From Microbacterium commune (GTDB taxonomy: Bacteria; Actinomycetota; Actinomycetes; Actinomycetales; Microbacteriaceae), in assembly GCF_014836945.1 (NCBI RefSeq), contig NZ_JACSPX010000001.1, positions 124,001 through 188,000 of the forward strand: a stretch of DNA of 64,000 nt. Reading direction: 5' to 3'. Shown here one piece after another: positions 1-64,000 of this stretch (position 1 is its first letter; every line of letters begins with the position of its first letter). The notes beneath the pieces were generated by a model. The model ran no database searches. It saw nothing but the letters and a program-made list of their open reading frames with translations, and was not told the DNA's origin. Both the position numbers and the translations under genes were made by a program.

Positions 1-58
1 CGGATTCCAGCACGTCACGCAGCAGATCTTCGTAGGGTGTCGGCACGACTGCACTCAT
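1..58 (-). CDS. thyA: Thymidylate synthase, N-terminal fragment cut by window edge
   Basis: Only the first 19 codons lie in the window; the gene runs off the left edge. The visible start reads MSAVVPTPYEDLLRDVLES. The stretch TPYEDLLRxVLE matches the opening of actinobacterial ThyA proteins, which methylate dUMP to dTMP with methylenetetrahydrofolate. The catalytic cysteine and folate-binding regions are outside the window, so the call rests on the N-terminal motif and on position: thyA commonly follows dapB at the end of this housekeeping series, and dapB lies 2 kb away on the same strand. The start is the ATG at 56-58. Confidence 0.75.
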   Translation of the reverse strand, partial: MSAVVPTPYEDLLRDVLES

Positions 59-126
59 GCCAGCAACGATACGTCACGGGATGTCACACTCGGCTGCGAC
101 GGTGTCGTTCGACGTAGCCTCGACGT

Positions 127-552
127 ATGCCTCTGACGACCGCCCTGCTGATGGTGGGAGCCCTGCTGCTCGTGACGGTCGTCATCGGGCTCGTCTGGCG
201 CGCGGGAGACGGGCGCCGTCGTCGCGCAGCGGGCCGCCTGGACGTGAACCGCCTCGGCCTCGAGCCGGGCCGCGCGACCCTCGTCCTCTTCAGTACAGAG
301 ACCTGCGCTCGCTGCCCGCAGGTGCGCCGGATGCTGCATGACGTGCTCGCCGAGCGCGATGCGATCGACGTGCACGATGTCGACCTCACCCGCCGCGCCG
401 ACCTGGCCGCCGAGAACCGCATCCTCAGCACCCCCACGACCCTGCTCGTCGACGCGCAGGCCCGCGTCGCGGCCCGCTTCGTCGGTGTGCCGCGCCGCGA
501 CGACATCATCAGCGCTCTCGACGAGCTGCCCGCCCTCCAGGAGACCGCATGA
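127..552 (+). CDS. Membrane-anchored thioredoxin-family protein
   Basis: A 141-residue protein with one N-terminal membrane segment (about residues 5-25) followed by a short thioredoxin fold. The redox motif is C60-A-R-C63 and the cis-proline loop is T102-P103. The anchor suggests the disulfide-active domain sits at the membrane, probably on the outer face, but topology is inferred. Its stop overlaps the start of the next gene by ATGA, so the two are translationally coupled; thioredoxin-like proteins paired with DUF4395 membrane proteins are a recurring actinobacterial arrangement. The start is supported by TAGCCT at 115-120, six bases before the ATG, which suggests a leaderless transcript. 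The physiological partner is unknown. Confidence 0.8.
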   Translation: MPLTTALLMVGALLLVTVVIGLVWRAGDGRRRRAAGRLDVNRLGLEPGRATLVLFSTETCARCPQVRRMLHDVLAERDAIDVHDVDLTRRADLAAENRILSTPTTLLVDAQARVAARFVGVPRRDDIISALDELPALQETA

Positions 553-1124
553 CCGCACCCGCCGGAATCGACCCGCGGGCTCCGCGCTTCGCCGCATGGA
601 TCACCTCCGCCCTGCTCCTCATCGCAACCGTCCTGGCGTTGACCGGCGTGGCCGCGTCGAGCGCGCAGGCCACGTTCGGGTGGTTCGCCTACCAGCCGCT
701 GTCATCGTCGGTCTTCCCCGGTGATCAGTGGGCGATCGGCACGGCATCCGTCGGCCAGCGGGCATCCGACCCCGGCTTCGTCGTCGCGGCGATCGCTGCG
801 GCGCTGTTCGTGTGGGGGCTCGTCTCTCCGTCGACCTCGCCCTGGGCGGTGCTGTTCCGCACGGCCGTCCGCCCCCGTCTGGCCCCTCCTGCCGACCTCG
901 AGGATCCGCGTCCACCGCGCTTCGCCCAGGGCGTGGGCCTGTTCGTCGTCGGAACGGGGCTGGTGCTGCACCTGGCGGGTGTGCCTCTTGCCCTCCCGAT
1001 CGCCACGGCGGCGGCGTTCGTCGCCGCATTCCTCAACGCGGCGTTCGGCTTCTGCCTGGGCTGCCAGATCTATCTGCTGCTGCAGCGTGCGGGTCTGTTC
1101 GCTCGCAGCGGCGCAGCCACCTGA
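549..1124 (+). CDS. DUF4395 family membrane protein
   Basis: A 191-residue membrane protein with about four hydrophobic segments. It opens with the family signature IDPRxPRFAAW (residues 7-17) and ends with the conserved FGFCLGCQIYLL block, which carries the cysteine pair C169 and C172. The central VRPRLxPPADLEDPxPPRFAQGVG segment (about residues 107-130) is also typical of DUF4395. The start overlaps the stop of the thioredoxin-like gene by four bases. The pairing and the CxxC at a membrane face suggest thiol-disulfide exchange between the two, perhaps in envelope redox homeostasis. No function has been established for the family that I know of, so the role is inference from context. Confidence 0.85.
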   Translation: MTAPAGIDPRAPRFAAWITSALLLIATVLALTGVAASSAQATFGWFAYQPLSSSVFPGDQWAIGTASVGQRASDPGFVVAAIAAALFVWGLVSPSTSPWAVLFRTAVRPRLAPPADLEDPRPPRFAQGVGLFVVGTGLVLHLAGVPLALPIATAAAFVAAFLNAAFGFCLGCQIYLLLQRAGLFARSGAAT

Positions 1125-1211
1125 TCTGTTCCGACGCAGCCCCCGTCTGGATAGGCTGGCCGGGCGACGCGAACCCGCGTGGCGATGCGACGAGCGATTC
1201 TCGGAGGAACA

Positions 1212-1637
1212 ATGACCGTCACCAGCGAAGCCGCGACCACCTGGACCGGATCCCTGATGGAGGGCTCGGGCACCGTGGCCTTCTCGAGCTCGAACCTCGG
1301 CACCTTCCCGATCGACTGGAAGTCGCGCAGCGAAGGATCCGAGTCGACCACGACCCCGGAGGAGCTCATCGCCGCAGCGCACGCCTCGTGCTTCAGCATG
1401 GCGCTCTCGCACGCGCTCGCCGAGAACGGCACCCCGCCTGAGCGTGTGAACACGTCGGCATCGGTCACGTTCAAGCCCGGCACCGGCATCACCGGCAGCC
1501 ACCTGAACGTGAACGCGAGCGTTCCCGGACTCACCCCGGAGAAGTTCCAGGAGATCGCCGAGGGCGCCAAGACCGGATGCCCGGTCTCGCAGGCACTCGC
1601 CGGCATCGAGATCACCCTCGAGGCCAGCCTCGCCTGA
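1212..1637 (+). CDS. OsmC family peroxiredoxin
   Basis: A 141-residue OsmC/Ohr-type thiol peroxidase that reduces organic hydroperoxides in the cytoplasm. The two redox cysteines are present: C60 in AAHASCFSMALSH and C123 in KTGCPVSQAL. The upstream in-frame codon at 1179 was rejected because GGAGGA at 1203-1208 sits at normal distance from the ATG at 1212 and the family N-terminus begins there. The length is that of the OsmC1 subgroup. It stands alone between DUF4395 and the convergent membrane gene. A second, more divergent OsmC protein lies at 62.1-62.5 kb. The exact peroxide substrate cannot be read from sequence. Confidence 0.9.
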   Translation: MTVTSEAATTWTGSLMEGSGTVAFSSSNLGTFPIDWKSRSEGSESTTTPEELIAAAHASCFSMALSHALAENGTPPERVNTSASVTFKPGTGITGSHLNVNASVPGLTPEKFQEIAEGAKTGCPVSQALAGIEITLEASLA

Positions 1638-1646
1638 TCCCCGTCG

Positions 1647-2090
1647 TCAGAGCCGCGTCCGCGAGAGCCTGATCGCCTCGCGGATGCTGGCTCTGGCATC
1701 CTTCCGCCGCCCGGCGGCATCCTGCACCACACCCAGGCGGTATCGGGCGCGCCAGTCGCCCGGCTCCGACTGCACAGCCGCGCCGTACTGCGCGATCAGC
1801 GGCTCGATGTCCTCGCGCATCAGGCGACCGCTCGGTGTCAGACGCTCTGGAGCCTCGGGCATGCCGCCCTCTGCGTCGAGCGTGCGTCCCAGCCGATCCG
1901 CAGCGAAGCCGAAGATGAGCTCGCGCACCAGCGCCCACGCTCCGATCGGGGCGATCACGATCAACGCGATGGCCATCCCGATCGCCACCGGCGTCGCCAC
2001 GCGGAGGAACATCACCGCCAGCCAGCCCGCGACCACGACGTAGAGCAGCAGCGCCGCGGCCATCACGGCCACCCCGATGCGTGAGCTCAC
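1647..2090 (-). CDS. Small membrane protein with C-terminal TPR-like segment
   Basis: A 147-residue protein with two hydrophobic segments in the first half (about residues 5-30 and 33-60) and a soluble tail. The end of the tail, GDWRARYRLGVVQDAAGRRKDA, looks like a single TPR-type helical hairpin. I do not recognise a named family. The GTG start at 2088-2090 overlaps the dapB stop as GTGA, and the longer open frame upstream is out-of-frame dapB sequence, so this start is well supported. Translational coupling to dapB is likely, but a lysine-pathway role is not implied by the sequence. Confidence 0.75.
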   Translation of the reverse strand: MSSRIGVAVMAAALLLYVVVAGWLAVMFLRVATPVAIGMAIALIVIAPIGAWALVRELIFGFAADRLGRTLDAEGGMPEAPERLTPSGRLMREDIEPLIAQYGAAVQSEPGDWRARYRLGVVQDAAGRRKDARASIREAIRLSRTRL

Positions 2091-2833
2091 GCGCGGGCCC
2101 TGATGCCGATGTCGACGATGTTCTCCAGCCCGACGACGACCCCCCGCGCGTCGCGCGCGAATGGAACCGCGAGCCGGATCCCCGGGGCGTAGGCCGCCGC
2201 GGAGTCGACCGTGTCGTGCACGATCGTCAGCGTCTCTCCCGGGCCCGACAGGATGGCCTCCTGCCTGGCGATGACACCCGGGCGACGCAGCGAGTGCACG
2301 GGCACGCCGGCGACCTGCTGTCCGCGGGCCCGCTGGTCGACGTGCGGCGCCTGGAACGGGCCCTGCGCCTCGCGCGCGGCGGTCATCAGCTCGGCGGTGC
2401 GCACCGCGGTGCCGCTGGGCGAGTCGATCTTGCGATCGTGATGCGCCTCGATGATCTCCGCGGAGGCGAAGAACGGGGCGGCTGCGGCTGCCAGGGCCGA
2501 CCCCAGCGCGGAGCCCAGGGAGAAGTTCGGGATGAACACCGCACCGGTGCCGGCGGCGTCGACCAGTGAGCGCACCGGCGCGATGCGCTCCTGCGACCAT
2601 CCTGAGGTGCCGACGAGCACGTTGATGCCGCGCTGCACTGCCGCTCGGACCACGTCGATGCTCACCGCGGGGATCGAGGCGTCGATGACGAGATCGGCGC
2701 CGTCCATCTCGGCCAGGTCGCTGCCCGACCCGAGCACGGAGCGCACCTCGAAACCGTCGAGCTGGTCGATCACCCCGTGGATGATGCGTCCGAGGGAGCC
2801 TGTACCGCCGACGAGGGCGACCTGTGTCGTCAT
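2087..2833 (-). CDS. dapB: 4-hydroxy-tetrahydrodipicolinate reductase
   Basis: This cytoplasmic enzyme reduces hydroxy-tetrahydrodipicolinate to tetrahydrodipicolinate with NAD(P)H in the diaminopimelate/lysine pathway. The 248-residue protein has the nucleotide-binding loop VGGTGSLG (8-15). The active-site block EAHHDRKIDSPSGTA (129-143) gives H131/H132 and K135. Length and motifs are normal. A TAGACT hexamer at 2840-2845 lies exactly six bases before the ATG, indicating a leaderless transcript. The downstream membrane protein overlaps its stop by four bases. It is part of the minus-strand housekeeping series that includes pnp and thyA. Confidence 0.95.
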   Translation of the reverse strand: MTTQVALVGGTGSLGRIIHGVIDQLDGFEVRSVLGSGSDLAEMDGADLVIDASIPAVSIDVVRAAVQRGINVLVGTSGWSQERIAPVRSLVDAAGTGAVFIPNFSLGSALGSALAAAAAPFFASAEIIEAHHDRKIDSPSGTAVRTAELMTAAREAQGPFQAPHVDQRARGQQVAGVPVHSLRRPGVIARQEAILSGPGETLTIVHDTVDSAAAYAPGIRLAVPFARDARGVVVGLENIVDIGIRARA

Positions 2834-2894
2834 GATCCCAGTCTAGATTCGACCGCCGCGCTGATCTGTCGTGATGACCCGGGGCGTCGGCGAG

Positions 2895-3497
2895 TCAGAC
2901 GAGGGCGCCCTCGGGCAGCCCGGTGCGCAGCTCCATCGGCAGATGGCCGAGGTCGTTGTGGCTGAGCAGCGTCCATGGCCGCCCCTGCTTCTGGGCGATC
3001 ACGGTGAGCCCGCAGTGCGCCTGGTTGAGGGTCATCCACCGCCAGTCCGGGGCACCGAGCACCTCGCGCACGAACCACGAGATGACGAAGTTGTGGGTGA
3101 TCAGCACCTCGTGCACGTCGCCGTTGCGGCGCCGCAGGAACTCGCCGACCGCATCGGCCATCTGCGCCGAGCCCGCCTCGATCTCGGCATCGCTGACAGA
3201 CCCGAAGAACGGCTCGTACACCGATGGCACGTCCTCGTTCATGCCGCTGGGAACGCAGTCGAAGAGCAGAGCCGACGGCACCGGGTCGACCGACGGCAGC
3301 CGCGCCGCGATCGCGCGTGCCGTCTCGGCGGCACGCAGCAGCGGGGAATGCCAGACGGCATCGAGCGGCAGACCGGACAGGCGATCGGCGATCAGCTCCG
3401 CCTGACGCTGCCCTCGGGGCGAAAGGGGTCCGTCATCGACGCCGTGCTCGGCGTCCTGATGCTCACCGTGTCTGACCAGATATATGTAGTGCGTCAC
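2895..3497 (-). CDS. Histidine phosphatase family protein
   Basis: A 200-residue phosphoglycerate mutase-like phosphatase. The catalytic RHGE motif is at residues 9-12, with H10 as the phosphoacceptor, and the second active-site histidine is H135 in LITHN. The Arg/Glu pocket residues follow in SPLLRAAETAR (51-61). The start is a GTG at 3495-3497. About 50 bases upstream there is a TAAGCT hexamer followed by a small CCCCTCCGAGGGG hairpin in the leader. Members act on varied phosphoesters, so the substrate is unknown. It is separated from dapB by a short gap and is probably its own transcription unit. Confidence 0.85.
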   Translation of the reverse strand: MTHYIYLVRHGEHQDAEHGVDDGPLSPRGQRQAELIADRLSGLPLDAVWHSPLLRAAETARAIAARLPSVDPVPSALLFDCVPSGMNEDVPSVYEPFFGSVSDAEIEAGSAQMADAVGEFLRRRNGDVHEVLITHNFVISWFVREVLGAPDWRWMTLNQAHCGLTVIAQKQGRPWTLLSHNDLGHLPMELRTGLPEGALV

Positions 3498-3600
3498 TGC
3501 CCGCTCACTTCAGCCCTTCCCCCTCGGAGGGGCGATTCCAGCTTAGGTCACCCCGCCGACACGCCGCCCAGGCGCGGCGCGATCCGCGCGGACTGCGCGT

Positions 3601-4635
3601 TCAGTCACCGGCGCGGGTGAGCTCGGCGACCTGCGAGCGCAGCAGGGAGACGCCTGCTCCCTGCATGAGCTCCTCGACGTGCTGGGGGGCGAATGCGTTC
3701 ACGATCGGCGCCACCACCGTGCGCTGCGCGAGCAGCCAGGCGATCGACACGGCCGCGACGGGAACCGACAGCTCGGCGGCGACGCGGTCGAGCACCCGCA
3801 GCACGCGGATGCCACGGCGGTTGAGGTTGCCCTTCATCTGCTCGCCGCGGACGCCCACGGCCGCGGACTTGCTGCGGTGCTGACCGGAGAGGAATCCATG
3901 CTCGAGCGCGTGCGAAGGCGTGACGGCGAGGTTCTGAGCGCCGGCGACCAGGCGCAGATCGCCCTCGAATCCGCGCCGCCGCACGAGGTTGTACGGCTCG
4001 TCGACCACCTCGATGCGCGGATATCCGGCGGAGGCGAGGATCCTCGCCTCGACGAGGCGCTCCGCGGGGAAGCGGAACGCGCCCACCGAGCGGATCTTCC
4101 CCGCGTCGCGCAGCCACTCCACCGTGGCGAGGGTGTCCTCCAGCACCGAGCTGCTGTCGAGCGTGGCATCCAGGTACACCACATCGATGCAGTCGACGGC
4201 GAGTCGCGTGAGCGAGCCCTCGACCGCGCGCACGAGGTTCACCGAGCCGAGACCCGGGTTGTCGGCGTGGGATCCGATGCGGACACCCAGGCTGATGCGG
4301 TCGCGCAGGCCGCGGGCTCGAAGCCACTGCCCGATGATGTGCTCGCTTCGACCGCCGGAGAACCCGTCGGCGGTGTGCACCGCGTTGCCGCCGAACTCGA
4401 CGTAGCGGTCGAGGATCGCGCTGCTGGTGTGCTGATCGATGCTCCAGCCGAACTCGGCGGCGCCGAGCATGAGCGGGAAGATCGAGAGTCCGGTCTCGCC
4501 GAGAGGCACCCGGATGCCCTCCCCCACACCGGGCCCAACCACGGGAATCGGCGCGGAGGGATGCGAGTCGAGGCCGGGCGCGGTGCTGGTCGGCGCGCCC
4601 GCCGTGCCGGCCGTCCCTGTACCGAAGAGATTCAC
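3601..4635 (-). CDS. Aldo/keto reductase-like protein with degenerate catalytic tetrad
   Basis: A 344-residue protein with the TIM-barrel layout of aldo/keto reductases, including GGRSEHIIGQWL (95-105) and a C-terminal cofactor-like region. All four catalytic positions are changed: the Asp of DTAD is H87, the Tyr is F92, the Lys is R119 and the His is D156. A normal Asp-Tyr-Lys-His reductase mechanism is therefore not expected. It may be a non-catalytic NADPH sensor, a subunit, or an enzyme of different chemistry. The first 40 residues are Gly/Thr/Pro-rich and not conserved. I chose GTG 4635 because a GGGGGTGG element precedes it; GTG 4659 is in frame but its SD is too close. Confidence 0.8.
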   Translation of the reverse strand: MNLFGTGTAGTAGAPTSTAPGLDSHPSAPIPVVGPGVGEGIRVPLGETGLSIFPLMLGAAEFGWSIDQHTSSAILDRYVEFGGNAVHTADGFSGGRSEHIIGQWLRARGLRDRISLGVRIGSHADNPGLGSVNLVRAVEGSLTRLAVDCIDVVYLDATLDSSSVLEDTLATVEWLRDAGKIRSVGAFRFPAERLVEARILASAGYPRIEVVDEPYNLVRRRGFEGDLRLVAGAQNLAVTPSHALEHGFLSGQHRSKSAAVGVRGEQMKGNLNRRGIRVLRVLDRVAAELSVPVAAVSIAWLLAQRTVVAPIVNAFAPQHVEELMQGAGVSLLRSQVAELTRAGD

Positions 4636-4765
4636 ATCGCCACCCCCGTAGCTGCGCACCTCCGGTGCGTACTTCGAGGGTAGGCGAGCGCGCGCAGGGT
4701 TCAGGTCACCACAGCATCACCGGCGCGAAGTTCTCGTAACGGTTCGATCACATCGGATACGAAGA

Positions 4766-4803
4766 AACCCGGGATCGCGGCGGTGGGCGCACGATCCCGG
4801 GTT
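4766..4803 (-). terminator. Terminator hairpin downstream of pnp
   Basis: A perfect 12-bp inverted repeat (4766-4777 with 4792-4803, arm AACCCGGGATCG) with a 14-nt loop, about 40 bases after the pnp stop. On the minus strand the hairpin is followed by a pyrimidine-rich TTCTTC, so it is probably the pnp transcript end. Confidence 0.7.
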
Positions 4804-4842
4804 CCTCGGTCATGGATGCCGCTCAGCGGGCATCCGCACGGC

Positions 4843-7110
<2,268 letters not shown>

Positions 7111-7444
7111 GAGGTCTCTCCTTCTTTGTTTAGGCTCGCTCGCCCGTGTGGCGCGCGAGTTCTCGCGAAGGAGCGGATGCGGGCAGATATAAGCGCGCGG
7201 GGATCCCCGCCGATCTCGCCTGCGCTGGCCACCAGTAGAAGATCACCCGGCGCCGTGCGCGACGAGGAACCCACCACAGGGGACCAGCTTCTCAGCCGAC
7301 CGCTCCGTGAATCGATGTGAAGTTGTGCGGCGCAGAGTGCACCACGATCGATCCTATCAGTCAGGGCGTCCAGGCCGTGTTCTCGCGGCGCGATGCGGAA
7401 GGGCTCGCCGCCGGAGTGCGCCGTCTTCGCCTAGGCTGACGATC
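7111..7444. promoter_or_regulatory. Divergent intergenic region and long pnp leader
   Basis: This is the only gap above 300 bases. Reading toward pnp, TAGGAT near 7352-7357 is a possible -10 that would give a leader of over 200 nt; a nearer TATATC near 7186-7191 would give a shorter one. The leader contains two perfect palindromes, CGCGAGTTCTCGCG at 7154-7167 and GCGGGGATCCCCGC at 7197-7210. In other bacteria pnp is autoregulated through a leader stem-loop, so these may serve a similar role. On the plus side, TAGGCT at 7432-7437 serves the DUF5302 gene. I see no further gene in the gap. Confidence 0.45.
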
Positions 7445-7618
7445 ATGAGCGAAGACAAGGCAGTCTCATCCGATGAGATGAAGCGCAAGTTCAGGGAAGC
7501 GCTCGACAAGAAGAACGCGCAGAGCCGGGGCGGAGAGGCGCACCTGGACGGCGACTCCGCCGTTCATGGCACTCACGCGCCGCAGATGAAGCGCGAGTTC
7601 CGCCGCAAGAGCGGCTGA
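7445..7618 (+). CDS. DUF5302 small charged protein
   Basis: A 57-residue hydrophilic protein with many Lys, Arg, Asp and Glu residues and no membrane segment. It opens with SSDEMKRKFREALDKKNAQ and closes with a basic QMKREFRRKSG tail, matching the actinobacterial DUF5302 family of unknown function. The start at 7445 is chosen because TAGGCT (7432-7437) lies seven bases before this ATG, indicating a leaderless transcript; the longer upstream frame has no family similarity. A strong hairpin follows the stop at once. It may bind nucleic acid or a protein through the basic ends, but that is speculation. Confidence 0.85.
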   Translation: MSEDKAVSSDEMKRKFREALDKKNAQSRGGEAHLDGDSAVHGTHAPQMKREFRRKSG

Positions 7619-7632
7619 GCTGCTTCCGCGGT

Positions 7633-7662
7633 GATGGCCGCGGCAGGGATGCCGCGGCCATC
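7633..7662. terminator. Bidirectional terminator hairpin
   Basis: A perfect 12-bp stem (7633-7644 with 7651-7662, arm GATGGCCGCGGC) with a 6-nt loop, between the convergent DUF5302 gene and the FMN reductase gene. It can end transcription from both sides. Confidence 0.75.
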
Positions 7663-7667
7663 GTCGT

Positions 7668-8312
7668 TCACTCCCCCGCGAGCCCGCCGAGCATGTGCCC
7701 GAACGAACGCCCCTCGCCCAGGTAGGTCGCGGGATCGTACGGGTCGGCCACCTCGGCGACTCCTCGTCTGGCGATCGCCTCGGCGAGCTCGCGTGCGCCC
7801 TTCTCGACGCGCTTGGCGAGAGGTGCCACCTCGTCGCCGGCGCCGCCCCAGTCGCTCGACGCGGCGAACACGCCGGTCGACACGGCTTCGGCATGCAGAT
7901 ACGCGAACAGCGGTCGGATCGCGTAGTCGATCGCCAGCGAGTGCCGTGCGGTTCCGGCGTTCGCACCGATGAGCACGGGCATGCCGGTCAGGGCGTCCGG
8001 GTCGAGGACGTCGATGAACGACTTGAAGAGGCCGGAGTAGCTCGTCGAGAAGATCGGCGTCACCGCGATCAGCGCATCGGCGGAGACGACCGTGTTGATC
8101 GCGGTCTCCAGCGCCGGCGGCGCGAAGCCGGTCAGCAGGTTGTTCGTGATGTCGTGCGCGAGGTCACGCAGCTCGATGACGTCGACCTTCACATCGATGT
8201 CCCGCTCGCGCAGGGCCCGCGCGGTCTCGGCGGCCAGGCGGTCGGCGAGCATCCGCGTCGACGAGGGGTTCGACAGGCCGGCCGAGACGACGGCGATGCG
8301 GCGCTCGCTCAT
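7668..8312 (-). CDS. FMN reductase, CE1759 type
   Basis: A 214-residue flavodoxin-fold NAD(P)H:FMN reductase. The flavin-phosphate loop is SNPSSTR near the N-terminus, and the TPIFSTSYSGLFKSFIDVL block (about 103-121) is characteristic of the family. The ATG at 8310-8312 starts one base after the stop of the luciferase-like gene, so the two are co-transcribed. This subgroup is known to occur beside CE1758-type luciferase-like monooxygenases and presumably supplies reduced FMN to its partner. A longer upstream frame reads through the neighbour in another frame and is rejected. The physiological substrate of the pair is unknown. Confidence 0.85.
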   Translation of the reverse strand: MSERRIAVVSAGLSNPSSTRMLADRLAAETARALRERDIDVKVDVIELRDLAHDITNNLLTGFAPPALETAINTVVSADALIAVTPIFSTSYSGLFKSFIDVLDPDALTGMPVLIGANAGTARHSLAIDYAIRPLFAYLHAEAVSTGVFAASSDWGGAGDEVAPLAKRVEKGARELAEAIARRGVAEVADPYDPATYLGEGRSFGHMLGGLAGE

Positions 8313-8313
8313 C

Positions 8314-9531
8314 TCAGGCCCCCTTCCGGCCGAGGCCGAACGCCGCACCGACGGGTGCAGGGGCGTCCTGATACGGGGATCCGGCGGTGAGGTTGTCTCC
8401 GCGGTTGGCGGACGGACGCGCCTGTCGCGAGGGCCCGTCGCCGTACACCGCGCGCACCCGAGCGGCGTGCGTGGGCGCATCCGGCACACTCTCCGGACGG
8501 TTCTTCGCGAGCTCGCGACGCAGCACCGGCACCACCTCGCCGCCCAGGATGTCGAGCTGCTCGAGCACCGTCTTCAGCGGCAGACCGGCGTGATCGATGA
8601 GGAACAGCTGACGCTGGAAGTCACCGAACGTGTCGCGCATCGACGCGTAGCGGTCGATGACCTGCTGGGGCGACCCGACCGTCAGCGGCGTCATCTCGGT
8701 GAAGTCCTCCATGCTGGGGCCGTGGCCGTAGACCGGCGCGTTGTCGAAGTAGGGGCGGAACTGCGTGACCGCGTCCTGGGAGTTCGCGGCCATGAACACC
8801 TGTCCCCCGATGCCGACCATCGCCTGCTCCGGCGTGCCGTGGCCGTAGTGGGCGTACCGCTGCCGGTACAGCTCGATGAGGCGCTGGTAGTGCTCCTTGG
8901 GCCAGAAGATGTTGTTCGCGAAGAATCCGTCGCCGTAGTACGCGGCCTGCTCGGCGATCTCGGGAGTGCGGATGGATCCGTGCCAGACGAACGGCGCCAC
9001 GCCGTCCAGCGGGCGCGGGGTGGCGGTGAAGCCCTGCAGAGAGGTGCGGAACTTCCCCTCCCAGTCGACGACGTCCTCGTCCCACAGCTTGCGCAGCAGC
9101 GCGTAGTTCTCGATCGCGAGCGGCAGCCCCTGGCGGATGTCCTTGCCGAACCACGGATACACCGGGCCGGTGTTGCCGCGGCCGAGCATGAGGTCCATGC
9201 GCCCGTCCGTGACGTGCTGCAGCATGGCGTACTCCTCGGCGAGGCGCACCGGGTCGTTCGTGGTGATCAGGGTCGTCGAGGTCGACACGATCAGCCGTTC
9301 GGTCTGCGCCGCGACGTGCGCGAGGAACGTCGTCGGGCTCGACGACCAGAACGGCGGGTTGTGGTGCTCGCCGATGGCGAAGACGTCCAGACCTACCTCC
9401 TCGGCGTGCCTGGCGATCGCGGCGGTCGCCTTGATGCGCTCGGCCTCACTCGGGGTCACTCCGGTCGTCGGATCCTGCGTGATGTCGCTGACCGACATGA
9501 TGCCGAACTGCACCGCGTTCTGCTCGTTCAC
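8314..9531 (-). CDS. LLM class flavin-dependent monooxygenase, CE1758 type
   Basis: A 405-residue bacterial-luciferase-like TIM-barrel protein that would use FMNH2 and O2. The opening QFGIMSVSD, the AIGEHHNPPF block and LMLGRGNTGPVYPWFG are typical of the CE1758 group. The C-terminal 60 residues are Pro/Gly/Ala-rich and look disordered. I place the start at GTG 9531, with GGAG eight bases upstream; GTG 9540 is also possible. The reductase gene follows after one base, making a two-component monooxygenase. Two palindromes upstream (9549-9568 and 9573-9584) suggest a local repressor. Substrate unknown; oxidation of xenobiotic or sulfur compounds is a common guess for such enzymes. Confidence 0.85.
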   Translation of the reverse strand: MNEQNAVQFGIMSVSDITQDPTTGVTPSEAERIKATAAIARHAEEVGLDVFAIGEHHNPPFWSSSPTTFLAHVAAQTERLIVSTSTTLITTNDPVRLAEEYAMLQHVTDGRMDLMLGRGNTGPVYPWFGKDIRQGLPLAIENYALLRKLWDEDVVDWEGKFRTSLQGFTATPRPLDGVAPFVWHGSIRTPEIAEQAAYYGDGFFANNIFWPKEHYQRLIELYRQRYAHYGHGTPEQAMVGIGGQVFMAANSQDAVTQFRPYFDNAPVYGHGPSMEDFTEMTPLTVGSPQQVIDRYASMRDTFGDFQRQLFLIDHAGLPLKTVLEQLDILGGEVVPVLRRELAKNRPESVPDAPTHAARVRAVYGDGPSRQARPSANRGDNLTAGSPYQDAPAPVGAAFGLGRKGA

Positions 9532-9548
9532 TGTTCTCACTCCGCTTC

Positions 9549-9584
9549 CGGATGCACGGGTGCATCCGTTCTATTCATTTGAAT
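9549..9584. promoter_or_regulatory. Two adjacent palindromes upstream of the flavin monooxygenase
   Basis: The first is a 9-bp inverted repeat CGGATGCAC/GTGCATCCG with a 2-nt spacer (9549-9568). The second is ATTCA/TGAAT type, ATTCATTTGAAT, at 9573-9584, notably AT-rich for this genome. They lie between divergent start codons and look like operators for a dimeric regulator, possibly MarR-like, but no regulator is encoded nearby. Confidence 0.4.
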
Positions 9585-9649
9585 GTACTTGATGGAACGC
9601 CGAGGCAGCCACTTTATTCCCGCACACCCGCAGGCGCTAACCTCGTGCC

Positions 9650-10783
9650 ATGAGCAGTGCCGAGCAGCATCCGCCCGCCACCGCGTCCACCGGCACCGCC
9701 GCACGGCCTCGTCGACGGGTGCCGTTCTGGGACACCGCGCGATTCGCGTGCATCGTCCTGGTCGTCATCGGGCACGGTACGCAGCGACTCATCTACGATT
9801 CCGACGTCTCGTACGCCTTCTACCTGTGGGTGTACGCGTTCCACATGCCGGCCTTCGCCATCATCTCCGGCTACTTCTCGAAGGCGGGAAGCCCCACGAA
9901 GCGCCAGATGGCTCGCGTCATCACCGACATCCTCGTACCGTACGTGATCTTCGAAGGCCTGTGGACGCTCACCAAGTGGCTGGTCGAGGGAAAAGCCGAT
10001 CCGAATCTCACCCAGCCCTCGTGGACGCTGTGGTTCCTGCTCGCCCTCGGCATCTTCCGCCTGGTGCTCCCCTACCTCGCCCTGCTGCGGTGGCCGCTCG
10101 CCTGGGCCCTGGCGATCTCGATCGGCGTCGGGTACGTGACAAACGTCGACAGCACGTTCTCACTCTCGCGCACGCTGGGCCTGATGTTCTTCTTCACCCT
10201 GGGCTGGTGGCTCAGGGAGCGCGACGTGGTGCGTCGGCTGCACCTCATCGAGTACCGCCCGTGGTGGGTGCGAGCCGGCGCTGCCGCCGTGCTGGTCGCA
10301 TGGGGCGCGGCGTGCTGGCTGTGGCTGGATGTCTGGGAGGCGATCGACCTCAGGCACTGGCTGTTCTACGACGACTCGTACGCCGACCTCGCCGGCGATC
10401 AGTGGTGGGCCGGTGCCATCCGCCTCGGCCTCATCCTGCTCGCCGTCGTGCTCAGCGCGTGCTTCTTCGCTCTGCTGCCGCGACGACAGCAGCGCTGGAC
10501 GACGCTCGGACAGTACACGATGTACGTGTACCTGCTGCACTCGTTCGTGCTCTACCCGTTCCGCGAATCCGGGGTGCTGCGCGGCCTGAACCCCACCTGG
10601 ATCTGGCTGCCGCTGATCATCGCGCTGTCGGTCGGCATCGCGTTCGCGCTCTCCTCGAAGCCGGTGCGCTCGCTGTTCCGTCCGCTGGTCGAACCGCGCC
10701 CGCGCTGGATGTTCCGCGACTCCGAGCTGTCATCAGGGAGTGACCACCGCAGCGATCCGACGGGCTCCCGACGCAGTCGCTGA
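9650..10783 (+). CDS. Acyltransferase family 3 membrane protein
   Basis: A 377-residue integral membrane protein with about ten hydrophobic segments. It begins with a short Ser/Thr/Ala-rich stretch, then the family opening VPFWDTARFACIVLVVIGH (about 24-42), where the histidine corresponds to the conserved active-site histidine of O-acyltransferases of the OafA/YfiQ type. These move acetyl or other acyl groups onto cell-envelope sugars. The last 30 residues are charged and non-conserved. TAACCT at 9638-9643 lies six bases before the ATG, indicating a leaderless mRNA. It stands alone, convergent with efeB, so the acceptor is unknown. Confidence 0.85.
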   Translation: MSSAEQHPPATASTGTAARPRRRVPFWDTARFACIVLVVIGHGTQRLIYDSDVSYAFYLWVYAFHMPAFAIISGYFSKAGSPTKRQMARVITDILVPYVIFEGLWTLTKWLVEGKADPNLTQPSWTLWFLLALGIFRLVLPYLALLRWPLAWALAISIGVGYVTNVDSTFSLSRTLGLMFFFTLGWWLRERDVVRRLHLIEYRPWWVRAGAAAVLVAWGAACWLWLDVWEAIDLRHWLFYDDSYADLAGDQWWAGAIRLGLILLAVVLSACFFALLPRRQQRWTTLGQYTMYVYLLHSFVLYPFRESGVLRGLNPTWIWLPLIIALSVGIAFALSSKPVRSLFRPLVEPRPRWMFRDSELSSGSDHRSDPTGSRRSR

Positions 10784-10790
10784 GCCGGGC

Positions 10791-12038
10791 TCAGGCGAAC
10801 AGCGCCGCGCCCACGTACGATCCGGAGGTCGCTCCCGGCGGTACGGCCCACACGCCCGACCCGACGTGGCGGATGTACTCGATGAGCAGATCCGTCGACA
10901 TCCGCTTCTGCAGCGTGATGAACTGCGCGGGATCGCGCTGATACGAGAGGAAGAACAGCCCGGCGTCGAGGCGGCCCAGCGCGTTGTTGCCGCCGACGTA
11001 GTTGAAGCCGCGGCGCAGGATCCGCGCCCCGCCGTTCGCGTCCGGGTGCGCCAGTCGCACGTGGCTGTGCGGATCGAGACCGCTGAGCTTCGGCGGCGTC
11101 ATCTCGGTGCCGCCGCTGAGCGGTGCGCCCTCCACCTTGTCGCGCCCGAAGATCCGCTCCTGCTCGCCGAGGCGCACACGGTCCCACGTCTCGATGAGCA
11201 TCGCGATCTTGCGCGCGACGAGATACGACCCGCCAGCCATCCAGCCCGGATCCCCGTCGCCGGCCCACACATGGGACGCGAGCGCGTCCTGATCGTCGGC
11301 GAGGATGTTCGCGGTGCCGTCCTTGAAGCCGAAGAGGTTGCGAGGCGTCTGCTGCTGTGCGCTCGTGCGGGATGTCTTGCCGAAGCCGAGCTGCGACCAG
11401 CGCAGCTTGGCGCGCCCGAAGGCGATCCTGCTCAGATTGCGGATCGTATGCACGGCCACCTGAGGATCGTCCGCGCAGACCTGGATGCACAGGTCGCCGT
11501 CGGACTGTGCCGGATCCAGATCGTCGCCGAGGAATGCGGGCAGTCGCTCGAGCTTGGCCGGACGTCGGTCGGCGATGCCGTATCGGTCGCCGTCCTCGTT
11601 CAGGAACAGGCTCGGCCCGAACCCGAAGGTGATCGTGAGGTTCGCGGCGTGCAGCCCCAGCGCCTCTCCCGTGTCGTCCGGAGGAGCATCGGGCCCGCCG
11701 CCGACGGCACCCGACGCGCTCACCTCGAGCCCCTGCGTGAGCCGCGACGCGGCGTAGCTCCAGTCCTCGAGCAGCTCGATCAGATCGCGGCGGTCGCTGC
11801 GCGGCATCATGTCGAAAGCCGCGAAGTGCAGGTGCTCCTGGACCTCGGTGGTGATACCCGCCTGATGCGCACCGAAGAACGCGTGCGCGCCCTGGGCGTC
11901 CGGTTCGGTCCGCGAGGCGCCGAGAGCGAACCCGACGCCGCCGCCGGCCAGCGCGAGAGCGGCTCCCCCGCCCGCGGCCAAGCCCAGCAGGCCTCGCCGG
12001 CTGAGGCCCGCGCGGGGCTGATCGTCGTCATGCGGCAT
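10791..12038 (-). CDS. efeB: Dye-decolorizing peroxidase EfeB (iron uptake)
   Basis: A 415-residue DyP-type heme peroxidase exported by Tat: the signal has SRRGLLGL (13-20, twin arginines R14/R15) and a hydrophobic stretch to about residue 40. The DyP motif GFKDG is at 237-241 with D240 as distal acid; H331 in LAHPD is the likely proximal heme ligand and R343 the distal arginine. EfeB acts outside the membrane with EfeO and EfeU in uptake of ferrous iron and has been linked to iron removal from heme. It is the last gene of the efeUOB operon, 14 bases after efeO, under the DtxR-type box at 14265-14283. Confidence 0.92.
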   Translation of the reverse strand: MPHDDDQPRAGLSRRGLLGLAAGGGAALALAGGGVGFALGASRTEPDAQGAHAFFGAHQAGITTEVQEHLHFAAFDMMPRSDRRDLIELLEDWSYAASRLTQGLEVSASGAVGGGPDAPPDDTGEALGLHAANLTITFGFGPSLFLNEDGDRYGIADRRPAKLERLPAFLGDDLDPAQSDGDLCIQVCADDPQVAVHTIRNLSRIAFGRAKLRWSQLGFGKTSRTSAQQQTPRNLFGFKDGTANILADDQDALASHVWAGDGDPGWMAGGSYLVARKIAMLIETWDRVRLGEQERIFGRDKVEGAPLSGGTEMTPPKLSGLDPHSHVRLAHPDANGGARILRRGFNYVGGNNALGRLDAGLFFLSYQRDPAQFITLQKRMSTDLLIEYIRHVGSGVWAVPPGATSGSYVGAALFA

Positions 12039-12052
12039 GCGTGTGCTCCCCG

Positions 12053-13285
12053 TCAGGACAGGGTGGTGGCGGTCAACCGCGACAGCGGCTCGGCCAGGGC
12101 GTTGATGAGATCGATGAGCTCGCGCTTGTGATCATCGGTGAGTTCCGTGAACGGCACGAAGCCGCTCTCCAGGGATCCGTGCTGGGCGAGGGCGCTCTCG
12201 AGGTCCGCGTAGCCCGCGGCGATCTCGTCGACGAGGCTCTCGCCATCGGCACCCTTGGATGCCGCGAGGTCCTGCACCAGCGAGAAGGCCATCTTCGACC
12301 CCTCGACGTTGGCGGCGAAGTCGTAGAGGTCGGTGTGCGACCACCAGTCCTCCTCGCCGGTGATCTTCCCCGTCGCGACCTCGTCGAGCAGCGCGACGGC
12401 GCCGTTCGAGATGCCCGCGATGCCCTGATCGGCCAGCGCCGTGGTGAACTCGTCCGAGTGCACGTAGTCGAACAGCTCCTGCACGTCGGCGATCAGCAGA
12501 TCGCCGTACTCGCCGCGCTCCTCGGGCGTCGACGGGGCCCAGTCCTGCCAGGCGGGCGTCTCGCCGTCGGAGTTGAGTGCGTCCCGCGCAGGAACCCACA
12601 GATCCTTCTCGATGCGGTGGAAACCGGTCCACTCCAGCCCCTCGGCGAGCGCATCCACCTCTCGGTAGTCGATGCGCGGGTCGAGATCGCCCAGCGCCTC
12701 GGCGACGGGCTCGATGCGCTCGTAGGATGCCCGCGCCAGCGGGAAGAGCTCACGCGCCTTCTCGTCGTCGCCGGCGGTGTACGCCGCCACCAGCTCTGCG
12801 ACGTCGGGGACGAGGGCGCCGACCTGGTCCTTCACGAACGCGGCGTACAGGTCGACCGCCTGCTGCTTCTGCTGGGCGTCCGGTCCGTCGATGCTCACCT
12901 TGTCGCCTGTCACCGTGAACGCGGCCTTCCCCACGCCGTCGCCGATCATCCCCGGCTTGCAGACGGTGAAGTAGTCTCCGGGCTGCGCGACGACCGTGAG
13001 GGTGCGCGACGCGGCCGGGGCGATGTTCTCGACCTCGCCGACGATGCGCAGGCCGTCTTCGGCCAGCAGGTAGAACTCGGTGACCTGGTCTCCCGCGTTG
13101 GTCACGTCGAACGTGAGCGTGCCGCTCTTGGCCGTGCCGGACGAGACCGCGCATTCGCTGTCGGTCGAGGACACCGTGAACGACGCCGCCGGATCGGCTG
13201 CCTGCTTGGCCACGCAGCCGCTGAGTGCTGTCACGGCGACGGCGCCGAGCGCGAGCGCGCTCAGCGTGCGGGAGGAGAGGGTCAT
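12053..13285 (-). CDS. efeO: EfeO iron-uptake lipoprotein (cupredoxin plus M75 imelysin)
   Basis: A 410-residue exported lipoprotein with lipobox LSGC (cysteine C24). An N-terminal cupredoxin-like domain (about 30-135) precedes the M75 imelysin domain, which carries the metal-binding HxxE motif as H223-R-I-E226. EfeO binds iron outside the membrane and passes it to EfeU. The ATG at 13283-13285 overlaps the efeU stop as ATGA, so the genes are coupled. A much longer open frame extends upstream but is out-of-frame efeU sequence. This is the full-length form with both domains, as in classical EfeUOB systems. Confidence 0.93.
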   Translation of the reverse strand: MTLSSRTLSALALGAVAVTALSGCVAKQAADPAASFTVSSTDSECAVSSGTAKSGTLTFDVTNAGDQVTEFYLLAEDGLRIVGEVENIAPAASRTLTVVAQPGDYFTVCKPGMIGDGVGKAAFTVTGDKVSIDGPDAQQKQQAVDLYAAFVKDQVGALVPDVAELVAAYTAGDDEKARELFPLARASYERIEPVAEALGDLDPRIDYREVDALAEGLEWTGFHRIEKDLWVPARDALNSDGETPAWQDWAPSTPEERGEYGDLLIADVQELFDYVHSDEFTTALADQGIAGISNGAVALLDEVATGKITGEEDWWSHTDLYDFAANVEGSKMAFSLVQDLAASKGADGESLVDEIAAGYADLESALAQHGSLESGFVPFTELTDDHKRELIDLINALAEPLSRLTATTLS

Positions 13286-14238
13286 GCTGCTCCAGAAGAG
13301 TTGGTGACGAGGTCTGCGCGCTCGGCCTGCGGTGCCGAGGCGGCAGCCGGGACAGGTCGAGCAGCACGCGAGCGGGTCAGCCCGCGAACGAAGAAGGTGC
13401 CGACGACGGCCATGTACAGCGCCCACGCGATGACCTGCAGCCAGGTCATGTGCGGCATGAAACCGACCGTCGCCTGCAGGATGGTCGCCCAGGCGCCACC
13501 CGGTGCGATCACGGACGTGACGTCGAACGCCCAGCCGAACGGGAAGCCGGCGAGCCCGGTGAGCACAGCGCCGGTCACCGCATCGGTCGGGGCGACGGCG
13601 GTGAAGGGGCCGCCGAGCACGCCGGCCTCCTGCAGGTCCATCACGGCGTAGGCCAGCACACCGGCGGCGACGATGACGAGGAAGCCGCCCGTCCAGGCGA
13701 AGAACCGCCGGAGATCGAGCCGCACGGCACCGCGCGCGAGCAGCCAGCCGACGACGACGGCGATGAGCAGACCGAGCAGCGCGCCGAGCAGAGACTGCGG
13801 CGCGTCGCCGAACGACTGCACCATCGACCACAGCAGCAGGGTCGTCTCGATCCCCTCGCGCGCCACCGACACGAACCCGACGGTGACGAGCGCCCAGAGG
13901 CTGCCGTGCGCGAGGGCGCGATCGACGCCGCCCTGCAGGGTCGACTTCATCGTCCGGCCGGCCTTCTGCATCCAGAAGATCATCCAGGTGACCATGCCCA
14001 CCGCCACGAGCGAGAGCGAGCCGCCGATGATCTCCTGCGCCTCGGTGGTGAGCGCGTAGGCACCGAAGGTGAGCACGGCGCCGATCCCGAGCGCCAGGGC
14101 GATGGCGAGACCGATGCCGACCCACATCCGTCCCAGCACGTCGGCTCGGCCGAGTCGGCGGATGTACGCGACGAGGATGCCTACGACGAGAGCGGCTTCG
14201 AGGCCTTCGCGGAGGCCGATGAGGAGCGCTGCGAACAC
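13282..14238 (-). CDS. efeU: EfeU/FTR1 family iron permease
   Basis: A 318-residue permease with seven predicted membrane helices. The two REGxE iron-binding motifs that define the FTR1/EfeU family are present: R10-E14 in the first helix and R127-E131 in the fourth. It imports iron across the membrane using EfeO and EfeB as extracytoplasmic partners. The start is a GTG at 14236-14238. It is first in the operon; the promoter region contains a 19-bp DtxR/IdeR-type box 27-45 bases upstream, so the operon should be repressed when iron is plentiful. Confidence 0.93.
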   Translation of the reverse strand: MFAALLIGLREGLEAALVVGILVAYIRRLGRADVLGRMWVGIGLAIALALGIGAVLTFGAYALTTEAQEIIGGSLSLVAVGMVTWMIFWMQKAGRTMKSTLQGGVDRALAHGSLWALVTVGFVSVAREGIETTLLLWSMVQSFGDAPQSLLGALLGLLIAVVVGWLLARGAVRLDLRRFFAWTGGFLVIVAAGVLAYAVMDLQEAGVLGGPFTAVAPTDAVTGAVLTGLAGFPFGWAFDVTSVIAPGGAWATILQATVGFMPHMTWLQVIAWALYMAVVGTFFVRGLTRSRAARPVPAAASAPQAERADLVTNSSGAA

Positions 14239-14264
14239 GGGATTCGATTCTGCCGGCGGATCGG

Positions 14265-14283
14265 TAAGGGGTGCCTTACCTAA
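14265..14283 (-). promoter_or_regulatory. DtxR/IdeR-type iron box of efeUOB
   Basis: On the minus strand this reads TTAGGTAAGGCACCCCTTA, agreeing with the DtxR consensus TWAGGTWAGSCTWACCTWA at 16 of 19 positions. It lies just upstream of efeU, as expected for iron-responsive repression. Confidence 0.8.
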
Positions 14284-14380
14284 GGAACTTTAGCACCCGG
14301 CCGCCCGGCCGATCGCGCGTCGACCGGTAAGAGAAGGCAACATTCGTGCGCACGACCGGATCGGGTCCTACCGTCGACGC

Positions 14381-15379
14381 ATGAGCGATCTCTCCCTTCC
14401 CATCCTCGACCTGTCCCAGCTGGACGCCGGCGACGACGCGGCCGCGCGGTTCCGCGCCGACCTGCGCGCGGCGACGAGGGACGTCGGCTTCTTCTACCTC
14501 ACCGGCACGGGCATCCCTGCCGATCTCGAGCAGCGGCTGCACAGCGCCGCGAGGGACTTCTTCGCCCTTCCCGATGCCGACAAGCTCGCCATCGAGAACG
14601 TGAAGAGTCCGCACTTCCGCGGGTACACGCGCGTCGGCGGAGAGCGGACGAAGGGCGCCGTCGACTGGCGCGAGCAGATCGACATCGGCCCGGAACGGGC
14701 TGCCGTCGTGGGCGGCCCGGCGTTCAACCGCCTGATCGGACCGAACCTCTGGCCGGAGGCGCAGCCCGAGCTGCGCGCCGTGGTCGGCGAGTGGCACGCC
14801 GCGCTGTCCGGCATCGCGCGGAAGCTGCTGCGCGCGTGGGCGCTCGCGCTGGGCGCGGACGAGTCGTACTTCGACGACCACTTCGGCGAGCCGTCGACGC
14901 TCATCAAGATCGTCCGCTATCCGGGCACGACCGATCCCGAGCCGCAGCAGGGCGTCGGCGCCCACAAGGACAGCGGCGTGCTCACCCTGCTGTGGGTGGA
15001 GCCGGGGCGGGGCGGGCTTCAGGTCGAGCGCGACGGCGAGTGGGTGGACGCGCCGCCCGTCGACGGCGCCTTCGTGGTGAACATCGGCGAGCTGCTCGAG
15101 TACGCCACGAACGGGTACCTCAAGGCGACGAATCACCGCGTCGTCTCACCGCGAGCGCCCCACGACCGGCTCTCGATCCCGTTCTTCTTCAACCCCGCTC
15201 TCGACACCAAGCTGCCGCTGATCGATCTGCCGGCCGATCTCGCCGCGCACGCGCGCGGGGTGACGCAGGATCCCGCCAATCCCATCCACAGCCTGTACGG
15301 CGAGAACGCGCTGAAGTCGCGCCTGCGCGCGCACTCCGACGTCGCCGCGATCCATCACGCCGACCTGATCGGGGCGTGA
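14381..15379 (+). CDS. Isopenicillin N synthase-family 2-oxoglutarate/Fe(II) dioxygenase
   Basis: A 332-residue enzyme with a double-stranded beta-helix fold. The iron ligands are clear: H195 and D197 in GAHKDSG and H252 in TNHRV; the co-substrate clamp is R263 and S265 in RLSIPFFF. The N-terminal DVGFFYLTGTGIP block (34-46) is typical of the DIOX_N domain. Such enzymes oxidise small molecules; the substrate cannot be assigned. TACCGT at 14369-14374 is six bases before the ATG, a leaderless signature. It is divergent from efeU, whose DtxR box lies about 100 bases upstream, so iron control is conceivable but not shown. Confidence 0.88.
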   Translation: MSDLSLPILDLSQLDAGDDAAARFRADLRAATRDVGFFYLTGTGIPADLEQRLHSAARDFFALPDADKLAIENVKSPHFRGYTRVGGERTKGAVDWREQIDIGPERAAVVGGPAFNRLIGPNLWPEAQPELRAVVGEWHAALSGIARKLLRAWALALGADESYFDDHFGEPSTLIKIVRYPGTTDPEPQQGVGAHKDSGVLTLLWVEPGRGGLQVERDGEWVDAPPVDGAFVVNIGELLEYATNGYLKATNHRVVSPRAPHDRLSIPFFFNPALDTKLPLIDLPADLAAHARGVTQDPANPIHSLYGENALKSRLRAHSDVAAIHHADLIGA

Positions 15380-15395
15380 CGCGGGGGCATACGAC

Positions 15396-15426
15396 GAGAG
15401 CCGCCCCACACCGTGGGGCGGCTCTC
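15396..15426. terminator. Bidirectional terminator hairpin
   Basis: A perfect 14-bp stem (15396-15409 with 15413-15426, arm GAGAGCCGCCCCAC) and 3-nt loop, between the convergent dioxygenase gene and rpsO. Confidence 0.8.
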
Positions 15427-15465
15427 CAAGAATGTTCTGCGCGATTGAACGCTGGTCGATATGCC

Positions 15466-15735
15466 TTATCGACGAAGACCGAGACGCTCGATGAGCGAGC
15501 GGTAGCGGTTGATGTCGACGTCCTGCAGGTAACCCAGCAGGCGACGGCGCTGACCGACGAGCAGGAACAGGCCACGGCGCGAGTGGTGGTCGTGCTTGTG
15601 TGCCTTGAGGTGCTCGGTGAGGTCCTTGATGCGCTGCGTCAGCATTGCGACCTGCACCTCGGGGGATCCGGTGTCACCGGGGTGCGTCGCGTACTCTTCG
15701 ATGATCGCCTTCTTGACGTCTGCTTCCAGTGCCAT
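15466..15735 (-). CDS. rpsO: 30S ribosomal protein S15
   Basis: The 89-residue protein has the usual S15 length and sequence, including [17 protein letters not shown] (about 20-36), [11 protein letters not shown] and the C-terminal [13 protein letters not shown]15 binds 16S rRNA early in 30S assembly. The ATG at 15733-15735 is preceded by AGAGGGG; the longer upstream frame is rejected. In most relatives rpsO directly precedes pnp, whereas here an iron-uptake operon and other accessory genes lie between them. A strong hairpin follows the stop. Confidence 0.97.
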
Positions 15736-15874
15736 AGATTCGATCCCCTCTCTGCTTGCTGCGCGGTGCCCGACGCCGAATGCGTGGGCTCTCTTTATCC
15801 GCGGCCGATCAAACGGCAACCTCGACAGTCTACCAGCATCCGGACGGCCGGATGCGCACCGGTAACCTCGACGG

Positions 15875-17167
15875 GTGCCGTTCTCCCGCGCCCATCTGAT
15901 CGATCTCAGCCCGCTGAGATCCAGCCCGGCCTTCGCGCGCATGTGGATCGGCTCGGCCCTCGCCGGGATCGGCGGCCAGCTCACGATCGTGACCGTGATG
16001 CTGCACGTGTTCGAGCTGACCGCCAGCACCTTCGCGGTCTCGATGATCGCGGTCGCCGGCCTCGTGCCGATGGTCCTCGCCGGGCTCTACGGCGGGATGC
16101 TGGCCGACGCCTTCGACCGGCGGCGCGTGGCTCTGATCGCTGCGACCATCGCCTTCGTGGCGACGGCACTGCTCACGGGGCTGACGTGGACGGGCGCGGA
16201 GACGATCTGGTGGCTGTACGGGCTCAGCATGGTCATCGCGGCGGCCAACTCGGTGGGCATGGCGACCCGCACGGCGATCGTGCCGCGCCTGATCCCGCTG
16301 AACCAACTCGCGGCGGCATCGGCGCTGAACGGCGTCGCCTTCGGCCTGACCGTGATGGTCGGCCCCGCTGTGGCGGGTGTGCTCGTCGCCCTCACCGGCT
16401 TCGGGTGGACGTACACGATCGATGTCGTCCTCATGCTGTGCATGTTCCTCGGGCTGTGGACGCTGCCGACGCTGCTGCCCGAGGGCATGATCGTCCGCCC
16501 GGGGCTGGCATCCATCGTCGACGGATGGCGCTTCCTGCGCCGGGCGGGCAACATCCGCGCGCAGTACCTGCTCGACATCGCCGCGATGACCTTCGGCAAC
16601 CCGCTCGCCCTCTACCCGGCCCTCGGCACGGTGCTGCTCGGCGGCGGCGCCGTGACGACGGGACTGCTGACGGCGTCGGTCGCGGTCGGCACCTTCGCAT
16701 CGAGCCTGTTCTCGGGCAGGATCGTGCAGTACCGCTGGCACGGCGTCGGCATCGCCAGGGCGGTGCAGGCCTACGGCGCCACGGTCGCGCTGTTCGGGGC
16801 GATTCTGCTCATCGGGGTGTTCCTGCCGCCGGCATCCGAGCACTCCCCCGCCGTCCCGCTCATCGCCGTCGCCTGCGTCGCGCTCGCCCTCTCGGGAGCG
16901 GCCGACAACATCAGCTCGATCTACCGCAACACGATGATGCAGGCGGCGGTGCCCGACGCGATGCGCGGACGTCTGCAGGGTGTGTTCATCATCGTCGTCG
17001 CCGGCGGCCCCCGGCTCGGGGCGCTGTACGCCGGCACTCTGGCGACACTCACCGCACTGTGGCTCCCACCGCTGCTGGGCGGAATGCTCGTGATCGGCCT
17101 GGCCGTGACGATCGCGCGGCTCACCCCGCGCTTCCGCGCGTACGACGCACTGAGCCCGGAGGCCTGA
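15875..17167 (+). CDS. MFS transporter, DHA3/EntS-like
   Basis: A 430-residue major facilitator with twelve hydrophobic segments. The loop between helices 2 and 3, [12 protein letters not shown] (about 73-84), is the MFS motif A of this branch, and [15 protein letters not shown] (about 363-377) is a typical DHA3 cytoplasmic loop. The nearest named relatives are EntS-type exporters, often for siderophores, antibiotics or metabolites. No siderophore genes are nearby, so the cargo is open. The GTG start has TAACCT at 15863-15868, six bases upstream, indicating a leaderless mRNA. It is divergent from rpsO. Confidence 0.85.
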
Positions 17168-17210
17168 GCCGTCGGCGGCTCGGCCCCCGGGCCCGGGAAC
17201 GCGGTCGGAT

Positions 17211-17759
17211 TCAGGCCTGCAGGGCGCCCTGCAGGTCGAGGTTGATCGTGATGTCCTTGCCGACGAGCACACCACCGGTCTCAAGGGCAGCGTTCCAGGT
17301 GAGGCCGAAGTCCTCGCGGTTGATGACGGTCGTCGCCGAGGCGCCCGCCTTGTAGTTGCCCCACGGGTCGGTGCCGAAGCCGCCGAAGTCGAACTCGAAG
17401 CTGACCGGCTTGGTGATGCCGCGGATGGTGAGGTCGCCGTCGACGAAGAAGTCGCCGTCCTCGACGCGTGCTCCGGTGGAGACGAACTCCATGGTCGGGA
17501 AGTTCTCGACGTCGAAGAAGTCCGCCGAGCGCAGGTGGGTGTCGCGTCCCTCGTCCTTGGTGTCGACGGAGGCCACGTCGACGCTCGCCTCGACGGTGGC
17601 CTCGAGCGGGTTCTCGGGAGCGGTGAGCGTGGCGTTCTTGATGGCGAAGGAGCCGCGCACCTTCGAGATCATCATGTGGCGCACGCTGAAGGTGACCTCG
17701 CTGTGGCTGGGGTCCAGGACCCAAGTGCCGGGACGGTAGCCGGGGATCTCGATCGACAT
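17211..17759 (-). CDS. YceI family protein
   Basis: A 182-residue lipocalin-like YceI protein, a family that binds polyisoprenoid or amide lipids in a beta-barrel. Family landmarks are WVLDPSHSEVTFSVRHMM (13-30), GRDTHLRSADFFDVENFP (about 71-88) and GxLTIRGITKPV. Unlike many Gram-negative members it has no signal peptide and should be cytoplasmic, as is usual in actinobacteria. The ATG has a good AAGGAG. It stands alone between the MFS gene and an FKBP gene. The ligand is unknown. Confidence 0.9.
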   Translation of the reverse strand: MSIEIPGYRPGTWVLDPSHSEVTFSVRHMMISKVRGSFAIKNATLTAPENPLEATVEASVDVASVDTKDEGRDTHLRSADFFDVENFPTMEFVSTGARVEDGDFFVDGDLTIRGITKPVSFEFDFGGFGTDPWGNYKAGASATTVINREDFGLTWNAALETGGVLVGKDITINLDLQGALQA

Positions 17760-17853
17760 GTGTGTTTCTCCTTGAGGTTCGTCGGCGCACTCACGCCGTA
17801 CCGAGGATAACTTACATGCGTCTGCATATATTCCCGGTAGGGCCCATCACATG

Positions 17854-17889
17854 AAGAACCCCCATCCACCGAGGTGGATGGGGGTTCTT
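17854..17889 (-). terminator. Terminator hairpin after the FKBP gene
   Basis: A perfect 16-bp stem with arm AAGAACCCCCATCCAC and a 4-nt loop, placed 14 bases after the FKBP stop. On the minus strand it ends in TTCTT, a partial U-tract. Confidence 0.8.
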
Positions 17890-17903
17890 CGGATTGGATC
17901 GAC

Positions 17904-18272
17904 TCAGCCGACGGCGACGAGGTCGATGATGAAGATCAGGGTCTTCCCGGAGAGGAAGTGGCCGGATCCGGCCGGGCCGTACGCGAGGTGCGGCGGGATG
18001 ACCAGCTCACGGCGCCCGCCGACCTTCATGCCCGGGATGCCGTCCTGCCAGCCCTGGATGAGACCCCGCAGGGGGAACTGAATGGTCTCGCCGCGACCCC
18101 ACGAGGAGTCGAACTCCTCACCGGAGTCGTACTCGACACCGGCGTAGTGCACGGTGACGGTGTCGCCGGGGCGCGCCTCGGCGCCGTCGCCCTCGACGAT
18201 GTCGCGGATGACGAGCTCTGCGGGGGCGGGTCCGGTGGGGGCGTCGAACTCGGGCTTCGTGCGTTCAGTCAT
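17904..18272 (-). CDS. FKBP-type peptidyl-prolyl isomerase
   Basis: A 122-residue single-domain cytoplasmic FKBP that interconverts cis and trans peptidyl-proline bonds. Active-site landmarks are VTVHYAGVEYDSGEEFDSSW (about 51-70), FPLRGLIQGWQDGIPGMKVG (about 78-97) and the C-terminal SGKTLIFIIDL. The start at 18270-18272 matches the family N-terminus; a frame starting at 18308 is longer but unsupported. No signal peptide is present, unlike the FKBP lipoprotein at 60-61 kb. It is followed by a strong terminator. Confidence 0.93.
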   Translation of the reverse strand: MTERTKPEFDAPTGPAPAELVIRDIVEGDGAEARPGDTVTVHYAGVEYDSGEEFDSSWGRGETIQFPLRGLIQGWQDGIPGMKVGGRRELVIPPHLAYGPAGSGHFLSGKTLIFIIDLVAVG

Positions 18273-18347
18273 GACTCCATCCAACCTCGGCGCGCGTGCC
18301 CCGGTCAATGCGGTGCGTCCGCTGACCGCGTAATGCGATCCGCCGCG

Positions 18348-19160
18348 TCAGTCCCGGTCGGTGATGTCGCGGGAGAGGCGCTGAGACACCCACACCGGGA
18401 TGAAGGATGCCAGGATCACGACGGTCGCGACGACGTTCACCACGTTCGCCTCGTTCGGCCGCGCCATCTGATTCATGATCCACAGCGGCAGCGTGTCGAC
18501 TCCGGGCGGGGCGGTGAAGATCGTGACGTACACCTCGTCGAAGCTCAGCGCGAAGGCGAGGATCGCCCCGGCCACCAGGGCGCTGCGGAACTGGGGGAAG
18601 GTCACCATCCGGAAGGTCTGCCACGGCGTCGCGCCGAGATCCTGAGATGCCTCCTCGAGACTCGGGTTCATGCGCCGCAGTCGCGCCAGCACGTTGTTGA
18701 ACACCATCACGATGCAGAAGGTGCCGTGTGCGATGATCATCCCCCAGAAGCCGACCTGGATGCCGATCGGCTCGAGCATCTGGTTGTAGGTGTTGTTCAG
18801 CGCGACACCGGTGACGATGCCGGGCAGCGCGATCGGCAGCACGACGAGCAGGTTCACCGAGCGCTGCCCGAAGAACCGGTAGCGCTGCAGCGCGAAGGCC
18901 ACCAGCGTCCCGAGGACGAGGGCGATCGCCGTGGCGCCGGTGGCCACCAGCACGGAGTTGAGCACCGCGTCGCGGACGGGCTGGCTGGTGAACGCCCTGC
19001 CCCACCACTCGAGGCTGAACCCCGTGATCGGCCAGCTGGCGATGCGGGCCGAGTTGAACGAGTTCAGCACGACGAGCATGAGCGGGACGTACATGAACGC
19101 GAGGATGATCGCGACGATGGCACCGAGCACGATCTTGGAGGTGCGCGACAGTCTCAGCAT
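18348..19160 (-). CDS. potC: Polyamine-type ABC transporter permease PotC
   Basis: A 270-residue inner-membrane permease with six hydrophobic helices. The coupling motif that docks on the ATPase is EEASQDLGATPWQTFRMVTFP (near 170-190). Similarity is to PotC and to permeases of the putrescine/spermidine branch. It forms the transmembrane channel with PotB. It is last in the minus-strand operon potA-potD-potB-potC, seven bases after potB. The true substrate could be a polyamine or a related cation such as an opine or GABA precursor; sequence alone does not decide. Confidence 0.88.
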   Translation of the reverse strand: MLRLSRTSKIVLGAIVAIILAFMYVPLMLVVLNSFNSARIASWPITGFSLEWWGRAFTSQPVRDAVLNSVLVATGATAIALVLGTLVAFALQRYRFFGQRSVNLLVVLPIALPGIVTGVALNNTYNQMLEPIGIQVGFWGMIIAHGTFCIVMVFNNVLARLRRMNPSLEEASQDLGATPWQTFRMVTFPQFRSALVAGAILAFALSFDEVYVTIFTAPPGVDTLPLWIMNQMARPNEANVVNVVATVVILASFIPVWVSQRLSRDITDRD

Positions 19161-19167
19161 GGTCGGC

Positions 19168-19995
19168 TCACATCCTTTCCAGAGCGCCGGTGCGCTGCAC
19201 GCTCACCAGGTAGATGACGACGAAGGCGATCGGGACGACCGAGAACGCCGCCGCCAGGGGCGGGTTGAGGTTGATGTTCGAGGCGATGACGCTTCCGATC
19301 ATCTGCGTGTCGCCGCCGACGAACTTCGCCACGAGGTAGTCGCCGAGGCTGAGCGAGAAGGTGAACACCGAGCCGGCGATGATGGCCGGCTTGATCAGCG
19401 GCAGCACGACCGTGCGGATCGTGCGCCACGACCCAGCCCCCAGATCGGCGGAGGCGTCGAACAGGTTGGCCGGCAGCTGGCGGATGGCCGTGTACACCGG
19501 CACGGCCATGTACGGCAGCCAGAGGTAGGTGAGAGTCAGCACGACGGTGAAGACGGTGAAGCCGGGCCCCCTGATGCCGAGCGGAGCGAGCATCCAGTTG
19601 AAGAATCCCTGCTCGGTGAAGGTGATGCGCATCGCGATGACCTTCACCAGGTAGCCGGCCCAGAGGGGCAGGGTGATCGACACGGCCAGCACGGCTCGCA
19701 GCCAGGGCGAGGCGACCTTCGCCATGAAGATGCCCAGCGGGACCGAGATGAGGATCGCGAGAGCGGTGACGGCGAGCGCGATCCCCAGGGTGCGCAGAGC
19801 CGTGGAGGCATATGCCGGATTCGCGACGAGCTGCTGGAAGTTGCCGAAGGTGAAGCCCGGCTTGACCTTCGAGGTGAATGGATCGGTGATCCAGAACGCC
19901 GTCACCAGGAGCATGACGAGCGAGAAGATGTAGATGCCGATCAGCCAGGCCATCGGCAGGGCCAGCAGACCGGCGATGCGTGCGCGGCGCTTCAT
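19168..19995 (-). CDS. potB: Polyamine-type ABC transporter permease PotB
   Basis: A 275-residue permease with six hydrophobic helices. The coupling loop is LFDASADLGAGSWRTIRTVVLP (near 178-199), matching PotB-type subunits. It partners with PotC to form the membrane channel. The ATG at 19993-19995 follows potD after a 73-base gap that holds a strong hairpin (20027-20058), which could reduce expression of the permease genes relative to the binding protein. Assignment to PotB rather than PotC follows operon order and the sequence of the EAA loop. Confidence 0.88.
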   Translation of the reverse strand: MKRRARIAGLLALPMAWLIGIYIFSLVMLLVTAFWITDPFTSKVKPGFTFGNFQQLVANPAYASTALRTLGIALAVTALAILISVPLGIFMAKVASPWLRAVLAVSITLPLWAGYLVKVIAMRITFTEQGFFNWMLAPLGIRGPGFTVFTVVLTLTYLWLPYMAVPVYTAIRQLPANLFDASADLGAGSWRTIRTVVLPLIKPAIIAGSVFTFSLSLGDYLVAKFVGGDTQMIGSVIASNINLNPPLAAAFSVVPIAFVVIYLVSVQRTGALERM

Positions 19996-20026
19996 GTCGT
20001 TCCTGTCGGAGTCGAGAGGGTGCGAT

Positions 20027-20058
20027 CCGGGGCGGAGGAGTCGTCTCCCCCGCCCCGG
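20027..20058 (-). terminator. Intercistronic hairpin between potD and potB
   Basis: A 9-bp outer stem (CCGGGGCGG with CCGCCCCGG) plus a mismatch, four inner pairs and a TCGT loop. It has no U-tract. In other transporter operons such hairpins lower read-through and stabilise the binding-protein mRNA, a role inferred here. Confidence 0.55.
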
Positions 20059-20068
20059 GCGGGCCGGG

Positions 20069-21250
20069 TCAGCCCTTGACGCTGGTCCAGGCGTCCGTCC
20101 ACTGCTGGAAGTTCGTGCACTTCACGTCCGTGCGGCCGTCGATGCACTGCTCGATCGGGGTGGTCCAGAACCACACCTTCTTGAAGTACTCCTCGTTCGT
20201 GGCGTTGTAGTACTCGCAGTGCGCCTTCGCCTCTTCGCTGGTGTCGCAGAAGGCGGCGTTGGCGGGCGCCATGCCGAAGTTCATCGCGATGGCGCCGTTG
20301 ACCTCGGGCGAGGAGGCGTAGTCCATCCACGCGTACGCGCAGTTCGGGTTCTTCGACTTCGCGGCCAGCATCCAGGCGTCTGACCATCCGGTCGAGCCCT
20401 CCTCGGGCAGCACGCTCTTGTACTTGTCATCCTCGGTGAGCTTGCGCAGCACCTCCCACGAGGTGCCGAGCACGGTGGTGCCACCGGCGAACGAGGTGAT
20501 CTGAGCCGCGGGGTCCGACCAGTACTCCGAGACGATGCCGTTCTGCTGCTTGAGCAGGTCGACAGCGGCCTTGAGCTGCTTCTCATCGAGCGCATACGGG
20601 TTCTCGATGCCCAGGTCGGGTTCGTGCGCCATCAGGTACACGGCGGCGTCGGCGATGTAGATCGGGGCGTCGTACGCGATGACCTTGCCGGCGTACGGGC
20701 TGTCCTTCTCCCACGCCACGTCCCAGCTGGTGGGCTCTTCGGTGACGATCTCGCTGTTGTACTGCAGGATGTTCGCGCCGCGACCGATCGGAATGCCGTA
20801 GGACTTGCCGTTGATGGTGTCGTAGATCTGACCCTTCATGCCCTCCACGATGTCGTCGCCGAAGTTCGGGATGTGCTCGAGGTTCAGCGGCTGCACGTCG
20901 CCGCCGGCGATCAGGCGCAGACTCGCGTCGCCCGACGCCGAGACGAGGTCGTAGTCGCCCGTGCGCATCAGCTGCACCATCTCGTCGCTCGTTCCGGCGA
21001 CGCGTCGGTTGACCGTGCATCCGGTCGCCTCGGTGAACGCGTCGGTCCACGCGGGCTCCACGAAGCCCGACCAGGCGATGATGTTCACCTCCTTCTCGTT
21101 CTCGCCGAGCTTGTCCATCATCGGAACATCGGGGACGTCGATCGACAGGCCGCCGGAGCCGTCCGTCGATTCCGTGGTGCTCGAGCAGCCAGACAGCGCC
21201 AGGGCTGCGGCTGCGGTGAGGGCCGAGACGGCCAGGATCTTCTTTCGCAT
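20069..21250 (-). CDS. potD: Polyamine-type ABC transporter substrate-binding lipoprotein
   Basis: A 393-residue extracytoplasmic solute-binding lipoprotein. The signal is MRKKILAVSALTAAAALALSGC with the lipid-modified cysteine at C22. The mature domain has the PotD/PotF-like fold, with NIIAWSGFVEPAW (about 57-69) and a C-terminal half rich in aromatic residues. It captures the substrate and delivers it to PotBC. The ATG has AAGGAG upstream. It is second in the operon, after potA. The canonical polyamine-contact residues cannot be checked confidently without alignment, so spermidine/putrescine is the family-level assignment. Confidence 0.88.
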   Translation of the reverse strand: MRKKILAVSALTAAAALALSGCSSTTESTDGSGGLSIDVPDVPMMDKLGENEKEVNIIAWSGFVEPAWTDAFTEATGCTVNRRVAGTSDEMVQLMRTGDYDLVSASGDASLRLIAGGDVQPLNLEHIPNFGDDIVEGMKGQIYDTINGKSYGIPIGRGANILQYNSEIVTEEPTSWDVAWEKDSPYAGKVIAYDAPIYIADAAVYLMAHEPDLGIENPYALDEKQLKAAVDLLKQQNGIVSEYWSDPAAQITSFAGGTTVLGTSWEVLRKLTEDDKYKSVLPEEGSTGWSDAWMLAAKSKNPNCAYAWMDYASSPEVNGAIAMNFGMAPANAAFCDTSEEAKAHCEYYNATNEEYFKKVWFWTTPIEQCIDGRTDVKCTNFQQWTDAWTSVKG

Positions 21251-21298
21251 GGATCTCTCCTTTGTGATCGCGGTGCGCGGGTGGGAACAGGGTGGTGC

Positions 21299-22366
21299 TC
21301 AGGGAAGTCGTGCTGCGTGCGCCGGGTTCCAGGCGGCACGCACCCGATCGCCTCGCCGCGGCACGTCCAGACCGGCGATGTGATGGGCGTTCGGTCGCTC
21401 GGCGATGATGTCGACGCCGGCATCGGAGGTGATCAGGTAGCGGGTGGCCGGTCCGGTGTAGACGATCTCGGCGATCGTGCCGGTCAGCCCCACGTCGCCG
21501 TCGGCGAGCGCGTCGGAAGCACCGAGCATCCGCACCCGCTCCGGACGGATGCTCATGGTGCGGCGGGTGCCGGTGAGCTCCTGCGCGAGCTCAGCGCCGA
21601 TGAGGTTCGACAGCCCGAGGAAGCGCGCGACGAACTCCGTCTGCGGCTCCTCGTAGACCTCGCGGGCGGTGCCGACCTGCTCGATGCGACCGTTGTTGAA
21701 CACGGCGACGCGATCGCTCAGCGTCAGCGCCTCCTCCTGATCGTGCGTGACGAAGACGAAGGTGATGCCGACCTCCCGCTGGATCTGCTTCAGCTCGATC
21801 TGCATCTGCTCGCGCAGCTGCTTGTCGAGGGCTCCGAGGGGTTCGTCGAGCAGCAGCACCTGCGGCCGCAGGATCAGCGCGCGGGCCAGGGCGATGCGCT
21901 GGCGCTGGCCGCCCGAGAGCTGATGGGGCAGGCGGTCGGCGACGTGGTCGAGACGCACGCGCCGCAGCGACTCGGCGACCTGCTCGACGCGTTCGCTCCT
22001 GCTGGTCCCCTTCACGCGCAGTCCGTAGCCGACGTTCTCGGCGATGGTCATGTGGGGGAAGAGCGCGTAGTCCTGGAAGACCGTGTTGACGTCACGGGCG
22101 TGCGGCGGGGTGCGAGTGACGTCCACGCCGGAGAGACGGACGGTGCCGGAGGTCGCCTCCTCGAACCCGGCGATGATGCGCAGCACGGTGGTCTTGCCGG
22201 ATCCCGACGGGCCCAGCATGGAGAGGAACTCCCCCGGCGCGACGTGCAGATCGAGATCGCGCACCGCGGTGAAGTCGCCGAAGGACTTGGTCAGGCCCGA
22301 CAGTGACACGCTGCCGGGAGCTGCGGCGTCGCTGTCGGCATCGGTGGCCAGCGCGGCAGTCGTCAT
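21299..22366 (-). CDS. potA: Polyamine-type ABC transporter ATP-binding protein
   Basis: A 355-residue ATPase powering the transporter. It has Walker A GPSGSGKTT, the Q-loop in FQDYALFPHMT, signature LSGGQRQR, Walker B VLLLDEPLGALD, the switch histidine in FVTHDQEEA, and a C-terminal TOBE domain (about 285-355). I chose the ATG at 22364-22366 because GAGGAG sits seven bases upstream; the in-frame ATG at 22387 has no ribosome-binding site. It is first in the operon and is transcribed from a clear promoter with an embedded palindrome (22407-22435), divergent from the GntR gene. Confidence 0.92.
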   Translation of the reverse strand: MTTAALATDADSDAAAPGSVSLSGLTKSFGDFTAVRDLDLHVAPGEFLSMLGPSGSGKTTVLRIIAGFEEATSGTVRLSGVDVTRTPPHARDVNTVFQDYALFPHMTIAENVGYGLRVKGTSRSERVEQVAESLRRVRLDHVADRLPHQLSGGQRQRIALARALILRPQVLLLDEPLGALDKQLREQMQIELKQIQREVGITFVFVTHDQEEALTLSDRVAVFNNGRIEQVGTAREVYEEPQTEFVARFLGLSNLIGAELAQELTGTRRTMSIRPERVRMLGASDALADGDVGLTGTIAEIVYTGPATRYLITSDAGVDIIAERPNAHHIAGLDVPRRGDRVRAAWNPAHAARLP

Positions 22367-22406
22367 CTCGTGCTCCTCGATCCTCATCGATACGGAAGGT
22401 CGGTTA

Positions 22407-22435
22407 AACATATAAGACCGTAGGTCATATTTCAA
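22407..22435 (-). promoter_or_regulatory. potADBC promoter with embedded palindromic operator
   Basis: On the minus strand there is TTGAAA (22435-22430), a 17-base spacer and TATGTT (22412-22407), a good sigma-70-type promoter. The spacer is filled by the palindrome at 22412-22430: GACC-GTA-GGTC core with flanking ATAA/ATAT (7 of 8 arm bases symmetric). A dimer bound here would block RNA polymerase, and the adjacent divergent GntR gene is the natural candidate. Confidence 0.7.
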
Positions 22436-22473
22436 CTCTTCTCCGCGGATCGACGACGTGGAAGAATCCAGAG

Positions 22474-23265
22474 ATGGACTCGCTGACCTCCCCCGCCGGT
22501 GCGCGCACCGATCCGGATCGTCAGCGGGGCCGTCACCCGCACCGGCTGCAGGGCGCCCTCTTCCAGTCGATCGGGGATGAAGGCCGTGCGGAGCTCGTCG
22601 TGCGCCGGCTCGTGGACGCCATCCACCGCGGTCACCTGCGGGCCGGTGAGCGGCTCCCATCCGAATCCGACCTCGCGCGCAGCTTCGGTGTCGCACCGGT
22701 CACCGTGCGGGAGGCTCTGCTCACGCTGCGCGGCCAGGGACTGATCGTCACGCGTCGTGGACGCAACGGGGGCAGCTTCGTCGTCGACGACGCCGATCCG
22801 CTCGCCTTCGCGCACGATGCGCTCATGCGCATGTCGCGGCTCGCGCTGCGTGACATGGGCGCGCACTACAGTGCGATCACGGCCGCCGCCGTCCGTCTCG
22901 CCGCACGGCGCGCGGATGTCAGCGAAGCCGGCCGGGTGCGCCGTCGCCTCGAGCTGGTCGACGATCTCGACGTCGACCAGCAGCGCCGCCTCCTCGATGA
23001 TGTGCTCGTCGAGCTCGTCTCGCTGAGCCAGTCGGCCCGTCTGACCCGCGAGCAGATGAAGCTGCAGGCCGAGTTCTCGCCCTACCTCCGTCTCGCCGCA
23101 CCGGACGGCGCGGGACTGCGCAGTCAGTCGGCGGCGCTCGCCGCCATCATCAGAGCGGTCGAGGAGGGCGATCCCGACACGGCGGGAGCGCGCACCGAAG
23201 GTCTGGTCGTCGGCGTCATCGACGCTCTCATCCACCTGCAGAGCTCGCCCGCGAGCACCTCATGA
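22474..23265 (+). CDS. GntR/FadR-family transcriptional regulator
   Basis: A 263-residue regulator. The winged helix-turn-helix spans about residues 40-103, including RLPSESDLARSFGVAPVTVREALLTL and the wing TRRGRNGGSFV. The C-terminal helical domain is of the FCD effector-binding type. It is divergent from the pot operon, whose promoter contains a palindrome, so it probably represses that operon in response to a substrate or metabolite. Its stop overlaps the start of a Cache-domain gene (ATGA), so regulator and sensor-like protein are made together. AAGAAT lies six bases before the ATG, a variant of the leaderless -10. Confidence 0.88.
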   Translation: MDSLTSPAGARTDPDRQRGRHPHRLQGALFQSIGDEGRAELVVRRLVDAIHRGHLRAGERLPSESDLARSFGVAPVTVREALLTLRGQGLIVTRRGRNGGSFVVDDADPLAFAHDALMRMSRLALRDMGAHYSAITAAAVRLAARRADVSEAGRVRRRLELVDDLDVDQQRRLLDDVLVELVSLSQSARLTREQMKLQAEFSPYLRLAAPDGAGLRSQSAALAAIIRAVEEGDPDTAGARTEGLVVGVIDALIHLQSSPASTS

Positions 23266-24035
23266 GTCCCGCCCATCGACGTGCACTGGAGGACGCGATG
23301 AACACCCCCACGACACCCGCCGCCACCACACCCGCCCCCATGACACCCGAACCTGCGGATGCGGTCCGGATGGTCGAGGAGTACTTCGGCGCTCCGATCC
23401 GCATGCTCGACAGCTGGGTCGCCTCCTGTGCCGCGGAGCTCTCGGTCGCGCTCGGCGAGGGTTCGCTGACCCGGCCCCGGTTCGACGCGATCGTCGAGCC
23501 GTACGCCGCGCGCACCCTGGCGCTGGACGCCGTGCCGGTCTACGGCGCCGGCTTCATCGCGGCGATCGATCTTCTCGCCGACGCCCGCAGCCACCTCGCC
23601 TGGTGGCAGGGCGAAGGCGGCCGGCAGCTGGTGCTCGCCTCGCAGACCGTGAACAAGGAGTACATCGACTACAGCGAACTCGAGTGGTACCGCGTGCCGA
23701 TGAGCACGGGAGGACCGCACGTGGCGGGCCCGTACGTCGACTACCTATGCAGCGACGAGTACACGATCACCGTGGCCGTTCCCGCCAGTGACGGCGGGCG
23801 CCTGCTGGGTGTGGCAGGGCTCGACCTGCTCGTCGCCGAGGTCGAGCGAGAGATCATTCCGCGCTTCGCCTCGCTGGGCCAGCAGGTGACCCTCGTCAAC
23901 GGTGTCGGCCGGGTCGTGGTCTCCACCGATCCGCGCTGCGCGACGGGTGACTCGGTGCGCGGCAGCAGGCTCGCCGACCTTCCCCGACTGTCCTGCGACG
24001 GCGTCGCGCTCGACGTGATCGTGGAGAGCGTCTGA
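23262..24035 (+). CDS. Soluble Cache-domain protein
   Basis: A 257-residue protein with a Cache-like ligand-binding core: YIDYSELEWYRVPMSTGGPHVAGPYVD (near 127-153) is followed by a strand-rich GGRLLGVAGLDLLV. Cache domains normally sit outside the membrane in chemoreceptors and kinases, but here no signal peptide or membrane helix is visible, so the protein appears cytoplasmic. The start overlaps the GntR stop by four bases; an internal ATG at 23298 is possible. Context suggests a cytosolic sensor or co-regulator for the adjacent GntR protein and pot transporter. That role is inference. Confidence 0.75.
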   Translation: MSPAHRRALEDAMNTPTTPAATTPAPMTPEPADAVRMVEEYFGAPIRMLDSWVASCAAELSVALGEGSLTRPRFDAIVEPYAARTLALDAVPVYGAGFIAAIDLLADARSHLAWWQGEGGRQLVLASQTVNKEYIDYSELEWYRVPMSTGGPHVAGPYVDYLCSDEYTITVAVPASDGGRLLGVAGLDLLVAEVEREIIPRFASLGQQVTLVNGVGRVVVSTDPRCATGDSVRGSRLADLPRLSCDGVALDVIVESV

Positions 24036-24098
24036 GGTCGCGATCCATCCGGAGGTCTTGACTTCGTACCGAGGTCGAGGCACCCTGTCTGTAGATCA

Positions 24099-24149
24099 AC
24101 TCAGCGCCCGGGAGTCTTGCAGGCATCGCCGCAGCACCGGGCGCTGAGT
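24099..24149. terminator. Long-loop hairpin between convergent genes
   Basis: A perfect 13-bp stem (24099-24111 with 24137-24149, arm ACTCAGCGCCCGG) enclosing a 25-nt loop, between the Cache gene and prsW. No U-tract follows. It probably ends both transcripts, although the long loop is unusual for an intrinsic terminator. Confidence 0.5.
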
Positions 24150-24173
24150 CTGTCTTCGCCCGGTGCGGAGCCG

Positions 24174-25376
24174 TCAGTACGCGAGCAGACGCGCCCTGGC
24201 ATCCCTGGTACGCATCAGCAGAGCGTGCTCGTCCGCCGCGGCCAGCGGGTCGCGACCGGTGATCGCCCGCTGCCGCACGGCGGCGAGCGCCGCGGCATCG
24301 TGGATGAACGACTGCATCACCGTTCGGCGGTCGCCGCGCAGACCGGATGCCCAGCGCAGGCCCGTCCGCCGGCCCGCCGGGGTCGCCAGCATCTCGACCT
24401 CCTGCGGGGTGAACCATCCGGCGGCGGCGTACTCGCTCAGGCGCAGGCGCGTCAGACGCGTCTCCTCCCGGCGCAGCGCCAGGATCGCGATGATGAACCC
24501 GATAAACAGCGGAACCTGCGTGGTGATGTACAGCGCGAGGAAGTCGCCCAGCAGAGACGAGCCGTTCCAGTACGCGTGAAGGCCGACGGCGCCGACCAGG
24601 CCGACCGCACCCGACCCCACGGCGGACGCTGTGCTCGCACCCCGACGTGCGGCCAGGCCGATGGCGAATCCGGTCAGAGCGGTGAACATGGCGTGCGCGA
24701 ACGGCGAGACCAGCCCGCGGAGGATGAACGTGACCGTGAGGTCAGCGGCACCGCCGGAGGTGAGGCTGGTGCCGAAGTACTGGATGTTCTCGGTGAACGC
24801 GAACCCGGCACCGACCAGCGCTCCGTAGACCACGCCGTCGACCGGCCCGTCGAAGGCTCGACGGCCGATGACGAACACCAGCAGCACCCCGAGGCCCTTC
24901 GCGAGCTCCTCGATCACGGGCGCCTGGATGACCGCGGCGAAGAACTCGTTGCGCTGCCCGACAGCCAGCGCGAACGCCAGATCGACCAGCAGGGTGATGC
25001 CGACGGCCGCCACGGCGCCCCAGGCGAGCGCGAAGACGACCAGGTTCTTCGGCTCGGGTTCCCACCGATCGATCATCCGCACGCCGGTGAGCACGATCGC
25101 GAGCGGCACGAACGCGAGGACGAGCCCGACGATCGACGCCCCCACGCCGAGGAACAGCGCGAAGTACGCGATCAGCGCGATCATCAGGAAGGCGAGCACG
25201 CCGAACGCCCACACCGACGCGCTCCGCCCGCGCCGCGCGGGCATCGGCAGGGCCGGCATGGCGGGTGCGGGTGCGGGTGCGGACGGCGCCGGTGGCGTGT
25301 ACCGGGAACGGCCGGCGAGCAGCGTGGGGAACGGGTCCGACGACTGCGCGGCCGGGGGCCGTGCTCCAAAGCTCAT
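24174..25376 (-). CDS. PrsW family intramembrane metalloprotease
   Basis: A 400-residue membrane protein. A Pro/Ala-rich cytoplasmic N-terminus (to about 50) precedes eight or so hydrophobic segments. The M82 protease motifs are visible: VIEELAKG (EExxK type), GFAFTENIQY, SPFAHAMFT and a late LHAYWN. PrsW clips an anti-sigma factor in Bacillus; targets in actinobacteria are unknown. The C-terminal 110 residues are a soluble, mostly helical extension that may bind a partner. The ATG at 25376 has TAGGCT six bases upstream (25383-25388), so the mRNA is probably leaderless; the earlier TTG is rejected. Confidence 0.85.
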   Translation of the reverse strand: MSFGARPPAAQSSDPFPTLLAGRSRYTPPAPSAPAPAPAMPALPMPARRGRSASVWAFGVLAFLMIALIAYFALFLGVGASIVGLVLAFVPLAIVLTGVRMIDRWEPEPKNLVVFALAWGAVAAVGITLLVDLAFALAVGQRNEFFAAVIQAPVIEELAKGLGVLLVFVIGRRAFDGPVDGVVYGALVGAGFAFTENIQYFGTSLTSGGAADLTVTFILRGLVSPFAHAMFTALTGFAIGLAARRGASTASAVGSGAVGLVGAVGLHAYWNGSSLLGDFLALYITTQVPLFIGFIIAILALRREETRLTRLRLSEYAAAGWFTPQEVEMLATPAGRRTGLRWASGLRGDRRTVMQSFIHDAAALAAVRQRAITGRDPLAAADEHALLMRTRDARARLLAY

Positions 25377-25435
25377 GAGCAAAGCCTAGAGGCCGCCTCT
25401 GCCACGGGCGGCATCGCGACGGGTAGCGTAGAGGC

Positions 25436-26305
25436 ATGCGTTTCGCCCATCTGCGCGCTCGCGATTCCGAGGACCTGCAGCTCGCCGTCATCGACGGCGC
25501 GGAGGCCATCCTCGTCAGCGACCTCCTCTCCCCCGCTCCGTCGACCCTGCAGCAGCTGATCGAGGGCGGCGACGAGCTGCTCGCGCAGCTGCGAGCCGCC
25601 TTCGCCTCGGGCGATGCGCCACGGCATCCGGTGTCGGGCATGCGCTTCGGCCCCGCCGTCGTCGCGCCGCCGGTCATCCTCGCCGTCGGCCTGAACTACG
25701 CCGCTCATTCGAGCGAGCTGGGCCTCAAGACCGACACCGCCCCCACGGTGTTCACCCTGTGGCCCAACTCGCTCGGCGCGCACGACGAGACGACGTCGTG
25801 GCCGCGCGCCCTGAGCGAATCCGTCGACTACGAGGCCGAGCTCGGCGTGATCATCGGCCGTCCCGCCAAAGACCTCACGGTCGACGAGGCGCTCGACGCG
25901 GTCTGGGGCTACACGGTCGTCAACGACATCACAGCGCGTGACATCCAGTTCGCGGAGGCGCAGTGGTCGCGATGCAAGTCGTTCGACGGCTTCACCCCGA
26001 CCGGTCCCGTGGTCGTCACGGCTGATGAGATCCCCGACCCGCAGGACCTGCACATCTGGGCCGTCGTCGACGGGCAGACCGTGCAGGACGCCAGCACGGG
26101 GCAGATGGTGCGCAGCGTCGCGACGCTGATCGCGCACCTGTCGTCGTCGGCCACCCTGCAGCCGGGAACCCTGATCTCCACCGGCAGCCCCGGCGGCGCC
26201 GGCTACTCGCGCGATCCGCAGATCTTCCTGCGGGACGGCTCCACGGTCACGGTGGGTGTCGACGGGATCGGCGAGCTCACGACGCACTGCCGCACCCTGG
26301 GCTGA
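25436..26305 (+). CDS. Fumarylacetoacetate hydrolase family protein
   Basis: A 289-residue FAH-superfamily enzyme that would hydrolyse or decarboxylate a beta-diketo acid using Mg2+. Landmarks are the GLNYAAHSSE block, YEAELGVIIGR (metal-binding Glu residues), GYTVVNDITARDIQ and KSFDGFTPTGP. Many bacterial members act as 2-hydroxyhepta-diene-dioate isomerases, acylpyruvases or oxaloacetate decarboxylases. No aromatic-degradation genes are adjacent, which favours a housekeeping acylpyruvase-like role, but this is not decided by sequence. TAGCGT lies six bases before the ATG (25424-25429), indicating a leaderless transcript. It is divergent from prsW. Confidence 0.87.
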   Translation: MRFAHLRARDSEDLQLAVIDGAEAILVSDLLSPAPSTLQQLIEGGDELLAQLRAAFASGDAPRHPVSGMRFGPAVVAPPVILAVGLNYAAHSSELGLKTDTAPTVFTLWPNSLGAHDETTSWPRALSESVDYEAELGVIIGRPAKDLTVDEALDAVWGYTVVNDITARDIQFAEAQWSRCKSFDGFTPTGPVVVTADEIPDPQDLHIWAVVDGQTVQDASTGQMVRSVATLIAHLSSSATLQPGTLISTGSPGGAGYSRDPQIFLRDGSTVTVGVDGIGELTTHCRTLG

Positions 26306-26328
26306 TCCGCGTCGGTCGAACGCGAGAA

Positions 26329-26356
26329 GAGGCGGATGCCCCAGGGCACCCGCCTC
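26329..26356. terminator. Bidirectional terminator between FAH gene and aspA
   Basis: Inverted repeat GAGGCGG (26329-26335) with CCGCCTC (26350-26356), and inner GCCC/GGGC pairing, just after the FAH stop and 17 bases past the aspA stop. It lies between convergent genes. Confidence 0.6.
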
Positions 26357-26372
26357 GTCTCGATCTCCGGCG

Positions 26373-27833
26373 CTACGACTGCGGGAGGTCTTCCGCCGCG
26401 ATCACGGGGATCGCCGCGGTGACGGTCTCGAGCCCGGACAGGCGCGCCGGCGAGATCTGCTTCATGACCTCTTCGCGCGACATCAGCCCTGCCTCGACGA
26501 CGAGGTCGGCGACGTTGCGGTTGGTGAGCAGTGCGGTCTTGGCGAGCGCCGCGGATGCCGCGTAGCCGATGAACGGCGTCAGCGCCGTGACGACGCCGAC
26601 CGATGCGCCCACCATCGCGCCGAGACGCTCGCGGTTCGCGGTGATCCCGTCGACGCAGTTCACCCGCAGCGTCCACATCGCCTGACGCATCCACGTGATC
26701 GACTGGAAGATCGAGTGCGCGATGACCGGCTCGAAGGCGTTGAGCTGCAGCTGGCCGCCCTCGACCGCCATCGTCACCGTGACGTCGGCACCCGCGACGG
26801 CGAACGCGACCTGGTTGACGGCTTCGGGGATGACGGGGTTGACCTTGCCCGGCATGATGCTGGAGCCGGCCTGCATGGCCGGCAGGTTGATCTCGCCGAT
26901 ACCGGCCTGCGGGCCGGACGAGAGCAGGCGCAGGTCGTTGCAGATCTTCGAGAGCTTGATCGCGTTGCGCTTCAGCGACGACGAGAACGACATGAACGCG
27001 CCGGTGTCGCTGGTGGCCTCGACGAGGTCGGTCGCGGTGCTGAGGTCGAGCCCGCTGATCTCGCGCAGGTGCTTCAGCACGGTCGGCGCGTAGTCGGGAT
27101 GGGTGGTGATCCCGGTGCCGATCGCGGTGGCCCCCATGTTGATCTCGGTCAGCAGCGACGCGTTCTCAGTGAGGCGGCTGTGATCCTCGCCCAGGGTCGT
27201 CGCGAAGCCGTGGAACTCCTGGCCGAGGGTCATCGGCACGGCATCCTGCAGCTGGGTGCGGCCGACCTTGAGCACGTCGTGGAACTCGTTCGCCTTGCCG
27301 AGGAAGGACGTGCGCAGCAGGTCGAGCTCGTCGAGCAGCGAGACGAGGTTCAGCGAGAGGCCGATCTTCACCGCGGTCGGGTACACGTCGTTCGTGGACT
27401 GGCTGCGGTTGGTGTGGTCGATCGGCGAGAGGAAGGCGTAATCGCCCTTCTCCCGACCCGCCATCTCGAGGGCGACGTTGGTGATGACCTCGTTGGCGTT
27501 CATGTTGGTCGAGGTGCCGGCCCCGCCCTGGATCACGCCGACGATGAACTGGTCGTGGAACTCGCCGTCGATGACCCGCTGAGACGCGGCGTCGATCAGG
27601 TCGGCCTTCTCGGCGTCGAGGACCCCGATCTCCTTGTTCGCGCGAGCGCTGGCCTGCTTGACCATCGCGAGTGCGCGCACCAGATCGGGATACACCGAGA
27701 TGGGGCGCTTGGTGATGGGGAAGTTCTGCTCGGCACGCAGCGTGTGCACGCCGTAGTAGGCGTCACCCGGGATCTCGATGCTTCCGATCGAATCGGTCTC
27801 TGTGCGGGTAACAACAGGCTCAGACGAGGCCAT
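26373..27833 (-). CDS. aspA: Aspartate ammonia-lyase
   Basis: A 486-residue member of the aspartase/fumarase superfamily that converts aspartate to fumarate and ammonia. The GSSIMPGKVNP signature carries the catalytic serine loop. YYGVHTLRAEQNFPIT (about 26-41) favours aspartase over fumarase. GGAGTSTNMNANEV and DHTNRSQSTND form the carboxylate and amine sites. The ATG has AAGGAT upstream. It appears monocistronic and is separated from the FAH gene by a terminator. Length and motifs are normal. Confidence 0.92.
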   Translation of the reverse strand: MASSEPVVTRTETDSIGSIEIPGDAYYGVHTLRAEQNFPITKRPISVYPDLVRALAMVKQASARANKEIGVLDAEKADLIDAASQRVIDGEFHDQFIVGVIQGGAGTSTNMNANEVITNVALEMAGREKGDYAFLSPIDHTNRSQSTNDVYPTAVKIGLSLNLVSLLDELDLLRTSFLGKANEFHDVLKVGRTQLQDAVPMTLGQEFHGFATTLGEDHSRLTENASLLTEINMGATAIGTGITTHPDYAPTVLKHLREISGLDLSTATDLVEATSDTGAFMSFSSSLKRNAIKLSKICNDLRLLSSGPQAGIGEINLPAMQAGSSIMPGKVNPVIPEAVNQVAFAVAGADVTVTMAVEGGQLQLNAFEPVIAHSIFQSITWMRQAMWTLRVNCVDGITANRERLGAMVGASVGVVTALTPFIGYAASAALAKTALLTNRNVADLVVEAGLMSREEVMKQISPARLSGLETVTAAIPVIAAEDLPQS

Positions 27834-27894
27834 GTCACATCCTTGTGGGTAGTGGCGATCAGGGATTCGGGGGATGGCCCCAGTCTACGACGCT

Positions 27895-28803
27895 TCAGCG
27901 CGGGGGCTTGCGGGAGAACGCCTCGAGTCGCTGCTCCGGCGTGAGGGATGCCATGCGCTGCGCCCACTCGCGGGTGAAGTGATCACCGGTGGGCGCCTCG
28001 GCCACCGGCACCACGGTGTGCGTGATCGTGTCGGGGTACACGTGCACCAGCTGGAACGACTGCGCGCCATCCATCCCGTTCACCTCCACGGCGGGACGCG
28101 CGACGTTCATCGTGTAGCACGTGGCGGACGCGACGCTGACCGGGATGCCCGCGAACAGTCCATGCGAGGAGTAGTGCAGGTGACCGGCGAGGACGGCACG
28201 CACGTCGCTGCCCCGCAGCACGTCGGCGAGCTCGTCCTGGTGGCGCAGCTCGAGGATGTCGAACAGCGGGATGTGGCTCGGAATCGGAGGATGATGCATG
28301 GCCACGATCGTGCCGTGCGGTGCGGGCTCATCCAGCACGTCGCGCAGCCAGTCGAGCTGGGCGGCGTCGAGGTCGCCGTGGTGCCAGCCGGGAACGCTCG
28401 TGTCCAGGGCCACCAGTCTCAGCCCGCCGAGGTCCCACGCCCCGGTGATCGGCTGCTCGCTGGGCTGGAGACCGAGTAGGTGCTGCCGCAGCGCCGGGCG
28501 CTCGTCGTGGTTGCCCGCCACCCATACGACCGGGCAGCCGAGGTCGGCCGCGAGCGGTTCGACCGCGGCTCGCAGGCGGCGATACGCGTCGGGCTCGCCG
28601 AGATCGGCGAGGTCGCCGGTGACGACGATCGCCGCCGGATCGCTGCTCATCGCGCGGATGGCGTCGAGCGTGCGATGGAGGGTGTCGTCGACGTCGAACC
28701 GGCCTCCCAGCCGCGCACCGCCCGCGAGCAGGTGCGGATCGCTGATGTGCACGATGACGTGCGACGCCGGGGCGTGGCTGCCGAAGGCGAACGAGGCTGA
28801 CAT
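27895..28803 (-). CDS. CpdA-like metallophosphoesterase
   Basis: A 302-residue calcineurin-type phosphoesterase. All five metal-binding blocks are present: D22-P-H24, G-D64, GNHD (97-100), H170 in MHHPP and GHLH (207-210). The arrangement is that of class III cyclic-nucleotide phosphodiesterases (CpdA), which hydrolyse cAMP, though many homologues act on 2',3'-cyclic nucleotides or other phosphodiesters. TAGGCT lies six bases before the ATG (28810-28815), a leaderless signature. It follows aspA on the same strand but begins its own transcript. Confidence 0.85.
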   Translation of the reverse strand: MSASFAFGSHAPASHVIVHISDPHLLAGGARLGGRFDVDDTLHRTLDAIRAMSSDPAAIVVTGDLADLGEPDAYRRLRAAVEPLAADLGCPVVWVAGNHDERPALRQHLLGLQPSEQPITGAWDLGGLRLVALDTSVPGWHHGDLDAAQLDWLRDVLDEPAPHGTIVAMHHPPIPSHIPLFDILELRHQDELADVLRGSDVRAVLAGHLHYSSHGLFAGIPVSVASATCYTMNVARPAVEVNGMDGAQSFQLVHVYPDTITHTVVPVAEAPTGDHFTREWAQRMASLTPEQRLEAFSRKPPR

Positions 28804-28841
28804 GCCACCAGCCTAGAACCGCCCTCTCGGGCGGACGCGTG

Positions 28842-29171
28842 TCAGTGGCCGACGACGATGAGCAGGATGCCGCCGAGGACGGCCGCGCCGCACACGACGA
28901 AGCAGCCGATCGCGGCCGCGAAGGCGAGCGTCTTCTGTCCTTCGCTGAGCGGGCTCTTGCGCGCCGCCTTGGCGGCCTGCTTGGCGGCGCGTCTGATCTC
29001 CTTCTCGGAGAGCACGGTGATGGCATCCGTGAACTCCGCGGGGGTGACCACAGGGACGCGCCCTGCCCGCACGAGCATCCGCAGACCCAGCGCGTAGAAG
29101 AGGACGATCGTGCCCGCGCCCAGCAGCGCCGCGAGGAACACGCTGACGAAGGCGCCCCAGTCGATGCTCAT
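28842..29171 (-). CDS. Small two-helix membrane protein downstream of pitA
   Basis: A 109-residue protein with two hydrophobic segments, near residues 6-30 and 82-108, joined by a basic loop rich in Lys and Ala (IRRAAKQAAKAARK). The ATG at 29169-29171 overlaps the pitA stop as ATGA and has GGAGGA upstream; the longer frame reads pitA out of frame. I do not recognise a named family. Coupling to pitA suggests an accessory subunit or regulator of the phosphate transporter, which also ends in a charged tail, but this is inferred from position only. Confidence 0.78.
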   Translation of the reverse strand: MSIDWGAFVSVFLAALLGAGTIVLFYALGLRMLVRAGRVPVVTPAEFTDAITVLSEKEIRRAAKQAAKAARKSPLSEGQKTLAFAAAIGCFVVCGAAVLGGILLIVVGH

Positions 29172-30643
29172 CGTGCGTCCTCCTGCTCGTCGACGGCGAG
29201 ATCCCACTCGGCGAGCTTGGCCCGCGCCTTGCGGCTGGCGATCGCGCTCTCCCACTCCTGGGCGGCCTTCTCGGCATCGGCGAACTTCAGCGCGGCCTTG
29301 TCGGCCGCGCGCTTCGCCGCCTTGACCTCGGCAGGCGATGCGCCCGCCTTCTTGAGCTTCTTCGCCCGACGCGCGGCACGCTCGGCCTCATCGGCCTTGC
29401 GCTCGGCGCGCTCGAGGGCGCGCACGAGCTCCATGCGGCTGGCACGGCGCGTGGGCGCCGGCACCTCGGGGTGGTCCACCGCGAGTCCGGACTCCGCGAC
29501 GTCGCTCATGGCGTTCGCGGACGTCACCGCGTTGCGACGGGAGTACATGAACAGGCCCACGATGATCACGAGCGCGAGCACCGCGTCGATCGCGACACCC
29601 CAGTTGCCGAACCAGATGACCAGCAGGGCGGCGAGGGCGCCGACGCCGCCCGCCGCAGGAAGCGTGAGCAGCCAGCCGATCGCGATCCGACCGGCCGTGG
29701 CCCAGCGCACCGAGGCGCCGCGCCGGCCGAGGCCGGAGCCGATCACCGATCCCGAGGCGACCTGCGTCGTGGAGAGCGCGAAGCCCAGGGCGCTGGAGGC
29801 GAGGATCGTCGCCGCGGTGGAGCTCTCGGCGGCGAAGCCCTGTGCGGGCTTGACCTCGGTGAGGCCCTTGCCGAGGGTGCGGATGATGCGCCATCCGCCG
29901 AGGTACGTGCCGAGGGCGATCGTGAACGCGCAGGCGACGATGACCCAGAACTCGGGGTTGTGGTAGTCGGAGCTGTTCGGGTCTCCGGTCTGCCAGCCGA
30001 TCGTGATCAGCGCCAGGGTGATCACGCCCATCGTCTTCTGCGCGTCGTTGGTGCCGTGCGAGAGCGCGACCAGTGACGAGGTGAAGATCTGGCCCCAGCG
30101 GAACCCGGAGCGTCCGTCGGGCTTGCCGTCGTACCGGCGCGTCACCCCGTAGGCCACCTTGGTGGCGATGAACGCGATGATGCCGGCGGTGAGCGGGGCG
30201 ATCACGGCGGGGAGGATGATCTTCGACAGCACCATCCCGAAGTCGATGCCCGTGGCCCCCACCCCGACGAGGGTCGCGCCGATGAGGCCGCCGAACAGCG
30301 CGTGCGACGAGCTGGACGGAAGACCCAGCAGCCAGGTGAGCATGTTCCAGGTGATCGCGCCGATGAGTCCCGCGAAGATCAGCGGGAGGAAGACCTGCGC
30401 TCCCATCTGGCTGATCGCGTCCTCGCGGATGATGCCACCGGACACGGTCTTCGCGACCTCGGTCGAGAGGAACGCTCCGACGAGGTTCAGCACCGCGGCG
30501 AGGAGCACCGCGGTCTTCGGCTTCAGCGCACCGGTGGCGATGGGTGTGGCCATCGCGTTCGCGGTGTCGTGGAAGCCGTTGGTGAAGTCGAAGAAGAGCG
30601 CCAGCGCGATGACCAGCACGACGATGAGGGCTGCGGTTTCCAC
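29168..30643 (-). CDS. pitA: PiT family inorganic phosphate transporter
   Basis: A 491-residue low-affinity phosphate:cation symporter. The PiT signature is duplicated as expected: FDFTNGFHDTANAMAT (19-34) in the first half and ALSHGTNDAQKTMGV in the second. About ten membrane helices end near residue 375. The last 95 residues form a highly charged Ala/Lys/Glu-rich segment (about 400-491) that looks like a coiled coil, longer than in typical PitA. The GTG start is at 30641-30643. Three 11-bp-spaced GTT units upstream (30705-30737) resemble a PHO box, so phosphate-dependent control is plausible. Confidence 0.9.
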   Translation of the reverse strand: METAALIVVLVIALALFFDFTNGFHDTANAMATPIATGALKPKTAVLLAAVLNLVGAFLSTEVAKTVSGGIIREDAISQMGAQVFLPLIFAGLIGAITWNMLTWLLGLPSSSSHALFGGLIGATLVGVGATGIDFGMVLSKIILPAVIAPLTAGIIAFIATKVAYGVTRRYDGKPDGRSGFRWGQIFTSSLVALSHGTNDAQKTMGVITLALITIGWQTGDPNSSDYHNPEFWVIVACAFTIALGTYLGGWRIIRTLGKGLTEVKPAQGFAAESSTAATILASSALGFALSTTQVASGSVIGSGLGRRGASVRWATAGRIAIGWLLTLPAAGGVGALAALLVIWFGNWGVAIDAVLALVIIVGLFMYSRRNAVTSANAMSDVAESGLAVDHPEVPAPTRRASRMELVRALERAERKADEAERAARRAKKLKKAGASPAEVKAAKRAADKAALKFADAEKAAQEWESAIASRKARAKLAEWDLAVDEQEDAR

Positions 30644-30704
30644 CGGACTCTTTCGTTGGGACTGCCAGGGAGGGGCCGAGAGATCGGCGTGTGACGAACG
30701 AAGA

Positions 30705-30737
30705 GTTCACCGTGGGTTTGTCATCCGTTAAGGACCC
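30705..30737. promoter_or_regulatory. Candidate PhoP/PHO box
   Basis: Three direct-repeat units begin with GTT at 30705, 30716 and 30727, exactly 11 bases apart; the first, GTTCACCGTGG, fits the actinobacterial PhoP unit consensus well and the others less so. The site is upstream of pitA and also of the divergent peptidase gene. Confidence 0.5.
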
Positions 30738-30793
30738 GGATGAATCCTCCCACCCTGCCCGGTCGCGGTCAACTCGCCGGGTAGCGTGGCAGG

Positions 30794-32914
30794 GTGACCG
30801 ATTCCCGCATCCAGCCGCCCGCGGCGGCCCGCCGCATCACCACGCGCTCCCACCACGGCGACCGCTTCGACGACGCCTACGAGTGGCTCCGGGGCAAGGA
30901 CGATCCCGAGGTGATCTCGCACCTGGAGGCGGAGAACGCCTACACCGACGCGAGAACCGCTCATCTCGCGGGGCTCCGCGAGACCCTGTTCGAGGAGGTC
31001 CGCTCACGGGTGCAGGAGACCGACCTGTCCGTCCCCACGCGACGCGGCGACTGGTGGTTCTACAGCCGCACGGAGGAAGGCGCGCAGTACGGCATCCACT
31101 GCCGCACCGCCGCCCAGGACGACGACTGGACGCCCCCGGTGCTCGAGCCCGGAGTGCCGGTGCCGGGTGAGGAGGTGCTGCTGGACGGCAACGTCGAAGC
31201 AGCCGGACACGAGTTCTTCTCCCTCGGCGCGTTCGATGCCTCCGATGACGGCACCCGACTGCTCTGGTCCGTGGATGCCGAGGGCTCGGAGCTGTACACC
31301 GTGCATGTGCGCGACCTGGCATCCGGCGAGATGCTCGACGACGTGATCCCGAACACCGGGCAGGCGTTCTTCACACCGGACGGCACGGCCGTGCTCTACA
31401 CGACCCGCGATGAGGCGTGGCGCCCGGACACCCTGTGGCTGCACCGGATCGGAACCCCTGTGCACGACGACGTGCAGCTGTTCCATGAGCCGGACGAGCG
31501 ATTCTGGATGGGCGCGGGCATCACCCGCAGCCGCCGGTACCTCGTGATCGGCCTGGGCTCGAAGATCACCAGCGAGGAGCTGCTCATCGACATCGCCGAA
31601 CTGAGCTCCGATCCGCTGAGCGCCCAGGCGCGGGTCGTGTGGCCGCGCCGAGACGGCGTGGAGTACTCGGTCGATCACGCGGTGGTCGACGGGCAGGATC
31701 GCCTGCTGATCCTGCACAACGCCGACGCCCTGGACTTCGAGCTCGTCTCGGTGGCGGCATCCGAGCCGCAGGGAGAGCGACGGGTGCTGATCCCGCACCG
31801 TCAGGGCAGGCGGATCATCGACGTGGACTGCTTCCGCGACTTCGCCACCGTCGAGTACCGCAGCGAGGGCCTGGTGCGGTCGGCGATCATGGATCTCGCG
31901 ACGGGTGAGCTCGACGAGGTGGACTTCGACGAACCCCTGTTCGACGCCTACTTCAGCGCCAACCCCGAGTGGCACTCGCCCTTCCTGCGGATGACGTACA
32001 CATCGTTCGTGACGCCGCCCCAGGTGCTCGACCTCGATGTCGCGACCGGCGAGAAGCACCTGCGCAAGCAGATGGCCGTCCTCGGCGGGTACGACCCGGC
32101 CGACTACAGTCAGCAGCGGGTCTGGGCGACGGCGCCCGACGGCACCCTGGTGCCGATCTCGCTGGTGTGGCAGCGCTCGTTCGGCGAGCCCGGTGTCGAG
32201 CCGCGCCCCCTCCACCTCTACGGCTACGGATCGTACGAGCACTCGATCGATCCGGGGTTCTCGACCATGCGCCTGTCGATGCTCGATCGCGGTGTGATCT
32301 TCGCGGTCGCTCACGTGCGCGGCGGCGGCGAGATGGGCCGACACTGGTACGAGCAGGGCAAGGAGCTGCACAAGCGCAACACCTTCACCGACTTCGTCGC
32401 GTGCGCACAGCACCTCGTCGACACCGGCGTGACCGCCCCCGAGCGGCTCGTCGCCGAAGGCGGCAGCGCGGGTGGACTGCTCATGGGCGCCGTCGCCAAC
32501 CTCGCCCCCGACCTGTTCGCCGGCATCCTCGCCGGCGTGCCCTTCGTCGACGCGCTCACCTCCATCCTCGACCCCTCGCTGCCGCTCACCGTGGTCGAGT
32601 GGGACGAGTGGGGCGACCCGCTTCACGACCCCGAGGTGTACGCGTACATGAAGTCGTACACGCCGTACGAGAACATCCGCGAGGGTGTCGGCTATCCGCG
32701 GATCCTGGCGATGACATCGCTCAACGACACCCGCGTGCTGTACGTCGAGCCGGCCAAGTGGGTTGCGGCTCTGCGCTACGCGGGCGCGCAGGACGTGATG
32801 ATGAAGTGCGAGATGTCGGCGGGCCACGGCGGGGTCAGCGGACGCTACAACTCCTGGCGCGAGCGCGCGTTCGAGATCGCGTGGATGCTGGACGTGCTCG
32901 GCCTGGCCGCCTGA
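30794..32914 (+). CDS. ptrB: S9 family oligopeptidase B-like serine peptidase
   Basis: A 706-residue cytoplasmic prolyl-oligopeptidase-family enzyme that trims small peptides; oligopeptidase B cleaves after basic residues. An N-terminal beta-propeller (about 70-410) covers the catalytic alpha/beta-hydrolase domain. The nucleophile is S558 in GGSAGG and the histidine is H678 in SAGHGG. YGYGSYEHSIDPGFS (near 475-489) and HVRGGGEMGRHWYE are typical of the subgroup. The GTG start has TAGCGT six bases upstream (30782-30787), indicating a leaderless mRNA. P1 specificity pockets cannot be confirmed by eye, so oligopeptidase B is the closest label. Confidence 0.87.
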   Translation: MTDSRIQPPAAARRITTRSHHGDRFDDAYEWLRGKDDPEVISHLEAENAYTDARTAHLAGLRETLFEEVRSRVQETDLSVPTRRGDWWFYSRTEEGAQYGIHCRTAAQDDDWTPPVLEPGVPVPGEEVLLDGNVEAAGHEFFSLGAFDASDDGTRLLWSVDAEGSELYTVHVRDLASGEMLDDVIPNTGQAFFTPDGTAVLYTTRDEAWRPDTLWLHRIGTPVHDDVQLFHEPDERFWMGAGITRSRRYLVIGLGSKITSEELLIDIAELSSDPLSAQARVVWPRRDGVEYSVDHAVVDGQDRLLILHNADALDFELVSVAASEPQGERRVLIPHRQGRRIIDVDCFRDFATVEYRSEGLVRSAIMDLATGELDEVDFDEPLFDAYFSANPEWHSPFLRMTYTSFVTPPQVLDLDVATGEKHLRKQMAVLGGYDPADYSQQRVWATAPDGTLVPISLVWQRSFGEPGVEPRPLHLYGYGSYEHSIDPGFSTMRLSMLDRGVIFAVAHVRGGGEMGRHWYEQGKELHKRNTFTDFVACAQHLVDTGVTAPERLVAEGGSAGGLLMGAVANLAPDLFAGILAGVPFVDALTSILDPSLPLTVVEWDEWGDPLHDPEVYAYMKSYTPYENIREGVGYPRILAMTSLNDTRVLYVEPAKWVAALRYAGAQDVMMKCEMSAGHGGVSGRYNSWRERAFEIAWMLDVLGLAA

Positions 32915-32923
32915 CGGACCGGT

Positions 32924-32953
32924 CGCTCGGGCATCCGACCGGGTGCCCGAGCG
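32924..32953. terminator. Terminator hairpin after oligopeptidase gene
   Basis: A perfect 10-bp stem (32924-32933 with 32944-32953, arm CGCTCGGGCA) and 10-nt loop, between the convergent peptidase gene and pfkA. Confidence 0.7.
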
Positions 32954-32966
32954 TCGTCTGCAGGGT

Positions 32967-33995
32967 TCAGCCGAACAGCGCGGCCGCTTCGTCGTAGCGG
33001 CTGCGCGGCACGGTGTTCAGCTCGCCCAGCGCCTCGGCGAACGGCACCCGGACGATGTCGGTGCCGCGCATGGCCACCATCTGCCCCCAGGCTCCGTCGA
33101 CGAGGGCGTCGGCGGCGTGCAGGCCGAGTCGGGTCGCGAGGACCCGGTCGAACCCCGACGGGGATCCGCCGCGCTGGATGTGCCCCAGCACAGTCGATCG
33201 CGTCTCGATGCCGGTGATCCGCTCGATCTCCGGGGCGAGGATCTCGCTGATCCCGCCCAGGCGGGGGCGGTTGAACGCGTCGAGGCCCTTGTCGCTGTAC
33301 GCCTCGTCCATGCCCTTGAGCGTGAAGCCCTCCGACACGACGACGAGCGGTGCGCGACCGCGGGCGGCGGCGCTGCTGACCAGCGAGCAGATCTCGTCCA
33401 TCGACATCGGCACCTCGGGGATGCAGATGACGTGCGCGCCGGCCGCCATCCCGGCGTGCAGGGCGATCCAGCCCACGTGCCGGCCCATGACCTCGGCGAC
33501 CATGCAGCGCTGGTGCGAGTCCCCGGTCGTGCGCAGGCGGTCCATCGCGTCGGTCGCGATGTTGACGGCGGTGTCGAAGCCGAACGAGTAGTCGGTCGCG
33601 CGCAGATCGTTGTCGATCGTCTTCGGCACGCCGAGCACGTTGATGCCGTCCTTGGCCAGACGGTCGGCGGCCGCGAGGGTCCCCTCGCCGCCGATCGCGA
33701 CGATGCCGTCGATCCGGTGACCGTACAGGGTCTTGGCGATGTTCTCGGCTCCGCCGCGCGTGCCCTCGTACGGGTTGGTGCGGCTCGTACCGAGGATCGT
33801 GCCGCCGACCTTCGACAGGCCCTTCACCTCGTGGCGGGTCAGGGGGAAGAAGTCACCGTCGACGACGCCTCGCCAGCCGTCGCGGATTCCGACGAACTCG
33901 AGATCGTACGTCGTGGTGCCCTTGAGCACGATGCCGCGGATGACCGCGTTGAGGCCGGGGCAGTCGCCGCCGCTGGTGAGGATGCCGATCTTCAT
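32967..33995 (-). CDS. pfkA: 6-phosphofructokinase
   Basis: A 342-residue PfkA-type enzyme phosphorylating fructose 6-phosphate in glycolysis. The start is ATG 33995 (MKIGILTSGGDCPGLN); the open frame to 34040 adds an unsupported extension. The phosphate-donor region reads GGEGT (102-106) and PKTIDND (124-130). The glycine at the ATP-selecting position suggests ATP use, while the lysine in PKTIDND is shared with PPi-dependent and mixed-substrate actinobacterial enzymes. D128 is the catalytic base. The fructose-phosphate site MGRHVGW is intact. It is the only glycolytic gene in the window. Confidence 0.93.
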   Translation of the reverse strand: MKIGILTSGGDCPGLNAVIRGIVLKGTTTYDLEFVGIRDGWRGVVDGDFFPLTRHEVKGLSKVGGTILGTSRTNPYEGTRGGAENIAKTLYGHRIDGIVAIGGEGTLAAADRLAKDGINVLGVPKTIDNDLRATDYSFGFDTAVNIATDAMDRLRTTGDSHQRCMVAEVMGRHVGWIALHAGMAAGAHVICIPEVPMSMDEICSLVSSAAARGRAPLVVVSEGFTLKGMDEAYSDKGLDAFNRPRLGGISEILAPEIERITGIETRSTVLGHIQRGGSPSGFDRVLATRLGLHAADALVDGAWGQMVAMRGTDIVRVPFAEALGELNTVPRSRYDEAAALFG

Positions 33996-34166
33996 GCTGC
34001 TGCCTTCGTGCGTCAGGGGAACGGGTAGAAGAGGCGACACTGCCCGTTCTCGACCCTAGCGCCCCTCGGTGTCGAAAAGCCATTCCGCACGCGCGAAAAC
34101 GAATGATCTTGCCAGCACTGTGGCCGCGATGCGGGATTCTTGGGCGGATCTCCGCAGAACAGACGA

Positions 34167-34204
34167 ATGCGGGCGCTAAGAATCAAAGTTCTTAACGCCC
34201 GCAT
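34167..34204 (-). terminator. Strong hairpin after the SNF2 helicase gene
   Basis: ATGCGGGCG pairs with CGCCCGCAT, then a single C/A mismatch, then TAAGAA with TTCTTA, closing a TCAAAG loop. With 15 pairs it is one of the strongest hairpins in the window and lies 15 bases past the helicase stop. Confidence 0.7.
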
Positions 34205-34218
34205 CGGAGTGCACGGCC

Positions 34219-36363
34219 CTAGGAGCCGAGAGCCTCCCGCAGCAGGTGCATCAGCGCGGCCATCTGCACCGACTCGCCCGGCTCCTCGACGACGGCCTCA
34301 CCGTCGAGGGCACGCGCGGCGAGCCCCTGCTTCTGGTCGATCAGCTCGGCGATCTTCGTGTCGATCGTGTGCGCGGCGATGATGCGCCACGCGGTGACCG
34401 GCTCATCCTGGCCGATCCGGTGCACGCGGTCGATCGCCTGGGTCTGCTCGGCCGCGGTCCAGCTCAGCTCTGCGAGCACGACGTTCGAGGCGACCTGCAG
34501 ATTCACGCCGACTCCGGCGGCGGTGAGCGAGCACACCGCGACGCCCACCTCGGGGTCGGTGTTGAACGCATCGATCGCCTGCTGACGCACGGGCGTGGTC
34601 TGGTCCCCTCGGATCGACACCGACCTGATCCCCGCTGCGGCGAAGTGCGCCTCGGCCTGATCCATCACGTCGATGTGCTTCGCGAAGAACACGACCTTTC
34701 CGACCGACCGCTGCAGCTGCGCGGCGTAGTCTGCGGCCAGCAACGCCTTCGCCTGCCCGATCCTGCGCACCATGGTGAACACGTTGTCACCACCCGCTCC
34801 GGCGGCCTTCGACTCCTCGAGCTCGTTGTGCGCGACCAGACGCACGATATCCTCGTCGATCCGGGTCGACACGGCCGGGCCGTGCGCAGCCGTGCGGGCT
34901 TCGACGATCCGGCGGTACTTCGCGGCCATCCGCTCACCCAGCTCACGCTCCGCCGCCCGGATGCCGCGGCCGAACTCGTCGTCCAGCTGCACCGGCAGAT
35001 CGGCGATGAGCTTGTCGGGCAGGTCCGCGGCGACATCCTTCTTCTTCCGCCGCACGATGCCCATCGAGATCACGGCTTCGCGCGCCTCGGCGTAGAAGGA
35101 CTTGTCGGCAGGCGTCAGACCCGTGGCATCCAGCTTCGCCATCAGCTCCGGCTCGGGCTTCTCGCCGTTCGTCCAGCCGAGGAAGCGCCAGATCGCGTCG
35201 AAGTCCTCGACGTCGTTGATCAGCGGGGTTCCCGTCAGAGCGAGCATCAGCGGCTTGCGCTCCCGGTCGCGGATGCGGGCCGCGAGGGCCAGCACGTTCT
35301 GCGAGCGCTGCGACGACAGGTTCTTGATGAAGTGCGCCTCGTCGACGACCATGCCCTTCAGGCCGATCGAGCCGAGCCACGACAGGTGCCGGTCGAGGAT
35401 CTCGTAGTTGACGATGAAGACGTCGGCGAACGCGTCGATGTCGGTGCCGTCGCCCTGGATGACGGCGGCGCGACGCTGCGGCGTCCACCGCTCGACCTCG
35501 CGCGCCCAGTTCATCTTGACCACGTTCGGCACGACGACGAGCAGAGGGTAGGCGTTCGCGACCGAGGCGGCGAGCACCGACTGCGCGGTCTTGCCCAGGC
35601 CCGGCTCGTCGGCGAGCAGGAAGCTGCGATGCCCGGAGCGCACCGCCTCGACGAAGCGAGACTGGTGCACCATGACCTCGCGGCCCTTGGGCGAGATGTG
35701 GTCGTACTCGGGCGTCGGGGGCAGGTCCATCGTCGCCGCTCCCCCGCCGGCGCCGGATTCGAACGCCTTGTACAGCGGCCCCATCAGCTCCCACCCGTCG
35801 AGCCGCCGGCGTGGCACGGCCGCGGGCCGGGGGGTGAGGTCGGGGGCGAGGAACGGCGAAGCCAGCAGACGCGACTCGATCGACGGCGGGGTGACCTGCT
35901 TCTCGGCGAGAGCGGCCGGGACCACCGGGGTCTGCACGATCGGCGCGATGTCGGTGATCACCAGCTCCTCGGGTGCCAGCTCGGCCCCCGACTCCAGCAG
36001 CCAGTCGCGACGCATCCGCTTCGCGACGGGCGATGTGGCCTGGTCGGCTTCGAGCAGCTGGATCAGCGAGGTGTCGCGGGCGGCCGTCTTCGCGAGGATC
36101 GTGGCGACTCCGTCGAGCCGCTTGAGCAGCTCCGCGCGGGCGGCGTCGGTCACCTCAGGGTCGGCCTTCACCCTGGCGCGCTCCTCGCGCACCAGGAAAG
36201 CGATCACCTGGAACTTCACCCGGTTGGTCGGGCCCAGCTTGGCCCGCTGCGCCTTGGCCTCGATCTCGCGCACCTTGCGCGCGAGGATCGGGATCAGCGG
36301 CGCCTCTTCATCTCGACGGGACGTCTTCTTTCGCCGCTGGGCGGCGGTCGCCGTGCTCGGCAT
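34219..36363 (-). CDS. SNF2-family DEAD/H helicase-like ATPase
   Basis: A 714-residue SF2 ATPase. Motif I is DEPGLGKT (near 250), motif II is DEAH in VVDEAHFIKN (near 340), motif III is LTGTPLIND, and the C-terminal helicase domain ends with QTQAIDRVHRIGQ (motif VI). These identify the SNF2/HepA branch, which translocates on double-stranded DNA to remodel protein complexes, for example in recycling RNA polymerase. The basic N-terminal 240 residues are specific to this subgroup and contain no SWIM zinc finger. The ATG has AGGAGGAGC upstream. The leader of about 140 nt contains a CCGAAG-type hairpin. Confidence 0.87.
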   Translation of the reverse strand: MPSTATAAQRRKKTSRRDEEAPLIPILARKVREIEAKAQRAKLGPTNRVKFQVIAFLVREERARVKADPEVTDAARAELLKRLDGVATILAKTAARDTSLIQLLEADQATSPVAKRMRRDWLLESGAELAPEELVITDIAPIVQTPVVPAALAEKQVTPPSIESRLLASPFLAPDLTPRPAAVPRRRLDGWELMGPLYKAFESGAGGGAATMDLPPTPEYDHISPKGREVMVHQSRFVEAVRSGHRSFLLADEPGLGKTAQSVLAASVANAYPLLVVVPNVVKMNWAREVERWTPQRRAAVIQGDGTDIDAFADVFIVNYEILDRHLSWLGSIGLKGMVVDEAHFIKNLSSQRSQNVLALAARIRDRERKPLMLALTGTPLINDVEDFDAIWRFLGWTNGEKPEPELMAKLDATGLTPADKSFYAEAREAVISMGIVRRKKKDVAADLPDKLIADLPVQLDDEFGRGIRAAERELGERMAAKYRRIVEARTAAHGPAVSTRIDEDIVRLVAHNELEESKAAGAGGDNVFTMVRRIGQAKALLAADYAAQLQRSVGKVVFFAKHIDVMDQAEAHFAAAGIRSVSIRGDQTTPVRQQAIDAFNTDPEVGVAVCSLTAAGVGVNLQVASNVVLAELSWTAAEQTQAIDRVHRIGQDEPVTAWRIIAAHTIDTKIAELIDQKQGLAARALDGEAVVEEPGESVQMAALMHLLREALGS

Positions 36364-36559
36364 GCTCCTCCTGAGCGTGAGTGCCGAAGTGCCGAAGCGG
36401 CCTTCGGTTCGTTGCTGTCATCCGCGTGTGGCGCCAGCCAGGACCGTGCGGATCTCGGTGCTCGGCTGCACGCATACTGCGGCTGTCGACGAGCACTGCT
36501 AAGAGTTTAGGCCATCCGGCCCTCTCCGACCCAGATGATACGGCGAGTCGCCTGCCGGA

Positions 36560-37507
36560 TCAAGCGATGCCGAGTCGCTCACGGGCGACCGACACGTCAT
36601 CCGCCATCTGCACGATGAGCGCATCCATCCCCTCGAACGCCACCATCCCGCGCAGGTGGTCGGTGAACTCGACGGTCACGCGATGCCCGTACAGATCGAG
36701 TCCGGTCTCGTCGAGCACGTGCGCCTCCACCTGGCGGCGCTCGACGTCGTCGAACGTGGGATTGGTGCCTACAGAGATCGCGGCGGGATGGCGGATGCCC
36801 GTGGCGTGGTCGTGCAGCCAGCCCGCGTACACTCCGTCGGCCGGGGCCAGGGCGTCGATCATCTCCGACAGGTTGGCGGTCGGGAACCCGAGCTCGCGGC
36901 CGCGCTTGAGTCCGTGCACGACCTCGCCGCTCACGGTGACCGGCCGACCGAGCACGCTCGCCGCCTGCGCGACGTCGCCCGCGGCGAGCAGCTCGCGCAC
37001 CCACGTCGACGACACCCGGCGGCCACCGCCTTCGGGAGTGACGTCGTCGACCACGTCGACGGTGAAGCCGTGCTGCGGACCGAGTCTGTGCAGCAGGTCC
37101 GGATCGCCCGCACCTCCCCGGCCGAAGCGGAAGTCCCGGCCGACGAGGATCATGGCCGCGTGCAGGGAGTCGACCAGGATGTCGCAGACGAAGTCCTCCG
37201 CCGGCAGGGATGCCAGCGCGCGGTCGAATGTCAGCACGAGCGTCGCGTCGAGATCGAGTTCTCCGAGGAGCTCGACCTTGCGCTCGGTGCCGACGACGTT
37301 CTCCGGGCACAGCTCAGGGCGCAGCACCTCGAGCGGATTGCGGTCGAAGGTCACGGCGACCGTGCGGGCGCCGATGGCGCGGGCGTCCTCCCGCATCCGC
37401 TCGATGACGGCTCGGTGTCCGACGTGCACGCCGTCGAACTTGCCGATCGCCACGACGCAGGGACCGAAGTCGGCAGGAACCTCAGCCGGATCACGGAAGA
37501 CGATCAT
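36560..37507 (-). CDS. ribF: Bifunctional riboflavin kinase/FAD synthetase
   Basis: A 315-residue cytoplasmic enzyme that makes FMN from riboflavin and FAD from FMN. The N-terminal nucleotidyltransferase domain has GKFDGVHVGH (21-30) and a later SSTWVRELL block; the C-terminal riboflavin kinase domain has RGRELGFPTANL (near 209-220) and ISVGTNPTF. The start is ATG 37507, which has GGAGG upstream and overlaps the stop of the preceding membrane-protein gene; a longer frame is out of context. It belongs to the truB-ribF-rpsO series, though rpsO is 20 kb away here. Confidence 0.95.
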   Translation of the reverse strand: MIVFRDPAEVPADFGPCVVAIGKFDGVHVGHRAVIERMREDARAIGARTVAVTFDRNPLEVLRPELCPENVVGTERKVELLGELDLDATLVLTFDRALASLPAEDFVCDILVDSLHAAMILVGRDFRFGRGGAGDPDLLHRLGPQHGFTVDVVDDVTPEGGGRRVSSTWVRELLAAGDVAQAASVLGRPVTVSGEVVHGLKRGRELGFPTANLSEMIDALAPADGVYAGWLHDHATGIRHPAAISVGTNPTFDDVERRQVEAHVLDETGLDLYGHRVTVEFTDHLRGMVAFEGMDALIVQMADDVSVARERLGIA

Positions 37508-37923
37508 GCGGCCTCCGCCTGCGGGCGGTGCGTGCGCAGCCACCACAGGCCGAACACCGGCAGCACGAGCGGCACGAAGAGGTAGCCCATGCCGAAGTAC
37601 GACCAGACGCTGTCGTGGCCGAACAGCGACGGCACCAGCAGGCTGAGCGCGCCGACCACGAGCACGCCGGTCAGCTCGAACACGATCGCCACCCAGGCGA
37701 CCGTGTACCAGCCGCGCCGGCGGGCGAGCACCAGGGCGAGCGTCGCCAGGATGTACACCGCTGCCGCGAGCGCCGAGAGGCTGTACGCGAGGGGTGCCTC
37801 ATCGAAGCGGCGGACGATCTGGACGAAGCTGCGACCGGTGGCCGCCAGCGCCATCACGGCGTAGACGATGACGAGAACTCGGCCGATGCCCGTCATCCGG
37901 GCGCGCGAAACGGTGTGGGACAT
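37504..37923 (-). CDS. Four-helix membrane protein upstream of ribF
   Basis: A 139-residue membrane protein with four hydrophobic segments (about 14-33, 46-68, 73-98 and 108-130) and short charged loops. I know no functional name; similar small membrane proteins are found at this position in related Microbacteriaceae, as far as I recall. I place the start at ATG 37923; an in-frame ATG at 37935 is equally possible, and the much longer frame is spurious. Its stop overlaps the ribF start, so expression is coupled to riboflavin kinase, but a flavin-transport role is not shown by the sequence. Confidence 0.72.
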   Translation of the reverse strand: MSHTVSRARMTGIGRVLVIVYAVMALAATGRSFVQIVRRFDEAPLAYSLSALAAAVYILATLALVLARRRGWYTVAWVAIVFELTGVLVVGALSLLVPSLFGHDSVWSYFGMGYLFVPLVLPVFGLWWLRTHRPQAEAA

Positions 37924-37967
37924 TGCGTCGTCCATCTTACGCGCGACGACGGCCCCGACCGGCGCGG

Positions 37968-38336
37968 TCACGCGACCTGGATCGTCCAGATGGCGTTCAT
38001 CCGCCAGAGCATGATCGCCAGCGACAGGCCGATCACCCCGAGGATGACCGTGCTCCACCGCGTGCGGTCGAGCAGGGCCCATGCCGCACCGCCGATGGGC
38101 AGCAGGACGGCCGAGACGAGGTACACCCAGAACTCGAGCAGGTCGCCGGTGGGCGGGTTGCCCGCCAGCGGGGCGATGATCGCCATGATCACCTGCACGA
38201 TGAGCAGCAGCTCGACCAGCAGCAGGCTGCCGACGGTCCAGTCGCTCGGACGACGTCCGGCGAGTCCGGCGATGAGGCAGAACACCCCGGCGGCGCACGC
38301 GACGGCGATCTGGGTGATGGTGAACCACAGGATCAT
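37968..38336 (-). CDS. Small membrane protein coupled to truB
   Basis: A 122-residue protein with four hydrophobic segments and very few charged residues, beginning MILWFTITQIAVACAAGVF. No family name is recognised. The ATG at 38334-38336 overlaps the truB stop as ATGA, so it is translationally coupled to truB. It is followed after about 45 bases by the second small membrane gene, making a truB-membrane-membrane-ribF unit. Function unknown; it might be an envelope component that merely shares the operon. Confidence 0.75.
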   Translation of the reverse strand: MILWFTITQIAVACAAGVFCLIAGLAGRRPSDWTVGSLLLVELLLIVQVIMAIIAPLAGNPPTGDLLEFWVYLVSAVLLPIGGAAWALLDRTRWSTVILGVIGLSLAIMLWRMNAIWTIQVA

Positions 38337-39226
38337 CGCTGCCCCTCCGGCATGTTCATGGCGCTCTTGATGTCCTTTCCTCGAGCCTCGACGACGCCGA
38401 CGAGCAGGCCCTCGGGGTCGATCGCGGCGACCTCCGGTCCCGCCAGCCGCCCGGCCTGCCCGTGCAGGCGCTTGCCGTGGCGCAGGTCGGTCGCCTCGTC
38501 TGCCGTCACCGGCAGCACGGGCATGGTGCGCGCTGCCGCCTCGGCGGGGGTCAGTGTCCGCGCATCGGAGAGCGCGTCGATCCCGACCGCGTCGGCGATG
38601 GCGAAGCCGCCCACCCGGGTGCGCCGGAGCACCGTGAGGTGGCCTCCGACGCCGAGCGCCGCGCCCAGATCCCTGGCGAGGGCGCGGATGTAGGTTCCCG
38701 AGGAGCAGTCCACGACGACGTCGACGTCGACGACGCCGTCCTCGCGCCTGATATCGATCACGTCGAAGCGCGAGACGGTCACCTGCCTGGCCGCGAGCTC
38801 GACCTCTTCGCCGGCCCGAACGCGGTCGTAGGCGCGCCTGCCGTCGACCTTGATCGCCGAGACCGAGCTCGGCACCTGAGAGATCGCGCCGGTGAGGGCG
38901 GTGATGCCCGCGGCGATGCCTGCGTCGGTCACCGCGTCGAGGGCACCGGCCTCGACGCGCTCGACGATCTCGCCCTCGGCGTCGTCCGTGGAGGTGCGCA
39001 TGCCGAGCCGGATCGTCGCGGTGTAGGTCTTGTCGGCGCCGACGATGTAGGTGAGCAGCCGGGTGGCCCCCTCGATACCGATCACCAGCAGCCCCGTCGC
39101 CATCGGGTCGAGCGTCCCGGCGTGCCCGACCTTGCGCGTGCCGAAGGCCCGTCGTGTGCGGGCGACCACGTCGTGACTGGTCAGCCCGCCGGGCTTGTCG
39201 ACGAGCAGGATGCCGGGTGAGACCAT
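38333..39226 (-). CDS. truB: tRNA pseudouridine(55) synthase
   Basis: A 297-residue enzyme that converts U55 of the tRNA T-loop to pseudouridine. The catalytic aspartate is D40 in HAGTLDPMATG; KTYTATIRLG (near 66-75), PSSVSAIKVDGRRAYDRVR and CSSGTYIRALARDLG complete the family motifs. The C-terminal region resembles a short PUA-like domain. The ATG has TAGGCT six bases upstream (39233-39238), so a leaderless transcript starts here rather than reading through from rbfA; mutY, on the opposite strand, separates the two. Confidence 0.95.
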   Translation of the reverse strand: MVSPGILLVDKPGGLTSHDVVARTRRAFGTRKVGHAGTLDPMATGLLVIGIEGATRLLTYIVGADKTYTATIRLGMRTSTDDAEGEIVERVEAGALDAVTDAGIAAGITALTGAISQVPSSVSAIKVDGRRAYDRVRAGEEVELAARQVTVSRFDVIDIRREDGVVDVDVVVDCSSGTYIRALARDLGAALGVGGHLTVLRRTRVGGFAIADAVGIDALSDARTLTPAEAAARTMPVLPVTADEATDLRHGKRLHGQAGRLAGPEVAAIDPEGLLVGVVEARGKDIKSAMNMPEGQR

Positions 39227-39299
39227 TCCTCAAGCCTAGAGCGTGCGCCTCGGTGCGCCGACGGGACGAGCGGGGATGCCGTCGGCATAGGCTGGTCGG

Positions 39300-40202
39300 A
39301 TGCTCGCGCCCTCATCGACGCCCGCGCCCGTGTGGCGTGGCGAGCTGCTGGACTGGTACGCGGCGACGGCACGTGACCTGCCCTGGCGGCGCGCGGAGTT
39401 CGCTGCGGATCACGGCGCCTGGGGAACCCTGGTGAGCGAGTTCATGCTGCAGCAGACGCCGGTGGCCCGGGTCATCCCGCACCTGGAGGCGTGGCTGCGC
39501 CGCTGGCCGACCCCGTCTGCGATGTCGAACGCCACCCCCGCGGAGGTCGTGCATCAGTGGTCCAACCTCGGCTACCCGAGGCGCGCGCTGTGGCTGCACC
39601 GGGCGGCGCTGGAGATCGTGGAGCGCCACGGCGGGGTCGTGCCCCGCGACGTGCCCGCGCTGCTGGCTCTGTCCGGGATCGGCGAGTACACCGCCCGGGC
39701 GGTGGCCGTCTTCCACTACGGAGACCGGCACCCGGTGGTCGACACGAACACGCGGCGCGTCATCGCGCGCGCCGTCGACGGCCGCTCCCAGCCCGGCCCG
39801 CCCGCGAAGCGGGATCTCGCGCGGATGGCCGAGCTGCTCCCCGACGATGTCGAGGAGTCGACCATCTTCAACGCCGCCATGATGGAGCTCGGCGCGGTGG
39901 TCTGCACGGCGCGTGCGCCGAGATGCGAGGTGTGCCCGCTGGCATCCGGATGCGCGTGGCTGACCGCAGGGCGACCGGACACCGGTGACACGCGTCGTCG
40001 GCAGGCGCGCTTCGAGGGCTCGGACCGTCAGGCGCGCGGGGCGGTGCTCCGCGCGCTGCGCACCGCTGAGGACCATCGCCGGGCGGCCGATGAGGTCGTC
40101 GCCGACTGGCCCGATCCCGTCCAGCGCGACCGCGCGATCGACTCGCTCATCGCCGACGGCCCCGTCGCGGCCGTCGGCGGAACGCTCATGCTCCCCCGCT
40201 GA
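39300..40202 (+). CDS. mutY: A/G-specific adenine glycosylase
   Basis: A 300-residue HhH-GPD glycosylase that removes adenine mispaired with 8-oxoguanine. E47 in SEFMLQQTPV is the catalytic acid and D148 in VVDTNTRRV the catalytic aspartate. The helix-hairpin-helix is LSGIGEYTARAV (124-135), and the iron-sulfur cluster ligands are C202, C209, C212 and C218. The C-terminal Nudix-like domain that helps E. coli MutY recognise 8-oxoG is absent or much shortened, leaving only about 80 residues after the cluster. TAGGCT lies six bases before the ATG (39288-39293). It interrupts the rbfA-truB pair on the opposite strand. Confidence 0.92.
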   Translation: MLAPSSTPAPVWRGELLDWYAATARDLPWRRAEFAADHGAWGTLVSEFMLQQTPVARVIPHLEAWLRRWPTPSAMSNATPAEVVHQWSNLGYPRRALWLHRAALEIVERHGGVVPRDVPALLALSGIGEYTARAVAVFHYGDRHPVVDTNTRRVIARAVDGRSQPGPPAKRDLARMAELLPDDVEESTIFNAAMMELGAVVCTARAPRCEVCPLASGCAWLTAGRPDTGDTRRRQARFEGSDRQARGAVLRALRTAEDHRRAADEVVADWPDPVQRDRAIDSLIADGPVAAVGGTLMLPR

Positions 40203-40208
40203 TCGGGA

Positions 40209-40637
40209 TCAGTCCTCGTCCTCGTCGTCGCGCCGGTACGGGTCGGCTTCACCGGCGTGCGTCGCCGACGAGGCCAGCTTGGCCACCTCGGCGTCGCGCT
40301 CACGCGCTTCGCGCAGAAGGTCGGCGATGTGTCCGGCGCTCTCCGGCAGCGCGTCCGGGATGAACTCGAGCGTGGGCACGAGCCGCACGTTCAGCTGACG
40401 CCCGACCTCCTTGCGCAGCAGCCCGGTCGCCGAGGTGAGTGCGGCGCCGCTCGCCACGCGCTCCTCATCCGTGCCCAGCACGGTGTAGAACACGGAGGCG
40501 TGCTGCAGGTCGCCCGAGACGCGCACCTCCGTGATGGTCACGAACCCGAGACGCGGATCGCGCAGTCCCTTCTCGAGACGCTCGGCGAGGATGACGCGGA
40601 TGCGATCCGCGAGTCGTGCCTGTCGTTCTCCAGCCAT
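40209..40637 (-). CDS. rbfA: 30S ribosome-binding factor A
   Basis: A 142-residue factor for late 16S rRNA processing and cold adaptation. The KH-like core has RLADRIRVILAERLEKGLRDPRLGFVTIT (about 7-35) and VFYTVLG. The C-terminus is a charged, Asp/Glu-rich tail. The ATG at 40635-40637 has GAGGGGAT upstream; the longer frame is rejected. It follows infB after an intercistronic hairpin (40662-40687), which may partly separate their expression. Confidence 0.95.
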   Translation of the reverse strand: MAGERQARLADRIRVILAERLEKGLRDPRLGFVTITEVRVSGDLQHASVFYTVLGTDEERVASGAALTSATGLLRKEVGRQLNVRLVPTLEFIPDALPESAGHIADLLREARERDAEVAKLASSATHAGEADPYRRDDEDED

Positions 40638-40661
40638 GTTCCTATCCCCTCTGAGGACGAA

Positions 40662-40687
40662 TGAGGGGCGCCTCGCGGCGCCCCTCA
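40662..40687 (-). terminator. Hairpin between infB and rbfA
   Basis: A perfect 11-bp stem (arm TGAGGGGCGCC) with a TCGC tetraloop, between the infB stop and the rbfA start. It lacks a U-tract and may act as a partial terminator or mRNA-stabilising structure. Confidence 0.6.
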
Positions 40688-40703
40688 CATCGTACGGATT
40701 CGA

Positions 40704-43487
40704 TCAGCCGCGAGGCTTCTCGACGAGCTCGGTCGTCTCGATCTCGTCGCCGATCTGGATGTCGTTGTACTTGCCCAGGCCGATACCCGCCTCGAAGTCC
40801 GTGCGGACCTCGGTGACGTCGTCCTTGAAGCGGCGCAGCGACTCGATGGCGAGGCCATCGGCGATGACGACGCCGTCGCGGATGACGCGTGCCTTGGCGT
40901 TTCGGGTGATCGTTCCGGAGCGGACGATGACACCGGCGATGTTGCCGAACTTCGAGGAGCGGAACACCTCGCGGATCTCGGCGACACCCGACTTGACCTC
41001 TTCGTACTCCGGCTTGAGCATACCCTTGAGCGAGCTCTCGATCTCGTCGATCGCGGAGTAGATGACCGAGTAGAACCGCACGTCCACACCCTCACGGGCT
41101 GCGGCCTCACGGGCCTTCGGATCGGGGCGGACGTTGAAGCCCACGATGATCGCGTTGTCGATCGTCGCCAGGTTCACATCGGACTCGGTCACCGCACCGA
41201 CACCGCGGTGGATGATGCGCAGCTGCACCGAGTCGTCGACCTCGATCTTGAGCAGCGACTCCTCCAGCGCCTCGACGGCACCGGACACGTCGCCCTTGAT
41301 GATGAGGTTGAGCGTCTCGACCTTGCCCTCCTCGAGGGCTCGGGTGAAGTCCTCGAGCGAGATGCGCTTGCGGGCCTTGGCCAGCAGCGCGTTGCGCTGG
41401 ACAGCCTCGCGCTTCTCGGCGATCTGACGCGCCATCCGGTCTTCCTCGGTGACGATGAAGACGTCGCCGGCGCGGGGCACGGAGTTCAGACCCTGCACCT
41501 GCACCGGACGCGACGGTGCGGCGTACTCCACCGATTCGCCGTTCTCGTCGAGCATGGCGCGCACCCGGCCGTAGGCGGTGCCGGCGACGATCGCGTCGCC
41601 GACACGCAGCGTTCCGGACTGGATGAGCACGGTCGCGACCGAACCACGGCCCTTGTCGAGCTTCGCCTCGATGGCGACACCACGGGCGGCCTTGTTCGGG
41701 TTGGCCGTGAGGTCGAGGCCGGCGTCGGCGGTCAGCAGGACGGCGTCGATCAGCTCCTGGATGCCGGTTCCCTGCCGCGCGGAGACATCGACGAACAGCA
41801 CGTCGCCGCCGTACTCCTCGGCGACCAGTCCGTACTCGGTGAGCTGCTGGCGCACCTTGCCGGGGTTGGCCTCGGGCTTGTCGACCTTGTTGACCGCGAC
41901 CACGATCGGGACACCGGCGGCCTGCGCGTGGTTCAGCGCCTCCACCGTCTGCGGCATGATGCCGTCGTCGGCGGCGACCACGAGGATCGCGATGTCGGTG
42001 ACCTGCGCACCACGGGCACGCATGGCGGTGAACGCCTCGTGACCCGGGGTGTCGATGAAGGTCACCGCACGGTCGATGCCGTCGTGCTCGGTCCAGATCT
42101 GGTACGCGCCGATGTGCTGGGTGATGCCGCCGGCCTCGCCCTCGATGACGTTGGACTGGCGGATCGCGTCGAGCAGACGGGTCTTACCGTGGTCGACGTG
42201 TCCCATGACGGTGACCACCGGCGGGCGGATCTCGAGGTCGTCGTCGCTCTCGGCGTCGAGCTCACCCTCCAGGTCGAGACCGAAGCCCTCGAGGAGCTCC
42301 TTGTCCTCGTCCTCGGGCGAGACCATCTGGATCTTGTAGCCCAGCTCCTCGCCGAGCACCTCGAAGGTCGCCTCGTCCAGGGACTCGGTGGCCGTGGCCA
42401 TCTCGCCCAGGTTGAACAGGATGGTGACCAGGGTGCCGGGCTGGACGGTGTAGCCGTTCAGTGCTTCGAGCTTGTCCGCGAAGTCCGCGATGGATGCTCC
42501 GCGGCGGAGCCGGATGATCTCGCCGTTGCCCTTCGAGACGTTGACGCCGCCGACGACCGGCGCCGACCGCATCTCGAACTCTTGGCGCTTCGCCCGACGC
42601 GACTTGCGCTGCTTGCTCTTGCCGCCGCCCTTGCCGAAGGCACCGGCGGTGCCTCCGCCGGGGCCACGGCCACGGCCGCCACCACCGCCGGGACGACCGG
42701 CGAAGCCGCCGCCGGGGCGCTGGAAGCCGCCGCCGGCACCGGGACCGCCACCGGCGCCGCCGGGACGGCCGGGACCGCCGGGACGCTGCTGGAACGGTGC
42801 GCCGGGACGACCGCTCTGACCACCGCGCGCACCTGCGCCGCCGGGACGGCCGGGGCGCGGAGCGCCCACGCGGGGAGAATCGGGTCGGGGAGCCTGCGGA
42901 CGCGGGATGTTGCCCGGAGTCGGTCGCTGGCCCATGCCCTGCTGCGAGGCGAACGGGTTGTTGCCCGGACGGGGGCCCGCCGGACGCTGTCCCATGCCCT
43001 GCGCGGACGAGAACGGGTTGTTGCCGGGGCGCGGGGCACCCGGCTTGGGTGCACCGCCCGGCTTCGGGGCGCTGTCGCCGGCCGCGGGAGCGCTGCCGCC
43101 GGGCTTGGGAGCCGCGGGCTTCGCCGGTCCGGGCGTGGGTGCGCCCGAGGTCGCTGCCGGAGCAGCGGACTCGGTGGCGGGTGCGGCGGGCGCCTCAGCG
43201 GGGGCCTCGGCCGGGGCCGCCTTCTTGGCGGGTCCGGGCTTCGGGCCGGGGGTCGGCGCCTTCGGGGAAGCGGCGGACTTGGCCGCAGGCTTCGCCTCGG
43301 TCTTCTCTGCCGGCTTCGCGTTGGGGTCGGCCTCGATCGCGGCGCGCAGCTTGCGCGCCACAGGGGGCTCCACCGTCGAAGACGGACTCTTCACGAACTC
43401 GCCGAGCTCCTTGAGCTTCGCGAGCGCGAACTTGCTGTCGACGCCGAGTTCAGCGGCGATCTCGTGCACACGTGGTTTGGCAGCCAC
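40704..43487 (-). CDS. infB: Translation initiation factor IF-2
   Basis: A 927-residue GTPase that delivers initiator tRNA to the 30S subunit. An IF2_N domain ([23 protein letters not shown]) is followed by a long Pro/Ala/Gly-rich spacer (about 60-290) containing imperfect repeats around PGNNPF and QGMGQRP. Then comes the G domain with GHVDHGKT (near 430), DTPGHEAF and NKVDKP, then domains II to IV. The GTG at 43487 has AGGAG five bases upstream. It is part of nusA-ylxR-infB-rbfA. The low-complexity spacer makes the gene prone to slippage and length variation. Confidence 0.97.
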
Positions 43488-43581
43488 AATTCTCCTGTCT
43501 GGGTCGGTCCGCCCAGGCAGGGCAGACCACTAGTCGCGGACGGGTCTCATTTCGAGCCGTTCACTTTGTTTCCATAGCCGT

Positions 43582-43854
43582 TCAGCCTTTGTTCCGGTGG
43601 AAGTGCCGTTGGATGGTCTGCGCGTCCTCCGCCTCGGGGAATCCGATGGACGGCGGCACGCGGAGTGCTCGTGCGAAGGCCCGTCGCCGCAGAGCGGTGT
43701 CGAGGCACTCGAGCGACGGATGCAGCCACGCGCCCCTACCCGGCAGAGCGGCCCGCTCGTCGACGACGAGCCGGTCGTTCTGCACGACCACCCTGATCAG
43801 GGCGGATCGAGAGGCACGACCGCGACAACCTACGCACGTTCGTACAGTGTCCAT
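43582..43854 (-). CDS. ylxR: YlxR/DUF448 family protein
   Basis: A 90-residue basic protein with the family motif RTCVGCRGRASRSALIRVV (5-23) and a GRGAWLHPSLECLDTALRRRAF block. YlxR is an RNA-binding-like protein of the nusA-infB operon; in Bacillus it is nucleoid-associated and affects gene expression. The ATG at 43852-43854 has GAGG upstream; the longer frame adds unsupported residues. It lies in its standard place between nusA and infB. Confidence 0.92.
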   Translation of the reverse strand: MDTVRTCVGCRGRASRSALIRVVVQNDRLVVDERAALPGRGAWLHPSLECLDTALRRRAFARALRVPPSIGFPEAEDAQTIQRHFHRNKG

Positions 43855-43914
43855 CTTACACCTCGGCGCATCGAGCGATGCCCGCCGCACCGCGGGCGAG
43901 CAGGTCGACGCCGC

Positions 43915-44898
43915 TCACTCCATGACGCTGTCGGGCTGGATGTCGATCTTCGCACCGGTGAGCTTGGCCGCGAGACGGGCGTTCTGGCCCTCCTTGCCGA
44001 TGGCGAGCGACAGCTGGTAGTCGGGCACCAGGGCGCGCACGGCCTTGGTGCTCGCGTCCAGGACGAACGACGAGGTCACCTTCGCGGGCGACAGCGCGTG
44101 CGCGACGAAGGTGGCGAGATCGGGGTGGTGGTCGACGATGTCGATCTTCTCCCCCGCGAGCTCCTCGGTCACCGCACGGACGCGGCGACCCATCTCGCCG
44201 ATGCACGATCCCTTGGCGTTCACCGACGGGTCGTTCGCCTTGACGGCGATCTTCGTGCGGTGCCCGGCCTCGCGGGCCAGCGACACGATCTCGACGAGGC
44301 CGCCGGCGATCTCGGGAACCTCGAGCGCGAACAGCTTGCGCACGAGACCCGGGTGGGTGCGAGAGACGGTGATCTGCGGGCCCTTGGCGCCCTTGGCGAC
44401 GCTGGTCACGTACACGCGCAGGCGACGTCCGTGGGAGTAGTCCTCCCCCGGAACCTGCTCTTCGGGCGGGAGGATCGCCTCGACGGTGCCGAGGTCGACG
44501 TGGATCATGCGGGGGTTGGGGCCCTGCTGGATGACGCCGGCGACGATGTCACCCTCCTTGCCGCGGAACTCTCCGAGCACGGCGTCGTCGGCGATGTCGC
44601 GCAGACGCTGGCTGATCACCTGCTTGGCCGCGTAGGCGGCGATGCGGCCGAAGTTCTCGGTCACGACCTCCTCCTCGCCGATGATCGCGTCCTCCTCGTC
44701 GGTGACGGGCTGCAGCACGGCGACGTGGCCGGTCTTGCGGTCGAGTTCCACGCGCACGCCGGCCGGTACGGCTCCGTCTTCCGAGATGTGCTTGCCGTAG
44801 GCGGTGAGGATGGCCTGCTCGATGATCGACACGAGTTCGTCGAAGGGAATCGCCTTCTCCTTCTCGATTCCGCGCAGCAGTGCGAGTTCGATATCCAT
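43915..44898 (-). CDS. nusA: Transcription termination/antitermination factor NusA
   Basis: A 327-residue factor that binds RNA polymerase and nascent RNA. The order is N-terminal domain (1-105), S1 (about 115-180), KH1 and KH2, ending in AIGKEGQNARLAAKLTGAKIDI. The C-terminal acidic repeats of E. coli NusA are absent, as is usual in actinobacteria. The ATG has GAGGAG upstream, and TATTCT about 70 bases upstream is a plausible -10. rimP, normally just before nusA, is missing here; an amine oxidase gene on the opposite strand takes its place. Confidence 0.96.
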   Translation of the reverse strand: MDIELALLRGIEKEKAIPFDELVSIIEQAILTAYGKHISEDGAVPAGVRVELDRKTGHVAVLQPVTDEEDAIIGEEEVVTENFGRIAAYAAKQVISQRLRDIADDAVLGEFRGKEGDIVAGVIQQGPNPRMIHVDLGTVEAILPPEEQVPGEDYSHGRRLRVYVTSVAKGAKGPQITVSRTHPGLVRKLFALEVPEIAGGLVEIVSLAREAGHRTKIAVKANDPSVNAKGSCIGEMGRRVRAVTEELAGEKIDIVDHHPDLATFVAHALSPAKVTSSFVLDASTKAVRALVPDYQLSLAIGKEGQNARLAAKLTGAKIDIQPDSVME

Positions 44899-45033
44899 CA
44901 GCGGTCTCCTCTATTCAGCTCTCACCGCGGACAGACGCTCCGCGGACATCAGATAAGAATACCCGATCCGCCCTGGCTCGACGATGAGCCGGTCGTTCGC
45001 GGCACGGGGCCGAGGCACGCGATACTGAGAGCC

Positions 45034-46392
45034 ATGGAGCGATTCGACACGGTCGTCGTCGGTGCCGGGATGGCTGGTCTCACGTGCGCGCGGATGCTCG
45101 CGGATGCCGGCCGCACGGTGGTCGTGCTCGAGGCACGCGACCGGATCGGCGGTCGGATGTCGACCGACCGCGGCGCGGGATTCCCCGTCGACCTCGGCGC
45201 CTCCTGGATCCACGGCATCCGTGATTCAGCGCTGTTCCAGCTCGTGCAGGCGCTGGGGATCCCGACAAGGGAGTTCACGGTGGGCAGCTTTCAGGTCGGC
45301 GGGCGGCCGATGGAGCACTTCGACGGCTCGGGCGAGCGGATGACAGCCGTGGAGGCCGCGCAGTGGGTGGCCGATGTGGAAGCGGTGGACCGGCAGCTGG
45401 TCGACGTGATCGCGCGCTCCTCCCCCGGCGAGAGCTACCTGGACGTCACCGAACGGGCGCTGGCTGCATGCGGACTCGCCGCGGGACGGGTCGACGAGAT
45501 CAGGGAGTTCTTCCGCCATCGCGTCGAGGAGCAGTGCGGGGCGTGGATCGGCGACCTCGACGCGCACGGCCTCGACGAGGACGCGATCGACGGCGACGAG
45601 GTCATCTTCCCGCGCGGCTACGACGAGCTGCCGCACCGCGTCGCCGCCGGTGTCGACGTGCGTCTCGCGCACACCGTGCACGGCGTCGAGCGGACGGCTG
45701 AGGGATGGCTCGTGCGCGGGGATGCCGGCGGGTTCGCCGCCGACGACGTGGTGATCACCGTGCCGCTCGGAGTGCTGCAGGCGGACACGATCCGCTTCGA
45801 CCCGCCGCTTCCGCAACGGGCGGGCGAGAGCATCGCACGTCTGGGGATGGGGGTGTTCAACAAGGTCTTCGTGCAGTTCCCGGAGCGCTTCTGGGGCGAC
45901 GAGACGTACGTGATCCGCGCACTCGGCGAGAGCGGTGAACGGTGGCATTCCTGGTACGACGTCTCCGCGATCAGCGGCATCCCGACTCTGCTCACCTTCG
46001 CGGCCGGCCCGCTCGGCCGCCGCATGCAGAGCCTGCCGGATGCCGAGGTCGTGGCAGACATCGTGCGCGCGCTGCGCGGGCTGTACGGCGGCGCCGTGCG
46101 CGATCCCATCGCGTCGTGGGTCACCCGCTGGGGAGACGACCCGCACTCCCGCGGCTCGTACTCGCACCTGCCGATCGGCGCCACCCACGGCGACCACGAC
46201 GCGCTCGCGGGGCCGTTCCACGGCGGCCTCCGGTTCGCCGGCGAGGCGACCTGGGGCGAGGAGCCGGCCACCGTGGGTGGTGCGTACGCGTCAGGGCACC
46301 GGACGGCGGAGAGCATCCTCGCGCACCCGGTCGATCGGGCGGCGTTCGCCGCGGCCATCGTCGAGCGCGAACAGCGAACGGCGACCGGCTGA
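45034..46392 (+). CDS. Flavin-containing amine oxidase family protein
   Basis: A 452-residue FAD-dependent oxidase. The N-terminal dinucleotide fold reads VVVGAGMAGLTCARML followed by the acidic VLEARDRIGGRM (near 33-44), and the C-terminal FAD-contact block is GGLRFAGEATWGEEPATVGGAYASG, typical of polyamine/monoamine oxidases and plant-type PAO relatives. FDPPLPQRAGESIARLGMGVFNKVF is a further family motif. It could oxidise polyamines, which the pot transporter might import, but the genes are 23 kb apart. The long open frame upstream is antisense to nusA and rejected. It is divergent from nusA. Confidence 0.88.
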   Translation: MERFDTVVVGAGMAGLTCARMLADAGRTVVVLEARDRIGGRMSTDRGAGFPVDLGASWIHGIRDSALFQLVQALGIPTREFTVGSFQVGGRPMEHFDGSGERMTAVEAAQWVADVEAVDRQLVDVIARSSPGESYLDVTERALAACGLAAGRVDEIREFFRHRVEEQCGAWIGDLDAHGLDEDAIDGDEVIFPRGYDELPHRVAAGVDVRLAHTVHGVERTAEGWLVRGDAGGFAADDVVITVPLGVLQADTIRFDPPLPQRAGESIARLGMGVFNKVFVQFPERFWGDETYVIRALGESGERWHSWYDVSAISGIPTLLTFAAGPLGRRMQSLPDAEVVADIVRALRGLYGGAVRDPIASWVTRWGDDPHSRGSYSHLPIGATHGDHDALAGPFHGGLRFAGEATWGEEPATVGGAYASGHRTAESILAHPVDRAAFAAAIVEREQRTATG

Positions 46393-46395
46393 GGA

Positions 46396-47445
46396 TCAGC
46401 CCGCGGAGGATCCGCCCGCGGAGGGCAGGTCGTTGATCGCTCGGATGAGGGCGTAGAGCTGACCGACGCTGCGCTGCTCGAGGTTCAACGCCAGGCGAGG
46501 CAGCTCGACGACGTCCCCGGCTGCGCGCTCGACATCGAGCGGCCCGGTGCGCTCGATGCGGCCGGAGGCGCACATGTGCCCGAACCGCTCGTTGAGGCTC
46601 TCGATCTCGGCATCCGTCGGCGCGTGCACCAGCCGCAGCACCAGCACGTCGTCGACCCAGCGAAGCGAGTCGTAGTTGCTCCAGAAGCCGGTGACGCTGG
46701 CCGCCGCCTCCTCCACCGAATCGGTGATCAGCACGCGGTCGAGGTCGTGCGGCGAGATCACCCCTGCCGGGGTGAGGTACTCGTCGACGAAGCGCCGCAA
46801 CCCGCTCCAGAAGGTGCCCTTCGGGGCATCCAGCAGCACGATCGGCGTCGGCTCCGCCTTGCCGGTCTGCTGCAGGGTGAGCAGCTCGAACATCTCATCC
46901 ATCGTGCCGAACCCGCCCGGCAGACAGATGAAGCCGCGTGACTCCTTGATGAGCATCAGCTTGCGGGTGAAGAAGTACTTCATCGAGACGACCTGCGTGC
47001 TCTCCGCGACGATCGTGTTCGCGCGCTCCTCGAACGGCAGCCGGATCGACACGCCGAGCGACATCTTCGACCCCGCTCCCTCGGCCGCCGCCTGCATGAT
47101 CCCCGGCCCGGCCCCCGTCACCACCATCCACCCGTCATCGGCCAGTGCCGACGCGACATCTCGCGCCTGCAGGTAGAGCGGGTCGTCCTCGGCGGTGCGC
47201 GCCGATCCGAAGACCGTCACCTTCGGCACGTGGTGGAAGGGCTGGAACAGCAGGAACGCCTGATGCATCTCCTGCAGCGCCGCCGAGGCGATCTTCAGAT
47301 CGAGACGGTCGGTGTTCTCGACGCCGAGCGACAGCGAGGTCTGCAGCAGGCGCGTGATGAGCCCTCGCTCCGCACGGATGCCTGCCTTGTCGAGAAGCGC
47401 GGTGAGCTCGTGGCGCAGATCGTCGTTCAGCGTGGCATCCGTCAT
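46396..47445 (-). CDS. LOG family (TIGR00730) Rossmann-fold protein
   Basis: A 349-residue protein of the lysine-decarboxylase-like LOG family. The nucleotide motif is VTGAGPGIMQAA and the family signature is PGGFGTMDE (near 175-183). Classical LOG enzymes of about 200 residues release cytokinin bases or ribose 5-phosphate from nucleoside monophosphates; this one is longer, with a helical N-terminus of about 70 residues and a C-terminal extension, as in the larger bacterial PpnN-like group. The ATG has CAGGGT six bases upstream, near to the leaderless -10 consensus. The exact nucleotide substrate is unknown. Confidence 0.85.
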   Translation of the reverse strand: MTDATLNDDLRHELTALLDKAGIRAERGLITRLLQTSLSLGVENTDRLDLKIASAALQEMHQAFLLFQPFHHVPKVTVFGSARTAEDDPLYLQARDVASALADDGWMVVTGAGPGIMQAAAEGAGSKMSLGVSIRLPFEERANTIVAESTQVVSMKYFFTRKLMLIKESRGFICLPGGFGTMDEMFELLTLQQTGKAEPTPIVLLDAPKGTFWSGLRRFVDEYLTPAGVISPHDLDRVLITDSVEEAAASVTGFWSNYDSLRWVDDVLVLRLVHAPTDAEIESLNERFGHMCASGRIERTGPLDVERAAGDVVELPRLALNLEQRSVGQLYALIRAINDLPSAGGSSAG

Positions 47446-47462
47446 GCCTCCACCCTGTCACA

Positions 47463-47478
47463 GCCGCCCACGGGCGGC
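47463..47478 (-). terminator. Short hairpin after proS
   Basis: GCCGCC pairs with GGCGGC around a CACG loop, nine bases past the proS stop. It is short and lacks a U-tract, so it is only a weak terminator candidate. Confidence 0.35.
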
Positions 47479-47487
47479 CGCGACAGC

Positions 47488-49242
47488 TCAGCGGGTGAGT
47501 CGCGAGACGACCTCGTCGGCCGAGAGCGACTCCCGCTCCCCGGTGGCGCGGTCCCAGAGCTCCACCTGGCCCTCCGCGGCGCCTCGACCGACGATCACGA
47601 TCTTGGGCACTCCGACGAGCTCGGCATCGCCGAACTTCACTCCGGGCGACACCTTCACGCGATCGTCGTACAGCACGTCGAGGTGGGCCGTCTCGAGCTG
47701 GTTCGAGATGCGCTCCGCGACGTCGAACGCCACCTGGTCGCGTCCGGCCGCGACGACCTGGACGTCGAACGGGGCGACGGACGCCGGCCAGATCAGGCCC
47801 CGCTCATCGTTGTTCAGCTCGGCGATGATCGCCAGGATGCGCGTGACGCCGATGCCGTACGAGCCCATCGTCACCGTGACGAGCTTGCCGTTCTGGTCGA
47901 GCACCTTCAGCCCGAGCGCCTCGGCGTACTTCCGCCCGAGCTGGAAGACGTGCCCGATCTCCATCCCGCGGGCAAGCGACACCGGACCGGAGCCGTCGGG
48001 TGCGGGGTCGCCGTCGCGGACGTTCGCGATCTCCACGGTGCCGTCGGCGGTGAAGTCGCGCCCGGCGACGACCGTGTGCGCGTGCTTCTGGTCGATGTTG
48101 GCGCCGGTGATCCATCGGGTGCCGTCGGCCACCCGGGGGTCGACGAGGTACCGGATGCCCGTCGCGGACTCCTCACCGAGCACCGGCCCGGTCTCGGACC
48201 ACGGGCCGATGTAGCCGCGCACGAGCAGCGGATGCCGCTCGAAGTCGGCATCCGTCGCCGCCTCGACCTCGGCCGGCGCGAACGCCACCTCGGCGCGCTT
48301 GAGATCGACGTCGCGGTCGCCGGGGATGCCGACGATCACCAGTTCCCGTGAGCCGTCGAGGTGCGTGAGGGCGAGCACGACATTCTTCAGCGTGTCGGCC
48401 GCGGTGTACTCGCCGTCGAGCGCCGCATTGCAGTGCGCGACGAGCGTGTCGATGGTGGGGGTGTCCGGAGAGTCGAAGACCGTCGCCGGCTGCACACCCT
48501 CCCAGCCGACGGCCTCCGGAGCGGTGGTGGTGTAGGCCTCGACGTTGGCCGCGTAGCCGCCTTCGCTGCGCACGAAGGTGTCCTCGCCCACCGGTGTCGG
48601 GTGCAGGAACTCCTCGCTGCGCGAGCCGCCCATCGCGCCGGCGTCCGCCTGCACGATCGCGTACTCGAGGCCGAGTCGCTGGAAGATGCGCTCGTACGCA
48701 TCGCGTTGGGCCATGTAGCTGGCGTCGAGCCCCTCATCGGACGCGTCGAACGAGTAGGCGTCCTTCATCGTGAACTCGCGACCGCGCAGCAGGCCGGCGC
48801 GCGGCCGGGCCTCGTCACGGTACTTGTCCTGGATCTGATAGATCGTCAGGGGGAGGTCCTTGTACGAGGAGTACAGGTCTTTCACGAGCAGGGTGAACGC
48901 CTCTTCGTGAGTGGGGGCGAGCAGATAGTCGCCGCCCTTGCGGTCCTGCAGACGGAACAGCAGATCGCCGTACTCGTCCCACCGACCGGTGGCCTCGTAC
49001 GCCTCGCGCGGCATGAGCGCGGGGAAGTGCACCTCCTGGGCGCCGGCCGCAGCCATCTCCTCGCGGATCACCGTCTCGATCTTCGCCTTCACCCTCAGGC
49101 CCAGGGGCAGCCACGCGAAGATGCCCGCCGCCTGCGGGCGGATGTAGCCGGCCCGGATCAGCAGACGGTGGCTGGCGACTTCGGCGCCGGCCGGGTCTTC
49201 ACGGAGCGTGCGGAGGAAGAAGTTCGAGAGACGAGTGACCAC
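47488..49242 (-). CDS. proS: Prolyl-tRNA synthetase, bacterial type with editing insert
   Basis: A 584-residue class II synthetase charging tRNA-Pro. Motif 2 is in the [21 protein letters not shown] region (here [20 protein letters not shown], near 140-159); motif 3 is [13 protein letters not shown]. Between motifs 2 and 3, about residues 225-400, is the INS editing domain that clears Ala-tRNA-Pro, as in E. coli-type ProRS. A C-terminal anticodon domain follows. The GTG start has TACACT six bases upstream (49249-49254), a leaderless signature. It keeps its place between ispG and nusA in the housekeeping series. Confidence 0.95.
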
Positions 49243-49285
49243 GGGTCAAGTGTAGTGACCCGCGGTCACCCGTCCCGGCGGTCAC

Positions 49286-50056
49286 TCAGTTCAGGGCGCG
49301 GGTGCCCTCGGGGATCACGCCGTTCGCGTACAGGTCGGTGGCGAGGTCCTGCAGAGCGGTGAGCGCGACCCGCTGCGTGGTCGGCCCGTACGAGATGCGG
49401 GAGACGCCCAGCGCCTCGTACTCGGCTGCGGTGAGCGCGCCCGGCAGTCCGATGACGCTGACCTTGTTGCGCCCGATCCCGTCGACGAGGGTGCGGGTGG
49501 CGTCGGCGTCGAGCACACCGGGCACGAAGACGGCGGTGGCGCCGGCCTCGATGAATGCGCGGCCCCGCACCACGGCATCCGACAGCTTGTCGGCGAGCGG
49601 CTTGTCGCCGCCGCGGACGATGGCGTCGGTGCGTGCATTGAGCGCGAACGGCACGCCCTCCGCCTCGGCTGCCTTGACGATCGCCTCGACCTTGGCCACG
49701 GATTCTTCGAACGGCGCCAGGCGGTCCTCGATGTTGGCGCCGACGACACCGACGCCGATCGCGAGCCGGGTGGTCTCACCGGCGTCGCCGTAGCCGTCGT
49801 CCAGGTCTGCAGTGACCGGGAGGTCGACGCCCGCGGCGATGCGACCGACGAAGTCGATCATGATGTCGCGCGGGATCTGCCCGTCGGCGTAGCCGAAGGT
49901 CGCCGCGATCGAGTGGCCCGCGGTCGCGAGGGCCGTGGTCTCGGGCAGCGCGGCGATCGCCTTCGCCGAGACGACGTCCCAGATATTGACCACGCGCAGG
50001 ATCTCCGGCGCTTCGTAGAGTTCGATGAGGGTGCGGGCTTTGTCAGCGTTCGTCAT
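49286..50056 (-). CDS. Isocitrate lyase/PEP mutase family protein
   Basis: A 256-residue single-domain TIM-barrel protein. The metal-binding loop is TADLDDGYGDAGETT (near 84-98), with NIED and ALNARTDA further on, placing it in the PEP mutase/isocitrate lyase superfamily. The KKCGH-type catalytic cysteine of true isocitrate lyases is not present. Members of this group cleave or hydrolyse short acyl compounds, for example oxaloacetate or 2-methylisocitrate-like substrates, or phosphonopyruvate. TAGCGT lies six bases before the ATG (50063-50068), indicating a leaderless transcript. Substrate unassigned. Confidence 0.83.
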   Translation of the reverse strand: MTNADKARTLIELYEAPEILRVVNIWDVVSAKAIAALPETTALATAGHSIAATFGYADGQIPRDIMIDFVGRIAAGVDLPVTADLDDGYGDAGETTRLAIGVGVVGANIEDRLAPFEESVAKVEAIVKAAEAEGVPFALNARTDAIVRGGDKPLADKLSDAVVRGRAFIEAGATAVFVPGVLDADATRTLVDGIGRNKVSVIGLPGALTAAEYEALGVSRISYGPTTQRVALTALQDLATDLYANGVIPEGTRALN

Positions 50057-50135
50057 GCCCTCACGCTAATGCGCGTGCGCCGGTGCGAGGCCGCTGTTAC
50101 CCGAGGTTGCGCGGGGCCGTGCGTAGGGTGGGAGC

Positions 50136-51557
50136 ATGCCTCAGCGTCGATCCCACGTCTCGTCCTCCGCCGCGCAGAGCCAGCTCGCCGAGGTGCTGGC
50201 CGCACTGCGTGAGGGGATCGAGGCGCCCGTCGAGTTCCCGCCCGAGGCGATCGCGGAGGCGCAGGCTGCGAGCGCGGCGACGCCGGGCCTGGATCTGCGC
50301 GACGTGCCGTTCGTCACTCTCGACCCGCTCGGCTCGAAGGATCTCGATCAGGCGTTCCATCTCGCCCGCGCAGGGTCGGGGTATCGGGTGCGGTACGCGA
50401 TCGCCGACGTGCCCGGCTTCGTGACGCCCGAAGGCGCTGTCGACGCCCAGGCCCGCCTGCGCGGACAGACCCTCTACCTCGCCGACGGGAGCATCCCGCT
50501 GCACCCCCGGGTGCTGTCGGAGGATCGCGCGTCGCTGCTTCCGGATGCCGAGCGCCCGGCGCTCGTCTGGACGTTCTCGCTCGACGCCGAGGGCTCGAGG
50601 ACGGATTTCCGACTCGAGCGCGCGCTGATCCGCTCGCGCGCGCAGCTGGAGTACGTCTCGGCACAGGCATCCGCAGACCGAGGTGAGGACGAGCATCTGG
50701 CGCTGCTGCGCGAGATCGGCGAGCTGCGCCGTGCGCGCGAGGCCGAGCGCGGCGGCGCGAGCCTGAACCTCCCCGATGAGGAGGTCGTGCTGCGCGCAGA
50801 TGGCCACTACGACATCGAGCGCCGCCATCCGCTGCAGATCGAGGACTGGAACGCGCAGCTGTCTCTCATGACCGGCATGGCCGCGGCCGAGCTGATGATC
50901 GATGCGAAGGTCGGCGTGCTGCGCACCATGCCCCAGCCCGACGACGCCGCGTTCGAGCGCTTCCGGCGACAGACTCAGGCCCTCGGTCGGCCGTGGATCT
51001 CCGGTCGGTACGGCGAGTACCTGCGCGCACTCGACAAGGCCGATCCGCTCACTCTGCCGGTGCTCGAGGCCGCGGCATCGCTGTTCCGCGGGGCGGGTTA
51101 CGTCACGTTCGACGGCGAGCTGCCCGCAGGCGATCTCTCGCAGGCCGCGATCGGCGCGCCCTACGCCCATGCCACGGCTCCGCTGCGTCGGCTGGTCGAC
51201 CGGTGGTCGCTGGCGATCTGCCTCGCGGTGTCGGAAGGCCGCCCCGCACCGGAGTGGGCACGCGAATCGCTTGCCGAGCTGCCGGGCCTGATGCAGCAGT
51301 CGGCGCAGCGGGCGTCGACGCTGGGCGCCGAGACGATCAACCGGGTCGAGGCCGCGCTGCTGCAGCCGCTCATCGGTCAGACGATTGAGGCGACCGTCAT
51401 CGAGCTGCGCGGCGAGGATCGCGCGGCCGTGCAGATCGCTCATCCGGCGGTGACGGCGACCGCACCCGTGCCGGCCGGGACGGCGCCCGGCTCGTCGGTG
51501 CGACTGCGTCTGGTGGCTGCCGACGTCACGGATGGCGCGGTGGAGTTCGCCGCCTGA
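50136..51557 (+). CDS. RNB-domain ribonuclease
   Basis: A 473-residue protein dominated by an RNase II catalytic domain (about 45-330). The active-site block reads FVTLDPLGSKDLDQAF: three of the four aspartates of RNase II are kept, while the fourth is glutamine, which I believe is common in this actinobacterial subfamily. YAIADVPGFV and ATAPLRRLVDRW are further RNB motifs. There are no cold-shock domains before it, so RNA recognition must differ from RNase R; a short beta-rich C-terminus may substitute. TAGGGT is six bases before the ATG (50124-50129). Activity on RNA is likely but not certain. Confidence 0.85.
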   Translation: MPQRRSHVSSSAAQSQLAEVLAALREGIEAPVEFPPEAIAEAQAASAATPGLDLRDVPFVTLDPLGSKDLDQAFHLARAGSGYRVRYAIADVPGFVTPEGAVDAQARLRGQTLYLADGSIPLHPRVLSEDRASLLPDAERPALVWTFSLDAEGSRTDFRLERALIRSRAQLEYVSAQASADRGEDEHLALLREIGELRRAREAERGGASLNLPDEEVVLRADGHYDIERRHPLQIEDWNAQLSLMTGMAAAELMIDAKVGVLRTMPQPDDAAFERFRRQTQALGRPWISGRYGEYLRALDKADPLTLPVLEAAASLFRGAGYVTFDGELPAGDLSQAAIGAPYAHATAPLRRLVDRWSLAICLAVSEGRPAPEWARESLAELPGLMQQSAQRASTLGAETINRVEAALLQPLIGQTIEATVIELRGEDRAAVQIAHPAVTATAPVPAGTAPGSSVRLRLVAADVTDGAVEFAA

Positions 51558-51592
51558 GCTGTGCGCACGAGCTGACCGTCAAGACCGGCGGA

Positions 51593-51664
51593 GCCGCGTA
51601 CGCAGGAGCCGGCGGTGCCGCGTGCGCAGGGGCCGGCTGTGCCGCGTGCGCAGGGGCCGGCTGG
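51593..51664. repeat. Three tandem copies of a 24-bp GC-rich repeat
   Basis: Three head-to-tail units (51593-51616, 51617-51640, 51641-51664), each beginning GCCGCGT and containing GCAGG and GCCGGC. Copies 2 and 3 differ only at the last base; copy 1 has three or four changes. They lie in the 218-base gap between the RNB gene and the alaX-like gene, just past the RNB stop. On the minus strand they could encode Pro-Ala-His-Ala repeats, but no supported gene covers them. Confidence 0.85.
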
Positions 51665-51775
51665 TCCCGTTCGGCCGCCTCCGCGCGCCCGATGCGGCCA
51701 TCTGGGCCCACCCGGGGAGGAGGATTCGCGCGCCCGCCCTCGGCGCGTTCTGCGCGTGGTCGCAGACCGCCCGGT

Positions 51776-52633
51776 TCAGGGGGCGGGAACCGCCGTCGTC
51801 GTCATGACGAGCAGCTGCGGATCGCGGAGATCGAGCGACACCGAGATCGACGCGAACTCCGCCAGTGAGCGCACGTGCGTTCCCCCGCAGAGGAAGCCGA
51901 CCTCACCCTCGGGCAGGGTGCAGCGCCAGGTGCGGCGATCGATGATGCTCGGGCCCTCGACCTCGATGCGGCTCTCCCCTGCCGAGGCGACCCAACCCGC
52001 GAGGATCTCGTTGATCCGCGTCTCACGCTGGTCGAGCGTGGCGGCGAATCCCTCGGAATCGAAGCCGGCCTTGCGCAGGCTCTTGCCCAGGCGGTACTCG
52101 TCGACGCTCCCGTCGGCGTGGATGCGGCTGGACTGGTTGGCCCTGCCCTCGAAGTCGGGACTGCCGAGCGGGTCGGTGCCGATCTGCTTGCGCCACAGGT
52201 CGGCGAGCGCCGCGTCGAGGGCGAGGGATGCCAGATGGCACGCGGTGTGCCCTCTGCTCAGAGCGTGCCGGTGATCGGCATCCACGGTCAGGGTGACCCG
52301 AGCGCCGATAGCGATGCCCGCGGGAATCGCGCCCTCGGTCCGATGGCCGACCATCCACGTCCAGCCCTCGCCGCCGCGCTTGACGGGAATGTCGGACCCG
52401 ACGGCCAGCGCCCCTTCGTCGCTGATGGCGGCCATGACGGCCTCGGCGACGCGCAGCTGCACGTCACCGACGGTGATGCTGCCGGAGTCGCCCGGCTGGT
52501 CGGGCCAGGTGTGATCGACCGGATGGAACGGGGTCGCGTCGACCACGACGATCGAGGCGGCCTGATCGACGAGCAGCACCTCGCCCTCGCCGCTCAGTGC
52601 GCCATCGGGGAACGAGACACGCGTCGACTGCAT
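51776..52633 (-). CDS. AlaX-like alanyl-tRNA editing metal-dependent hydrolase
   Basis: A 285-residue stand-alone relative of the AlaRS editing domain. The zinc-binding HxxxH is in SRGHTACHLASLAL (near 128-141) and the second site is CGGTHVRSLAEF (near 249-260). Such proteins hydrolyse mischarged Ser- or Gly-tRNA-Ala in the cytoplasm. The N-terminal glycine-rich loop is FHPVDHTWPDQPGDSG (near 36-51) rather than the usual YPESGGQPGD form, which might alter specificity. The ATG has AGGAAG upstream and begins 15 bases after ispG, so the two are probably co-transcribed. Confidence 0.83.
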   Translation of the reverse strand: MQSTRVSFPDGALSGEGEVLLVDQAASIVVVDATPFHPVDHTWPDQPGDSGSITVGDVQLRVAEAVMAAISDEGALAVGSDIPVKRGGEGWTWMVGHRTEGAIPAGIAIGARVTLTVDADHRHALSRGHTACHLASLALDAALADLWRKQIGTDPLGSPDFEGRANQSSRIHADGSVDEYRLGKSLRKAGFDSEGFAATLDQRETRINEILAGWVASAGESRIEVEGPSIIDRRTWRCTLPEGEVGFLCGGTHVRSLAEFASISVSLDLRDPQLLVMTTTAVPAP

Positions 52634-52648
52634 GGACTTCCTGTCGGG

Positions 52649-53800
52649 TCAGCCGGTGATGACCTGGGCGGTGCCGAGCGGGGCATCGGAGCCCATCTCG
52701 GCGGCGATGCGATTCGCCTCTTCGATGAGGGTGGCGACGATGTCGGCCTCGGGCACGGTCTTGATGACCTCTCCCTTGACGAAGATCTGACCCTTGCCGT
52801 TGCCCGATGCGACACCGAGATCGGCCTCGCGCGCCTCGCCCGGACCATTCACGACACAGCCCATCACGGCGACGCGCAGCGGCACCGTCATGTCCTTCAG
52901 GCCTTCGGTGACGTCGTCCGCGAGGGTGTACACGTCGACCTGGGCGCGACCGCACGAGGGGCAGGAGACGATCTCGAGCTTGCGCTCTCGCAGGTTCAGC
53001 GACTGCAGGATCTGGTGCCCGACCTTGACCTCTTCGGCCGGCGGCGCCGACAGCGAGACGCGGATCGTGTCGCCGATGCCCTCGCCCAGCAGGATGCCGA
53101 ACGCCGTGGCGCTCTTGATGGTGCCCTGGAAGGCAGGACCTGCCTCGGTGACCCCGAGGTGCAGCGGCCAGTCACCTCGTTCGGCGAGCTGACGGTAGGC
53201 CTTCACCATGACGACGGGGTCGTTGTGCTTGACCGAGATCTTGAAGTCGTGGAAGTCGTGCTCCTCGAACAGCGATGCCTCCCAGACGGCGCTCTCCACG
53301 AGAGCCTCGGGCGTCGCCTTGCCGTACTTCTGCAGCAGGCGCGGATCGAGCGAGCCGGCGTTCACGCCGATGCGCAGCGACACGCCCGCAGCCTTCGCCG
53401 CAGCGGCGATCGCACCCACCTGGTCGTCGAACTTGCGGATGTTGCCGGGATTGACGCGGACAGCTCCGCAGCCGGCGTCGATCGCCTGGAAGACGTACTT
53501 CGGCTGGAAGTGGATGTCGGCGATCACCGGGATCTGGCTCTTCTTCGCGATGATGTGCAGCACATCCGCGTCATCCTGCGAGGGCACCGCCACGCGGACG
53601 ATCTCGCAGCCCGACGCCGTGAGCTCGGCGATCTGCTGCAACGTGCCGTTGATGTCGGTGGTCTTCGTCGTCGTCATCGACTGGACACTGACGGGAGCGT
53701 CACCGCCGACGAGCACCTTGCCGACCCGGATCTGACGGGACTTGCGACGTGGGGCGAGGACTTCGGGGACGCGCGGCATCCCAAGATTCACTGCAGGCAC
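52649..53800 (-). CDS. ispG: 4-hydroxy-3-methylbut-2-en-1-yl diphosphate synthase
   Basis: A 383-residue 4Fe-4S enzyme of the MEP isoprenoid pathway. The cluster ligands are the cysteines of CPSCGR (near 280) and of [10 protein letters not shown] (near 315), with the conserved glutamate in the latter. The TIM-barrel N-terminal half has [13 protein letters not shown] and [13 protein letters not shown]. The GTG start has TAGCCT six bases upstream (53807-53812), so the mRNA is probably leaderless. With dxr at 59-60 kb it supplies two MEP-pathway steps; the two genes normally flank rseP closely but are spread out here. Confidence 0.95.
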
Positions 53801-53954
53801 CCGTCAAGGCTACCGCCGGTCGATCGGCGTCGGCTGGATGTCGGCTGCTCCGTGTCCGATCGTCGTGTGCACCCCCACCCTTCTGAGCCGACGAAGGGCT
53901 GCCCGGTCCGTCACGAGCCGGATCACGCACCTTGCGATGTGCTAATTTCACGGT

Positions 53955-53990
53955 ATGTCCGCGACCCGCACCTGGTGGCCCGCCTTCTAG
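53955..53990 (+). CDS. trpL: trp leader peptide
   Basis: An 11-codon open frame encoding MSATRTWWPAF, with tandem tryptophan codons at positions 7 and 8, ending in TAG just before a terminator-competent region. Such a peptide senses charged tRNA-Trp by ribosome stalling. TAATTT at 53943-53948 is exactly six bases before the ATG, so the leader appears to be translated from a leaderless transcript with no Shine-Dalgarno. It lies about 90 bases upstream of a fused anthranilate synthase gene. The combination of Trp codons, mutually exclusive hairpins and target gene makes the call strong. Confidence 0.9.
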   Translation: MSATRTWWPAF

Positions 53991-54045
53991 GCGGTGATTC
54001 GCGTACCCACGAGATCAGACCGCCTCCCGGGGCGGTCTTTTTCTT
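53980..54045 (+). terminator. Tryptophan attenuator
   Basis: Three competing pairings are visible. CCGCC (53980-53984) with GGCGG (53990-53994) forms a pause hairpin over the end of trpL. GGCGGT (53990-53995) with ACCGCC (54019-54024) forms an antiterminator. AGACCGCC (54017-54024) with GGCGGTCT (54031-54038) forms the intrinsic terminator, followed by a U-rich tract to 54045. Stalling at the Trp codons would free the antiterminator. Confidence 0.88.
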
Positions 54046-54078
54046 GCCCGCACCGGATCCCCGACCGAGGAGACACCG

Positions 54079-55959
54079 ATGACCGCAGTTCCGCTCACCC
54101 GACTGGCAGAGCTCACGGCCGACAACGATGCGTCGTTCGTGCTGATCGCCCGTGAGGGCGGCATCGACCTGCTCACCGGAGACATCGTCGATGTGGCCCG
54201 TCTGGCCGACATCCCGCTCGCCGGTCCAGACGGCGCCCGCGAGGTGTTCGCCATGGTGCCGTATCACCAGGTGCGCGAGCGCGGATTCGAGGCGCACGAC
54301 GATGGCACTCCCCTGCGCTGCCTGCTCGTCACCGAGCATCTGACGCTCGCCCCGGACGAGCTGATGAACGCTCTGCCCCAGGCCCCGATCCCGCTGAGCG
54401 ACGGCGGGTTCGACATCTCCGACGAGGAGTACGCTGAGATCGTCGAGCGCGTCATCGTCGACGAGATCGGTCGCGGCGAGGGCGCGAACTTCGTGATCCG
54501 TCGCGACTACCGCGCGACGTTCGACGCCGACGACCGCACCGCCGCGCTCACCTGGTTCCGCGCGCTGCTCGCGCACGAGCGCGGCGCGTACTGGACGTTC
54601 GCCGTCATCACCCCCGGGCACATCGCCGTCGGCGCCAGCCCCGAAGCACACGTCGTCGCGCGCCACGGCGTCGTGACGATGAATCCCATCTCGGGCACCT
54701 TCCGCCACCCGGCGGGCGGCGCGACCCGCGAGTCGCTGACCGAGTTCCTCTCCTCCACCAAGGAGACCGAGGAGCTGTTCATGGTCGTCGACGAAGAGCT
54801 GAAGATGATGAGCCAGGTCTGTTCGGACGGCGGCCGCATCACCGGACCGCATCTGAAGGAGATGTCGAGGCTCACCCACACCGAGTACATGCTGCGGGGG
54901 CGCAGCCGACTGGATCCGCGCGACATCCTGCGCGAGACGATGTTCGCCCCCACTGTCACCGGATCGCCCATGCAGAACGCGTGCGCGGTGATCCGCAGGC
55001 ACGAGCGGTCCCCACGCGGCTACTACTCGGGCGTCGCCGCGCTGTTCACCCCGAACGCCGAGGGCGGACACGACCTGGACGCGCCGATCCTCATCCGCAC
55101 CGTCTACCTCGGCGACGGTCGGCTGCGCGTGCCCGTCGGTGCGACCCTGGTGCGCCACTCCGACCCGCACGGCGAGGTCAGCGAGACGCACGGCAAGGCA
55201 GCCGGCGTGCTGGGCGCCATCGGCGCCATCGAGCGGGACACCGCCGCCGAGGCGAGAGACGACGACGCGCCGGGCGAGGCTCGGCTGGCCGACGACCCCG
55301 AGATCGCCGCTCTCCTGGCATCCCGCAACACCCGCCTCGCGGACTTCTGGATGCAGCCGCAGGACACCCACCCGAGCGGCCGCTTCGCGGGCCGCAGCGC
55401 GCTGGTCGTCGACGCGGAGGACCGCTTCACCACCATGCTCGCTCACCAGCTGCGCCATCTGGGCCTCGACGTCGAGATCGCCGCCTGGGACGCCGTGGCC
55501 GACAGCGCCATCGACGCCGCAGACCTCGTCGTCGCGGGTCCCGGGCCGGGCGATCCGCGCGACGCCGCGTCGCCGCGCATCGCGCGGATGCAGCAGGTCG
55601 TCTCCCGTCGCCGCGACGCGCGTGCACCGCTGCTCGCGGTGTGCTTGAGCCACCAGATCCTCGCCGACCGGCTCGGCATCGACCTGGTTCCGCTTGCCGC
55701 GCCGCATCAGGGCGTGCAGAAGACGGTTCCGGTCTTCGGGCGGGAGGCGTCGGTCGGCTTCTACAACACCTTCACCGCGCGGGTCGCGCCCGGTACGACG
55801 GCTGTGCCGGATGCCGAGGTGTCGGCGGATGCCCGCAGCGGCGACGTCTACGCGCTGCGCGGCGAGCGTTTCGCGTCGGTGCAGGGGCACCTCGAGTCGA
55901 TCCTGTCGCGCGACGGCCTGGAGACGCTCGAGCGGCTCATCGCCCACGCCCTCGCCTGA
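54079..55959 (+). CDS. Fused anthranilate synthase (PhzE-like, TrpE-TrpG)
   Basis: A 626-residue protein fusing a chorismate-binding domain (about 60-420) to a class I glutamine amidotransferase (about 435-626). The first has GPHLKEMSRLTHTEYMLRGR and MQNACAV motifs of the PhzE branch; the second has the nucleophile C522 in AVCLSHQ and H604/E606 in QGHLES. The N-terminal LLES feedback motif of classical TrpE is not visible. Products could be anthranilate or 2-amino-2-desoxyisochorismate; control by a trp attenuator argues for anthranilate and tryptophan synthesis. GAGGAG precedes the ATG. It lies alone between ispG and rseP on the opposite strand. Confidence 0.87.
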   Translation: MTAVPLTRLAELTADNDASFVLIAREGGIDLLTGDIVDVARLADIPLAGPDGAREVFAMVPYHQVRERGFEAHDDGTPLRCLLVTEHLTLAPDELMNALPQAPIPLSDGGFDISDEEYAEIVERVIVDEIGRGEGANFVIRRDYRATFDADDRTAALTWFRALLAHERGAYWTFAVITPGHIAVGASPEAHVVARHGVVTMNPISGTFRHPAGGATRESLTEFLSSTKETEELFMVVDEELKMMSQVCSDGGRITGPHLKEMSRLTHTEYMLRGRSRLDPRDILRETMFAPTVTGSPMQNACAVIRRHERSPRGYYSGVAALFTPNAEGGHDLDAPILIRTVYLGDGRLRVPVGATLVRHSDPHGEVSETHGKAAGVLGAIGAIERDTAAEARDDDAPGEARLADDPEIAALLASRNTRLADFWMQPQDTHPSGRFAGRSALVVDAEDRFTTMLAHQLRHLGLDVEIAAWDAVADSAIDAADLVVAGPGPGDPRDAASPRIARMQQVVSRRRDARAPLLAVCLSHQILADRLGIDLVPLAAPHQGVQKTVPVFGREASVGFYNTFTARVAPGTTAVPDAEVSADARSGDVYALRGERFASVQGHLESILSRDGLETLERLIAHALA

Positions 55960-55987
55960 CGTCGGCCCGGCACAGCCCGGCTCGGTG

Positions 55988-57301
55988 TCAGCCCAGCAGG
56001 CTCATCGGCTTGACGAGGTCGGCGACGATCAGCAGAGCGCCCATGCCGATCAGCAGCACCGCCACGACGACGGTCACCGGAACCAGCCGGGTCGCATCGA
56101 CGGGCTTCGGAGCGGGGCGCCGCGTGATCCTCGCCCACGCCCGCTTCACGCCCTCCCAGAGGGCGACGACGACGTGCCCGCCGTCGAGCGGCAGCAGCGG
56201 GATCAGGTTGAACACGAACAGCGCGATGTTCAGCGCCGCGAGCAGATTCATCAGCACGACCAGGCGGTTCAGCACGGGAGCGTCGGTCGCCGCCACCTCG
56301 CCGGCCAGACGACCCACGCCGACCACGCTGAGGGGCCCGTTCGGGTCGCGCTCGGCGCCGGTCACCAGCGAGGCTCCGACGTTCCACAGCTTCGCGGGCA
56401 GGTTGACCACGAGTGACGCGACAGCGCCGGTCTGCTGGATCGCCAGCTCCGGACCCGTGGCGAGCGGCTGCGGCACGTACTCGCTCTGCGCGAAGATCCC
56501 CGCGTATCCCACCGTTCGGGTGATCGGCTCACCCTGATCGTCGAGCACCGGGCGCCCCTCGGCATCCACCTGCCCGCGCTCCGCAGCGACCGGTGTGAGC
56601 GTCAGATCCACCCGCTCGCCGGCGCGCTCGACGACGACGTCCAGCTGCTCGCCCGGCGAGCGCTGGATGATCGCGGAGGCCTCGGCGAACGTCCGCACCC
56701 GTTCGCCGCCGACGCTGATGAGCACGTCGCCGGCCCGCACACCCGCCTCGGCGGCGGGCGCGGCCGGGTCGTCACTCGCGCAGCTCTGCTGCGTCGTGCC
56801 GGCGGGCAGAACGCATTCGGTCACGGAGGCGACGGTCGTGCTCGCCTGCTGGATGCCGATTCCGGATGCCATGATCGTGAAGATCGCGATGGCGAGCACG
56901 AAGTTCATCGCCGGGCCGCCCAGCATGATGATCACGCGCTTCCAGACCGGCAGGCGATAGAACACCCGATCCTCGTCGCCGTCGGCGATCGTCTCGTCGT
57001 TGGCGCTGCGGGCATCCTGCACGAGAGAGGCGAACAGACCACGAGCCGGCGCGCTCTTCGTCGACGGCGGGTACATGCCCGACATCGAGATGAAGCCGCC
57101 GAGCGGCAGCGCCTTGAATCCGTACTCCGTCTCGCCGATCCGCTTCGACCACAGCCGCGGTCCGAAGCCGATCATGTACTGCCCGACGCGCACGCCGAAC
57201 AGCTTCGCGGGCAGCAGATGCCCGACCTCGTGCAGTCCGATCGAGAGGCCGAGGCCGATCAGCATGAACACGACGCCGCCCAGGTACAGCAGGATCTCCA
57301 C
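55988..57301 (-). CDS. rseP: Site-2 protease RseP/RIP family zinc metalloprotease
   Basis: A 437-residue intramembrane protease. The catalytic zinc motif is HEVGH in the first helix (GLHEVGHLLPAKLFGV), with the LDG motif in LLPLDGGHVVVAL near the C-terminus. A PDZ domain (about 180-260) sits between. Family members cut anti-sigma factors or other membrane proteins after a first cleavage. The GTG at 57301 is chosen over the longer frame because TACCGT lies six bases upstream (57308-57313) and the hydrophobic N-terminus starts there. The gene lies between dxr and ispG as usual, although separated from each by an opposite-strand gene. Confidence 0.92.
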   Translation of the reverse strand: MEILLYLGGVVFMLIGLGLSIGLHEVGHLLPAKLFGVRVGQYMIGFGPRLWSKRIGETEYGFKALPLGGFISMSGMYPPSTKSAPARGLFASLVQDARSANDETIADGDEDRVFYRLPVWKRVIIMLGGPAMNFVLAIAIFTIMASGIGIQQASTTVASVTECVLPAGTTQQSCASDDPAAPAAEAGVRAGDVLISVGGERVRTFAEASAIIQRSPGEQLDVVVERAGERVDLTLTPVAAERGQVDAEGRPVLDDQGEPITRTVGYAGIFAQSEYVPQPLATGPELAIQQTGAVASLVVNLPAKLWNVGASLVTGAERDPNGPLSVVGVGRLAGEVAATDAPVLNRLVVLMNLLAALNIALFVFNLIPLLPLDGGHVVVALWEGVKRAWARITRRPAPKPVDATRLVPVTVVVAVLLIGMGALLIVADLVKPMSLLG

Positions 57302-57389
57302 CCGTCCACGGTAGTGGCAGCTCTGAGGAATCCCCTGGATCCCCGTCCGCACCGGGAGCGGCTGGGCCGCGTGAGATCATGGACGGGAT

Positions 57390-59000
57390 ATGACCACGAC
57401 ATCGCTGCCCCCTGTGCTCCGTCCGGCCGACCCACCCCGTCGTGCCCTGGCAGAGCTGGCCGAACGCTTCGCCCGAGACGTCCGCGGTGACATCGCCGAC
57501 GTGCAGCTGAGCGGCATCACGCTCGCGACCGCCGACCTGCGCGCAGGAGAGGCGTTCGTCGCCATCCAGGGCGTCAACCGGCACGGCGCCGAGTTCGTGC
57601 AGACCGCGGCGGAGAAGGGCGCGGTCGCGATCATCACAGACGAGGCAGGGGCCGGGATCGCCGGATCTGCGGGTCTGCCGATCATCGTGGTGGACGACCC
57701 GCGCGGGGTGCTCGGCGCCCTGAGCGCGTGGGTGTACGGCACCGGCGCGGGCGACCCGCTGCCGCTGCTGTTCGGCACCACGGGCACCAACGGCAAGACG
57801 AGCGTGTCGCACCTGCTGCAGGGCCTGCTCGATCAGATCGGGGTCGTGTCGGGTCTGTCGTCGACGGCAGAGCGGCACATCGCCGGTGAGGTGATCGTCT
57901 CGCGTCTGACCACACCGGAGGCATCCGAGATGCATGCCCTGCTCGCCCTGATGCGCGAGCGGAAGGTCGAGGCGGTCGCGGTCGAGGTCAGCGCGCAGGC
58001 CCTGTCACGGCACCGCGTGGACGGCATCATGTTCGACGTCGCCGGGTTCACCAATCTCTCGCACGACCATCTCGACGACTACGCCGACATGGAGGAGTAC
58101 TTCGAGGCCAAGCTCCCGCTGTTCACCCCGGAGCGGTCGCGCCGCGCCGTCGTGAGCGTGGACTCGTCGTCCGGCGCCATCGTCGTCGAGCGCGCCACCG
58201 TGCCGGTCGTCACCGTCGGCACGCCGGCGATCGCCGCCGACCCCGAGGCCGCCGCGCGTGCGGACTGGGTCGTCTCGATCGATGACGAGCGCCCCAGCGG
58301 CACCGCATTCACGCTCACCGGTCCTGCGGGGCGCACTCTGTCGAGCGTCGTTCCCGTGATCGGACCGCACATGGCGGCCAACGCGGGGCTCGCGATCGTC
58401 ATGCTGCTCGAGGGCGGGTACGAGTGGGACCGCATCGCCGATGCTCTCGACCGCGACGGTCACATCGTCGCGCACCTGCCCGGACGCACCCAGTTCATCT
58501 CGGGCGAGACCGGCCCCGCCGTCTACGTCGACTTCGGACACTCCCCCGACGCCTTCGAGAAGACCCTGGCCGCGGTTCGTCGGGTCACCCCGGGGAAGGT
58601 GCTGATGCTGTTCGGCGCCGATGGCGACCGCGATGCCACCAAGCGCTTCGACATGGCCCGCACCGCCGTGGAGGGCAGCGACATCCTCGTGATCACCGAC
58701 CACCACCCCCGGTTCGAGGACCCGGCGTCGATCCGCGCCACCCTCGTCGAGGGGGCCCGTCGCGCACGGCCGGACGCCAAGATCCACGAGGTGTCGCCGC
58801 CGGAGGACGCGATCGTGACCGCGGTCGGGCTGGTCGGCGAAGGGGATGCCATCCTTTGGGCGGGGCCGGGGCACCAGGACTACCGCGACATCCGCGGAGT
58901 GCGCACGCCGTACTCGGCCCGTGAGCTGGCCCGCCGGGCGCTCATCGCCGCCGGATGGCCTGCTCCCGAATCGCACTGGCCCGTCCCCTACACCGACTGA
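57390..59000 (+). CDS. MurE-like Mur ligase with altered DNPR motif
   Basis: A 536-residue ATP-dependent ligase of the MurE type, with the P-loop GTTGTNGKTS (near 129-138), TTPEASEMHALLALM, a carbamylated-lysine-type loop, and GADGDRDATKR (about 410-420). The amino-acid-selecting DNPR motif of MurE is replaced by HHPR (438-441, within DHHPRFEDP), so the added residue is probably not meso-diaminopimelate. Relatives of this genus are known to have unusual peptidoglycan. It may add a different diamino acid to UDP-MurNAc-dipeptide or serve another peptide-like precursor. It lies away from any cell-wall cluster, divergent from rseP. Confidence 0.82.
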   Translation: MTTTSLPPVLRPADPPRRALAELAERFARDVRGDIADVQLSGITLATADLRAGEAFVAIQGVNRHGAEFVQTAAEKGAVAIITDEAGAGIAGSAGLPIIVVDDPRGVLGALSAWVYGTGAGDPLPLLFGTTGTNGKTSVSHLLQGLLDQIGVVSGLSSTAERHIAGEVIVSRLTTPEASEMHALLALMRERKVEAVAVEVSAQALSRHRVDGIMFDVAGFTNLSHDHLDDYADMEEYFEAKLPLFTPERSRRAVVSVDSSSGAIVVERATVPVVTVGTPAIAADPEAAARADWVVSIDDERPSGTAFTLTGPAGRTLSSVVPVIGPHMAANAGLAIVMLLEGGYEWDRIADALDRDGHIVAHLPGRTQFISGETGPAVYVDFGHSPDAFEKTLAAVRRVTPGKVLMLFGADGDRDATKRFDMARTAVEGSDILVITDHHPRFEDPASIRATLVEGARRARPDAKIHEVSPPEDAIVTAVGLVGEGDAILWAGPGHQDYRDIRGVRTPYSARELARRALIAAGWPAPESHWPVPYTD

Positions 59001-59043
59001 GGCGCGGGCACCGGTCGCGCGGGCCTGGCACCCGCAGGGCCGG

Positions 59044-60126
59044 TCAGGAGGCCGCGATCAGCGCATCCGCCTTCGCACGTGCCCAGGTCTCGGCCTCGGC
59101 GAGCGCCTCGAGCGTCAGCTCCTCCGGGGCGTCGTGCGCGTCGACGACGCGCTGCACGGTGTCGACGATGCCGAGGAACGTCAGCCGGCCGTCGTGGAAG
59201 GCATGCACGGCCTGCTCGTTCGCGGCGTTGTACACCGCGGGGAACGTGCTGCCGGCACGACCGACCGCCTTGGCGAGCGCGACGGCGGGGAACGCCTCGT
59301 CGTCGAGCGGCTCGAAGGTCCAGCTGGTCGCCGTGCGCCAGTCGAGCGGTCGGCCCACGCCGCCGACCCGGTGCGGCCAGTCCAGGCCGAGCGAGATGGG
59401 CAGCCGCATGTCCGGCGGTGACGCCTGGGCGATGGTGGAGCCGTCGACGAACTCGACCATCGAGTGCACGACCGACTGCGGGTGCACGACCACCTCGATG
59501 TCGTCGTAGGGCACGTCGAACAGCAGGTGCGCCTCGATGACCTCCAGGCCCTTGTTGACCAGCGTGGCCGAGTTGGTGGTGACCATCCGGCCCATGTCCC
59601 AGGTGGGGTGCGCGAGCGCCTGCGCCGGGGTGACGTCGGCCAGCTCGGCACGAGAGCGGCCACGGAACGGCCCGCCGGATGCGGTGACGACGAGCCTTCT
59701 GACTTCGGCGCGTGTGCCGGCGCGCAGCGCCTGGGCCAACGCGGAATGCTCCGAGTCGACCGGAACGATCTGGCCGGGAGCCGCCGCCGCACGCACCAGC
59801 TCGCCGCCGACGATCAAGGACTCCTTGTTCGCCAATGCCAGCGTGCGCCCCGCCCCGAGGGCGGCGAGCGTCGAGCCGAGCCCGATCGAGCCGGTGATGG
59901 CGTTGAGCACCACATCGGCGTCGACGTCACGCACCAGCTGCTCCGCCTCGACGGCGCCGAGAGCGGTGTGCTCGAGGTGGAACTGCGCGGCCTGCTCGGC
60001 GACCAGCTCGGCGTTGCTGCCCGCGGCGATCCCCACCAGCTCGAAGCGACGCGGATTGGCGCGGATCACGTCCAGCGCCTGGGTGCCGATGGAGCCTGTG
60101 GAGCCGAGGACGATGACGCGACGCAT
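59044..60126 (-). CDS. dxr: 1-deoxy-D-xylulose 5-phosphate reductoisomerase
   Basis: A 360-residue NADPH-dependent enzyme making 2-C-methyl-D-erythritol 4-phosphate, an early MEP-pathway step. The NADPH loop is GSTGSIG (8-14), the metal-binding PVDSEH follows, and HPTWDMG and [13 protein letters not shown] form the substrate site. The ATG has TAGGCT six bases upstream (60133-60138), a leaderless signature. It is the first member visible of the minus-strand series dxr-rseP-ispG-proS-nusA. Confidence 0.96.
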
Positions 60127-60140
60127 GCCGCCAGCCTATG

Positions 60141-60178
60141 CGAGAGGGCGGCGACCCCGTCGGATCGCCGCCCTCTCG
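60141..60178 (-). terminator. Terminator hairpin after the FKBP lipoprotein gene
   Basis: A perfect 14-bp stem (60141-60154 with 60165-60178, arm CGAGAGGGCGGCGA) and 10-nt loop, nine bases past the FKBP stop. It directly precedes the dxr -10 hexamer and so insulates the two genes. Confidence 0.75.
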
Positions 60179-60187
60179 TTCAGCGCA

Positions 60188-61135
60188 TCACTGCGCGGCT
60201 GGTGCGTGCTGCGTCGCGAGGATGTCGATGACGAAGACGAGGGTCTTGCCGCCGAGCTCGTGGCCCTCGGGGTCCTCGCCGTAGGCGAGCTCCGGCGGGA
60301 TGACCACGAGAACCTGCGAGCCCACCTTCTGACCGGCGAGCGCCTGCACGAAGCCGGGCACGTAGGTGTTTCCCGGGGCTGCGTACGGAGCCCCCTTCGA
60401 CCAGGACGAGTCGAAGCTCTCGCCGCTCTCCCAGTCGACGCCGTAGTACTGCAGCAGCGTGGTGTCGCCGTCGGCGACGGCGGGCCCGTCACCCTGCTTC
60501 AGCACCGAGATCTCGAGCTCGGCGGGAGCGTCTGCGGACGGCACCTCGACGGCGGGTTCGCCGTCCTTGGCGAGCGTGACGACAGGCATCCCATCGACCG
60601 GCTCCTGCTTCTCGCCCCACGCCGCGGTGGGCACCTTGTCGAGCACGTCGATGATGTACAGCTGCGAGTCCGCGCCGTCGGAGGCGGGCAGCGCGAATGC
60701 GACGCGCGTGCCGATCGGGGCGCAGCCGATCGCCTCCGCGAGCGCCTGATTCGCCAGCGCGTCCTGCGGCAGCAGCTCCCCCTCGGCGTACCCGAGATCG
60801 CCGAGGTGCTCCCCCGTCTTGGAGTCGAAGGCGCTCATCGCGTAGGCGATGTAGTCGCCCTCCTCGACCTTCTCGCCCGTGCCCTCGGTGACGACGGTGC
60901 GCTGCACCTCGTCGACCTTCTGATCCTTCGCGACGGTGATCTTGGCCGGCTCACCGAAGTCACCGCTCACGTCGACACTGTCGGTGAGCGCACCGGGAGC
61001 GGCGACCTGCTCGCACGCGTCGGCGCTGCCCTTCGAGTCGGACGCATCCGACGTGTCCTGAGCGCCGGAGCATCCGGCGAGCAGGAGCGCGGTGACGGCC
61101 ACGGTGGAGGCAAGGGCGAGGGGGCGCAGACGCAA
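60188..61135 (-). CDS. Two-domain FKBP-type peptidyl-prolyl isomerase lipoprotein
   Basis: A 315-residue exported lipoprotein with lipobox LLAGC (C22), then two FKBP-like repeats. The first (about 50-165) is degenerate; the second (about 200-310) has QYYGVDWESGESFDSSW, VPGFVQALAGQKVGSQV and GKTLVFVIDIL, the active-site blocks. It would help folding of secreted proteins on the outer membrane face. I place the start at TTG 61135, with AAGG upstream and a proper signal peptide; an in-frame ATG at 61174 would give an odd signal. The ribosome-binding site lies inside a 12-bp hairpin (61136-61175). Confidence 0.85.
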   Translation of the reverse strand: MRLRPLALASTVAVTALLLAGCSGAQDTSDASDSKGSADACEQVAAPGALTDSVDVSGDFGEPAKITVAKDQKVDEVQRTVVTEGTGEKVEEGDYIAYAMSAFDSKTGEHLGDLGYAEGELLPQDALANQALAEAIGCAPIGTRVAFALPASDGADSQLYIIDVLDKVPTAAWGEKQEPVDGMPVVTLAKDGEPAVEVPSADAPAELEISVLKQGDGPAVADGDTTLLQYYGVDWESGESFDSSWSKGAPYAAPGNTYVPGFVQALAGQKVGSQVLVVIPPELAYGEDPEGHELGGKTLVFVIDILATQHAPAAQ

Positions 61136-61175
61136 GATGGGACCTTCGGGTTCGCAGAACGGTGAAGGTCCCATC
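61136..61175 (-). promoter_or_regulatory. Hairpin covering the ribosome-binding site of the FKBP gene
   Basis: A perfect 12-bp inverted repeat, GATGGGACCTTC (61136-61147) and GAAGGTCCCATC (61164-61175), with an inner GTTC/GAAC stem and GCA loop. On the minus-strand mRNA the 3' arm contains the AAGG element and ends right at the TTG start. It could hide the start, or serve as a DNA operator. Confidence 0.6.
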
Positions 61176-61264
61176 CTGACGCACCCGGCTTTGCCGCCGC
61201 TGAGTGCAGAACCGGACGCCGCGTCATTCCGCGGCAGGCATGCACCGGAAGATAAGCTCTTCCG

Positions 61265-62053
61265 GTGAGTTCTGAGCAGTCGGTCACCCCCGCGGACCCC
61301 GAGCCGGAGACGCCGGGGCACCCGTCGCCTCGCCACGCCGGGTTCAAGTACAAGGTCGGGCGGATGGTCGCGGCGTCCGTGGCGCGGGTGGTCTATCGGC
61401 CTCGCATCGAGGGTCGCGAGAACGTGCCGCTCACCGGTGCGGTGATCCTCGCCAGCAATCACCTGTCGTTCATCGACTCGATGGCGATCCCGATCGCGGC
61501 TCCGCGGCCGGTGCACTTCCTCGCGAAGTCGAGCTACTTCGAGGGCACCGGGATCAAGGGCGCCATCTCGCGCGACTTCTTCACCTCGGTCGGAGCGATC
61601 CCCGTGCGCCGGGGTGCCGGCCAGGCCGCTCTCGACGCGCTGGACCAGCAGCGGCAGCTGCTCGACGACGGTCTGGCCGTCGCGCTGTACCCCGAGGGGA
61701 CCCGCTCGACGGACGGCCGACTGTACAAGGGCCGCACGGGTGTCGCCTTCCTCGCCCTGCAGACGGGGGCTCCGGTCGTCCCGGTGGGCCTGATCGGCAC
61801 GGACAGGATGATGCCGAGGGGGGCGAAGATGCCCTCGCTCAGCGAGCGCGTCACGGTGCGCTTCGGCACCCCGATCGACGTGTCCAGGCACGGTCCCGCG
61901 ACGAGTGGCAGAGCTCGCCGCCTCGCCACCGACGAGATCATGGCCGCCATCCACGCGCTGAGCGGACAGGAGCTCGCCGGCGTGTACAACGAGCCGCCGG
62001 CGCAGACACCCATCGAGAAGATCAAGCAGGCGCTTCCGCACGAGCGCCGCTGA
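61265..62053 (+). CDS. plsC: 1-acyl-sn-glycerol-3-phosphate acyltransferase family protein
   Basis: A 262-residue PlsC-type acyltransferase that makes phosphatidic acid or related lipids at the membrane. The catalytic NHLSFID (HX4D, near 65-71), the substrate motif YPEGTRS (near 142-148) and VPVGLIGT are present. The GTG start has TAAGCT six bases upstream (61253-61258), a leaderless signature. It is divergent from the FKBP gene and convergent with an OsmC gene. As actinobacteria usually have several PlsC paralogues, its acceptor is not certain. Confidence 0.87.
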   Translation: MSSEQSVTPADPEPETPGHPSPRHAGFKYKVGRMVAASVARVVYRPRIEGRENVPLTGAVILASNHLSFIDSMAIPIAAPRPVHFLAKSSYFEGTGIKGAISRDFFTSVGAIPVRRGAGQAALDALDQQRQLLDDGLAVALYPEGTRSTDGRLYKGRTGVAFLALQTGAPVVPVGLIGTDRMMPRGAKMPSLSERVTVRFGTPIDVSRHGPATSGRARRLATDEIMAAIHALSGQELAGVYNEPPAQTPIEKIKQALPHERR

Positions 62054-62055
62054 GC

Positions 62056-62544
62056 TCAGCCGCGCTCTGATGCCACCTCGACGGTGGCGTCGTGGTGCAC
62101 CGGGAAGTTCACGGAGTTCGCGATGAAGCACCATTCGTGGGCGATGCGGTGCGCCTCGCGTGCGGCGTCGAGCATCGACTCGTCGGCGACGCGCACGTGA
62201 GGACGCAGCGTCACCTCGGCGAACGCGCCGCCGCCTCGTCCGTCCTCGCGCATCACCCCGGTGGCCTCGTCGCGGTACTCGGTCACGACGACCCCGGCGG
62301 TGACGCACGCGTGCAGGTACGACAGCAGGTGGCATTCCGACAGGGCCGCCAGAAGCAGATCCTCCGGATTCCAGCGCGACGGGTCGCCGCGGAACGGCTT
62401 GTCGGCCGATGCCTGCAGGTCGGGTTTGCCCTGGATGCCGATCGTGACGTCACGTGCGTAGTCGCGATAGCCGCTCGTGCCGGTGCCGCGGTTCCCGGTC
62501 CAGGTGGTCGTGAGCGCGTAGTGGTGTTCGCCGAGGGGGGCCAT
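62056..62544 (-). CDS. OsmC family protein, divergent type
   Basis: A 162-residue OsmC-like protein. The paired cysteines are in LSECHLLSYLHAC (near 69-81) and EWCFIAN (near 137-143). The sequence differs from the OsmC1 protein at 1.2-1.6 kb and belongs to a group annotated only as OsmC family, so peroxidase activity is likely but the substrate may differ. The ATG has CAGACT six bases upstream, one base off the leaderless TANNNT. It overlaps nothing and is convergent with plsC after two bases. Confidence 0.85.
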   Translation of the reverse strand: MAPLGEHHYALTTTWTGNRGTGTSGYRDYARDVTIGIQGKPDLQASADKPFRGDPSRWNPEDLLLAALSECHLLSYLHACVTAGVVVTEYRDEATGVMREDGRGGGAFAEVTLRPHVRVADESMLDAAREAHRIAHEWCFIANSVNFPVHHDATVEVASERG

Positions 62545-62584
62545 CGCGCCAGTCTGCCACCGTGCAGCGCATTAGGCTTGTCTG

Positions 62585-63580
62585 GTGCTCGAGACTCTCA
62601 CCATCGCTGACGCCGTCGAACTCGCGATCGTGGAGCGCAACGGCTTCGTGGAGTCCCGCCATGCGGGCGCCGCCGTCGTGCTCTCCCCCGACGGGGAGGT
62701 CATCGCTCAGCACGGCAACGCCGAAGCGCTGATCCTGCCGCGCTCCAGCCTGAAGCCGCTGCAGGCGATCGCCAGTGTGACAGCCGGCGCGAGCCTGGAG
62801 GGCGAGCAGCTCGCGCTCGGCACGGCCAGCCACAGCGGCACTGATCGGCATGTCGAGGTCGTGCGCGAGATGCTCGCCGCAGGCGGCCTCAATGAGGACG
62901 ACCTGGGCTGCCCTGCCGCGTGGCCGTCCGACTCGACGGCGCGCCGCGACATGATCCGCGATCACGCCGATCAGGCACGCGTGCGGATGAACTGCTCGGG
63001 CAAGCACGCCCTCATGCTCCGCGCCTGCGTCGCGACCGGCTGGCCGACCGAGGGATACCTCGACACCGCGCACCCGCTGCAGGTGCACATCCGGGATGTG
63101 GTGGAGCGCCTCGCCGGAGAGAAGATCGCGCATACGTCGATCGACGGTTGCGGCGCGCCGGTGCACGCCATCACCCTGCTGGGCCTCGCACGCGCGATCC
63201 ATCGGATCGGCTCGGCCTCGGAGCGCTCTCCGTTCGCCCTGCACCGTGTCGCCGGTGCGCTCGTGCGCGCCGTTCGGGAGAACCCGTGGACGATCGCGGG
63301 GCCCGGCGAACCCGACACCATCGCCATCGAGACGCTCGGCGTGTTCGCCAAGCACGGCGCCGAGGGTGTGATGGTCATGGTCGCCCCGGACAACACGACC
63401 GTGGCGATCAAGACACTCGACGGCAGCAGCCGCGCCTCGGCGATCGTCGCCGCCACGCTGCTCGCCAGGGCCGGCGCGCTCGGCGAGGCCGACGTCGCGG
63501 CGCTCGCATCGGCCCTCCCCCTCGATGTGCTCGGCGGCGGTCAGCCGGTCGGCATGATCCGTCCGGGTTCCGGTATCTGA
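62585..63580 (+). CDS. Asparaginase (thermolabile type, PF06089-like)
   Basis: A 331-residue protein of the asparaginase family distinct from the AnsA/AnsB type. Landmarks are the N-terminal ERNGFVESRHAG (about 18-29), MNCSGKHALMLRACVATGW (near 136-154), DGCGAPVHAITLLGLA and KTLDGSSRAS. Members hydrolyse asparagine to aspartate and ammonia in the cytoplasm, although several are poorly characterised. The GTG start has TAGGCT six bases upstream (62573-62578), again a leaderless mRNA. With aspA at 26-28 kb it would complete conversion of asparagine to fumarate, but the genes are not linked. Confidence 0.87.
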   Translation: MLETLTIADAVELAIVERNGFVESRHAGAAVVLSPDGEVIAQHGNAEALILPRSSLKPLQAIASVTAGASLEGEQLALGTASHSGTDRHVEVVREMLAAGGLNEDDLGCPAAWPSDSTARRDMIRDHADQARVRMNCSGKHALMLRACVATGWPTEGYLDTAHPLQVHIRDVVERLAGEKIAHTSIDGCGAPVHAITLLGLARAIHRIGSASERSPFALHRVAGALVRAVRENPWTIAGPGEPDTIAIETLGVFAKHGAEGVMVMVAPDNTTVAIKTLDGSSRASAIVAATLLARAGALGEADVAALASALPLDVLGGGQPVGMIRPGSGI

Positions 63581-63593
63581 TCCAGCCGCTGGC

Positions 63594-64000
63594 TCAGGTC
63601 AGCCGCACTCGTCGCGGTCGCCCTCCGGCTGGCACCACCCACGCCCGGCCCTCGTGCAGCCGCGCGTACGGCGGGGTGTCGCGCACCCCCGCGAGCTGGC
63701 GCAGTTCCGTCGCGCATTCCGCCGCGACGACGAGCTCGCCCGCGCTGCGGATGCCCTGCAGCAGCGACCACTGAGCACGCCACTGCTCCGGGTCGCCGAC
63801 GATCACGACCGGCGCGTCCTCGGCGGGGGTCGGCCCGTTCTCGGCGAGGGTCGTCACCCGGCATCCCGGGACCGCGGCGGCGAGCGTCGTGCGGGTCTCG
63901 TCGACCGCTGTCGTCACCACGCCCGCGGGAGTGCGCACGGGCCGCCAGCGTGCGATGCCGCGCGCATCCGCGCTCCCCCGACGCCCGCTGCCCGGCGCGA
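63594..64000 (-). CDS. FtsK/SpoIIIE-like protein, C-terminal fragment cut by window edge
   Basis: The frame is open to the right edge, so only the last 135 or so residues are visible. The end reads GELVVAAECATELRQLAGV followed by PPYARLHEGRAWVV and RRVRL. This resembles, from memory, the C-terminal domain of large FtsK/SpoIIIE-type ATPases of actinobacteria that accompany type VII-like secretion or DNA translocation; no ATPase motif is in view. It is convergent with the asparaginase gene. The internal GTG at 63938 is not taken as the start because upstream codons remain open and coding-like. Confidence 0.5.
   Translation of the reverse strand, partial: APGSGRRGSADARGIARWRPVRTPAGVVTTAVDETRTTLAAAVPGCRVTTLAENGPTPAEDAPVVIVGDPEQWRAQWSLLQGIRSAGELVVAAECATELRQLAGVRDTPPYARLHEGRAWVVPAGGRPRRVRLT

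Follow-up and report, generated by a model that had tools for sequence, protein, structure and literature searches.

The DNA analysed here (64,000 nt of a Microbacterium commune contig; hereafter the window) contains a gene for a fused chorismate-binding and glutamine amidotransferase protein that is preceded by a short reading frame with two adjacent tryptophan codons. This arrangement raises the question whether the gene is controlled by a ribosome-mediated tryptophan attenuator, how the sensing ribosome would be loaded, and what the controlled enzyme makes. A previous, sequence-only reading of this DNA described an attenuator of about 100 bases with a tandem-Trp (WW) leader and a U-tailed terminator. 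This description held up: the arms and the U tract could be located (Table 1), and they are conserved and covarying. We consider it very likely that the element is a classical ribosome-mediated tryptophan attenuator, with a sensing ribosome predicted to start on a leaderless transcript. The analysis shows which sequence elements are present, that they are conserved and covary, and which genes the genome contains; the start site, the stalling, the direction of the response and the enzyme product are inferred.

Table 1. Features of the putative attenuator and of the controlled gene (window coordinates).
Feature	Position	Strand	Basis and remarks
Extended -10-like promoter element, TGTGC-TAATTT	53938..53948	+	Sequence; putative promoter function
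Leader ORF, MSATRTWWPAF, 11 codons	53955..53990	+	Sequence; probably leaderless; Trp codons at 53973-53975 and 53976-53978
Arm X (CGCGA)	53960..53964	+	Pairs with Y and lengthens the protector hairpin; own-partner pairing above all 2000 permutations
Arm A (CCGCC)	53980..53984	+	Partner of B; a ribosome stalled on the Trp codons would cover it
Arm B (GGCGGT)	53990..53995	+	Pairs with A (protector) or C (antiterminator)
Arm Y (TCGCG)	53999..54003	+	Pairs with X
Arm C (AGACCGCCT)	54017..54025	+	5' arm of the terminator; 54019-54024 pairs with B too
Arm D (GGGCGGTCT)	54030..54038	+	3' arm of the terminator
U tract (TTTTTCTT) of the intrinsic terminator	54038..54045	+	Sequence; T-rich
Shine-Dalgarno sequence of the structural gene, GAGGAG	54067..54072	+	Sequence
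Fused Chorismate_bind and class-I glutamine amidotransferase protein, 626 aa	54079..55959	+	Domain search; predicted TrpEG

The protector A:B joins CCGCC (53980-53984) to GGCGG (53990-53994), the antiterminator B:C joins GGCGGT (53990-53995) to ACCGCC (54019-54024), and the intrinsic terminator C:D joins AGACCGCCT (54017-54025) to GGGCGGTCT (54030-54038); the three overlap, as required of a ribosome-mediated trp attenuator. They had been described as mutually exclusive. All three do exist, but as B is common to A:B and B:C, and C is common to B:C and C:D, there are only two exclusive states, A:B with C:D, or B:C. An outer stem X:Y (53960-53964 with 53999-54003), unnamed in the previous reading, is present as well.

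According to the proposed mechanism, RNA polymerase would start at the leader AUG or immediately beside it, and a ribosome would load there. If charged tRNA-Trp is scarce, this ribosome would stall at UGG UGG and cover A (and X), B:C would pair, no terminator would form, and the anthranilate synthase gene would be transcribed. With ample tryptophan, the ribosome would reach UAG and cover B, C:D would pair, and transcription would stop at the U tract. If the leader is not translated, X:Y and A:B would form and lock B away, which would lead to termination as well. The spacing fits the ribosome footprint as generally known: a ribosome whose A site holds the first Trp codon covers A but not B, and one at the stop codon covers B. 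The window element folds with a z-score of -2.46 (3 of 200 shuffles fold equally well). Equilibrium folds retained the terminator even with the stalled ribosome masked in, and masking alone did not yield the antiterminator; the antiterminator must therefore win by forming first.

The region is short and GC-rich, and hairpins are common in such DNA. A chance mini-ORF in front of an ordinary terminator, e.g. one insulating the divergent upstream neighbour ispG (minus strand, 52649-53800; NCBIfam), would thus look similar at first sight. However, ispG faces this region with its 5' end, which makes a terminator for that gene unexpected at this place, and the element is conserved and covarying across loci. 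Furthermore, a WW mini-ORF with TAnnnT 5-8 nt upstream occurs only once in the window, counting either strand, and in none of 10 random first-order Markov windows. We therefore give such a coincidence practically no credence and retain the attenuator.

As to the loading of the ribosome, the sequence-only reading had pointed to a TAATTT hexamer six bases before the leader ATG and to the absence of a Shine-Dalgarno sequence. The rechecked coordinates agree with both statements: TAATTT (53943-53948) is followed by the spacer CACGGT (53949-53954), i.e., 6 nt to the ATG, and no Shine-Dalgarno-like tetramer is found at -20 to -5 before the leader ATG of the window. Among 94 surveyed loci (13 from one family sample, 80 named loci and the window), a WW leader stands ahead of the fused-gene orthologue in 85. 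In every one of these 85 loci, a TAnnnT hexamer ends 6-8 nt 5' of the leader start that was chosen, the start chooser being one that favours starts with a hexamer. For this reason a hexamer-blind start rule was run, and it still placed TAnnnT 5-8 nt 5' of the start in 78 of the 85 loci, with controls giving a mean of 1.4 (maximum 6) for plain letter shuffles and 0.15 (maximum 2) for random upstream positions. Shine-Dalgarno-like tetramers occur in just 2 of the 85 leaders. For Streptomyces lividans TK24, leaderless transcription of trpL1 was reported in 2021 from mapped start sites, according to the accessible text of PMC8079986. The fixed spacing of TAnnnT, the scarcity of Shine-Dalgarno sequences and this precedent suggest that the leader ORF is very probably leaderless, as had been proposed for the window.

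The same attenuator could operate on a transcript that begins further upstream, with the leader ORF read from a leadered mRNA devoid of a Shine-Dalgarno sequence. Indeed, TAnnnT is a loose motif, and the leaderless start in the window rests on sequence. Still, the hexamer spacing under both start rules, the two tetramers among 85 leaders and the report on trpL1 all speak against a leadered transcript, which we regard as improbable. Starting from the leaderless attenuator, one may go further and suppose that its function strictly depends on the leaderless start, which would then be more than a local habit. In this case an extended -10 promoter would be fused to the first sensing codon, and the ribosome would load on the first nascent nucleotides. 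This extension is speculative and rather unlikely. If true, it would allow the whole sense-and-decide circuit to be accommodated in ~90 nt, and it would explain the 6-8 nt spacing between hexamer and start across actinobacterial genera despite diverging leader peptides, flanks and terminators.

A short ORF with tandem Trp codons, present at 85 of the 94 loci of the fused gene, was found in front of none of the seven canonical TrpE loci. Outside Microbacterium, the leader pattern is found in Plantibacter, Agromyces, Jiangella, Blastococcus, Promicromonospora, Myceligenerans, Kitasatospora, Kutzneria, Micromonospora, Rhodococcus and Yinghuangia. As there are near-copies within Microbacterium and many near relatives, the locus counts are less independent than they look. 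Nine loci gave no leader; two of them have no upstream DNA, and in the seven that have it (L015, L117, L121, L123, L125, L133, L136) no WW leader was found. L015 belongs to a member of the family with a small genome (G027, 1.4 Mb) that keeps the fused gene without a WW leader and without a canonical TrpE over the cut-off; possibly, attenuation was lost there with genome reduction. The fused copies of Ornithinimicrobium and Serinicoccus (L117, L121, L123, L125) have no WW leader in 420 nt upstream, and L117, L121 and L123, the copies placed in the tree, form one clade. In the stretches of the window's own genome that were examined, no WW leader was found 5' of trpD, trpC, pabB and the isochorismate synthase gene; one frame on the trpC side has two Trp codons, but has neither WW nor the hexamer.

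In a first search with a covariance model, 38 of 58 relatives had a match. Of the matched loci, 30 were examined, and each of them precedes the fused gene, 29 as judged by motif and one by tblastn (59% identity); the latter has the leader VRAFSNRQWWPAS and no TAnnnT at the expected place. Within the genus, the model finds the element in 58 of 59 genomes, among them all 52 of good quality, with the reservation that model R1 was possibly built from species also present among the genomes searched. In the window, the element scores 83.3 bits and the next-best place 18.2 bits, the former being partly so by construction, since the window is among the 41 rows that built the model. The window has no Rfam match at the gathering score, and the Trp_leader family (presumably accession RF00513) is absent from its four sub-threshold matches. 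The best of these was suhB (E 0.13, 18.3 bits versus a cut-off of 41), and none of them is a credible family. A degenerate pattern of the S. lividans trpL1 leader had no match across 394 genomes of the class.

The structure was studied in an alignment of 41 of the 85 leader loci, hand-picked for diversity and a clear terminator. The consensus fold of these rows is exactly A:B and C:D; 97.7% of the cells are paired, and 24 cells in four pairs have changes on both sides, all of them confined to the terminator. Of five measures, four were not reached by any of 500 shuffles, and the fifth (further pair types) was reached by 69. The B:C pairing is formed in 91.2% of the cells, versus 26-69% when slid, and its five-pair core is near-invariant and without covariation, as would be expected if arm B has to fit both A and C. 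In an alignment-free comparison of 77 unique loci, the own-partner pairing of X:Y, A:B and C:D was reached in none of 2000 permutations, and that of B:C lay above all but three. With 31 hand-picked diverse loci, the permutations reaching the observed value were 0 of 5000 for X:Y, 16 for A:B and 0 for C:D; B:C was not outstanding, with 878 of 5000 as high. This weak result is expected of an invariant core, yet it is no positive evidence for B:C. The terminator and the stem spanning the leader covary, and the antiterminator shows an invariant core instead. The terminator helix finder plainly chose a wrong helix in some rows (e.g., L076, L079, L088, L090-L092, L096). Outside Microbacterium (L007-L017, L103-L111 and others), the terminator often has the form ACGACCGCC...GGCGGTCGT and its U tract is weak (2-5 T in 8); the window terminator differs in having AGACCGCC...GGCGGTCT and a U-run.

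Which enzyme is controlled? The window genome is 99.99% complete and has three chorismate-binding genes. Besides the fused gene, one passes the pabB cut-off (332.9 versus 328.4 bits) and one the isochorismate synthase cut-off (236.1 versus 224.75 bits); trpD and trpC are present on other contigs. As the other two genes are PabB and isochorismate synthase, the gene content makes it very probable that this genome encodes no anthranilate synthase besides the fused one. The closest named relative of the fused protein found is from Microbacterium esteraromaticum (85% identical). The protein does not belong to the canonical class: it scores 97.8 bits on NF010086 (canonical TrpE; cut-off 693). No genome of the genus passes this cut-off (0 of 59; best scores 148-269 bits). 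As the cut-off is strict and was passed in none of 14 control genomes either, the absence of canonical TrpE from the 59 genomes rests on the scores rather than on the cut-off alone; canonical TrpE proteins of the family score 663-762 bits. In a wider sample of the family, the fused gene is present in 14 of 120 genomes (in one of them in pieces), and seven of these 14 also possess a canonical TrpE, six over the cut-off and one at 663 bits.

The best solved relative of the fused protein is 3r74 (541.5 bits), which we take to be PhzE, although its depositors named the molecule generically as anthranilate/PABA synthase component I. The fused gene could accordingly encode an ADIC synthase of a phenazine-like pathway instead of an anthranilate synthase, all the more as the two activities are said, in the available part of PMC5958127, to be indistinguishable by sequence alone. 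This possibility appears highly improbable. The leader encodes tryptophan, trpD and trpC are present with only PabB and isochorismate synthase as the other chorismate-binding enzymes, the PhzE of Pseudomonas aeruginosa PA7 belongs to a separate leader-less clade, and the similar enzyme of S. venezuelae is an anthranilate synthase according to the accessible text of PMC3111181. We thus continue to regard the product as a predicted anthranilate synthase.

The enzyme had been called a fused enzyme of the PhzE branch. It is indeed fused, but "PhzE branch" is misleading. In the trees (one of 72 rows, with 29 of the 80 named loci and without L017, whose match is in pieces, and one of 60 rows), PA7 PhzE and seven leader-less copies form one clade with support 100. 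The window protein lies outside this phenazine-operon PhzE clade and groups among the leader-bearing actinobacterial enzymes. The PhzE clade of eight rows adjoins the Streptomyces-type TrpEG. In an AU test on 51 rows, which applies to the unrooted tree only, a side made up of Streptomyces-type TrpEG and PhzE was not rejected (p 0.154), and one arrangement that placed PhzE outside a wider group was (p 5e-5). It looks as if the phenazine PhzE had arisen from a trp-attenuated anthranilate synthase with loss of the leader, with the rooting of the fused family unsure because the outgroup branch is very long. Members of the PhzE clade, in which the leader-less copies come from Streptomyces-type genomes, are L133, L136, L137, L139, L141, L143, L150 and L163, located beside leader-bearing Streptomyces-type TrpEG.

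The LLES feedback motif is present in all seven canonical TrpE of the family and missing from the window protein, as had been seen before; of 118 fused open frames examined, just 4 contain it anywhere. From this, attenuation had been suggested to replace allosteric control. The fused TrpEG of S. venezuelae is reportedly inhibited by tryptophan (Ashenafi 2015). This enzyme is a fused, PhzE-like anthranilate synthase, as described in the accessible text of PMC3111181, and because of this precedent the suggestion is unsupported: a missing LLES in PhzE-like enzymes, tempting as the reading is, does not prove missing feedback inhibition.

The S. venezuelae trp attenuator and TrpEG are said to have been studied by Lin in 1998 and by Ashenafi in 2008/2015. 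That system was tested by experiment, whereas the window system is known here from its sequence. Tryptophan-dependent attenuation of the S. venezuelae trp genes is cited in the accessible part of PMC4833913. Trp attenuators of Streptomyces and Corynebacterium were predicted in 2005 (Seliverstov 2005, PMC1262725), and two such attenuators had been studied experimentally before (portions of PMC1262725 and PMC4833913). As far as the available text of PMC1262725 goes, these attenuators resemble that of the window in the tandem UGG, the GC-rich poly-U terminator and the complementary GGCC-type triples, the Corynebacterium leaders govern whole trp operons whereas the window leader governs one gene, and Microbacterium is not among them. 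The S. lividans trpL1-trpE arrangement, as given in the accessible text of PMC8079986, is the same in having a tandem-Trp leader, transcribed leaderless there and probably so in the window, together with hairpins, a U-rich stretch and a monocistronic anthranilate synthase gene; its leader has 18 residues with three Trp codons, versus 11 residues with two in the window. S. coelicolor has several trpE genes (as stated in part of PMC5036795), whereas the window genome is without a canonical TrpE. Leaderless short ORFs serve as amino-acid sensors in the polycysteine attenuators of mycobacteria (Canestrari 2020, cited in PMC13236596). Those sense cysteine, and according to the available text of PMC1262725 the mycobacterial cys operons had no conserved terminator hairpin in front of them.

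In one genus with large genomes that is probably Streptomyces, the fused protein is present in 25 of 25 genomes, with a WW leader at 24 of 30 loci, from 24 genomes. These leaders are nearly identical, one residue off trpL1, and stand ahead of the same fused enzyme family, i.e., a trpL1-type leader appears to control a same-family fused anthranilate synthase in this probable Streptomyces. The six loci without WW, PA7 PhzE and one further locus, from Streptomyces, together form a single clade. As the same kind of switch has already been described in Streptomyces, the window attenuator is a well-preserved but ordinary member. A full-text search of an open-access library found no paper on trp attenuation or the leader peptide in Microbacterium, and the present analysis extends the arrangement of a (here probably) leaderless trpL with fused TrpEG to this genus, where it appears, as judged from the gene content, to govern the only way into tryptophan synthesis. 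The loci of the two surveys (85 loci in one, 58 of 59 genomes in the other) make up a large comparative set with a fixed promoter-to-start distance, which could serve as a cheap testing ground for the need of leaderless initiation in attenuation.

Downstream of the fused gene, a MurE-family ligase and Dxr are recognised (NCBIfam), together with an RseP-like frame below its cut-off. The MurE-family ligase gene, at 57390-59000 of the window (335.6 bits to TIGR01085, over the cut-off), lies between the RseP-like frame and dxr.
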